Part shown: in pieces, positions 1 to 37,373 of the stretch
Position numbering within the stretch: position 1 is the stretch's first letter
Layout of the letters: every line of letters starts with the position of its first letter
Assembly (NCBI GenBank): GCA_027459325.1
Contig: DAIDIO010000002.1
Span: 65,951-103,323 of the forward strand
Origin: Candidatus Saccharimonadota bacterium
GTDB lineage: Bacteria; Patescibacteriota; Saccharimonadia; Saccharimonadales; UBA4665
Length of the DNA stretch: 37,373 nt
Reading direction: 5' to 3'
Notes under the pieces: model-generated
Told to the model about the DNA's origin: nothing
The model's input: only the letters and a program-made list of their open reading frames with translations
Database searches by the model: none
Position numbers and translations under genes: made by a program

Positions 1-214
1 TAGCAATTGTAATATAGTTAAGGCTGTCCCAATGGGCCATAAATTTGAGAGGGTTATGAGGTTCTAGGCTATAGATGGCAACCGGATTGTTGCTTGTGGG
101 CACTACTCGGTTATTGTAGGAACCCATGAACAAGCCGCCAACAATTAAACAGGCAGCGGTAATAATTGAAAGGTATAGCTGGTTTTTAAAAAGTAGATGT
201 TTAAGATTCTTCAC
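1..214 (-). CDS. PIG-V-like membrane mannosyltransferase, N-terminal part only (cut by left window edge)
   Basis: An open frame on the minus strand starts at a GTG at 214 and runs off the left edge, so about 71 N-terminal residues are visible. It begins MKNLKHLLFKNQ, has one membrane segment at about residues 14-35, then an extracytoplasmic loop ending in AHWDSLNYITIA. The WDxxxYxxIA pattern after the first membrane helix is typical of the PIG-V/GT-C mannosyltransferases, which transfer sugars from polyprenyl-phosphate donors outside the membrane. The start lies inside the last codons of the upstream gene, overlapping by 14 nt, so the two genes are probably translationally coupled. The family call rests on one motif in a partial protein. 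Another GT-C or GT39 protein is possible. Confidence 0.6.
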   Translation of the reverse strand, partial: MKNLKHLLFKNQLYLSIITAACLIVGGLFMGSYNNRVVPTSNNPVAIYSLEPHNPLKFMAHWDSLNYITIA

Positions 215-1169
215 TAGCATTCCTTAGTTTTGCCTTTATCTTTAATCCCCCGTCCTGGTATTTGGCTGACATTAAATTAACATGAAAAGCTAAGGTGCCC
301 AACACAATTAGTCCTAAAAAGACCAAATAGACAGACCTGTCTATTAAACTGGCAAGTACGATAGTGCCGCTGCTCAGATGGTTTAATTTTTCGGTGAAAA
401 TAAGGAAAGATTCTCTTATGCCAATGGCGCCAGGTGTTAAAGAAGCGAACAGAGCAAGATTTGCTGCACCCGTATAAGTAATGATCTGACTTGTACTAAT
501 TCCGTGATTAACACTTTTAAGTTCCACGCCGTAAATTATGGCCTGAATGATTATCTGGAATAAGGTTGCAAACAGGAGCCCTATAATGGCCGGCGGATGA
601 AGATTAAGCGCGCGTTTGGAGATGTGGGCTTTACTCATATAGCGCCTGGCGGCCGTTAAGCCAATGGCGGCCACAATTACAACCGCCAGTACTGTTTGCC
701 ACCAAGGCCTGCTTGCCAGGAACAAAAAACTAACACTGATTACGGCATAAACTAAGTAGTATAAAACTGTTGCTAAGACAAAGTTTTTTACCCTGAGTTT
801 TTTTCGTTTGTACAGGTATAAGCCAGTATAGACTGGTCCACCCTGACCTGGCAGGAAGAAATTTATAAGTAAGGTATGGGCGTTAAGTTTGGCGTTTTCG
901 CTTTGATCCAGTTTAACGTGACCCAATTTAATTGTGGCGCTAAACTTCAGCATCAGCGCTAGAAACAGCACTGCGTAAAGCCCTAGTACAAGCAGCCCGG
1001 TTGTCAGTGGTATTTGACTAAGTTTATTCAGTAAATAATGATGTTTAGATATATATACTGCAGCTAGCGCTACGGCTATTAAGAGCAAGCTTATGCTAAG
1101 AAGTGGCCTAAGTTTTTTAAACATATAACGTTTGGGTTCTATTCTACGCTTTATTCGAAAGATAGTCAT
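201..1169 (-). CDS. LPG synthase/flippase-like integral membrane protein (UPF0104 type)
   Basis: The 322-residue polytopic protein has about eight hydrophobic segments from residue 20 to 300. The late motif SLTPGAIGIRE is the hallmark of the lysylphosphatidylglycerol synthase transmembrane family (PF03706), as is the earlier FFLPGQGG. In other bacteria such proteins flip aminoacylated lipids or sit beside glycosyltransferases as glycolipid flippases. With a PIG-V-like protein overlapping downstream and a polyprenol-phosphate GT2 nearby, a role in moving or building glycolipids is the likelier inference. There is no catalytic aminoacyl-transfer domain, so it is not a full MprF. The start at 1169 follows a weak -10 box (TTTAAT, 1178-1183 on the minus strand) by 8 nt and has no Shine-Dalgarno, consistent with a leaderless mRNA. 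Confidence 0.72.
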   Translation of the reverse strand: MTIFRIKRRIEPKRYMFKKLRPLLSISLLLIAVALAAVYISKHHYLLNKLSQIPLTTGLLVLGLYAVLFLALMLKFSATIKLGHVKLDQSENAKLNAHTLLINFFLPGQGGPVYTGLYLYKRKKLRVKNFVLATVLYYLVYAVISVSFLFLASRPWWQTVLAVVIVAAIGLTAARRYMSKAHISKRALNLHPPAIIGLLFATLFQIIIQAIIYGVELKSVNHGISTSQIITYTGAANLALFASLTPGAIGIRESFLIFTEKLNHLSSGTIVLASLIDRSVYLVFLGLIVLGTLAFHVNLMSAKYQDGGLKIKAKLRNASEES

Positions 1170-1214
1170 GAGGTATTATTAAAGATACTCAGTTTATTTG
1201 CAGGCTTAAGGGAA

Positions 1215-1220
1215 TATAAT
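1215..1220 (+). promoter_or_regulatory. -10 box TATAAT of a leaderless promoter
   Basis: A perfect TATAAT is followed by 8 nt and then the TTG start at 1229. Transcription would begin at or next to the start codon, and there is no ribosome binding site between. This supports TTG as the true start of the GT-C-like gene. Confidence 0.6.
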
Positions 1221-1228
1221 TACCAAGT

Positions 1229-2734
1229 TTGAAAACTATTAAAACCGGTTTAGAGAAATTCATATTAGCGCTTGGTTCTAGGGCTTTTTACGTATTTGTC
1301 TTAGTGCTATTTGTGTTTGAATCGGTCTGGATATCCATATCGGCACTCTACCCTCAGGCGTTCGATGAAGATTTCCATTTTGGACTGATTAAGGTCTACT
1401 CCCATTACTGGCTTCCTTTTTTGACTAAGCAGCCGCCTAATGCCGACGCTTTTGGTGCGGTTGCTCGTGACCCGTCGTATCTTTATCACTACTTGATGAG
1501 TTTTCCCTACCGATTCCTAAATTTGTTTGTAACTGGTCAGACAGCTCAAGTCATAATTCTACGGATTTTTGATGTCGGTTTATTTTTAATTGGCCTGATT
1601 TTATTTAAAAAGATTCTAGTTCGGACAGGTTTATCTAAAAGTCTATCAAATGTAAGTCTGTTAATATTTATTCTAATTCCTATTATCCCGCAATTGGCAG
1701 CCCAGATAAGCTACGATGACCTATTCTTTCCACTCGTTGCCTGGATAATCCTGCAGGCTTTTCAGATTACCGATATCATTAAGCAGAAGAAAATTCCCAG
1801 TACTCGTCTTTTTGTTTTAGCAATAACTATTCTGCTTACGGGCATTGAGAAGTACGCCAGCTTACCGATTTCGCTTGCAGTTATTCTGTACATTTTAGGT
1901 CTTATGTACTTTACTTACCGGCCCAAATTAAAAAATATATGGCTAGATTTTTTAAAGGACTTAAACAAACGTTCCGCCATTATGAAAACCATCTTAATTG
2001 CCGGTCTGTTTATTTCTCTTGGTATGTTTTTGGAGCGTGACGGAGTGAATATAGTGAAGTACCACAGTATTGAACCAGACTGCGCGAAGGTGCTGAGTGT
2101 GTCCCAGTGCCAGCCTTACAGCGCCTGGTATGCAACTTATGCAAGACACGAGGATCTTATCCAAGGCCATACCCAGATCACTTATAACCCTATAACCTAC
2201 ACAGGGGCGTGGTTTTATTGGATGTGGTACAGACTCTTTTTTGCTATCAATGGGCCGAAGAGTAATTTTTATAGTTTTGCTCCACTACCATTACCTAGCT
2301 TTGTAGCCATTGCGGTAGCGCTAGTCGGTACTATTGCCGTATTTTTCTGGCGCAAGTTAGTGTTTAGGGATAATCCTTATGCGGTGCTAATGCTTATGAT
2401 AACCGTTATTTACGGCGGTGCTTTATTTGTTCAGGGTTATATAACATACGACTATACGGCGGTACTGGAAAACATGAATGGCCGCTATTTGCTGCCCATA
2501 TTGTTGCCGATGGCGGCAGTTATAGGGTTAGCCTTGAGCCGTGGTTTAAAGAAATGGAAGTTCTCAAAAGCCCTGATTACTCTGGTTGTTATTTTACTGT
2601 TTTTCCAGGGCGGCGGCTTAATGACCTTTATACTCAGAAGTGATAATACCTGGTACTGGGATAATGATACGGTTGTTAAACTAAATCATGTGGCCCGTAA
2701 AGTTGTTAAGCACTTAGTTATTAAACCACGATAA
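1229..2734 (+). CDS. GT-C-like multi-pass membrane protein, probable glycosyltransferase
   Basis: This 501-residue protein has about 10-12 membrane segments and one large periplasm-facing first loop. FDEDFH at residues 45-50, right after the first helix, is the position of the acidic DxD-type motif in GT-C glycosyltransferases. The loop also carries SYDD near residue 162, as in DUF2142-like membrane proteins. It would use a lipid-linked sugar made by enzymes such as the convergent GT2 gene 11 nt away. The TTG start is set by the TATAAT box 8 nt upstream. No acceptor can be inferred. A GT39-type protein mannosyltransferase or a polysaccharide polymerase are both possible. Confidence 0.6.
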   Translation: MKTIKTGLEKFILALGSRAFYVFVLVLFVFESVWISISALYPQAFDEDFHFGLIKVYSHYWLPFLTKQPPNADAFGAVARDPSYLYHYLMSFPYRFLNLFVTGQTAQVIILRIFDVGLFLIGLILFKKILVRTGLSKSLSNVSLLIFILIPIIPQLAAQISYDDLFFPLVAWIILQAFQITDIIKQKKIPSTRLFVLAITILLTGIEKYASLPISLAVILYILGLMYFTYRPKLKNIWLDFLKDLNKRSAIMKTILIAGLFISLGMFLERDGVNIVKYHSIEPDCAKVLSVSQCQPYSAWYATYARHEDLIQGHTQITYNPITYTGAWFYWMWYRLFFAINGPKSNFYSFAPLPLPSFVAIAVALVGTIAVFFWRKLVFRDNPYAVLMLMITVIYGGALFVQGYITYDYTAVLENMNGRYLLPILLPMAAVIGLALSRGLKKWKFSKALITLVVILLFFQGGGLMTFILRSDNTWYWDNDTVVKLNHVARKVVKHLVIKPR

Positions 2735-2745
2735 CTATCGGATCT

Positions 2746-3717
2746 TTAACGTTTGTCGGAGCCTTCTATTTTGAACCGTTCTTTTCTAACCTCTTCCAGT
2801 ACATCTTCTATTAAAGAGCGGTTAATGCGTATCAGATTAGCAATCGCGCCTAACGCAAAGATAACGAAAGCTGCATTAATTAGTACACCGCCAATAATAA
2901 GGCCCTGTAAATGATGGGTACCAAAAAGGGGTACATTAGTGGTTACATATAAGATCAAATAATGTACAAACGGTATTAATCCAAGAATAAACAGTATTAA
3001 GCTCAGAGACAGAAAGACGGCAAAGGGTTTGTACATCATGTAGGCGTTAGTTAGGGCTACGGCTGATTTTCTAACGTGTTCCCAAGATGATTTAAATAAC
3101 CTCGATTCTCTGGTTTTAGGGTTGGTTTTAATCTTAATTGTTTCAATGGTTAAGCGTTTTTGACTAGCCTGCAGGGTTGTTTCCATGGCGAAGTTAAATC
3201 TGCCAATCAAGTTAAGCTTAATTGCCGCTTCTTTTGAATAGGCCCTGAAGCCGCTGGTAGAGTCGGGAATATTAGTACCGGCGACAGTATTAAGGACTAG
3301 TGTGCCAAACTTTTGGAGGAACTTTTTCGCTGGACTGAAGTGGCTGATGGTATGAATCTGCCGATCACCAATGACGGTATCGGCACGACCATCCATTATG
3401 GGTTTAATAAGATCTGGTATCCTTTCCTGAGGGTATTGGTTATCGCCGTCGGTTAGCACTAAAATGTCTGCCCCTAATTCAAGGGCGCCGTTAATGCCAT
3501 CACGAAGAGATAAGGCTAGTCCTCTTTTTGTTGGGTGATGAATAAAATGCTTGACGCCGAGTTTACGAGCCACTTTAACAGTTTTATCGGTGCAGCCATC
3601 ATCGATGACTAAGATGTCAATTTTGTCTATGCCAGGAATTTTCTTAGGGATGGTCGCTAGAGTCAGGGGCAATGTCTCTTCCTCGTTAAGACAAGGAATC
3701 ATTATGACTAATTTCAT
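2746..3717 (-). CDS. GT2 polyprenol-phosphate hexosyltransferase (DPM1/GtrB-like)
   Basis: The 323-residue protein opens with a GT-A nucleotide-sugar fold: MIPCLNEEETLP at 6-17, VIDDGCTDKT near 37-46 and the metal-binding LTDGDNQYP near 87-95. The later segment TSGFRAYS matches polyprenol-phosphate glycosyltransferases. Two C-terminal membrane helices (about 230-255 and 272-298) anchor it, as in GtrB-type enzymes. The expected reaction moves a hexose from UDP- or GDP-sugar onto polyprenyl phosphate at the inner membrane face, feeding the neighbouring GT-C enzymes. The start has a GAGAG Shine-Dalgarno-like sequence 5 nt upstream. Sugar identity cannot be read from sequence. Confidence 0.82.
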   Translation of the reverse strand: MKLVIMIPCLNEEETLPLTLATIPKKIPGIDKIDILVIDDGCTDKTVKVARKLGVKHFIHHPTKRGLALSLRDGINGALELGADILVLTDGDNQYPQERIPDLIKPIMDGRADTVIGDRQIHTISHFSPAKKFLQKFGTLVLNTVAGTNIPDSTSGFRAYSKEAAIKLNLIGRFNFAMETTLQASQKRLTIETIKIKTNPKTRESRLFKSSWEHVRKSAVALTNAYMMYKPFAVFLSLSLILFILGLIPFVHYLILYVTTNVPLFGTHHLQGLIIGGVLINAAFVIFALGAIANLIRINRSLIEDVLEEVRKERFKIEGSDKR

Positions 3718-3828
3718 TATGCTCTCATTTTGGTTAGCTAAGTTATTTTAACCCCACTTCCAAGGTAATACTATAACATAATAGCCAATCAGTCTTAGAT
3801 ATTACTGAAGAACAATTGAGCCCTTTTG

Positions 3829-3853
3829 TATTCTATTAAATGGTTGCATAATG
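3829..3853 (+). promoter_or_regulatory. -10 box followed by a 3-codon leader ORF overlapping the next start
   Basis: TATTCT at 3829-3834 is followed after 5 nt by an ATG at 3840 that reads Met-Val-Ala-stop. Its TAA at 3849-3851 overlaps the ATG at 3851 of the next gene (TAATG). If transcription starts near 3840, ribosomes would load on the mini-ORF and re-initiate. The arrangement is visible; its use is inference. Confidence 0.3.
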
Positions 3854-4636
3854 ACAGTTATGCCAGACGAACCACGCAAATTGCCAGCTGACGTTCAAGC
3901 CCGCGTCGACTTTGTTAGATCAGTGGTACCTAAAAGACGACACAGCCTGATTCCGTGGATTGGCTTAATAGTTGTCGTAGTTGCCGTTATTTTGGCTGTT
4001 ATTTTGTTTGTAATAAGTGGCAGTACATCTCAACCTAAAGCAGAACCTTCGAGACCGGTTCTGCCTAAAGTAGTAAACTTGCAGCCAAACCCGGCGATGC
4101 AAGCCTATAAATCAACAGTCTATAACTTATCGGTATCTTATCCTAAGGGGTGGATAATAAATAATATCAATTCAGCCGTAAATATAACTTCCCCTTTGAC
4201 TACTCTAGTTAATGCCAGTGGCAGCTCGGTTAAGGGCTATGTGATTTTTAGTATTAATAAGCCCGGGCAATACCCTAATGGATTGACGGTAGGTACTGAT
4301 CTAGCCGTACTTGACTCGATAAACTTAAGCTATAATCAGCCTACCCAGAGCCAGGCCGGCCAGACCTACGTCAGTTTTATCCAGTTTTCTACGACCAACA
4401 CTAAGGGAGGTCTTGATTTGGTGTTTGTAACTGGTAATCTGGGCTATACCAAGGATCAGGTTATCCCTGAAACTGACTTAAATACACTTGATCCGCTTAT
4501 TTATGTAAGCTTTATGTCTTGTGCCAACAGTCTATGTAAGTCAACTACGCCCGTAACGATTGCCTCTTCCAGCTGGACGGGCTCGGCATTGTCGCAGATA
4601 ATAGACAGTATGATCCAGTCCCTGATGTTTTATTAA
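3851..4636 (+). CDS. Membrane-anchored exoprotein with PsbP/Mog1-like domain, function unknown
   Basis: The 261-residue protein has a charged cytoplasmic N-terminus, one strong membrane helix at about residues 35-57, a proline-rich linker and an outward domain. The domain starts with AYKSTVYNLSVSYPKGW, resembling the first strands of PsbP/Mog1-like lipoprotein domains that begin with a ‘fsvsyP.gW’ pattern. Two cysteines near the end (MSCANSLC) could form a disulfide. An in-frame ATG at 3860 is an alternative start. The stop shares a TTAA tetranucleotide with the convergent DUF3817 gene. No enzymatic motif was seen. Confidence 0.6.
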   Translation: MTVMPDEPRKLPADVQARVDFVRSVVPKRRHSLIPWIGLIVVVVAVILAVILFVISGSTSQPKAEPSRPVLPKVVNLQPNPAMQAYKSTVYNLSVSYPKGWIINNINSAVNITSPLTTLVNASGSSVKGYVIFSINKPGQYPNGLTVGTDLAVLDSINLSYNQPTQSQAGQTYVSFIQFSTTNTKGGLDLVFVTGNLGYTKDQVIPETDLNTLDPLIYVSFMSCANSLCKSTTPVTIASSSWTGSALSQIIDSMIQSLMFY

Positions 4637-5016
4637 GTTCCCTTACTCAAGCAACACAAGATTAGAGCCAGCCGTCGCTGTTTCTGCCTTAGGTGAGATT
4701 GCCACACTTCGAATATAAGGGTGCCGTATGGCGGCACGCTACAAATCCCGGCAGTGACTATTCTTAGCGGCCGCCATCTAAGGGACGGCGTTAAGAACGT
4801 CACTGCGGCAAGGTATAAAATAAACAGTGTGCCGTGCATGTGCCCGGCTATTTGTACCGCTATGGTGCTAGTCGGGGTTAGATATTTGCTAACAACAATT
4901 CCTGATAGTAGCATAGTCCAGCCTACCGCTTCAGCAAAGGCCGCTAGCTTGAAGATTATCCAGGCCTCATGGTCGGAAAAGGGCCGCCAGTTTAAATATA
5001 TCTTTAATAGCTTCAC
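4633..5016 (-). CDS. DUF3817-family small membrane protein
   Basis: The 127-residue protein has three or four membrane segments. It matches the DUF3817 pattern: an N-terminal phenylalanine/alanine-rich helix (FKLAAFAEAVGWTMLL), then a KYL motif, then GHMHGTLFILYL with histidines 59 and 61. The function of the family is unknown. The GTG start at 5016 lies 9 nt after a TATACT box (5026-5031, minus strand), consistent with leaderless transcription. It converges on the preceding exoprotein gene with a 4-nt overlap. Confidence 0.7.
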   Translation of the reverse strand: MKLLKIYLNWRPFSDHEAWIIFKLAAFAEAVGWTMLLSGIVVSKYLTPTSTIAVQIAGHMHGTLFILYLAAVTFLTPSLRWRPLRIVTAGICSVPPYGTLIFEVWQSHLRQKQRRLALILCCLSKGT

Positions 5017-5053
5017 TAATTAGATAGTATAGTTCAGATTTGCTATCTATGTT

Positions 5054-6628
5054 TCAGGCCAGCGGTTCAGGTTCGGCATTAGTAGTGCGAAGCGGTACTT
5101 CCCTTAGAAATAGTGCTGCAATGAAGGCTAGAAGTAACACGGGTATTGCATAAAGAAACAAGTCGCGGAAAGATAGCACGAAAGCCTGCAGGATATCATG
5201 ACTAACACTCGGCGGCAGTTTTTTTAGGCCAGCAGGAGAAATTCCGGATAAAACACTTTTAGATAGTTGGCTGGATTTGCCGCTATAAGCCGGTAAAAGC
5301 TGGTGCAAGTGACTACTTAAACGGTTGGTTAGTATAGCTCCAAAGACCGCACCACCTAAACTGCTGCCGATACTTCTAAAGAATGTTACGGTGCCGGTGG
5401 CGACTCCAAGTTCATCTCTTGAGACTGAGTTTTGGACGGCCAGTGTCATGATCTGCATGAACATACCGATACCTAGCCCGATAATTAACATCCAAACGCT
5501 TAGCTCTACTTGAGGAGTTGTTAAGGTGACGTGGGAATATAGCCAAACACCCAGCGCGGTTACAAGAGTGCCAATAATGGGAAATATCCGGTATCGACCG
5601 ATTTTGGCTATCAGCTGGCCGCTGCCGATCATAGAAATCAGCATACCAACCATTAACGGCAGCATTAGTAGGCCAGACTTAACGGCAGAATAGCCGCGAA
5701 CTATCTGCTGATATTCCGGAATAAATAAGATAGAGGCAAATAAAGCCACGCCGGCTAGTAAGGATAGAATCGTTGAAACGGTAAAAATGTCATTATTAAA
5801 CAGATGGGTAGGTAGCATCGCCCGGCTGATTGGCTGTCGCTGCTCCCAGAGTATAAGCAGGATTGTCATTACTGCGCTGCCAATAAGCAGGCCAATGATT
5901 GTACTTGAGCCCCATGGATAAGAAACTCCACCCCAGATAGTCGCTAGTAATAGTGGAATAGTTGAAGCGGTCAGTAAAACTGCGCCCGTAAAATCAATCT
6001 TGATTTTTTTCTTGCTAGTGCGCTTAGGTAGATGAAGCCGGGTGGCTAATGCATACAGCGCGGCCACCCCAATCGGTATATTTATATAAAACACCCATCG
6101 CCAGGACAAGGAATCGGTAAAGAAGCCGCCAAGCAGCGGACCGGCAACGCTGGATAGTGCAAATACGCCCGCAAAATAACCGAGATATTTTCCCCGTTGC
6201 CGAGGCGGTACTATTTCGCCGACTATAGCTTGAGATAAGCTCATAAGCCCACCGGCGCCTAGGCCTTGAAGGGCTCTAAACATGACTAGTTCGTTCATGG
6301 ATGTGGCAAGTCCACATAATGCCGAGCCGATTAAAAACAGAACTATAGCAAACTGAAAGATTTTCTTGCGACCGAATTGATCGCCAATCTTGCCATATAG
6401 AGGTGTCGAGATGGCGGTTGTCATAAGGTAGGCTGTGGCTACCCAGGAAAGCTTACTTAGACCATGTAGATCCGTTGCTATACGCGGCAAGGCCGTGGAG
6501 ACAATGGTTTGATCTAAGGCCGCCAGCAGCATAGCCAGCATTAAGGCCACAATAATAAACATTATTTCTTCATGGCTACGTTCTTTAGTGACAGATTGGT
6601 CTAACTCAGCAGTTTGTGCTTGATCCAT
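5054..6628 (-). CDS. DHA2 (14-TM) drug:H+ antiporter of the major facilitator superfamily
   Basis: At 524 residues with about 14 membrane helices, this fits the EmrB/QacA (DHA2) family. The MFS motif A loop reads GKIGDQFGRKK near residues 79-89. ALDQTIVSTALP near 38-49 is the DHA motif in TM1, and the TM5 antiporter motif C region is SVAGPLLGG. Such proteins export cationic or amphipathic drugs using the proton gradient. It sits 17 nt downstream of an AbrB-type regulator, forming a probable two-gene operon. The start has an AGGAAGAGGAG ribosome site, in contrast to the leaderless first gene. It ends in TGA, showing that UGA is a stop here. Confidence 0.88.
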   Translation of the reverse strand: MDQAQTAELDQSVTKERSHEEIMFIIVALMLAMLLAALDQTIVSTALPRIATDLHGLSKLSWVATAYLMTTAISTPLYGKIGDQFGRKKIFQFAIVLFLIGSALCGLATSMNELVMFRALQGLGAGGLMSLSQAIVGEIVPPRQRGKYLGYFAGVFALSSVAGPLLGGFFTDSLSWRWVFYINIPIGVAALYALATRLHLPKRTSKKKIKIDFTGAVLLTASTIPLLLATIWGGVSYPWGSSTIIGLLIGSAVMTILLILWEQRQPISRAMLPTHLFNNDIFTVSTILSLLAGVALFASILFIPEYQQIVRGYSAVKSGLLMLPLMVGMLISMIGSGQLIAKIGRYRIFPIIGTLVTALGVWLYSHVTLTTPQVELSVWMLIIGLGIGMFMQIMTLAVQNSVSRDELGVATGTVTFFRSIGSSLGGAVFGAILTNRLSSHLHQLLPAYSGKSSQLSKSVLSGISPAGLKKLPPSVSHDILQAFVLSFRDLFLYAIPVLLLAFIAALFLREVPLRTTNAEPEPLA

Positions 6629-6645
6629 GGACTCCTCTTCCTAAG

Positions 6646-6888
6646 TCATTTAGTATGTTTTATTTTAACGGCGCTGATTTGCTCAAGAAGTTGTGTAGCA
6701 TACTCTTCGAACCGATCAGGTTTTACTAGCGTAATTCCCTCTTTTGAAGGGTGAATCATTACTAGAAGTTTGTCGCCGCTTTTAAGATCAATAGCAGCTC
6801 GTGCATCGGCAGGAATAACAATTTGTCCCTTGTCGTTCAGGGTAACTATATCCATTATTACCGATTTACTACTTTTACTACTATTCAT
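6646..6888 (-). CDS. AbrB/MazE-type swapped-hairpin transcription regulator
   Basis: The 80-residue protein carries VTLNDKGQIVIPADAR followed by GDKLLVMI, the SpoVT-AbrB swapped-hairpin DNA-binding fold. A short C-terminal helix follows and could mediate dimerisation. The start is placed at the ATG at 6888 because a perfect TATAAT ends 6 nt before it; the GTG further upstream (6903) overlaps that box. It precedes the DHA2 efflux gene and probably controls it, or its own operon. No MazF-like toxin gene lies next to it, so an antitoxin role is less likely. Confidence 0.8.
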   Translation of the reverse strand: MNSSKSSKSVIMDIVTLNDKGQIVIPADARAAIDLKSGDKLLVMIHPSKEGITLVKPDRFEEYATQLLEQISAVKIKHTK

Positions 6889-6894
6889 ACTTTT

Positions 6895-6900
6895 ATTATA
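6895..6900 (-). promoter_or_regulatory. -10 box TATAAT of the abrB-like/efflux operon
   Basis: A perfect TATAAT on the minus strand is separated by 6 nt from the ATG at 6888. It overlaps the alternative upstream GTG and therefore decides the start. No Shine-Dalgarno lies between. Confidence 0.6.
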
Positions 6901-6926
6901 CACTACTAATGATATTATGGCGGTAT

Positions 6927-7913
6927 TTAGTTCACGGTTACGGTTGTCGGACTGGTATTAAGAAGAGTTTTACCGCCCAGCGAACTATTTACCGGCGGGG
7001 TTGTTACGTTTAGCGGTAAGACTGAGGAGCCCGTTCCGCTGGACGTTGTACCAGATGTGCTTGTGCTGGAGCTAGAAGGCGCAGATGTAGGACTGGAAGT
7101 TGACGATCCTGAATAGGTGGAGCTGGTACTGGGATAAGATGAGCTACCACCTCCTCCGCCCATGCCTGGAGTAAGGCTAGTTGTTGAGGGAGTCGATGGG
7201 CCAAGATAGTATCCCGGAGTCGAATTAGCGCTTGAGCTAACTCCCCCATTATTCGTTGCTTTGCTAGTGATACTCGATGAGGGTTTATTGCTGGTTGAAG
7301 CTGTGGAGGTTTTGCTTGAGGGGGTGGAAGATTTAGGTTGGTTAGCGTTATTTTTAGACCGGCTTACATTATTAGATTTACTTGAGTTGTTAGTCGGGCT
7401 GCTAGGCTGGTTGTGGTGAATGCTTGAGTTAGTGCTAAGTAAGACAACCCCAAAAACCAGACAGCCGAGTATTAAAAGTGGTTCAGTGGCTCTTAACGCT
7501 CTAAGTCTAAATTGCGGCCAGTCTACGAAAACTCCTTTCGACCACGAATATGACTTAGGCAGTGCTGAGTAAATATATCGCCAACCTTGCTTGGCTGACA
7601 GGCTTAGCCACGCTAGCGCAGTAAGAGTACCGGCTAATGTGGCTGACAAAAAGGACAGAATGGGCTTAGTCAAACGGTCTTTTATGGGAACTGGCTGAAT
7701 ATCCGGCATGCTGGCTAGTGGCGGTATGCGGGTGAATTGATCGCTGGCATAACCGGGCTGTAAAATACTCCGATGTTGCAGATAGTTTTCGTCTAGCCAG
7801 CCAATGCTATGCATTCTGACTTTTGAATCTCGTGTATCAAAACCATCGTTTGTACGAGGCTGGTTATCATCTCGCTGAATATCCCCGCGTACGTCGTTAT
7901 TCCTATACGCCAT
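6927..7913 (-). CDS. Two-helix membrane protein with long Ser/Thr-rich exported tail
   Basis: The 328-residue protein is not a recognised family. An acidic/basic N-terminal third (about 1-80) is followed by a helix at about 87-109, an intervening soluble stretch, and a second strong helix at about 146-163. The remaining 165 residues are nearly all Ser, Thr, Pro, Asn and Gly, including a GMGGGGG run. Such a tail is mucin-like and a candidate for O-glycosylation by the envelope enzymes at 1-3.7 kb; that link is inference. The ATG follows a GATAAT box by 6 nt. It is divergent from the redox operon. Possible roles are surface stalk or adhesin. Confidence 0.6.
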   Translation of the reverse strand: MAYRNNDVRGDIQRDDNQPRTNDGFDTRDSKVRMHSIGWLDENYLQHRSILQPGYASDQFTRIPPLASMPDIQPVPIKDRLTKPILSFLSATLAGTLTALAWLSLSAKQGWRYIYSALPKSYSWSKGVFVDWPQFRLRALRATEPLLILGCLVFGVVLLSTNSSIHHNQPSSPTNNSSKSNNVSRSKNNANQPKSSTPSSKTSTASTSNKPSSSITSKATNNGGVSSSANSTPGYYLGPSTPSTTSLTPGMGGGGGSSSYPSTSSTYSGSSTSSPTSAPSSSSTSTSGTTSSGTGSSVLPLNVTTPPVNSSLGGKTLLNTSPTTVTVN

Positions 7914-8036
7914 AGCTTAATTATCCGTTTAACAGAGATTTGAGTATGTTAGATTAGCTACTCGGAATATTTAAGAGCGGCTATAGAGGTTATCATTTAG
8001 TACTTAGCTTTAAGCCTTATTTCAGCTTGTTTAGTA

Positions 8037-8042
8037 TAAAAT
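8037..8042 (+). promoter_or_regulatory. -10 box (TAAAAT) of the redox operon
   Basis: TAAAAT lies 8 nt before the ATG at 8051 with an overlapping TATAAA two bases earlier, and there is no Shine-Dalgarno. It favours 8051 as start over the upstream TTG at 8027, which lies before the box. Confidence 0.5.
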
Positions 8043-8050
8043 ATATAGTA

Positions 8051-9064
8051 ATGAAACACTACGAAATTGAACACATGCGTGCCGAAAAAGGCATACTTTA
8101 CTTGAGTATCACACCCAAACATGAATGGGATAAGCTTAAGTTTTATGCCGGACAGTATGCGACTATAGGTTTTAGGTCTGATAACGGCCGGCGCTCTCCA
8201 ATGCGCTGTTTCTCTATTGTCAGCTCACCCTTAGACAACGACAGACTACAATTCGCCATCCGAATTCATGGCAGATTTACCCAGTCACTTAGTGAATTGC
8301 CAATAGGTACCGATATCTATGTGCAGGGTCCCTTCGGGGAGTTTGTCGTTGATAACAAACAAGATAGCAATCTGGTTTTCCTAGCCGGTGGCATCGGGAT
8401 AACTCCTATCGTGAGCATAATTCGGACGTTAAGCTGGCTTGGCAGCTCTATGCCGATGACGTTATTGCATGGTTACCGGACAGCCGATATTCCCTTTAAG
8501 AATGAACTGAAAACCTTAAAGCAAAAGAATTTAAGATTAAAAACCTATCACTTCGTTACCCAAGATCCGGTTCCGGCTGGCGAATTTAATGTTCTGTCAG
8601 GCATGATCCAAAAAGACCACATCCGCCAGGTTACCAGCGGCCGTTATGTCGGTAGTACTTATTTCGTTTGCGGGCCTAAGCCGTTTATGGATAAGATGTC
8701 TGAACTTCTCATAGACAATGGTGTTGATGAGGACCGCATTCTGACCGAATCGTTTGCTCAATCGTCCAAGATTTATGCTGGTAATGGAATGAGCGTCCAG
8801 AAGCTGACTTATGGCTTCGCTAGTGCATTGCTGGTGATTGGCATAATCGGTATATCCTTTATCGACTTAAGTAGATATGTGCCACGCATCGCCCATGCCA
8901 ATGCTGTGCCCGCTAATAGCATTAGTACTCCGCCCTCCCCGATAACCTCCTCCTCTGGCAATTCAGTTACCAGCGGAACTTCATCAAATTCTTCCAACTA
9001 TAGCACCCCGCCCCCTAGTAATTACACCCAGACTTATCAGGCGCCGGTAACTGCCGTCTCATAA
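8051..9064 (+). CDS. Ferredoxin-reductase-type FAD/NAD(P)H oxidoreductase with C-terminal membrane anchor and exported tail
   Basis: This 337-residue protein has a FAD domain with RCFS at 52-55 (the RxYS-type flavin motif), then an NAD(P) domain with GGIGITP at 113-119 and a late CGPKPFMDKM. There is no 2Fe-2S domain. A membrane helix follows at about 252-272, and the last 55 residues are Ser/Thr/Pro-rich and should lie outside. It would take electrons from cytosolic NAD(P)H and pass them to a membrane partner, most likely the heme protein encoded two genes downstream. The stop overlaps the next start (TAATG). The fusion of an FNR-like enzyme to an anchor and mucin-like tail is unusual. Confidence 0.82.
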   Translation: MKHYEIEHMRAEKGILYLSITPKHEWDKLKFYAGQYATIGFRSDNGRRSPMRCFSIVSSPLDNDRLQFAIRIHGRFTQSLSELPIGTDIYVQGPFGEFVVDNKQDSNLVFLAGGIGITPIVSIIRTLSWLGSSMPMTLLHGYRTADIPFKNELKTLKQKNLRLKTYHFVTQDPVPAGEFNVLSGMIQKDHIRQVTSGRYVGSTYFVCGPKPFMDKMSELLIDNGVDEDRILTESFAQSSKIYAGNGMSVQKLTYGFASALLVIGIIGISFIDLSRYVPRIAHANAVPANSISTPPSPITSSSGNSVTSGTSSNSSNYSTPPPSNYTQTYQAPVTAVS

Positions 9065-9981
9065 TGAAGAGGTACCAACAAAGCCGTACTGCATTAGGTT
9101 CTCAGGCTTTCCTGACAGTTATTGCGGATAGCGATGAAGTCGCCGATAAGCTATTTGTTAAGTCGTGGAATTTAATAGACGATTTTGAGAATCGATTCAG
9201 CCGGTTTCTAGATTCCAGTGAAACCTCCCGATTTAATGCCAGGGCCGGTAGTTTTGTTACCATTAGCCAGGAATTTAAAGATCTTTTGCTTGCCTGTAAG
9301 GCTTTAAGTGAGACAAGTGAGGGTTTGTTTAATCCATTTATTCTACCGAACTTACAAAGGCAAGGTTACGTTGGTTCTTGGCCTACACCCACTTCACATA
9401 AAGACTCAATTGACTACCGGGATCGGGCAAGTCTACCGGACATATCCAAACTAAAGATCGATAAAAATCAGGCCCGCATACCAATTAATAGTGCTATTGA
9501 TTTCGGCGGTATTGGTAAAGGTTATTTGCTTGATTTACTGGCCAAATATATGGACAAACATAGTCATAGCAGGTATTGGTTATCGCTTGGCGGTGATATT
9601 ATTTGCAGTGGGTTGGATATTGACGATCAACCTTGGATTGTTAAAGTTCAGCATGCTACAGAAGCTGATGAGTTAGTTGGTGTTATTAGTAATGAAGGTA
9701 AGAAAATAGCAATTGCTACTTCAGGGATAACCAAACGTAAGGGCAGCAACTGGCATCATATTATTGATCCCCGCAGCGGCCTGTCCGCCGATACCGATAT
9801 CTTAAGTGTCAGTGTTATTGCTACCGATGCCGCTTCGGCCGATGTATATGCCAAATGCTTGGTCATACTTGGTAGCCAGTCGGCCCTTGATTTTGTCCGT
9901 TCGCATCATTTAAAGACAGTCTTAATTCAAACGAGAGCTGGAAAGGTTTACCGCGTCGGAGGTAAAGTAAAAGTATTATGA
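9064..9981 (+). CDS. apbE: ApbE-family FAD:protein FMN transferase lacking a signal peptide
   Basis: The 305-residue protein has the ApbE landmarks: DFGGIGKG at 146-153, LGGD at 175-178, HIIDP at 232-236 and the Mg2+-binding TDAASAD at 254-260. The family splits FAD and attaches FMN to Ser/Thr of target proteins. Characterised ApbEs are usually exported lipoproteins; here the N-terminus (MKRYQQSRTALGSQ) has no hydrophobic signal and enters the catalytic fold directly, so it seems cytosolic. It overlaps the reductase gene upstream by 1 nt and the heme-protein gene downstream by 4 nt (ATGA). No FMN-bind domain protein is visible in the window, so its target is unknown. Confidence 0.86.
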   Translation: MKRYQQSRTALGSQAFLTVIADSDEVADKLFVKSWNLIDDFENRFSRFLDSSETSRFNARAGSFVTISQEFKDLLLACKALSETSEGLFNPFILPNLQRQGYVGSWPTPTSHKDSIDYRDRASLPDISKLKIDKNQARIPINSAIDFGGIGKGYLLDLLAKYMDKHSHSRYWLSLGGDIICSGLDIDDQPWIVKVQHATEADELVGVISNEGKKIAIATSGITKRKGSNWHHIIDPRSGLSADTDILSVSVIATDAASADVYAKCLVILGSQSALDFVRSHHLKTVLIQTRAGKVYRVGGKVKVL

Positions 9982-10607
9982 TATTAACTATACTGTCGGA
10001 CAGCACTGTTAATGTTGCTTTACAACGAGCCACGGCTTCATGGCCATGGTACGTTATCCGGGCGGCTGGTTTTACGGCCGCCGGACTGTTAATCTTACTG
10101 ATGTTATCAGGTATTGGCCAGGTCACCGGTTTGACTTATCGGTTTATAGAACCGATCAAGGCCTGGGCAATCCATAAAACCCTGGCTATTGCTATGTGCG
10201 TGAGCATTGCTATCCACGGCGGCTTCTTACTATTAGATCATTTCGTAAAGTTTTCTGTGCCAGCTATAACAATTCCTTTTGTTTCAAATTATAGTAATGG
10301 CACGAAGCTGTTAGGATTACCATTCGGTCCGATTGCCGTGGGGTTAGGGATAATTGCTAGTTATGGTATTGTCATTATTGTTCTAAGCTCGCTTAACTGG
10401 ATAGATACTAAAAAGGGCGCTTGGCGTAAACTTCATTATTTAAGCTATGGGGTGGCTATCTTAGTCTTTCTCCATGCTCTCTACGTAGGCAGTGATTTAA
10501 AGTATGGCGCCTTTCGGTCATTATGGATCCTGTTAGGATTTATAGTGCTGCTAGGCATAATTAGTCGTCTAGGTCGCCGGGGTAGCTTGAACTCATCAAG
10601 AGATTAA
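9978..10607 (+). CDS. Ferric-reductase-like transmembrane heme protein
   Basis: This 209-residue protein has about six membrane helices. Two histidine pairs, H66/H80 and H153/H166, are spaced 14 and 13 residues within hydrophobic helices, as expected for the bis-heme ferric reductase domain (PF01794; NOX, FRE and MsrQ relatives). It would carry electrons across the membrane from the FAD/NAD(P)H reductase encoded in the same operon. The start overlaps the apbE stop (ATGA), so expression is coupled. The acceptor outside is not evident: a metal, oxygen, a flavinylated protein or methionine-sulfoxide repair are all possible. Confidence 0.8.
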   Translation: MILTILSDSTVNVALQRATASWPWYVIRAAGFTAAGLLILLMLSGIGQVTGLTYRFIEPIKAWAIHKTLAIAMCVSIAIHGGFLLLDHFVKFSVPAITIPFVSNYSNGTKLLGLPFGPIAVGLGIIASYGIVIIVLSSLNWIDTKKGAWRKLHYLSYGVAILVFLHALYVGSDLKYGAFRSLWILLGFIVLLGIISRLGRRGSLNSSRD

Positions 10608-10734
10608 TAGTTAAATATATCTCATGAGATACAGCGGTTAACAATATAACATTGTCTGTCCGTAAGCTATCTAACACTACTATAGTTAAAGAACAGCTAT
10701 TATATACAAACGGTCTAAAAAGGTAACATTTAAA

Positions 10735-11697
10735 GTGGAACAGTTATTAATGTCGAAAGCAGCCAGTAAAGATAAACCCCGTTTTGCTCCAGTCATCATC
10801 CAAAAAAATAAAGAGCTGTTTATTGCCTATGTTTTTTTTCTAATCGTTTACGTAGCATTTTCGTTAATACCTCCGCCGCCGGCAATTACACTTCATCGCT
10901 ATCATTTGAGCGTGCTAGGATTAAGACTTATATCTGTTACCATTATCATTCTTTTAGCTCTTATTTGGGCTGCCGGTTTTTATGGCTTTGCTAAGCTAAG
11001 AGCTTATTCTAAAACCATAGAGAAACAGAAAGACGGACCCCCGATAACCAATATTAGTCGTGGCATATTTTTACTGGTTATGTGGCTGCCAGTGTCAGAA
11101 GTTGTGTCTGTGGTCCTTAAGTATATTGCTACACAGAATCCTGGTTTTATTGCCGCTTCTACCATTATTGATAATTATCTAAACCTGATAATCCCCCTGG
11201 CGGGGTTCATCGTCATGGGCATTGGAGCCAGAGGTTTAAGTTCTATGATACGGTCGAGACATAACTTTGCGGTAACGAACTTAATGTACTTGTTACTGGC
11301 ATTTGGGAGTGTTATCTATACGCATCTAGTGCTTGGCATTAGCGGTCGTGCCCAGATTTATCATATGTCTCTTTGGCTAGTGCTTCTCACCATAGTCGCT
11401 CCATACGTTTATATGTGGTTTATAGGTTCGGCTGCTGCTTATGAAATTTATAATTACCAACACAAGGTCAGCGGAGTGCTCTACCGGCGGAGCTGGAGAA
11501 TGTTGGCAATCGGTTGCGGTTGGTTGATTATTAGCTCAATGGTATTTCAGTATTTAACTACTTTGACACCCAGGTTAAGTCAGTTCTCTATTTACGGTTT
11601 ACTGGCGATTATTTATTCCCTGTTGGCTGTTTTATCGATAGGTTTCATTTTTATTGCATTGGGCGCCGCTCGTCTTCAAAAGTTGGAGGAAATTTAG
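10735..11697 (+). CDS. Eight-TM integral membrane protein of unknown function
   Basis: The 320-residue protein has about eight membrane helices from residue 28 to 312 and no recognised domain. Several histidines lie in or near helices (for example RYHLS near 56, IYTHLVLG near 198, IYHMSLW near 210), so cofactor or heme binding is conceivable, but the spacing fits no family I know. It lies 127 nt after the redox operon, with TATTAT/TATATA sequences about 35 nt before the start, so it probably has its own promoter. GTG at 10735 or ATG at 10750 are both possible starts. The stop overlaps the convergent Crp-like gene by 4 nt. Confidence 0.55.
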   Translation: MEQLLMSKAASKDKPRFAPVIIQKNKELFIAYVFFLIVYVAFSLIPPPPAITLHRYHLSVLGLRLISVTIIILLALIWAAGFYGFAKLRAYSKTIEKQKDGPPITNISRGIFLLVMWLPVSEVVSVVLKYIATQNPGFIAASTIIDNYLNLIIPLAGFIVMGIGARGLSSMIRSRHNFAVTNLMYLLLAFGSVIYTHLVLGISGRAQIYHMSLWLVLLTIVAPYVYMWFIGSAAAYEIYNYQHKVSGVLYRRSWRMLAIGCGWLIISSMVFQYLTTLTPRLSQFSIYGLLAIIYSLLAVLSIGFIFIALGAARLQKLEEI

Positions 11698-12341
11698 TCG
11701 GTTTGCCCGATAGTTTTTTCTAGAGCCGCCAAATCGGGCACAATAATAGTATTTTTTTCAATACGAACCATTCCTACGCGCTTTATCTTTCTCATTTCGC
11801 GGTTAACCGTTTCCCGGGATAAACCTGCCCTTGAAGCTAAGTCGGATTCATTAATTTTAAGCTTACGTGTTCCATCTGACTGCTCGGCAGCAAATCGTCT
11901 TGCTTCTATGAGAATTTCATGGAGGATTCTGGTTTTTGCGGATCCTGACATTAACTGAACTTGGCGGGATAATAGGCCATCAACACCTCTATAGATTCTA
12001 CTAATTAAATCAAACATGACATCGGGGTTGCTTTTTAGAAATTCTAGCGCCTTTTCAGGAGGCACTAGATGAACTTCACTGTCTTCCTCGGTTTTATAAA
12101 AGTAAGAGTTATGCGTGCCATTGATCGCCCAGGACAACGGAAAAAAGGCTGGCGCCTTAAAAACATTAACTATTACCTCATCTCCCCGATAGGAAACGTC
12201 ATACTGGATTACTTTACCGCTAGTAATATAGAAAATGTGGCTCGGTTCTTCGCCGGCGAATACAATAATCTGGTCTTTTGGATATTGGCGCTTTGGATAT
12301 TTGCTTAGCTGACTATCAATTTTATCTATAACAACTGACAT
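11694..12341 (-). CDS. Crp/Fnr-type transcription regulator with altered ligand pocket
   Basis: The 215-residue protein has an N-terminal cyclic-nucleotide-binding beta-roll (about 20-120), a long dimer helix and a C-terminal winged helix with SDLASRAGLSRETVNREMRKI as the helix-turn-helix. Where CRP has its phosphate-binding GE...R.A cassette, this protein has FFPLSWAING, so cAMP binding is unlikely. There are no N-terminal Fnr-type cysteines. A TATAAT box lies 2 nt before the upstream ATG at 12362, so the ATG at 12341 with AGAAGAG before it is the better start. Its neighbour is the redox operon, so redox or energy sensing is a reasonable guess only. Confidence 0.8.
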   Translation of the reverse strand: MSVVIDKIDSQLSKYPKRQYPKDQIIVFAGEEPSHIFYITSGKVIQYDVSYRGDEVIVNVFKAPAFFPLSWAINGTHNSYFYKTEEDSEVHLVPPEKALEFLKSNPDVMFDLISRIYRGVDGLLSRQVQLMSGSAKTRILHEILIEARRFAAEQSDGTRKLKINESDLASRAGLSRETVNREMRKIKRVGMVRIEKNTIIVPDLAALEKTIGQTD

Positions 12342-12405
12342 AAATGCTCTTCTCTGACACATAAATTATAGCGTAGCTAGCGACATTAAGACACTCTTTA
12401 ATAAT

Positions 12406-12837
12406 CTATTTACGACTTCGGAAGATCCAGTGGTAACCATATTTATCATAAAACTGGCCATATAACCCAAATGGCATGTTGTGTAAATCCTGAAAATGCT
12501 GTTTTTTTGCCCCACGCTTTAGTTTGTCGAATACTAATTTTAGCCGGCTGCTGTCTTCTGCGGTAATAAAAATAGCGTAGGTATTACCCTCTTTAGGCAG
12601 ATACTCGGGAGCAGCCATCCAATCAGTGGCGGATATTTCAATATTGCCACTTTTAAGATAAGCATTAATAATTCGGTCGTGCTTAGACTGCGGGAACATC
12701 GATTTCATTTGCGTGTCGCCAAGTCTTGTCAGTATCAGTTCACCACCTAAACAATCATGGTAGAACTCCATGGCTTCCCGGCAATTACCGTCAAATAGTA
12801 GAAATGGTGAGGCTTTTAAGTCATGCAGTTCATTCAC
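12406..12837 (-). CDS. PhnB-like VOC superfamily protein
   Basis: The 143-residue protein starts with PFLLFDGNCREAMEFYHDCLGGEL, the first beta-alpha-beta unit of PhnB/VOC (glyoxalase-bleomycin resistance fold) proteins. It continues with FGLYGQFYDKYGYHWIF, the usual C-terminal metal-side strand. Members are metalloenzymes or antibiotic-binding proteins; the substrate cannot be told. GTG at 12837 is the in-frame start, 9 nt after a TATACT box (12847-12852, minus strand); the nearby ATG at 12833 is out of frame. A relic of a similar protein is seen near 36.2 kb. Confidence 0.78.
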   Translation of the reverse strand: MNELHDLKASPFLLFDGNCREAMEFYHDCLGGELILTRLGDTQMKSMFPQSKHDRIINAYLKSGNIEISATDWMAAPEYLPKEGNTYAIFITAEDSSRLKLVFDKLKRGAKKQHFQDLHNMPFGLYGQFYDKYGYHWIFRSRK

Positions 12838-12864
12838 ATCTTTTATAGTATATGAAGTGCGGTA

Positions 12865-13005
12865 TTAATTTCCAGGCTCTTCCTGACTTTTATTCTGTTC
12901 CTGTTTTTTTGCTTTCTCCTCCTTATATTTTTCTTCGGCAATATCTTTTGCCCGTTGCCCCATTCCTTCTAGTGGATCCATGCTTTGATTGTTAGAGTCT
13001 GCCAT
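12865..13005 (-). CDS. 46-residue charged small protein, unknown
   Basis: The frame begins MADSNNQSMDPLEGMGQ and then becomes a Lys/Glu-rich, probably helical C-terminus (EEKYKEEKAKKQEQ). It has no membrane segment. The strongest evidence that it is real is an AAGGAGG ribosome binding site 8 nt before the ATG. It lies in the gap between the VOC gene and the divergent cupin gene. The function is unknown; a nucleic-acid- or ribosome-associated role would only be a guess. Confidence 0.6.
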   Translation of the reverse strand: MADSNNQSMDPLEGMGQRAKDIAEEKYKEEKAKKQEQNKSQEEPGN

Positions 13006-13199
13006 AATACTTTCCTCCTTGAGCTTTAATTAACGCATTTTCAGTTTAGCAATGGTTTATTTATTAGTCAGAGAAATATTTTATAGCCTATAAATAGCCT
13101 TCTCTTGAACTGCTACCGCCCAAGTATTAAAGATTATACAAACTAGCTATCTTGCTGATTTATTATACCTATAGGCTAAAAGTGGGAGGAGACATGCTA

Positions 13200-13580
13200 A
13201 TGGATGATTATGTCGGGAATTTAATCGGTAAAGCTAAAGATAGTTCGGATTTCAGACAGGTACTGGAAACCGGTGAAAAGATGCAAGTAGTTATTATGAG
13301 CCTTAACCCCCATGAAGAAATTGGAGCAGAGGTCCATGAAACGAATGAGCAGGTGCTTATTTGTGTTAGCGGATCCGGCAAAACGCTAGTCGATAATAAT
13401 GAGCATAGCTTTGAAAGGGGTGACATGATGCTGGTTAGAGCCGGCCAAAGACACAATTTTATAAATGGTAGTGAGGGGCAGATGAAGATTATTACTATTT
13501 ATTCTCCACCAAATCACGCAGATGGCATTATTCATAAAACTAAGGCTGAGGCCGCCGCTGAAGAAGAAGCTGAGTCGTAA
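13200..13580 (+). CDS. Small cupin-domain protein
   Basis: The 126-residue single cupin barrel has the first motif GAEVHETNEQVLICVSGSG and the second RGDMMLVRAGQRHNFIN, with metal ligands H and E in motif 1 and H in motif 2. It resembles short mannose-6-phosphate-isomerase-like or dioxygenase-like cupins, but the reaction is unknown. It ends in an Ala/Glu-rich tail. A GGGAGGAG ribosome site lies just upstream: it is 2-4 nt from the ATG at 13194 and a better-spaced 8-10 nt from the ATG at 13200, so 13200 is preferred. The stop is 3 nt from the convergent G1 peptidase gene. Confidence 0.8.
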   Translation: MDDYVGNLIGKAKDSSDFRQVLETGEKMQVVIMSLNPHEEIGAEVHETNEQVLICVSGSGKTLVDNNEHSFERGDMMLVRAGQRHNFINGSEGQMKIITIYSPPNHADGIIHKTKAEAAAEEEAES

Positions 13581-13583
13581 ATA

Positions 13584-14609
13584 CTAGTTATTTTGAGTAA
13601 TGCTGAAGCTGGCATTATCCGATCCAATCGTTGATGGCGTAGCAACCGGCTGACCCGATGAGTTTACCAGGGTTATTGGCTGAGCACCCGAGCTATTTAA
13701 ATTAAGGGTGGTTCCTGAAGAGACGGTCGAAGCGCCTGAGAAGTTAACTGAGACGAAATTATCCATCGGGACCTGCTGGCCGCTAGTGTAACTGGGGTCT
13801 TCCTCAATCCACTCGACAGACGAATTAGTGGACGTATAGCTGGTACTTATAGAGAAAGATTTGGCAGTGGTGTTATCGGTTAAGCTCATTGTCCACTGAT
13901 TAGCTGACTGTTCGGTAATGTTACAAGTGATAGAATCACCGGGGGTGATTGTTAAGCTGGGTATAAAAATTGCACTATTTGGCAGTAGCTCATAGAAAGC
14001 CGCGCTACTTACTTGACCGCTGGCCGATACGGTATTTTCGGTGCCCATTTGGATTAGATCGGAAGATGTTATGCCCCCAATACCTATCCAGGTGGAATCG
14101 GCCGAATTACTGACACCGTTTCCGGTTGGTGAAGTTGCCTTCCATGATGCTGAAACAGAAGTATAGGTGCCACCAGAAGCAAAATAACCGGACCAATTGC
14201 TTGAAGTATAGCCACTAGTGACTTGTGGCTGGGAAGTCGATGTAGACCCGGTACCGCTGCTGGTTGTGGTTGTGCTAGTTGGGCTGGGCGTGCTGCTACT
14301 GGTGCTAGGTGCAGTCGGTGTTAGGCCACTAACGCTACTCGTTGGCGCGGGTGCAACAACTGGTTCAACTTTCGTGGATGTTCTAATGCTAGGCGCGGGC
14401 GTACTGATCTTAGTGGTTTTAGGAGGCTGAACAGGAATAGATACTGGTTGGGTAGGCGGTGTAGTGCTAGTTGTTGATGGAGCCTGAGGTTGTGGTTTTT
14501 TAACTACCGGTTGAATCTTATGAGTAGTGGTTTTGGAGGCTGAAGTTTTTAAATGAGCCGTCACCGGCTTATGGCTGACCCCGGCTATTACAAAGCTAGA
14601 ACAAGCCAC
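13584..14609 (-). CDS. Secreted G1-family (eqolisin) glutamic peptidase with Ser/Thr/Pro linker
   Basis: From the GTG at 14609 there are 341 residues: a hydrophobic start, a Pro/Ser/Thr linker to about residue 130, and a catalytic beta-sandwich. NWSGYFA begins the domain, then STWIGIGG, LIQMGTE (Q187, the candidate catalytic Gln) and VEWIEEDP (E266 or its neighbour, the catalytic Glu). These match peptidase G1 (PF01828), acid-active endopeptidases. The only standard start is this GTG, yet the frame is open about 32 codons further upstream and encodes a lysine-rich n-region plus YSLLVVACSSFVIAGV, a much better signal peptide. No ATG, GTG or TTG exists there, so a rare start (for example ATC at 14681) or a sequence error is likely. 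Confidence 0.72.
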   Translation of the reverse strand: MACSSFVIAGVSHKPVTAHLKTSASKTTTHKIQPVVKKPQPQAPSTTSTTPPTQPVSIPVQPPKTTKISTPAPSIRTSTKVEPVVAPAPTSSVSGLTPTAPSTSSSTPSPTSTTTTSSGTGSTSTSQPQVTSGYTSSNWSGYFASGGTYTSVSASWKATSPTGNGVSNSADSTWIGIGGITSSDLIQMGTENTVSASGQVSSAAFYELLPNSAIFIPSLTITPGDSITCNITEQSANQWTMSLTDNTTAKSFSISTSYTSTNSSVEWIEEDPSYTSGQQVPMDNFVSVNFSGASTVSSGTTLNLNSSGAQPITLVNSSGQPVATPSTIGSDNASFSITQNN

Positions 14610-14766
14610 GACTAGCAGGCTATATTCTACGAGTCGGTGGTGAGATGATTTAGAAAACTTTTTTAATAATTTTTTGATGATTTTTGTTTTTAAATTTACA
14701 CTTATATTTTAACAAAAACCCTTCCAGACGACTAGTTTGAGGTTTTGACCAGTTTCTGATTATTCC

Positions 14767-16593
14767 CTATTTTTGTCGTTTTCGTTTGTTGGGATCGAGT
14801 TCTTTTTTTCGCAGTCTTAAGTTTTTTGGAGTGACTTCCAGTAACTCGTCGTTTTCAATGAAATCTAAACACTGCTCTAGACTAAAAATGGTAGGCGGCG
14901 TTAGCTGAACTACGCCGTCAGAAGACGATGAACGCATGTTGGTCAGATGCTTAGCTTTACAGACATTAATTTCCATATCCTCGCTTCGCGTGCTCAGTCC
15001 GATTATTTGGCCGGCATATACTTTCTCGGCCGGTCCGACGTACAGCACACCTCTAGCTTCAGCGTTTTGCAGTGAATAGGGTGTCGTAACGCCGCTTTCA
15101 AAGGCAATTAGAACTCCATTACGAATTTGCTGTAAAGCCGGCCCAAGCGGCTGAAAACCTGTTACCAGACTATTCATAACAATTGTTCCTTTGGTGTTGG
15201 TCATAAGAATGTTTCGGATTCCCAGTAGCGCCCGAGTCGGCATTTCATAAACTAGCTTTGTGACGCCTTTAGGACTGGCAAATTGTTCCTTTAAGTTTGC
15301 TCTTCTTTGACCGAACTCCATCTGAACGGTGCCGACGTGTTCGGCAGGAACTTCGACAATAACCTCTTCAACTGGCTCTACGGTTTGGCCGTTCTCTTCA
15401 TGAGTAACTACCTCGGGTCGACCAACTTCAAATTCATATCCCTCACGCCGCATGGTTTCTATCAGAACGCCCAGGTGTAATTCACCGCGTCCGGCCACTG
15501 TAAAACCGATGCCGCTTTCGTCAACTTGGAGGCCAACATTAGTTTCTAGCTCTGCTTTTAGACGGTCCGCTATTTGCCGGGAAGTGTTGAACTCGCCTTC
15601 CTGACCTTTAAAAGGGCTGGTGTTTGGGCCCATGTAAATTCTTAGTGTCGGTGCCTCAACTTCAATTGTGGGTAGAGCTTCTGGGTGGTCAACATCGGCT
15701 ATAGTGTCACCTATTTGGGCATCACTTACACCGGTAAGTTGGACTATGTCACCAGCTATACCTTTCGCCACCTCAAAGCGGTTTAAGCCATGGCTCATGA
15801 AGACTGCGTCAATCTTGCTTTGGTTAATAGTTCCATCCTTCTTGCATAACGCAACGGCTTGTCCGGCCGTAATGTCACCTTTAGTAATCCGGCCAATCGC
15901 GTACTTACCTTTAAAATTATCGTAAGCCAGGGCTGTAACCAGCATTTGAAATGGTTGATCAATGCTGACTTTTGGGGCGGGTATATGTTTTTCTATGGCT
16001 TCGAAAATTGGGTCTAGATTGGCCGCGGCTTGCACGTCACTAGGCGGTGAAGTCCAAGCTTTGCCTTCCCTGCCGATGGCGTAATAGACCGGGTAATGTA
16101 GTTGGTCTTCGTGAACCGCGAGTTCTAAAAACAAGTCGGCAAGTTCATCTTCGACTTCGGCGATTCTTGCTCCCGGCTTATCAATTTTATTGATAACTAC
16201 TACCGGCTTTATTTCAGCGGCCAAGGCTTTGGATAGTACAAACTTAGTTTGCGGCATTGGCCCTTCCTGGGCATCTACAATCAGTAAGCAGCCATCTGCC
16301 ATGTTTAGTGTTCGTTCAACTTCACCGCTGAAGTCGGCATGGCCCGGCGTATCAATAATATTAATACGTAAATCACCATGCTGGACAGCTGTTACTTTAG
16401 CGGTAATGGTAATTCCCCGCTCTTTTTCCTGGTCCCCGGAGTCCATGATTAACTGCATAGACATTTCAGCCTGGTTGTCTCTAAAGGTAGCGGACTGTTT
16501 TAAAAGACCATCGACTAGAGTAGTTTTGCCATGATCAACATGAGCAATAATGGCAATGTTTCGAATTTTAGCTGGATCTTGATCGGCTTGCAT
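14767..16593 (-). CDS. typA: Ribosome-associated translational GTPase TypA/BipA
   Basis: This 608-residue protein has the family's usual length. The G domain contains AHVDHGKTT at 17-25, RGITI near 59-63, DTPGHADF near 81-88 and NKID near 136-139. An EF-G-like domain II follows, then the beta-alpha-beta domains III and V and the BipA-specific C-terminal region with QLTPP and an RKK-rich tail. BipA binds the ribosome at the EF-G site and helps 50S assembly at low temperature or under stress. It is transcribed from a TATAAT promoter about 50 nt upstream, and its short leader contains a terminator-like hairpin ending just before the start. No Shine-Dalgarno is seen. Confidence 0.95.
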   Translation of the reverse strand: MQADQDPAKIRNIAIIAHVDHGKTTLVDGLLKQSATFRDNQAEMSMQLIMDSGDQEKERGITITAKVTAVQHGDLRINIIDTPGHADFSGEVERTLNMADGCLLIVDAQEGPMPQTKFVLSKALAAEIKPVVVINKIDKPGARIAEVEDELADLFLELAVHEDQLHYPVYYAIGREGKAWTSPPSDVQAAANLDPIFEAIEKHIPAPKVSIDQPFQMLVTALAYDNFKGKYAIGRITKGDITAGQAVALCKKDGTINQSKIDAVFMSHGLNRFEVAKGIAGDIVQLTGVSDAQIGDTIADVDHPEALPTIEVEAPTLRIYMGPNTSPFKGQEGEFNTSRQIADRLKAELETNVGLQVDESGIGFTVAGRGELHLGVLIETMRREGYEFEVGRPEVVTHEENGQTVEPVEEVIVEVPAEHVGTVQMEFGQRRANLKEQFASPKGVTKLVYEMPTRALLGIRNILMTNTKGTIVMNSLVTGFQPLGPALQQIRNGVLIAFESGVTTPYSLQNAEARGVLYVGPAEKVYAGQIIGLSTRSEDMEINVCKAKHLTNMRSSSSDGVVQLTPPTIFSLEQCLDFIENDELLEVTPKNLRLRKKELDPNKRKRQK

Positions 16594-16599
16594 TTCAAT

Positions 16600-16627
16600 A
16601 AAAAAGGCGCTTTTTCGCTTAAGCGCC
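16600..16627 (-). terminator. Terminator-like hairpin in the typA leader (candidate attenuator)
   Basis: On the minus strand, arms GGCGCTT (16627-16621) and AAGCGCC (16612-16606) pair around an 8-nt loop and are followed at once by six T residues (16605-16600). The typA ATG is only 6 nt further. The only gene upstream on this side is divergent, so this cannot be the end of another minus-strand transcript. It therefore sits between the typA promoter and its start codon, suggesting conditional termination or leader-structure control. Confidence 0.65.
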
Positions 16628-16643
16628 AGCTTTCTTATCTGTA

Positions 16644-16649
16644 ATTATA
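16644..16649 (-). promoter_or_regulatory. -10 box TATAAT of typA
   Basis: A perfect TATAAT on the minus strand lies about 50 nt before the typA ATG, with predicted transcription start near 16637. That gives a leader of about 44 nt which contains the terminator-like hairpin. The -35 region is not clear. Confidence 0.5.
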
Positions 16650-16732
16650 ACAATAATATCTATGTTTTCATAATCTATTTGCTGTTTTCTAACAAGCCAG
16701 TCCTTTACTGGTAAGGTAGTATTAGTATACCT

Positions 16733-17335
16733 ATGGTAAAAACTTTAAGCGTTATATTTATTCCGGGACTGGGGGATGTGCCTGACCCGAGATTTCAGCT
16801 AGCCTTGGTAAGATCATGGAAAAAGTACGGTGTTGAACCAGAAACATTCCTTATGCGCTGGGCGGATAATGAGCTTTGGCAAGTTAAATTCGACAGATTA
16901 CTGAAGCGAATCGATGAACTGAATAAGGAAGGTTATGCTGTGGGCCTAGTGGGAGCTAGCGCAGGCGCTTCTGTAGCCATAAACGCCTTCGCTGAACGCC
17001 CGGATATTATTGTTGGTGTAGTGCTGGTGGCCGGTAAAGTAAATCGGCCTGGTAGTATCGGTAGTGATTTAAAGAAAAATAATACTGCCCTGCCGGTCTC
17101 GGTGTCGCTTACCGGCAGCTCTTTAGACAAATTGAGCCCTGCAAAGAAACTCAGGATTCTGTCCCGGCATGCATTTATGGATAATTACGTTCATAGGTCA
17201 GACAGTCTTATACCCGGAGCAATTAATCAGACCGTGCCGAGTATTGGGCATGTGCTGACTATTGCGAGTCAGCTGGTTTTCGGCGCACCAAGTTTTTTAA
17301 AGTTTCTAAAGCAGCTGAACAATAAAGTAAGTTAA
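16733..17335 (+). CDS. Alpha/beta hydrolase
   Basis: The 200-residue protein begins with the strand-oxyanion region SVIFIPGLGD and has a nucleophile elbow GASAG (Ser77) at residues 74-78. The catalytic histidine is in PSIGHVLTI near residue 173, and the acidic residue is not certain. There is no signal peptide, so it acts in the cytosol. The substrate is unknown; similar short hydrolases include esterases and lipid-acting enzymes. The gene is divergent from typA, and its stop shares a TTAA with the convergent GH13 gene. Confidence 0.75.
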   Translation: MVKTLSVIFIPGLGDVPDPRFQLALVRSWKKYGVEPETFLMRWADNELWQVKFDRLLKRIDELNKEGYAVGLVGASAGASVAINAFAERPDIIVGVVLVAGKVNRPGSIGSDLKKNNTALPVSVSLTGSSLDKLSPAKKLRILSRHAFMDNYVHRSDSLIPGAINQTVPSIGHVLTIASQLVFGAPSFLKFLKQLNNKVS

Positions 17336-18989
17336 TTCCTGATCAGCACTGCCTCGTAAGCAGCAAGGTTTAGGTGATCGATAACTTCATGCTTAGAAGG
17401 TTGGCCGCTCAGGCTGCTCATTAAAACAACGCCTTTATTTTTAAGGCTAACTGGTTGTTTTGATTTAGAAAAGTTAATCAGTACGGTGTAGCTGTCCGAG
17501 ACGTCGCTTCGGGTATAAGTAAGTACCTTAGAATCATTTATTGAAGTGACATTAATATCACCGTGAGTAAGAGCCCTTGAAGATTTTCTTATATGGATTA
17601 GTCCTTTGTAAAGACTATGGAAGGAAGTGGGGTCCTGTTTTTCTACCTTCACGTTTCGGCTCTGGTAATCATTACTAGTGGAAGCCAAGTTTCGCTACAA
17701 CTAGAAAAGCCGGCCTGGGGGTCGTCCGACCATTGCATTGGCGTACGTTCGGGGTCTCTGCCTTGACTGGCGCCGCCGGCAGCTCCGGGATCCTGAACTT
17801 TGCTGCGGGGTATATCCACATCATGCATACCTATATCTTCGCCGTAGTAAACAAATATCATGCCTGGTAGAGTTAATTTCATAAGTGCGGCCGCCCTGGC
17901 TTTGGTTTCTCCCAGGCGACTAACTAGTCTGGACTGGTCATGATTACCGAAGGCATAGCTGGCTATTGCTAATGGGTGGACTATTTTAAGTTGGTCATGG
18001 AATTCATTAAGAAATTCTTGCCACGGCTCCAGCTCCCAGGGCAGTTGAATACCTTCAAAAATGAAGGGTGCGGCAACAGCTGGGTCGACTCCCTGATAAT
18101 AATTCATATATTCACCCACTGGATCTATTCTTCTGGTATAACCCTCTGTAATCATAAAACGGTGTTTATGAGCAAAAGCTTTTTCTTTCAGCACACTAGC
18201 CATCTCATTTAGGTAATCGTATTGTTTAGGCCAGTGCTGGTCGTTTTCATGAATTAGTGAGTCGTATTGAGAGCCACTACCCTCTTTATAATGTGGATTT
18301 ATAGGGTTATCTTTGAGTTCGGGGTCTTTGCCTAAGAACGGTACGGCATCGACCCTGAAGCCGTCGACACCCATTGCTAGCCAAAACCTTAGCATGTCCT
18401 TCATGGCTTCTCTTACTTTCTGGTTTTGCCAATTTAAATCCGGTTGTCTGGTATGGAAGGTATGTAAGTAGAATTGCTGACGCTCGGGTACCCACTGCCA
18501 GGCCGATTTACCGGCAAAGATATCCAGCCAGTTATTGGGCGGCAGCGGCTTATTGCCGATGTAGGCTGCCGGATCGCGCCAGATATACCAATCACTGAAT
18601 TCGTTGTCCTTAGATATTTTAGAGGCTTTAAACCATGGATGCTCGTCTGAACTATGATTGGGTACGATATCGATAATGACATGAAGGTTACGTTTATGTG
18701 ACTCTTCCAGTAATCGCTTAAAATCCTCGAGTGTACCAAAGATCGGATCAACATCACGGTAATTAGAAACGTCATAGCCGAAATCCGCCATTGGCGAGGG
18801 ATAGAACGGCGATAACCACATGCCGGTTACGCCTAAGTCTTTAAGGTAGTCAAGCTTACTAATAATGCCGGGTAAATCACCTATCCCGTCATCATTGCTA
18901 TCCATAAAACTGCGCGGGTAGATCTGGTACATCACGGCACCATCAGCCCAGCGTGGTATAGTCTTTTGAAACAAGCGCAAGTGGTTCAT
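17332..18989 (-). pseudogene. GH13 alpha-glucosidase/oligo-1,6-glucosidase-like gene broken by a one-base frameshift
   Basis: The first frame (446 codons, from 18989) holds an intact GH13 barrel: YQIYPRSF, FGYDVSNY, DIVPNHSS, GFRVDAV with nucleophile D214, TEGY with acid/base E282 and FGNHDQ with D351. After RTPMQWSDDPQAGFSS the frame ends in a short non-homologous tail and a TGA at 17649. The rest of the C-terminal domain (DYQSRNVKVE onward) continues in the next frame to 17332. The total length of 1658 nt is one short of 553 codons, so a single base is missing near 17671-17676. It may be a real mutation or a sequence error. The intact enzyme would hydrolyse alpha-1,6 or alpha-1,4 glucosides or convert trehalose. 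Without export signals it is cytosolic. Confidence 0.82.
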
Positions 18990-19045
18990 TATTTCTACTC
19001 TAACACATTATTAGAGGCGGAATTACAAGCAAAAATTTATTATAG

Positions 19046-19723
19046 TTAGCTCAGAGCGTCCTGTAATTTTCTGACGTCCGGAATTGTAAAATAATGCTCT
19101 TTCTGTCCCATCAGACCTTCCTCAAACAGTTGCTCCAGCGAGGGGCTAGCGGTTTCCCGGTTAATGTTGATGGAGTCGGCAATATCCTGGTGAGTTATGG
19201 GCGCATCGATCAGTACGCCTGAATCAACCGGTTTGCCAAATCTTTCACCTAAGTATAATAGCTCGGCAATGATCCTACCTCTAGCGGAACGGAATTCCAG
19301 GGTTTGGATCCGCTGAGTATAAACGGCGATTATATTAACAGCTTGGTTTAGGATTTCGTTAGTCAGCCAAGTGTTATTGCCTAAGGCCTTACGAAGTTCG
19401 TGTTTGGAGCTTCTAAGTACACTAACGTCAGACATGGCAACGTAAGATAACCCCGTCGCATAGTAGCCGTTAAGGGCCCATGGTAAAGGAACAAATTCGC
19501 CTTCGCCATGTATTAAAAGGAGGTTGCCGTGTCCACTTTGTGACACAGAACAAGCTTTCACAAAGCCTTTTTTAATTAGGTAGACACCTTGAGGTTCATC
19601 AAATCCACTAATAATAGTTTCATCTCTTTTAAAGTGCATTACAAAGCCGTCGCTGAAGTGGGAAACTATGCTTTTATCTGTAGTGCTGGTCCCAGGTTTT
19701 TTGGTCGGCATACTTGTACTCAT
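19046..19723 (-). CDS. Second Crp/Fnr-type regulator with altered ligand pocket
   Basis: The 225-residue protein has a disordered N-terminus, a cNMP-type beta-roll (about 30-125), a dimer helix and a winged helix whose recognition part is DIADSININRETASPSLEQL. At the phosphate-binding cassette it has FVPLPWALNG, closely matching FFPLSWAING of the first regulator in this window, so both belong to the same non-cAMP subfamily. It lacks Fnr cysteines. A TATACT box (19730-19735) lies 6 nt before the ATG, implying a leaderless mRNA. It is divergent from the 66-aa gene and helicase cluster, and a 5-6-5 inverted repeat lies between. Confidence 0.8.
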   Translation of the reverse strand: MSTSMPTKKPGTSTTDKSIVSHFSDGFVMHFKRDETIISGFDEPQGVYLIKKGFVKACSVSQSGHGNLLLIHGEGEFVPLPWALNGYYATGLSYVAMSDVSVLRSSKHELRKALGNNTWLTNEILNQAVNIIAVYTQRIQTLEFRSARGRIIAELLYLGERFGKPVDSGVLIDAPITHQDIADSININRETASPSLEQLFEEGLMGQKEHYFTIPDVRKLQDALS

Positions 19724-19729
19724 AACCTC

Positions 19730-19735
19730 AGTATA
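19730..19735 (-). promoter_or_regulatory. -10 box TATACT of the second Crp-like gene
   Basis: TATACT on the minus strand is followed by 6 nt and the ATG at 19723. The intervening GAGGTT contains GAGG, but only 2 nt from the ATG, too close to act as a normal ribosome site. Confidence 0.5.
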
Positions 19736-19812
19736 TACGCATTAGGCGAATCAGGTTGTGACGCTCCGCACAGACTGCTATTTATATGATAGTTACACTT
19801 TGTGCAGTAAGA

Positions 19813-19828
19813 ACTTCTAATATGAAGT
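19813..19828. promoter_or_regulatory. Inverted repeat ACTTC-N6-GAAGT, candidate Crp-like operator
   Basis: Perfect 5-bp arms flank a 6-nt spacer (TAATAT). This is the half-site geometry of Crp/Fnr dimers, placed between a Crp-like gene and the divergent 66-aa gene. It lies about 15 nt upstream of a possible TTGATA -35 element (19844-19849) for the plus-strand gene. Binding is inference. Confidence 0.35.
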
Positions 19829-19900
19829 ATCGGCCAAATTTAGTTGATAGCAAAAAACCTGTTTTTACTAAAAATACTGATTTTTAATTGGAGGAATCAT

Positions 19901-20101
19901 ATGTCTGATAATACTAATCAGCCTCTATTTAACGGCGGTGATTTTAAGGAGCCGGTAACGTCTGGCAATAAATTACGGAATAGGATTGAAAATTATCACC
20001 TGGTAATGGGTGAAATTGATAAAGACTATAGTAGGCAGCTAAAGCACCTAAAACAAGTTACACAGAAAGCTAGGCGCCGCTATTTAAGATCACATAAGTA
20101 A
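19901..20101 (+). CDS. 66-residue basic small protein, unknown
   Basis: The protein begins MSDNTNQPLFNGGDF and ends in a lysine/arginine-rich helix (QLKHLKQVTQKARRRYLRSHK). There is no membrane segment. The start is fixed by GGAGG 6 nt before the ATG; a longer frame from further upstream would include untranslated leader. A basic C-terminus next to an RNA helicase gene suggests RNA or ribosome binding, but that is only context. No known family was recognised. Confidence 0.65.
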   Translation: MSDNTNQPLFNGGDFKEPVTSGNKLRNRIENYHLVMGEIDKDYSRQLKHLKQVTQKARRRYLRSHK

Positions 20102-20290
20102 AGTTAAACGGACCTACAAACAGTTTAAAATAGCCGGGCATCATAGCTTCGGGCGAATTTAGACTTGATATATACGGCGTATTATGATAATGTTAAAGCA
20201 ATTGTTTTTGATGAATCCGGGTCTGTTGACACACTCGATTTCAACAATCGCAGTGCAATAAAGTTAACTAACTATAAGGATTCTTTTTTT
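20102..20290 (+). promoter_or_regulatory. Long leader/promoter region of the DEAD-box helicase
   Basis: A 189-nt gap lies before the helicase start. It contains TTGATA at 20165-20170 with TAATGT 17 nt later, a possible promoter giving a leader of about 90 nt. A second TTGACA at 20225-20230 has no convincing -10. AGGA at 20277-20280 followed by a T-run precedes the ATG. Long leaders are common for cold-induced DEAD-box genes; no defined riboswitch was recognised. Confidence 0.35.
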
Positions 20291-21496
20291 ATGTCTTATT
20301 ACGCAAGTAATAGCCGTAGTCGGCAATACGACCGGTCTTCTAGACCTAGTCGTTCATACCAAAATAACCAAAGACGCAGTCGTGGTGCTCCTAAAAAGGA
20401 GTATATAAACCCGGACCGCTTCATCAGCTCTGCTAAGCAGGTGGATAAAGTAGTCTACATACCTAAAAATACTTTTGATGATTTTGCTATTAATCCATTG
20501 ATTAAGCGAAATCTTTTGGCAAAGGGATTTAGCGAGCCGTCTTCAATACAGGATCAGACTATTCCTGTAGCTTTAAGCGGACGAGATGTTATTGGCATTG
20601 CCGATACCGGAACTGGAAAAACAGCCGCTTTTGGTATTCCAATTCTGCAAGCTGCGATGACTAGCGACGCCCGTGCCCTGATAATTGCGCCCACTCGTGA
20701 GCTGGCACAACAGATTGAAGTTGAACTAGAATCGCTGTCTAAAGGCAGCAACATGCGAAGTGCTGTACTTATAGGTGGCTCTTCAATGGGTTTTCAGCTT
20801 CGGCAGCTGCGGGCCCGTCCACAACTAGTTATAGGGACACCCGGTCGGATTAAAGACCATATTAAAAGAGGTACCCTTCGTCTAGAGAACTTTAAATTTG
20901 TCGTACTAGATGAAGTTGACCGCATGCTCGATATGGGCTTTATTAATGACGTTAGCAGTATCTTAGAATCATTACATGCTGAGCGTCAGTCGTTTTTCTT
21001 CTCTGCGACAATGAACCGTAAAGTTTCTCAACTAATTGAAACTTTTGCTAAAGAGCCGATTACGATATCTGTTAAAACTGGTGAAACCGGTGAGAACATT
21101 AATCAGGATATCGTCAGAGTAACTTCCGGTAGCTCGAAGATTAGCGTCTTACATGACATCTTAATCGACAACCAGGTAGTTAAAGTTATAATCTTTGATG
21201 ATACCCAAAGAGCAGTTGAGTCACTTAGCCAAGAGTTAGTGACGCGCGGTTTCAAAGCTGACGCCATACACGGTGGCAAAAGTCAGGGCCAGAGGCAACG
21301 CTCACTCAGCAAGTTTAAGCAGAATGAAGTAACTATATTGGTTGCAACCGATGTTGCGGCTCGCGGTATCGACGTCTCCGATATAACTCACGTCATTAAT
21401 TACTCTACCCCTCAATCCTATTCTGATTACGTTCACCGTATCGGTAGAACTGGTCGGGCCGGAAAGATTGGTCACGCCCTAACCTTCATTAGCTAA
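20291..21496 (+). CDS. DEAD-box ATP-dependent RNA helicase with Arg/Ser-rich N-terminus
   Basis: From the ATG at 20291 (AGGA upstream) the protein has 401 residues. The first 40 are Arg/Ser/Gln-rich, like an RNA-binding tail. The core follows: Q-motif region PSSIQDQTIP, Walker A ADTGTGKT at 104-111, PTRELAQQ, DEVD at 207-210, SAT, then RecA-2 with VATDVAARGID and HRIGRTGRAG. It stops within a few residues of motif VI (LTFIS), shorter than most family members. It unwinds RNA duplexes in ribosome assembly or mRNA decay. The next gene starts 10 nt downstream. Confidence 0.92.
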   Translation: MSYYASNSRSRQYDRSSRPSRSYQNNQRRSRGAPKKEYINPDRFISSAKQVDKVVYIPKNTFDDFAINPLIKRNLLAKGFSEPSSIQDQTIPVALSGRDVIGIADTGTGKTAAFGIPILQAAMTSDARALIIAPTRELAQQIEVELESLSKGSNMRSAVLIGGSSMGFQLRQLRARPQLVIGTPGRIKDHIKRGTLRLENFKFVVLDEVDRMLDMGFINDVSSILESLHAERQSFFFSATMNRKVSQLIETFAKEPITISVKTGETGENINQDIVRVTSGSSKISVLHDILIDNQVVKVIIFDDTQRAVESLSQELVTRGFKADAIHGGKSQGQRQRSLSKFKQNEVTILVATDVAARGIDVSDITHVINYSTPQSYSDYVHRIGRTGRAGKIGHALTFIS

Positions 21497-21506
21497 GAAA
21501 GAAACT

Positions 21507-21752
21507 ATGAATCATCAAACCCGAGCCATGATAGTAAAAAACCTAGAAGAAACTAAGGTTCGTGAAAAGCTTATGGCCATGGAGAAGGATCCGCTGCTTA
21601 ATACTAAGCACTCCAGCTTCAGCGCTAATACTGATTTATATCCTGATGGACAGATCCCTTTTGTAGAAAAGCACATTGCTTACCTTATGGAGCACCCAAA
21701 GCTGGACCCTGATCAGTACTTGGCAAACCTGAGGCTAATGCTTAGGGGCTAG
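21507..21752 (+). CDS. 81-residue protein co-transcribed with the helicase, unknown
   Basis: The protein begins 10 nt after the helicase stop with a purine-rich AAGAAAG before the ATG, so it is in the same operon. It is charged and probably helical at the N-terminus (MIVKNLEETKVREKLMAMEK) and ends DPDQYLANLRLMLRG. No known domain was recognised. As the helicase lacks a C-terminal extension, this small protein could be a partner; that is speculation. Confidence 0.6.
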   Translation: MNHQTRAMIVKNLEETKVREKLMAMEKDPLLNTKHSSFSANTDLYPDGQIPFVEKHIAYLMEHPKLDPDQYLANLRLMLRG

Positions 21753-21758
21753 TCAGTA

Positions 21759-21953
21759 TCAGCGAATGGCTATCCGCCAGGCTACATCGACGGCTATCAT
21801 TGCAGCCACAAATAAGGCAATCTCTAGCGGGGTTCGTTTATGGACTGTAACAAAAATTGTTAGTATAGCTAAGGCCAGCGCGACATACAGTAGCTGAAGT
21901 ATCCATACATAGATCGGCACACCAATAAGACTGTGCTTAAGATAATGATACAT
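21759..21953 (-). CDS. 64-residue two-helix membrane protein
   Basis: Two hydrophobic segments (about residues 9-35 and 43-62) make up nearly all of the protein, with a short charged loop VHKRTP between them. No family was recognised. The ATG at 21953 is chosen because a perfect TATAAT (21961-21966, minus strand) lies 7 nt before it; a longer frame from a GTG at 21995 would overlap the promoter. It converges on the helicase operon with a 6-nt gap. Confidence 0.6.
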   Translation of the reverse strand: MYHYLKHSLIGVPIYVWILQLLYVALALAILTIFVTVHKRTPLEIALFVAAMIAVDVAWRIAIR

Positions 21954-22056
21954 AAAGGCAATTATATTCCGCTTATATAAAGAAAGTAAATTCACTCTCT
22001 GTTTAGATGTATATATTTAGCGTTATTTACGGCCTTTGCAATTTGGTCGATACTGA

Positions 22057-22215
22057 AATAACAGAAAACAAATCCGCGTTTTTGACATTCTGACCGGATA
22101 TATTATGCCCGTCCGTCAAGTTGATCCGGGATTAATCTTTGGTATGTTGCAGATTAAAATGCAATCCAGTGACGGACTCTGGCCCGCCATACATTTTTAC
22201 CGGTATATTAACTAA
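22057..22215 (+). pseudogene. Relic of a GH16 beta-glucanase-like gene
   Basis: The interval from about 21,990 to 22,321 has no intact gene. One plus-strand frame in it, opening at 22057 and closing at a TAA at 22213, reads TGYIMPVRQV, then FGMLQIKMQSSDGLWPAI. The second part closely follows the GH16 strand pattern YGxxExRIKxPxxxGLWPAxW. No catalytic EIDxxE segment follows, so only a short fragment is left. The rest of the interval shows nothing convincing. The match is by eye from about 20 residues. Confidence 0.4.
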
Positions 22216-22321
22216 GCCAAAACTGAAAGCTCCTCTCCAGATTGCCTTCACGACAATTATGGTAAGTGGCTAGGAGTTTCTGGCTAATAAATATCTAACA
22301 AAATCCTAAGGGGGAAGCTAT

Positions 22322-22717
22322 TTAAACATTATGTATAGAAGTTGTGTGCAAGGTCTGGGGATCTTCAGGAGCATCAATATTTTTTTCAACTATATAAAAG
22401 TCTGGCCTTTTTGAGGTTACTCTTTCCACTTTTTTGACTTGATGGCCCGGTACTACTATAAAGCTATTACGGTCGCGGTGGATTTTGCGGTATTCTTTAA
22501 GGTTGAGAAGTATTCGCTCGGAACAGTTCTCATCGGCGCATTCACAGAAAAAGTAAATGGGACGATTCTCCTTTTCAGGCTCAACCATAAATTCAGGCTG
22601 TCTGTCTTCCAGAGCTAATTTATTAATTTCATCGACGCCAGCTTTTACTTGTTCATTTAACTGCCTAAAGACTGCTTCGTTCTCGGCTAAGCGTCGTTTT
22701 GACATTAAGTCTGCCAT
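22322..22717 (-). CDS. 131-residue conserved-type protein with CxCx4C motif
   Basis: The sequence begins AENEAVFRQLNEQV, a coiled helix, then YFFCECADENCSERILL with cysteines 58, 60 and 65, then EYRKIHRDRNSFIVVPGHQ. This order (NEAxFRxxNE, CxCxxxxC, EYxxxR, PGH) matches an uncharacterised family I recall from actinobacteria and CPR genomes; the Cys/His set suggests a zinc site. The function is unknown. The ATG follows a TAAAAT box (22724-22729) by 6 nt, a leaderless start. The unit is isolated, with its own promoter. Confidence 0.65.
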   Translation of the reverse strand: MADLMSKRRLAENEAVFRQLNEQVKAGVDEINKLALEDRQPEFMVEPEKENRPIYFFCECADENCSERILLNLKEYRKIHRDRNSFIVVPGHQVKKVERVTSKRPDFYIVEKNIDAPEDPQTLHTTSIHNV

Positions 22718-22759
22718 GTATATATTTTAACAGACTTTAGCCCAATCTTCTTTTTGGGT

Positions 22760-23335
22760 TTATTGGATTTTAGGAAGTTTCATTTCTATCTCAGGCAAGG
22801 CTTCCTGATCATCAATACGAATACCTTCAATATTATTTCCGGTTTCTCTAAATCCAAACTTATTATATAAATCGATAGCTTTTTGGTTGTAGCTAACAAC
22901 GCGAAGGAAGATGTCTTCATCTCTACCATACCAGTTAATGGCTGCTTGCAGTAATTGCCTGCCGACTCCCTTTCCCTGGGCTTCCGGCAAGACATAAAGT
23001 GCTCCGAGACGCTGCTGACCATTGATTACATGCGGCGCCGTATAGCCCACCACCTTGCCATTTAGTTTAGCTACGAAGTTAGCTCTCCTGCCGCTTGCCA
23101 TGTCTTCTTTAATGCCTTTGTGCCAACGTTCAGCTGCAATGGCCAAGTGTTCACCATTTTCACCTTCTATTCTTTTTCTAACATTTTCATAAGATATGCC
23201 GTAATCGGGGTTTGGGTAGGCACTGAGCCAGCCTTGTCTGCGGATTTCGACTATTGCTTCGGCATCGTCGGGGCTTGCCTTTTCGATCGATATAGATGGC
23301 TGATCATCCGAAATGTCTAACAGTGCTTCGTTCAT
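22760..23335 (-). CDS. GNAT-family N-acetyltransferase
   Basis: The 191-residue protein has the GNAT core, starting at IEKASPDDAEAIVEIRRQGW, with the acetyl-CoA-binding motif A LYVLPEAQGKGVGRQLL and a later VVSYNQKAIDLYNKFGFRETG (motif B). It would acetylate an amine on a small molecule, antibiotic, peptide or protein; the substrate cannot be told. TATACT (23342-23347) lies 6 nt upstream of the ATG, so it is probably leaderless even though another gene on the same strand ends 16 nt upstream. Confidence 0.85.
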   Translation of the reverse strand: MNEALLDISDDQPSISIEKASPDDAEAIVEIRRQGWLSAYPNPDYGISYENVRKRIEGENGEHLAIAAERWHKGIKEDMASGRRANFVAKLNGKVVGYTAPHVINGQQRLGALYVLPEAQGKGVGRQLLQAAINWYGRDEDIFLRVVSYNQKAIDLYNKFGFRETGNNIEGIRIDDQEALPEIEMKLPKIQ

Positions 23336-23351
23336 ACTGCTAGTATAAGCC

Positions 23352-23660
23352 TTATTGCAGGTCTAATTCGACTACATGCTTGCCTGTCGGATCAATAAAT
23401 TTAGCAATAAGTTCGCCGACGAAAGTCAGGCTTTCATGATTATTGCTATTGATGCTATGCGTAGTGATAACCGTGCCTTCATCGTCTTGTCTAGAAATTG
23501 AAGCGAATTCAATTAATGAACGGGCTTTGATTAATTCACAAATATTTGTGGCGGCTATAGTTTTTAGAGGTGGTTGAACCTCATAACCATAAAAAATATA
23601 ATCTTTTTGTTCCTCAGGGTCTGGACTCGGGATTTCCCGTCCTGTTATGCAATATTTCAT
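23352..23660 (-). CDS. 102-residue hypothetical protein
   Basis: The protein is of mixed alpha/beta character with no membrane segment and no recognised motif. It begins MKYCITGREIPSPDPEEQ and ends FIDPTGKHVVELDLQ. The evidence that it is real is a well-formed promoter: TTGCTG, 16 nt, TAAAAT, then 7 nt to the ATG. It lies upstream of the GNAT gene on the same strand with a 16-nt gap, but the GNAT has its own -10 box. Confidence 0.55.
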   Translation of the reverse strand: MKYCITGREIPSPDPEEQKDYIFYGYEVQPPLKTIAATNICELIKARSLIEFASISRQDDEGTVITTHSINSNNHESLTFVGELIAKFIDPTGKHVVELDLQ

Positions 23661-23667
23661 AATATAT

Positions 23668-23695
23668 ATTTTAACATAAAATATCTTATCAGCAA
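23668..23695 (-). promoter_or_regulatory. Full promoter with leaderless start (TTGCTG-N16-TAAAAT)
   Basis: On the minus strand the -35 TTGCTG (23695-23690) and the -10 TAAAAT (23673-23668) are separated by 16 nt. The ATG at 23660 follows 7 nt after the -10. This is the clearest complete sigma-70-type promoter with a leaderless start in the window. Confidence 0.6.
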
Positions 23696-23852
23696 GGGCT
23701 AAAGAAGTTAGCGGTGCTAAATTCTTTATAACCTGAGTAAATTATGCAGAAAATAGTTAGATAAATGACTGAAAACAATTTAGATATTTTGTATAAATTG
23801 TTACACGCATTGCTCCGGGACAATGAGTTCAATCAACGATATAGGAGGAGAT

Positions 23853-24872
23853 ATGACTAACGATCAGTTGAGTGCTATTGCTCAAATTCAGAGAAAGCAG
23901 CTTTTTGGCTTAACGGCTGTTTTTGGTTTCGCTATGATACTGACGGCTGTCTTTACGGCTTTCATTGTCAGTACAATTACGCATAGTCAGTTAGCTAGCG
24001 CTATAAATAACGCATCACGTTTGGCTGATACGACGCTGCCGGGTTCTTCGATGAACACGACTTCAGCTAATACTGGAACGTGTACGCAACCAGGCGTTAA
24101 TACTACAAGCTATGTAACCCCAGGCTCCGTGACAAGTACGACTTCACCAAGTCAAGGCTTTAGCCAGTCTGGCTATATAAATAGTGGCATGAGTGGCACA
24201 AGCATGGCTCCCGGCATGGGCGCAGGTATGGGCGGCAGCATGGCTCCCGGCATGGGCGCAGGCGGCGGTCCAGCAAACGGCCCAACAAACGGCCCAGCTA
24301 ACGGCCCAGGAATGGGCGCAGGTCATCCAGCAGGTCCAGGAGCTCCTGGTGCACCAAGCATGACCCCAGCCGAAACAATTACTTACACCATTACTAAGTA
24401 CAGCTACCAAAATTCAAATAATAACTATGGTTCCTTTAATACCACTTCAAATCAGAGTACTACCAATAATACTCAGGATTCCTACAATACTGCTAGTCAA
24501 GGGGCGTCAATAAGTGGTTGGAATTCAAATTCAACAACTACAGATCAATCAAATAACATTAGTGCGAATAAGGACGGCAATACGCTTGATTCCAATAACA
24601 GCACTAATACCACTACAACCAATACAGATAGTAACAACACGGTAAAGAATATTGCTATAGACTCAGGCAATAGTTCTAATACCTCAACATCAACTAACAC
24701 TACCACTTCTAGCAATACAACTTCGAACCTAGACAGCGGTAATACTACTAGCAACACAAAGAATGTTTCTGCCGATAATGGCAATACAACTACTAACACT
24801 AAGAATGTTTCTGCTGACAACGGTAACACAACTACCATTACCAGCACCAAAGACACAGTACTTAGCACATAG
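23853..24872 (+). CDS. Single-pass surface protein with Gly/Met/Ala/Pro repeats and Asn/Thr-rich C-terminus
   Basis: The 339-residue protein starts at the ATG at 23853, preceded by GGAGGAG. A membrane helix near residues 19-42 leaves a very long exported region. It contains repeats of MAPGMGAG, then short GPANGPTNGPANGP units, then about 150 residues dominated by Asn, Thr and Ser. Near the end a 14-residue unit, NTKNVSADNGNTTT, occurs twice in tandem. No enzymatic motif was seen. The composition suggests an extended, flexible surface fibre or adhesin, possibly glycosylated. A strong terminator follows at once, so it is a single-gene unit. Confidence 0.65.
   Translation: MTNDQLSAIAQIQRKQLFGLTAVFGFAMILTAVFTAFIVSTITHSQLASAINNASRLADTTLPGSSMNTTSANTGTCTQPGVNTTSYVTPGSVTSTTSPSQGFSQSGYINSGMSGTSMAPGMGAGMGGSMAPGMGAGGGPANGPTNGPANGPGMGAGHPAGPGAPGAPSMTPAETITYTITKYSYQNSNNNYGSFNTTSNQSTTNNTQDSYNTASQGASISGWNSNSTTTDQSNNISANKDGNTLDSNNSTNTTTTNTDSNNTVKNIAIDSGNSSNTSTSTNTTTSSNTTSNLDSGNTTSNTKNVSADNGNTTTNTKNVSADNGNTTTITSTKDTVLST
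24754..24837 (+). repeat. Tandem 42-nt coding repeat (two copies)
   Basis: Two adjacent copies of a unit encoding AsnThrLysAsnValSerAlaAspAsnGlyAsnThrThrThr lie in the C-terminal part of the surface protein, with synonymous differences between them. Nearby Asn/Thr-rich sequence looks like more decayed copies. Confidence 0.6.
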
Positions 24873-24896
24873 TCAAGCTAGAGAAGGTTGTAAAAG

Positions 24897-24929
24897 AATA
24901 GGCGGCCAGCCCCAAAGCCGCCTATTTTT
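24897..24929 (+). terminator. Intrinsic terminator after the repeat-rich surface protein
   Basis: AATAGGCGGC (24897-24906) and GCCGCCTATT (24917-24926) form a perfect 10-bp stem with a 10-nt loop, running into a five-T tract (24925-24929). The minus strand also has a weaker T-rich run after the stem (TTCTTTT), so it may work in both directions. Confidence 0.85.
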
Positions 24930-24945
24930 ATGGTTACAAATTTAT

Positions 24946-25341
24946 TTATTGTTGGGCTAGAAAATCATAGACCATATGCATGTAACTATCTTTGGCCAGT
25001 TTTATTTTAGATATAAATTGGTCTAATGTTAGCCACTCAAAGGATTGATGTTCCCAGCTTATTCTGACGTTCGCGTTGTCTATCTTTGAAGCGTAAAGAT
25101 AATAGGTAAAGTTATCCTGGTATGCTTGACTTTCGGTGAGCTTGGATACGGTTTTTTGATTAATCTTTATTCCTGTTTCTTCGCCTAGCTCTCGGACAAC
25201 TGCCTCTAAAGGCTGTTCGTTTATTTCAACCTTTCCGCCTGGGATATCTGGATCATGAGGGTATAAGGGGTGGTTACTGCGTATCAGTAAAAGGTACCTA
25301 TCATCTTGATCGGTCAGTAATAACTTGGCAGCACGGTTCAT
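24946..25341 (-). CDS. Nudix hydrolase
   Basis: The 131-residue protein contains a complete Nudix box: GKVEINE, then seven residues, then RELGEETGI (GX5EX7REUXEEXGU). Such enzymes hydrolyse nucleoside diphosphates linked to another group, often as house-cleaning of oxidised or non-canonical nucleotides. The substrate is not inferable. The ATG at 25341 follows a TATAAT (25351-25356) by 9 nt. Its neighbour upstream is the polymerase/nuclease operon, which would fit nucleotide-pool cleaning but does not prove it. Confidence 0.88.
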   Translation of the reverse strand: MNRAAKLLLTDQDDRYLLLIRSNHPLYPHDPDIPGGKVEINEQPLEAVVRELGEETGIKINQKTVSKLTESQAYQDNFTYYLYASKIDNANVRISWEHQSFEWLTLDQFISKIKLAKDSYMHMVYDFLAQQ

Positions 25342-25379
25342 TAGACCTTAATTATATAATAGCCCCCGAACAATTGATT

Positions 25380-26780
25380 TCAGTACTCAGGCATAGTAAA
25401 AGGCTTGATACTTATATTAGCCAGATTGCGCTTTATGAAGCTGGTTAAGATTTTATAACTGTCTAAATCAAAGACTTTATCAACCATGTTAAAGCTGCCG
25501 TCCTCATTATCCAGATAGCCAAGCACGACCCACTTATCTACTACTACATTTGTGCCATCGGAAGCGCTAATTACTACGGGATGATCGTATTTCCAGTTCT
25601 CCATTCGAGTTCTCTGAGCCGCCAAAGTAACTCGCAGGTTATATTTGACTGATTCTTCAAGGTTTAGACAGGCTCCCCTACACTTTCCTAGCTGATATAG
25701 GAAGCAATTCTTCTGGGTCTTTTCGGTACCGGTTAGCTTCGGGCATAAATCAAAGGTCTTCTGCCAGGTTTGTAGAATATTTTTAGCTCTGCTTTTTGAA
25801 GTAAATAAGCCATACACATCAGACATATCTCCGACTTCAGATATGTCTTTTTGAACGATCGACAGTTCATCGTAACCGTTACTATTGGTCGATTTCATAA
25901 TTAAGTAATTAGCGCTTGATCGCCTAAGCTGCCTGTTTTGTATCGGTAGCAGTTCTTTTACTAATCGGCTTTCAAGTAGTAGGGCTTCCAGCTCATTTTT
26001 AGTTTCAATGGTTTTTATGTTTCTGACAGCCTGAGAAATTCTCATCTCTTTAGAGTCTCTAATGTCATTAGAAAAATGTGACCGCACGCGGTTTCGAACC
26101 TGTTTGCTTTTACCAACATATATAGGCCTACCGCCTTCATCCTCGAAGACATAAACTCCCGGTTTATTTTTAATGTTATTGACAGCTGACACTTCCAATT
26201 TTGGTGGTAAACTTCTGTTTTTGAACTGCTGATTGACGGCTCCTAAAAATAGTTCTCTGCCTTTTTGGGTGTATGCTAGACTCACAAAGTTCATCATCGC
26301 TCTAGTGTCGTCCATGGCTCTATGACGGCCAGCTACCTGTATATTATGCCTGGCTATAATCTTCTCTAGGCTGTGGCCGTTATGCTCCGGATAAAGAGCT
26401 CTAGATAGCCTGACAGTGCATAGTAACTTTGGATTATAGCTGAAGCCGGCATTCTTTAGCTCGTGTTTAATAAAGCTATAGTCAAAGCGGACGTTATGGG
26501 CAATAAATATGGCGCCGTCTAATATTTGGTATAGTTCATAGGCAATTTCATCGAAGTATGGCGCGTCCGCTAAATCGCTATCGGTGAGCCCGGTTATTTT
26601 TGTTATAAAGTATGGTAAGGCGTGTCCAGGGTTAATTAGTGAGTGAAACGCTCCAGTCTCTTGGCCGTTCTCAATCCGAACGGCTGCAATTTCAGTTATC
26701 CGGCTACTGCCTACACTGCCCCCTGACGTTTCTATGTCTACATAGACAACTGGCTTATCAAAAATGTCCACTACAACCAT
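25380..26780 (-). CDS. DnaQ-like 3'-5' exonuclease fused to UvrC-type GIY-YIG nuclease
   Basis: This 466-residue protein joins two nucleases. Residues 10-170 form a DEDDh exonuclease: DIE at 15-17, HNVRFD with D100, and HRAMDD with H153 and D157. Residues 205-290 form a GIY-YIG domain as in UvrC/Cho: PGVYVF, IYVGKSKQVRNRVRSHF and ELEALLLESRLVKE with E270. A Cys-containing UvrC-like segment (CFLYQLGKCRGAC) follows. It lacks the UvrC C-terminal RNase H-like nuclease. Similar fusions are known, for example in mycobacteria. It starts 8 nt after the Y-family polymerase gene, so it is in the same operon; proofreading or lesion incision alongside translesion synthesis is the inference. Confidence 0.88.
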   Translation of the reverse strand: MVVVDIFDKPVVYVDIETSGGSVGSSRITEIAAVRIENGQETGAFHSLINPGHALPYFITKITGLTDSDLADAPYFDEIAYELYQILDGAIFIAHNVRFDYSFIKHELKNAGFSYNPKLLCTVRLSRALYPEHNGHSLEKIIARHNIQVAGRHRAMDDTRAMMNFVSLAYTQKGRELFLGAVNQQFKNRSLPPKLEVSAVNNIKNKPGVYVFEDEGGRPIYVGKSKQVRNRVRSHFSNDIRDSKEMRISQAVRNIKTIETKNELEALLLESRLVKELLPIQNRQLRRSSANYLIMKSTNSNGYDELSIVQKDISEVGDMSDVYGLFTSKSRAKNILQTWQKTFDLCPKLTGTEKTQKNCFLYQLGKCRGACLNLEESVKYNLRVTLAAQRTRMENWKYDHPVVISASDGTNVVVDKWVVLGYLDNEDGSFNMVDKVFDLDSYKILTSFIKRNLANISIKPFTMPEY

Positions 26781-26788
26781 TTTACCGC

Positions 26789-28048
26789 TTATGCCCTTTT
26801 TAGTAATAGCTCAAAATATTCAGTGCCGCCAAAGGGTATCTTTTGTTTAACGTTCTTGCGGCCGGTTAGGGTGTCGGCCGAGTGAATAGTAAATGAACCG
26901 TAAAAGTCGTTAATCTCATCGATGGCTTTAGTTAGGTATTCAGATTTAATGACGTCATCAAACATGCTTAACTGGCTTCTGGTTGAAGGTGTTAACTCGT
27001 AAAGGTAAAGGCCGATAGTACGGATGGCCATGTGTTTGGGTCGGTGATCAAACAGCCTTGAGATTCTTTCCCAGATATCCTGGTTAGAGTAAAAGGTTGT
27101 TTTGTACATCTTTTTATCTGACCAGCCACCACCGGCATTAAAGGCTACCCAGACACATATGCCTCTGGCTTCAACATTTCGGTATCTTAGCTTCATGCCG
27201 CTGGTTTCCACTAAAAAGTGTAAGCATGAGCGTAGCCAGGCGTCGTCGTTACTGGCTTTAGGCAGTACCCATTGCCTGCCTACCATGCCCAAGTGAGTCT
27301 CATAGGCATCTACTTCATAACCTCTGAGTCTTTGGTGCCAATGGAGGCCGTTAATGCTTTTAAAGACTCGCCGTCTGAGCAGTTCCTCGTTGGCTTCTAA
27401 AAACTGCAGCGGCGTATATATGCCGTGGGCTCTGAGTCTGGAGCCAAAGGCGTCGGCGATGCCGGTTAGGTCTTCCAGCTCGAGCGATCTATACATATCG
27501 ATAACGTTTGTGTGGTCAATTAGGTCTAGTCCGTCGGGCTTATGTAGACCAGCCGCCATTTTAGCTAAGAAGCGGTTAGGGCCGATGCCCACGTTAATAC
27601 GCATATAGTTACCAAGGTCGCGGTACACCCTTTGTTTTATTTCGTAGCCGATGTCTACCAGGCTTCTACCCTTCAGGGTTGAGCCGACATTGTGGAAGTC
27701 GATAATACCCTCATCAATACTCTTCATCTTTATATTCGGCGAGTAGTCTTTCATGATATGCAGCAAGCCCTTGTACATATGGGTATATTTAGTCGGATCG
27801 GTTTCCAGCATGACAAAGTCCGGACATAGCGCCATAGCTTCACTTAGGCGGGTGCCAACTTTAATACCGAGAGCCTTAGCCTCATAGGAAGCGGCTATAA
27901 CGCAGCATTCCCTTGATAATCTATTAGTTACTCCCATTGGTTTGCCGCGTAAACTCGGCCAGGCTTGTTGCTCGGCTGAAGCGAAGGCGCTATTAAGGTC
28001 AATGTGCATAATTTGGGCCGGTTCTTTATTAAGGCGGTAATCAGGCAT
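26789..28048 (-). CDS. Y-family translesion DNA polymerase (DinB/UmuC type)
   Basis: The 419-residue protein has the Y-family palm: HIDLNSAFASAEQ with D17, then SYEAKALGIKVGTRLSEA, SIDEG with D112 and E113, and NVGIGPNRFLAKMAA. A little-finger-like region follows. All three catalytic carboxylates are present. It would copy past damaged bases. It is the middle gene of a three-gene operon: its start overlaps the upstream small gene by 8 nt and a DnaQ-UvrC fusion follows 8 nt after its stop. The C-terminus lacks an obvious beta-clamp peptide. It may be closer to the UmuC-like or ImuB-like branch than to classical DinB; not decided here. Confidence 0.9.
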   Translation of the reverse strand: MPDYRLNKEPAQIMHIDLNSAFASAEQQAWPSLRGKPMGVTNRLSRECCVIAASYEAKALGIKVGTRLSEAMALCPDFVMLETDPTKYTHMYKGLLHIMKDYSPNIKMKSIDEGIIDFHNVGSTLKGRSLVDIGYEIKQRVYRDLGNYMRINVGIGPNRFLAKMAAGLHKPDGLDLIDHTNVIDMYRSLELEDLTGIADAFGSRLRAHGIYTPLQFLEANEELLRRRVFKSINGLHWHQRLRGYEVDAYETHLGMVGRQWVLPKASNDDAWLRSCLHFLVETSGMKLRYRNVEARGICVWVAFNAGGGWSDKKMYKTTFYSNQDIWERISRLFDHRPKHMAIRTIGLYLYELTPSTRSQLSMFDDVIKSEYLTKAIDEINDFYGSFTIHSADTLTGRKNVKQKIPFGGTEYFELLLKRA

Positions 28049-28325
28049 GGTCTTCTCCGGAGATTAGGCTGACTAAGGTCCAGGTTAAGGCTTCGGCGTC
28101 AAATTCCAAGCGGTAACCATTAATGCCATCGCTGACATGGAAGACATGGATCATTCTTTTGCCGGCTTCGGTTGGAAACCGGAGGGCCATCTCGGTTAAA
28201 GCGATTTCCCGGCCCCGCCACCTCATTTTGGCCGGCAGACATAGTGAACTAATGTCACCCTGCTTGTGAAAAACAGTGACAACATCAACTCGCTCATTTA
28301 TTGCTATAGTCGGATCCATATACAA
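28041..28325 (-). CDS. Small protein (about 94 aa) heading the Y-polymerase operon, unknown
   Basis: The frame begins at a TTG at 28325 (or the ATG at 28319) and overlaps the polymerase start by 8 nt, ending in TGA. It is a mixed beta/alpha protein with no cysteine cluster or helix-turn-helix: ERVDVVTVFHKQGD, then KMRWRGREIALTEMALRFP, then GYRLEFDAEALTWTLVSL. Its strict coupling to the polymerase suggests a functional partner, like UmuD or ImuA in other systems, but no similarity to those was seen. A weak TTTAAA box lies 7 nt before the TTG. Confidence 0.6.
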   Translation of the reverse strand: MYMDPTIAINERVDVVTVFHKQGDISSLCLPAKMRWRGREIALTEMALRFPTEAGKRMIHVFHVSDGINGYRLEFDAEALTWTLVSLISGEDHA

Positions 28326-28611
28326 GGCTCGCTTTAAAAAGACTAGTTTAAGTTTGTACTAGAGATGAACGGATTTTAGATTTAAGATTTCAGATTTCAG
28401 GTAAAAAGTTTTTAGCCGTTCTGCTACTAAATACTTCACGCTGAAAGCTTGCTTGTATATGTCGGCGCACAGTGACCGTAAGGTGTGATTGCCTGAAAGT
28501 TAAAGCCTATGAAGTAAAAGATTAAATCTAGTCCTCATATCGCTAATTTAGATTATATCAAAAAGCAGCAAGGCTACTGTTAAATTTCAAATTTTATTAA
28601 TAGTTCAGTAA
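28326..28611. other. 286-nt intergenic region between the polymerase operon and the protease gene
   Basis: No coding frame is convincing. Near the operon start there is a CTAGT-N10-ACTAG inverted repeat (28343-28362) that could be an operator of the damage-type operon. At about 28375-28400 the short unit AGATTT occurs three times in a row with small changes. The remainder, up to the protease stop, shows no hairpin plus T-run that I trust as a terminator. Confidence 0.35.
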
Positions 28612-30891
28612 TTAGCCTTTGGCGGTAGCTTGGGTAGAGCTGGCTGAATTACCGGCGGCTATATTGAAGCTTTTTACGCTTGAAGACATGGCCGTAGATG
28701 TAGTTACGGTTGTTGTAGTGGTAGTAGTCGGTGCTGGTTTTAGAGGGATAGCCGTGAAGACTGGTTGGCCGCTTGAGTTCATAGCGACTGTATATGGAGG
28801 CGTGCTAGGCATTGGTATGGTAGTGCCGTAAGTTTGACCAATATTAAGTCCGTTAGGGTCAACAAAGCTATCGGTTGTTGAATTGGCGGTTAAGTTCCCG
28901 GTTGAAGTTATAAGTGAAGGTGCAGTTTGGCCACTTTCCGGGTATACACTAAAGGTTTGCATAACCTGGGCGGCGTTTAGGTAATACGTAAAATAAGCAC
29001 TCTGAGAGGCGATATTATAACCGGCTAGAATTAAAGTATCTGAAGTTGGATCATAGACGTAAGCTGGATCATTAATATATTGTTTGCCATCGTATAGTAA
29101 GCCGTTTATGACATTACGGGTGTAAGTCGGGTTTGCAAAGTTATAGATAAAATCGTACAGAGCAACTTCAGCGGTCGGTGGAAGATTAGCGGCGACGTTA
29201 ACCGGATAATTAATGGCGCCCTCAGCCGCCGAAGGAGGAGTCTGGCTGATAATTTCCGCGCTAGCGTAGCCCGTCAGATTAACTCCGTAGCTATTCTGAA
29301 AGTTGGCTTGATTGGCCTCCCCTTGGGCGGGAGTTGTCGATGGTAATGTGTTAAAATCCGCCGCAGCTGTTGTGATGGCAACCAGTTTCTGATTACTGTC
29401 ATCAATAATTCCACTACCGCTATCACCTGGAACAACAGCGTCCTCGAAGTTGTTCTTAACCGATGCGGCAATTAGGGCTGAAGACAAAGTCTCAACTATT
29501 GAGCCACTGCCATTGGTTACGTTGATATTACTGCCAGTTCCAATATATGCTTCTGAAGTATATTGCATACTCGGCAGGCCGCTGTTGGTTCCCTGGAAAG
29601 CAGGCATGCCACCAACATCGAACTGAGTGCCTATTGTTAATTGACTAATTTGTTCAGGCGTTAAACTATCTGCCTGGTTTTGAGCAATAACACTTGCCAT
29701 GTCTTGACCGGCAAAAGTACCGATGACATAGTCATTGTTGTTTTGGGGCGTTATATATAAGTCGGTGATATCCCCTATTGGCGTCATATTACCGGTATTC
29801 GAACCGGATGCTACTATTAATGGATAATATAAAGATATTTCTGGCTGACCATTGGGTCCGGTAACGCTATCCAGTTGACCGCTACTGTTTAGGAAGCAAT
29901 GCCTGGCCGTATCAATACCAACCGGAACTGTCCCATTTTCGATGAGATAGGCTGAGCATCCTTGCGTTGGCAGCCACACTTCCCGGCTGGTTAGTTTAGC
30001 TTGACTGACCGGGGATATAGATAACTTTGATGGGTCTATATTTACTAAACAGGCTGCGGCATCTAACTTATCATTGTTATAAGTGTTGTTTAAGTCGTTC
30101 TTTATTATTGATTGCCTGTGGTGATATGCCTCCTGAAAGTTATTAAAAGAGGAGCTGCCATTAATAATAAATTTGCGGGACAGTATATTATTTACTGTCC
30201 GCTGGATGCCAGAATTCAAGGACGCTTGATTATATGGATTAGGTACTGAGTCTTTAGCGCAGGTTAGAATATTTGTTGCTGTATTTTCAGTAGAGTTAAT
30301 CAGGCCAAAGTTAACCTGCGTATGAAAAGCTTTTTTAATTACTTCGCTATTCTTAGGCGACCGTTTTTCACTAAGTATTGCTTCGTCGTTCCTGGCTAAA
30401 ACGGCGTCCTTTATTACATAGCCAACTGCTGTCCGCTTAAAAAGTTTTGCTTCACCTTTAGGGACTTCTTTTGCCGCTACTTTAAACGACAAGCTTTGAA
30501 CTGTATTATTGCCTGTCTTGCCAGGTCTTGTGCCTTCACACGCAAGAGCTGTCGGGTAGTCTTGGTTAGAAGCTATAACTTTTGCGATCAGTTTGAACTC
30601 GCCAGCCTTAACAAATTGCTCACGTTCGGTTGTTTTTTTAGGGCCTATCCCCATCTGTTCGCCTAAGTCTATAGCCAGGCAACTGTTCGGACCTGCTTCG
30701 CTAAGAATCTGGTTAAGTTCTAAAGTAGCTCGGCCAAGATTTGCTGACAATGCCGGGCCGTTAGCATTTAGCTGATGCCTAGCCTCATGAGCTTCCGGTG
30801 CTGCGCTAGCAGCAGGGGCTAAAAGACTTCCGGCAGCCATAGCGGCACCACTGGCTAAACCTAGGATATTGGCACGGTCAATATTACGCAT
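28612..30891 (-). CDS. Secreted chymotrypsin-fold serine protease with long flanking regions
   Basis: The 759-residue protein starts with a signal peptide ending in APAASAAPEA. After about 300 residues of uncharacterised sequence the protease core appears: GCSAYL, then DTARHCF with H331 (the TAAHC-like histidine), an Asp in ITDLYI or NNDYVIG near 385-400, and VPGDSGSGI with S491. This is the S1 catalytic order. The C-terminal 230 residues are beta-rich, with a Thr/Ser-rich end. It is probably exported and may process surface or host proteins. TATTCT (30898-30903) lies 6 nt before the ATG, a leaderless start. The Asp assignment is tentative. Confidence 0.78.
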   Translation of the reverse strand: MRNIDRANILGLASGAAMAAGSLLAPAASAAPEAHEARHQLNANGPALSANLGRATLELNQILSEAGPNSCLAIDLGEQMGIGPKKTTEREQFVKAGEFKLIAKVIASNQDYPTALACEGTRPGKTGNNTVQSLSFKVAAKEVPKGEAKLFKRTAVGYVIKDAVLARNDEAILSEKRSPKNSEVIKKAFHTQVNFGLINSTENTATNILTCAKDSVPNPYNQASLNSGIQRTVNNILSRKFIINGSSSFNNFQEAYHHRQSIIKNDLNNTYNNDKLDAAACLVNIDPSKLSISPVSQAKLTSREVWLPTQGCSAYLIENGTVPVGIDTARHCFLNSSGQLDSVTGPNGQPEISLYYPLIVASGSNTGNMTPIGDITDLYITPQNNNDYVIGTFAGQDMASVIAQNQADSLTPEQISQLTIGTQFDVGGMPAFQGTNSGLPSMQYTSEAYIGTGSNINVTNGSGSIVETLSSALIAASVKNNFEDAVVPGDSGSGIIDDSNQKLVAITTAAADFNTLPSTTPAQGEANQANFQNSYGVNLTGYASAEIISQTPPSAAEGAINYPVNVAANLPPTAEVALYDFIYNFANPTYTRNVINGLLYDGKQYINDPAYVYDPTSDTLILAGYNIASQSAYFTYYLNAAQVMQTFSVYPESGQTAPSLITSTGNLTANSTTDSFVDPNGLNIGQTYGTTIPMPSTPPYTVAMNSSGQPVFTAIPLKPAPTTTTTTTVTTSTAMSSSVKSFNIAAGNSASSTQATAKG

Positions 30892-30897
30892 TTATTT

Positions 30898-30903
30898 AGA
30901 ATA
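30898..30903 (-). promoter_or_regulatory. -10 box TATTCT of the serine protease gene
   Basis: TATTCT on the minus strand is followed by 6 nt and the ATG at 30891, with no ribosome binding site. A T-rich -35 region (TTTTTA) lies about 18 nt upstream. Confidence 0.45.
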
Positions 30904-30989
30904 TGTTAGCATAATACCCAATAAAAAGCAAGTTTTTATATTGGCAATTATCCCATGACACCATATTACCTCTGCAATATACTGTAAGT

Positions 30990-31837
30990 ATGAAGTTTAC
31001 CATTAAGCAATTCCATGAACAGTTTCCAACCAGTGACCACTGTTTAGACTACTTATGGCAAATGCATTATTCTAATAATACATGTAGGGTTTGTGGTCTG
31101 TATGACGGCTTTCATAAACTACCAAACCGACCTGCTTATCAATGTCAGTGTGGTAACCAGGTCTATCCATTAGCTAATACTCCGTTCCATAAATCTACTA
31201 CCGATCTTAGAACTTGGTTCTTAGCTATATTCTTTATGACTAACACTCGATCAGGTATGTCAGCCTTACAATTTCAGAGAATAACAGGAATAACCTATAA
31301 AACTGCTTGGAGAATATTTAAACAAGTTAGAACCATGATGGGTGATGATGAAACATTACTTAATGACAACGTTGAAGTAGATGAAGCTTATATTCATGGT
31401 AACCCTCAAAGATGAAGCAGTGTTAAGCCGCATAACAGCCAAGTGGTCTTTGGCATGGTCGAACGAGGTGGCAGAGCTAGAGTTAAACATGTTAAAAGCT
31501 CAGGCGTAAGAGTGTTAGTTCCTGAAATACAAAAGAATATAAACCAAGAAGCTACTATCTACAGTGATGAGCATGGCTCGTATAAACTACTCGGCAAGCG
31601 TGGCTATGAACATGAGACCATCAGCCAGAGCAGACACGAGTTTGTGGTTGGTAGAATACATACGCAAAACGTAGAGAACTTCTGGAGCCAGTTTAAGCGA
31701 GGTATTTATGGAGTTTATAGGTACTGCGATAAGAAATACTTACAAGATTATGCTAACGAATACGCCTTTAGGTACTCAACAGGAAGAGTACTACACCTAT
31801 GTTTGATCTAGTTCTTAATAGGCTGCTATCTGCTTAA
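30990..31837 (+). pseudogene. IS1595-family transposase, broken by a stop codon and a frameshift
   Basis: The frame starts with an N-terminal zinc ribbon (CRVC, CQCG), followed by VEVDEAYIHG with the first catalytic Asp. It then meets a TGA at 31413-31415. The same frame continues with VVFGMVERGG, IYSDEHGSY and HTQNVENFW, the ISXO2-like DDE/N core. Near 31780 one base is missing: the expected C-terminus (NRKSTTPMFDLVLNRLLSA) lies in another frame ending at a TAA at 31835. The total of 848 nt is one short of a multiple of three. UGA is a stop in this genome, so the gene is dead unless the sequence is in error. No terminal inverted repeats could be found with confidence. Confidence 0.8.
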
Positions 31838-31880
31838 ACAATAAGAATGAAACACATAGACTTAATTAAAACATTCAGCG

Positions 31881-31886
31881 TATAAT
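31881..31886 (+). promoter_or_regulatory. -10 box TATAAT of the CdiA-CT-like gene
   Basis: A perfect TATAAT is followed by 8 nt and the ATG at 31895. No Shine-Dalgarno lies between, so the mRNA is probably leaderless. Confidence 0.55.
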
Positions 31887-31894
31887 TTGACCAA

Positions 31895-32281
31895 ATGGCA
31901 AAAATAGTTGAAGTTATTATTCCGGATAATATAAAACCAGGCCCAGAAAAGCATGAGATTGAGGCGGCCTGGATACTGGCCAGAAATTTTAAGTGTGTTG
32001 TAGAGTTTTTGAAGCCGATAGCTGGCTATAAGATGAAAACGGCCGACATAGTAATGAATGGAATAATCTGGGAAATAAAAAGCCCGCAAGGAAAATCTTT
32101 AAAATCTACTACAAAGAGACAATTTAAGGGACTTAAGCAGTCAAGAAGTTTGATAATTTATACTGCTAGAACTAAGCTCAATGATAACTTGATTGTCGAA
32201 CAGGTAAAGAAAGAAAAGACATACCATAGGATTAACCAAATTATTGTGATAACCAAAGACGGACGTGTCCTTGATATATAA
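31895..32281 (+). CDS. Standalone CdiA C-terminal tRNase-like (PD-(D/E)XK) protein
   Basis: The 128-residue protein has an N-terminal helix with E21/E23 (KHEIEAAWILA), then KTADIVMNGIIWEIKSP, giving D51, E60 and K62 in the D-x8-ExK order of PD-(D/E)XK nucleases. This layout, followed by a Gln-rich helix (RQFKGLKQSRSLIIYT), resembles the CdiA_C tRNA-nuclease toxin domain. It has no signal peptide or delivery module and no immunity gene beside it. It lies just after a dead transposase, so it may have come with a mobile element. It could be a toxin remnant, a domesticated nuclease or a phage-derived protein. Its last codons overlap the promoter of a candidate small RNA. Confidence 0.55.
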   Translation: MAKIVEVIIPDNIKPGPEKHEIEAAWILARNFKCVVEFLKPIAGYKMKTADIVMNGIIWEIKSPQGKSLKSTTKRQFKGLKQSRSLIIYTARTKLNDNLIVEQVKKEKTYHRINQIIVITKDGRVLDI

Positions 32282-32300
32282 TAGGCCAATGTGCTAATAT
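32271..32300 (+). promoter_or_regulatory. Promoter TTGATA-N18-TAATAT for a candidate small RNA
   Basis: The -35 TTGATA (32271-32276) lies in the last codons of the preceding gene, and the -10 TAATAT is at 32295-32300 with an 18-nt spacer. Predicted transcription start is at about 32307-32309, and no start codon follows closely. Confidence 0.5.
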
Positions 32301-32307
32301 ATTAGTT

Positions 32308-32394
32308 AGGAAAGGCCGGGCGTTCCGGATTGGATCGTCAAAGGAGCATTCCTCTTAGAATATTACAGAGACGCATAGTAAGCGTCTCTTTTTG
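32308..32394 (+). ncRNA. Candidate small RNA of about 87 nt
   Basis: Between the nuclease gene and the Nudix gene lies a non-coding segment with its own promoter and a strong terminator. The predicted RNA starts GGAAAGGCCGGGCG and can form a small CCGG-GCGTT-CCGG hairpin, a GGAGCATTCC hairpin, and the terminal stem. The Nudix gene downstream has its own leaderless promoter after the terminator, so this transcript is not its leader. It does not match tRNA, SRP RNA, tmRNA or 6S consensus features that I could recognise. The 5' end is estimated. Confidence 0.5.
32367..32393 (+). terminator. Intrinsic terminator of the candidate small RNA
   Basis: AGAGACGC (32367-32374) and GCGTCTCT (32382-32389) form a perfect 8-bp stem with a 7-nt loop, running into a T tract through 32393. 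The next gene's -10 box begins only 12 nt downstream. Confidence 0.85.
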
Positions 32395-32404
32395 TTTCAT
32401 AAGG

Positions 32405-32410
32405 TATAAT
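32405..32410 (+). promoter_or_regulatory. -10 box TATAAT of the second Nudix gene
   Basis: A perfect TATAAT lies 8 nt before the ATG at 32419 with no ribosome site between. It sits right after the small-RNA terminator, so the Nudix gene is an independent leaderless unit. Confidence 0.55.
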
Positions 32411-32418
32411 ATTACCTT

Positions 32419-32925
32419 ATGACAGAGCGATTTATGACAAGACAGGCAGTATTTGTAGTGCTGCGTAATGATAAAAATGAAATACTTCTACAAAAGCGAA
32501 AGAACACTAAATACCTAGATGATTACTGGGATATGCCTAGCGGTCATATTGAGCTTGGAGAATCAATAAGAGATGCCACTGCTCGAGAGACTTTAGAAGA
32601 AGTTGGCGTTGAAGTTAACCCTGAAGATCTTAAGTTAATTCATATTGAACAGTTCTTTGTTGATAGTAATTATGTAAACTACACATTTGAGGCTAACTCT
32701 TGGCGCGGAACACCTAGAGTTTGTGAGCCAGATAAGTGTAGTGCAATTGGTTGGTTTGCGATAGAGGCTTTACCAGATAAATGTGTCAATGCCATTCGTG
32801 CTAATGAAGCTACTGGTTTTAGTTCGGAACTTACATGGTCAATTACTGACACATCTAATTACGATGAGCTTGTAACCGATAGGTCACGAGGACAGAAGAG
32901 TAGCTTAAGCAGAAACGATAGCTAG
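32419..32925 (+). CDS. Nudix hydrolase (MutT/NTP pyrophosphatase-like)
   Basis: The 168-residue protein starts RQAVFVVLRNDKNEILLQKRKNT, then DYWDMPSGHIELGE and the Nudix box continues with RETLEEVGV (GX5EX7REUXEEXGU, with Thr at the U position after RE). The general fold matches nucleoside-triphosphate pyrophosphatases, and the substrate is unknown. The start is set by the TATAAT box; an ATG at 32434 is in frame too. Its C-terminus is hydrophilic and Ser-rich. It converges on the 51-aa gene with a 2-nt gap. Confidence 0.88.
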   Translation: MTERFMTRQAVFVVLRNDKNEILLQKRKNTKYLDDYWDMPSGHIELGESIRDATARETLEEVGVEVNPEDLKLIHIEQFFVDSNYVNYTFEANSWRGTPRVCEPDKCSAIGWFAIEALPDKCVNAIRANEATGFSSELTWSITDTSNYDELVTDRSRGQKSSLSRNDS

Positions 32926-32927
32926 GA

Positions 32928-33083
32928 TTATTTACTTTTCTTCGCTCGCCTAACTACTGTCTCAAATCTCTCTAAGCTTTTTGGATTATTTAGTGTTACC
33001 TTTTCTTTTTCCAAGTTTCTATTAACTTTTCTTTGCCAAGATAAGTCTTTCGTATTTGGTTTTGGTAATTTACTATCGCTCAT
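32928..33083 (-). CDS. 51-residue basic small protein, unknown
   Basis: The frame reads MSDSKLPKPNTKDLSWQRKVN and ends in a basic stretch (TVVRRAKKSK). There is no membrane segment or known motif. It is supported by a TATACT box (33092-33097, minus strand) exactly 8 nt before the ATG and by the tight 2-nt spacing to the convergent Nudix stop. The net positive charge would allow nucleic-acid binding, but there is no direct evidence. Confidence 0.55.
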   Translation of the reverse strand: MSDSKLPKPNTKDLSWQRKVNRNLEKEKVTLNNPKSLERFETVVRRAKKSK

Positions 33084-33263
33084 AATAGCTTAGTATAGCC
33101 TACTCAGTACTATATGGTTTGAGGGTATAATTGCCTTTATATTGGTTTTAAGGTGTCACTACTTCAAGGTATAATGTTAAGTATAATTTAGTTAAAACGC
33201 TGAGCTTATAGTTGGCTCGGCATTACTAAAGTTACTAATAGTATTTAGATAACGGAGATTACA

Positions 33264-36161
33264 GTGGCTGAAAAAGTGAAAAGTCCGGTTGCCCTAAAAG
33301 AAGAAGCAATGCTACAAAAGTGGCATGATGAACATGTTTTTGAGAAAAGCATCGAAAACAGAAAGGGTTCACCGACTTTCAGCTTTTATGACGGACCACC
33401 CTTTGCCAATGGCCAACCCCACTTTGGGCATACGCTAGTTACCAGTATTAAAGATTCACTTGGCCGATATAAGACAATGCGGGGGTACTATGTAGAGCGT
33501 CGTAATGGCTGGGACTGCCATGGTCTGCCGGTTGAATTTGCTATCGAAAAGCAATTTGGTGTCAGTGGTAAGAAACAAATTCTTGAACTCGGACTGGATA
33601 AGTTTAACAATGCCTGCCGGGCATCGGTTTTTACTTATAAAGATGAATGGGAAGAGTTCTTCGAGAGAGTTGGTCGGTGGACAGATACCGAGCATGCTTA
33701 TGCCAGTATTGACCGGAGCTATACTGAAAGCGTTTGGTGGACGTTTAAACAGATTCATGACAAAGGCTTAATTTACGAAGGCTATAAAAGTATGCCCTAT
33801 TGCCCACGCTGTGAGACGCCGCTTAGCAACTTTGAACTTAATGAGGGCTATAAGGACAATGTTTCTGATCCAAGTCTTTACGTTAAATTTAAACTCAAGG
33901 ATGAGAATGCGTACTTATTAGGCTGGACAACAACGCCGTGGTCGCTGCCTGGCAATGCGGCTATAGCCGTTAAGCCAAACGAAAATTATGTTTATGTAAA
34001 ACTAAAAGACGATAATGGTAAATTCCAAACTGTAATTTTAGCTAAAAACCGGCTTGAAGCGGTGATGGCCGACCAGACCGACTTTGAAGTCGTTAAGGAA
34101 GTTAAGTCTGATGATTTGGAAGGCCTAAGCTACGAGCCTCTATTTAAATTAAAAGATAAAGAACAGTATGAAAATCACCAGAATATGTATAAAGTTTGGA
34201 AGTCCGAGAGCGTTAGCATTGAAGATGGTACCGGCATACTGCACGTTGCTCCTGCTTACGGAGAGGAAGATCTTAAGATTAGCGAAACTAATAACTTCCC
34301 TGCCCTTATATCGGTTGATCCCAGCGGTCGACTGAAGGCCGGCTTCGGTGCTGACGATCTAGTAGGTACCTTATTTAAGGATGCCGACCTGTCAATAATT
34401 GAGCGCCTGACGCATTCAGATAATGTTTATGCTGCCGAGACTTTTCTACACACCTACCCGTTTTGTTATCGCTGCGATAGCCCGCTATTTTATTATTCTA
34501 TCTCGACTTGGTTTATTAGAGTTTCCGCTGTAAAGGATAAAATGCTAGCCACGGCTTCAGAAATTAACTGGAGCCCAGAGCATATTAAGGAAGGCCGGTT
34601 CGGTAGGTGGCTGGAAGGTTCCCGCGACTGGGCTATTAGCCGCAACCGTTACTGGGGTGCTCCCATACCAATCTGGCGCAACGTTGACGATCCAGAAGAT
34701 TATATAGTCATCGGTAGCATGGAAGAGCTAAAGAGCTATGCGCCTGATGCTAATCTCGAAGATCTTCACCGGCCTTTTATTGATGAAATAAGTTTTCAGG
34801 TAGATGGTAAAACGTATAAGCGGATTGATGAAGTGTTGGACTGCTGGTTTGAGAGCGGTTCAATGCCGATTGCCCAGCAACATTATCCATTTGAAAATAA
34901 GGACAAATTTGATCAGCTCTTCCCGGCTGATTATATCGGTGAGGGACTTGACCAAACCCGGCTCTGGTTCTACGTACTGCATGTTATATCAACTATCATT
35001 TTTGAGCGGCCGGCATATAAAAATGTTTTGGTGAACGGTATGATTATGGCGGCCGATGGACAGAAACTCAGTAAGCGGCTTAAGAATTACCCACCAGTTG
35101 ACGATGTTTTTGCTACAGAAGGTGCCGATGCTCTGCGTCTTTATTTACTTAGTAATAATCAGGCCGTCAGTGCCGAGTATATGCGTTTTAACCGTGACAG
35201 CATGAAAGATATTTCCCGGAATGTTATTGCAACGCTAGATAACAGTGTCAGATTCTTTAAGATGTATGCCGAGCTAGACGGCTGGAAGCCGCATGTACCT
35301 AAAGGCTATCCTAAAGCCTACAATACACTAGATAAGTGGATGTTAGCTCGGTTAGATGAAACAATAGCTGACGTGACTAAACAAGCCGACAGTTACAAAT
35401 TAGCCCACGCTATTAATCCAATATTTGCTTTAATTGACGATACTTCAAACTGGTTTATTAGACGTTCACGCAGGCGCTTCTGGAAGAGTGAAGATGATGA
35501 GGATAAAAAGCAAGCCTACGAAGTCCTGCATTACACCCTCACGACCATTTCTCAGCTTCTCGCTCCATGGGCGCCGTTTGTTTCAGACCAGGTCTATAGA
35601 GAATTAACAAACTCCAGTTCTGTGCATCTAACCGATTGGCCGGAAGCTAAAGAAGTTGATCAGCAAACTATTGATGAAATGAAAGTGATTCGGGAGGTTA
35701 TCGCTGAAGGGCTTAAACAGCGGGCCGACGCTAAAGTTAAGGTTCGTCAGCCACTGTCTAAAGTAAAAGTAACTTGCGCGCCAGACTTTTTAGAAGCCGA
35801 AGAAGCGATGTCAATAGTTTGCGAAGAGTTAAATGTTAAAACTGTGGAGTTTAAGCCCGGCGATAGTCTACTTGTTGAACTGGACTCTAAGTTAACTGAA
35901 GAGCTTCGGGCGGAAGGATTAGCACGGGATATTATTCGTCACGTTCAAAACTTGCGAAAGAAGTCTGGTCTAGAAGTGGATGACCGCATAACGCTAAGCA
36001 TAACCAGCGAAGACAAAGCTGTGCAGCTTGCACTTAAGCAATTTGGCCAAATGATCGCCCAGGAAACCTTAGCCACTAAAATGTCTGAGAATCATTTCGA
36101 TAATCTAATAGACATTAAATTAGATGGTTTAGAAATTAAGATTTCCTTAACTAAAGCTTAA
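33264..36161 (+). CDS. ileS: Isoleucyl-tRNA synthetase, type-2-like
   Basis: At 965 residues it has the class I core: GPPFANGQPHFGH with the HIGH-type HFGH at 53-56, the editing (CP1) domain with GWTTTPWSLPGN, and the second signature KLSKR at 601-605 in the context GQKLSKRLKNYPP. LKNYP after the signature is typical of type-2 (eukaryote-like) IleRS, rather than the SLGN of type 1. An anticodon-binding domain and a long C-terminal region follow. It charges tRNA-Ile and edits valine. The GTG start at 33264 has GGAG 9 nt upstream. Two TATAAT-like boxes lie at 33174-33200, with a GCTGAGC/GCTCGGC hairpin in the leader. Confidence 0.95.
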   Translation: MAEKVKSPVALKEEAMLQKWHDEHVFEKSIENRKGSPTFSFYDGPPFANGQPHFGHTLVTSIKDSLGRYKTMRGYYVERRNGWDCHGLPVEFAIEKQFGVSGKKQILELGLDKFNNACRASVFTYKDEWEEFFERVGRWTDTEHAYASIDRSYTESVWWTFKQIHDKGLIYEGYKSMPYCPRCETPLSNFELNEGYKDNVSDPSLYVKFKLKDENAYLLGWTTTPWSLPGNAAIAVKPNENYVYVKLKDDNGKFQTVILAKNRLEAVMADQTDFEVVKEVKSDDLEGLSYEPLFKLKDKEQYENHQNMYKVWKSESVSIEDGTGILHVAPAYGEEDLKISETNNFPALISVDPSGRLKAGFGADDLVGTLFKDADLSIIERLTHSDNVYAAETFLHTYPFCYRCDSPLFYYSISTWFIRVSAVKDKMLATASEINWSPEHIKEGRFGRWLEGSRDWAISRNRYWGAPIPIWRNVDDPEDYIVIGSMEELKSYAPDANLEDLHRPFIDEISFQVDGKTYKRIDEVLDCWFESGSMPIAQQHYPFENKDKFDQLFPADYIGEGLDQTRLWFYVLHVISTIIFERPAYKNVLVNGMIMAADGQKLSKRLKNYPPVDDVFATEGADALRLYLLSNNQAVSAEYMRFNRDSMKDISRNVIATLDNSVRFFKMYAELDGWKPHVPKGYPKAYNTLDKWMLARLDETIADVTKQADSYKLAHAINPIFALIDDTSNWFIRRSRRRFWKSEDDEDKKQAYEVLHYTLTTISQLLAPWAPFVSDQVYRELTNSSSVHLTDWPEAKEVDQQTIDEMKVIREVIAEGLKQRADAKVKVRQPLSKVKVTCAPDFLEAEEAMSIVCEELNVKTVEFKPGDSLLVELDSKLTEELRAEGLARDIIRHVQNLRKKSGLEVDDRITLSITSEDKAVQLALKQFGQMIAQETLATKMSENHFDNLIDIKLDGLEIKISLTKA

Positions 36162-36280
36162 CTCATCTATTTCGGCTTGGTCTTTACAGCTAATAACAAA
36201 AGACACTGCTTGGTTGAACTTGAAATCCGGGCCGCCATTAGCGAGGTATAGTTTTAGATCACCGGTGGAAGAGGTCTTAT
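36147..36280 (-). pseudogene. Relic of a PhnB-like VOC gene
   Basis: Between ileS and the MFS gene, and overlapping both ends, one minus-strand frame reads LANGGPDFKFNQAVSFVISC followed by KDQAEIDEL before a stop. This follows the PhnB-type pattern NGGPxFKFNxAxSFxVxCxxxxEID. The protein then stops where the family would continue, and no start fits, so only a fragment of about 35 recognisable residues remains. The match is by eye. Confidence 0.45.
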
Positions 36281-37373
36281 TGCTTCTGTCTTATCAAGCA
36301 TTTTTCTAGTTGGTTTTAAGACTAGAGTCGGTATGAATAAGACAATAAGTGAGACGAGCAATAACCTGTTTGCCGCAAATATTCCATGAAGAACATAGTA
36401 GTGCGTAAAGATCAGTATTATGGGAATTGAAACAATATTGCCGATAAAACTAATGACTGACAAAGTCGTGGCTCTGAGATGAGAAGCAGTATTGTGTTGA
36501 ATGCCAGTTTCTGCGGCGTTAGAGATTGCCTCGTTAATACCGTAAAACAACCAGAAGATGCCAATACCAATCTTGCTGTCAACTAGAAAGAGCGCTGAAG
36601 CAATAACGCAGAATAGTATTATTAATACCCTAGGATAGCCTTGGAATTTATAGGCCAGAGCTCGACCGCTGGCGGCAAATACGGCATCAATAGCCCAGAA
36701 TATTCCCAGAGTAATGGTGCTTATTCCAAATGCTAACATGTAGATCTGACCAAATTCGCCAATGGTGTAAAAAGCCACGCCCGAGGCCATGAACTGCAAG
36801 GAATGGATAAGAATTTTTCTGTGTTTTAACACTTCTCTTATAACTTCACCTAGATGTTGATACCACTGTGTATTTTGTTTTTTAATTATCGGTGGCTGCT
36901 GTAGGCCAATTAGTAACATGAATGTTAATAAAGCTGGAAATATGGAGATAAAGTATGTGCTTCGGAGTCCAATACTGCTAGCAATAAAGCCGCTTGCTAC
37001 ATTGGCTATACCGGCTCCAAGTAAAAATACTCCATAATTTCGTCCTTGTTCTTTGGCATAATCCTTACTTTTATTTTTAAGAACCAGCCAGTCGTAAAGA
37101 ACGGCTTGCGCTGCACCATTAGTTAGGCACAAATACAGACCGAAGATAACGTAGCCGATGATATATTCGATTAAATTATGACTACTGCCTAGAATTAGAA
37201 GGGACAAAATCTGAACCATACTAGCAAGCAAAAGGCATAGTTTACGGCTGACACGATCGGCTAATATGCCGGTCGGTATATCAAAGATAATTAAAGATGA
37301 GACGTAGGCAATCGCCAAGTAACCGCGGGCTGAATTATCTTTAATGACTTTGTTTAGAAACAGCTGCTCGATG
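36254..37373 (-). CDS. Major facilitator superfamily transporter (N-terminus beyond right edge)
   Basis: The frame is open to the right edge, so the true start lies outside. The visible part has about 11 membrane helices. The cytoplasmic loop between TM2 and TM3 reads IPTGILADRVSRK, the MFS motif A (G-x-LaDrxGRK-type). The TM10-11 region has SNAAETGIQHNTASHLRATTLS, like the MFS families with ‘E...R’ late loops related to sugar or macrolide efflux permeases. Substrate and direction are unknown. The first in-window TTG is only an internal codon, since homologous-looking residues (FLNKVIKDNSARGYLA) lie upstream of it. Confidence 0.82.
   Translation of the reverse strand, partial: IEQLFLNKVIKDNSARGYLAIAYVSSLIIFDIPTGILADRVSRKLCLLLASMVQILSLLILGSSHNLIEYIIGYVIFGLYLCLTNGAAQAVLYDWLVLKNKSKDYAKEQGRNYGVFLLGAGIANVASGFIASSIGLRSTYFISIFPALLTFMLLIGLQQPPIIKKQNTQWYQHLGEVIREVLKHRKILIHSLQFMASGVAFYTIGEFGQIYMLAFGISTITLGIFWAIDAVFAASGRALAYKFQGYPRVLIILFCVIASALFLVDSKIGIGIFWLFYGINEAISNAAETGIQHNTASHLRATTLSVISFIGNIVSIPIILIFTHYYVLHGIFAANRLLLVSLIVLFIPTLVLKPTRKMLDKTEAIRPLPPVI

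Follow-up and report, generated by a model that had tools for sequence, protein, structure and literature searches.

In E. coli, the soluble flavin reductase Fre and the membrane protein MsrQ are separate proteins, one FNR-type reductase and one ferric-reductase-type protein (FRD), that pass electrons from NAD(P)H to flavin and on to hemes, with no ApbE dedicated to them. The pair is known as a NOX-like two-component system (PMC11031084). In SpNOX, FRD and dehydrogenase are fused in one chain; in both SpNOX and STEAP, hemes carry the electrons across the membrane. ApbE proteins come into play in the MsrQ-like (PF01794) flavinylation clusters of Meheust et al. 2021 (PMC8238504), in which apbE sits beside genes for an FRD and a PF00175 NAD-binding reductase and which typically, though not absolutely, include an FMN_bind gene. 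A two-subunit Nqr/Rnf-like flavinylated system (PMC11334425) is also linked to ApbE and drives outward electron transfer from NAD(P)H, by means of an NqrB/RnfD-like membrane domain and an exported FMN_bind protein. One has to keep in mind that the MsrQ-like clusters were collected by requiring exported components; the same survey, which kept only components with export signals, found ApbE-linked electron transfer strikingly under-represented in the candidate phyla radiation (PMC8238504). A literature search of limited scope found neither ApbE nor flavinylation treated in any paper on Saccharibacteria.

The operon studied here, which we call the cassette, lies in a 37,373-nucleotide stretch of a saccharibacterial genome (the window). 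Like the MsrQ-like clusters, it has a PF01794 gene beside apbE together with a NAD-binding reductase gene; it departs from them in that FMN_bind is absent, the ApbE is predicted to be cytosolic, the reductase is a separate protein with a TM anchor, and the metal site of the ApbE is altered. Its FNR and FRD are separate as in MsrQ and Fre, and unlike SpNOX, whereas the dedicated ApbE sets it apart from the E. coli pair; no MsrP-type acceptor was seen adjoining the window operon. By analogy with these systems, the cassette would move electrons from NAD(P)H across the membrane, as the Nqr/Rnf-like system does, but with a di-heme FRD instead of an NqrB/RnfD-like domain and an exported FMN_bind protein. 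A system of the Nqr/Rnf-like kind is also present in the window's genome, on contig C22.

Genes and Predicted Structures of the Cassette

An earlier reading, made from the sequence only, had proposed an operon of three genes overlapping by 1 and 4 nt, coding for an anchored reductase, an ApbE and a bis-heme membrane protein; coordinates and Pfam families agree exactly with this description (Table 1). The 1-nt overlap joins FNR and ApbE (TAATG), and the 4-nt overlap ApbE and FRD (ATGA). The FNR has the invariant residues R52, F54, S55, G114-I115-G116, T118-P119 and C207-G208; its AlphaFold model has a mean pLDDT of 79, with the reductase domain mostly above 90, and bears out the membrane helix and Ser/Thr-rich tail ascribed to it, with one predicted helix followed by a disordered tail that is presumably outside the cell. 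In the FRD, the four heme ligands H66, H80, H153 and H166 are invariant among 17 aligned relatives; the pairs H66/H80 and H153/H166 sit in helices 59-86 and 146-170, the arrangement of the NOX/FRD superfamily. AlphaFold places five membrane helices in this protein (pLDDT 87), and the nearest solved folds by Foldseek, all weak matches (best E-value 0.3), are SpNOX, STEAP and cytochrome b561.

The absence of an FMN_bind substrate from the operon was likewise correctly read: none is encoded nearby, and none of the window's three cassette proteins contains [ST]GA[ST]. Downstream, at 10735-11697 of the window, lies a gene for a multi-TM protein of 320 aa with no Pfam match, and upstream, at 6927-7913, one for a divergent TM protein whose tail is rich in Ser, Thr and Gly; neither has a counterpart at the other cassettes.

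Table 1. Features of the cassette, with positions counted from the first base of the window.
Feature	Positions	Strand	Basis or remark
FNR-type FAD/NAD(P)H reductase, 337 aa	8051..9064	+	Pfam FAD_binding_6 2e-9, NAD_binding_1 8e-13
Single membrane-spanning helix of FNR, residues 249-283	8795..8899	+	AlphaFold helix; hydropathy maximum 2.3
Disordered Ser/Thr-rich FNR tail, residues 284-337	8900..9061	+	pLDDT < 50 over 282-337; low-complexity in relatives
C-terminal peptide APVTAVS-COOH of FNR	9041..9061	+	Type 1 consensus P-x-[ST]-x-x-S
ApbE-family protein, predicted cytosolic, 305 aa	9064..9981	+	Pfam ApbE 1e-51; cassette-ApbE clade
Lys264 codon AAA of ApbE	9853..9855	+	Aligns with E. coli Thr284, metal site 1 ligand (alignment to 4xgw/2o18)
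FRD, di-heme ferric-reductase/MsrQ-type membrane protein, 209 aa, 5 TM helices	9978..10607	+	Pfam Ferric_reduct 2.7e-7
T50-G51-L52-T53, TM1-TM2 loop of FRD	10125..10136	+	Tested as flavinylation site, judged not obligatory

Conservation of the Cassette

The suggested comparison across Saccharibacteria revealed a conserved, lineage-restricted cassette: a scan of 84,980 prokaryotes, with one genome per species, yielded 49 loci that carry the label Saccharibacteria or unnamed bacterium, and one more under the label Parcubacteria group, so that the cassette has so far been seen almost only in Saccharibacteria. No FMN_bind protein was found at any cassette locus. The order FNR-ApbE-FRD, with genes mostly abutting or overlapping, holds in nearly all complete loci, the exceptions being split cases: in one genome, FNR and FRD are adjacent and the cassette-type ApbE is on another contig; in three others, FNR and ApbE are adjacent and the FRD is elsewhere. 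Loss of linkage has thus not meant loss of any of the three genes, a pattern that argues for one functional unit.

The loci fall into two types, of which type 1 is represented by the window cassette and type 2 by a second cassette of the same genome. Four traits differ together between them: the ApbE metal-site residue (predominantly K in type 1 and S in type 2), the end of the reductase tail (P-x-[ST]-x-x-S vs CxTxxSGx..C), the N-terminal extension of the FRD, and the fourth gene, which in most type 2 loci follows the FRD and encodes an exported Ig-like protein. The Cys pair at the type 2 tail end suggests a disulfide or a metal site.

A few loci depart from this layout. At L053 (741-2150), the tail of the reductase has a Peptidase_S74 (endosialidase chaperone) domain at its end in place of the usual C-terminal peptide. 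At L114-L116, the FRD is split from the cassette and convergent to an Nqr/Rnf-like ApbE operon, and the Thr of its TGxT loop is lost. Genome G112 has a lone cassette-type ApbE whose motifs are eroded (STTD, HHIINSE; L068 5274-6176), probably a decaying remnant; no FRD was found in that genome.

ApbE Loci and FMN_bind Proteins

The window's assembly (823 kb, 91.5% complete) holds three ApbE loci. The second, on the same contig as the window, is the paralogous type 2 cassette, with the same order FNR, ApbE, FRD (L008 4534-7968; G000 contig C20, about 12.5-16 kb) and, as fourth gene, an exported Ig-like (Big_14-like) protein. The third is the Nqr/Rnf-like operon (L009 2058-4825, contig C22), which codes for an ISGAT-bearing FMN_bind protein, an ApbE of its own, and a fusion of an NqrB/RnfD-like membrane domain with an FNR. 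Within this operon, the FMN_bind protein looks exported and the ApbE cytosolic. TatC was not found in this genome nor in G030, which is 100% complete.

The lack of an FMN_bind substrate is thus a property of the cassette but not of the genome, which encodes one such protein on another contig. An exported FMN_bind protein encoded elsewhere and co-occurring with the operon would speak against a non-canonical target, and only half of this was found: the protein exists, but its own ApbE is encoded next to it, and across genomes its occurrence does not follow that of the cassette.

To count FMN_bind proteins across the order, we replaced the Pfam FMN_bind profile, which missed many FMN_bind-like proteins beside the other ApbEs, with one built from 20 FMN_bind-like proteins adjoining these ApbEs; matches rose from 36 to 52 of the 149 genomes. 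At E 0.001, Pfam FMN_bind fails to detect about one in three of the genomes that possess such a protein. Judging by the FMN_bind proteins of type II/III loci, flavinylation sites in Saccharibacteria appear relaxed ([SAG]G[AS][ST]), and the upstream Asp is usually absent. Sixty of the 149 genomes encode an ApbE, and 15 have the cassette or a cassette-type ApbE. With the lineage profile, FMN_bind is missing from 8 of these 15 genomes vs 1 of the 45 other ApbE genomes (Fisher exact p = 2e-5, a value to be taken only as a guide because the genomes are related). Six of the eight (G072, G117, G132, G138, G148, G041, G055, and G124) are at least 95% complete; the single other genome is G096, whose ApbE starts 31 bases from a contig end. 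From these counts, the cassette very probably works without FMN_bind, a result that favours the reading of the operon as an unusual system for transmembrane electron transfer, with an ApbE that lacks an FMN_bind partner.

ApbE of the Cassette

The PDB relatives of the window ApbE are FAD:protein FMN transferases (E about 1e-20), and both fold and Pfam profile place it in the family. Its catalytic residues S220, H232 and D260 are present; in the 48 cassette ApbEs, the active-site Ser, His and Asp are kept in 47, 48 and 48 sequences, respectively. The discrepancy lies in the metal site. T284 of E. coli ApbE is a ligand of metal site 1, and it was the metal ligands that proved critical for FMN transferase activity (PMC4767422). 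This position is K264 in the window ApbE; it is K in 15, S in 31, G in 1 and T in 1 of the cassette ApbEs, the 28 other ApbEs sampled in the order all have T. The lysine might take the place of the metal, or it might signal that FMN transfer has been lost; the change of ligand may impair this transfer in the window protein, which we thus class as an ApbE-family protein rather than a proven FMN transferase. In a maximum-likelihood tree, the cassette ApbEs form one clade (48 rows, SH-aLRT 94), separate from the ApbEs of the three FMN_bind-linked groups.

The missing export signal, which the sequence-only reading took as a peculiarity of this ApbE, is real, as the N-terminus is not clearly hydrophobic; it is not distinguishing, however, since the 28 other ApbEs have no clear signal either (one type II ApbE is borderline). 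As the ApbEs of all groups share this feature, it reads as a lineage trait of the order.

Candidate Flavinylation Sites

The string SVTSGTSS in the reductase tail had been likened, faintly, to a flavinylation site. This likeness is not borne out, as the string has no conserved position: SG[AT][ST]-like strings occur in 5 of 50 distinct tails, at unrelated places, and comparable text recurs in other linkers of low complexity, nearly identical in the one of the genome's FMN_bind protein. What is conserved is the very end of the tail. While the rest of the tail is of low complexity and varies freely, 46 of the 50 end in one of the two peptides, the type 1 form in 19 and the type 2 form in 27; composition-preserving shuffles gave at most 5 and at most 1, respectively.

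A genome-wide pattern search for D-x-x-[ST]-G-A-[ST] did not point to a target: it gave 4 DNA matches vs 5 for the reversed-pattern control, as expected by chance. The sole match in a plausible gene, DVKSGAT, a textbook flavinylation motif, is carried by a small pilin-like membrane protein (L084; contig C11, about 55.7 kb), and the motif count is not above chance.

The TGxT loop of the FRD, on the predicted cytosolic side and beside the first heme ligand, was attractive because ApbE and loop would both be cytosolic; in the FRD of the genome's second cassette, it reads TGAT. Among the 18 FRDs first aligned, TGAT occurs in only 2 and the third position is variable. Over 52 FRDs, any residue may occupy that position, and 8 of them, each from a lineage that retains the cassette ApbE, have A, I or V in place of the final Thr/Ser, which dismisses the loop as an obligatory site.

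Proposed Mechanism and Alternatives

We propose, with a probability of about 0.5, that the cassette is a two-component electron exporter of the NOX/MsrQ-Fre kind whose own cytosolic ApbE serves the FNR/FRD pair, most likely by flavinylating one of the two. The FNR domain, held at the cytosolic face by its own helix, would take electrons from NAD(P)H onto FAD and hand them to the FRD, whose two bis-His hemes would carry them across the membrane to an outside acceptor; the topology is assigned from helix prediction and charge pattern only. ApbE would serve these proteins and not an FMN_bind protein, most likely attaching FMN at a non-canonical site on FNR or FRD. The exporter model is supported by gene order, protein families, heme and flavin ligands, the ApbE clade, the absence of FMN_bind and the co-retention of unlinked genes. 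Cytosolic ApbEs with cytosolic targets are known from Klebsiella (PMC12052999). Three observations count against flavinylation of the cassette: no conserved [ST]GA[ST]-like motif was found in FNR or FRD among aligned relatives; T53 of the FRD, the best candidate site, is lost in several lineages that keep the ApbE; and the metal-ligating Thr of the ApbE is replaced, which may impair FMN transfer. The weak Foldseek E-values also count against the model. A more specific version, in which a lineage-specific ApbE subfamily with Lys for the metal-1 ligand would load FMN covalently onto a new type of site in the cytosol-facing part of a NOX-like pair, without FMN_bind, is tentative.

The cassette ApbE might also transfer no FMN at all, and be instead a diverged subunit that binds or hydrolyses FAD, storing flavin or supplying it to FNR/FRD. 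The Lys in the window's type, at a ligand position critical for transferase activity (PMC4767422), and the lack of a recognisable target in the cassette favour such a role; the near-universal catalytic Ser/His/Asp, the Ser of the sister type, which could still ligate a metal, and the Thr kept in one cassette ApbE make it the less likely reading. That the target is the conserved C-terminal peptide of the exported reductase tail, with FMN as a tethered shuttle, is improbable. The peptides do persist while the rest of the tail drifts, and the last four type 1 residues, [ST]-x-[VAS]-S, loosely recall [ST]GA[ST]; yet almost all type 1 ends lack the Gly, no Ser/Thr is conserved at the acceptor position of type 2 peptides, and the ApbE seems cytosolic while the tail seems extracytosolic. 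Even less credible is an ordinary MsrQ-like cluster with a dispersed substrate, the cassette ApbE flavinylating an FMN_bind protein encoded elsewhere: the usual presence of FMN_bind in such clusters (PMC8238504) and the ISGAT-bearing protein of this genome would suit it, but that protein's adjacent ApbE and the eight cassette genomes with no detectable FMN_bind largely refute it.

Significance

The cassette is real, conserved and lineage-restricted, and its ApbE, whose reaction we infer, is a target orphan. Of 149 genomes of the order, 60 encode an ApbE, and export signals are all but absent from the 76 ApbE proteins examined; the export-signal filter of the earlier survey (PMC8238504) may thus have hidden the saccharibacterial ApbEs. 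With the cassette, these reduced bacteria would have a simple path from NAD(P)H to the outside; as a compact system, it also lends itself to the search for a new target of ApbE or a novel function of the ApbE fold.
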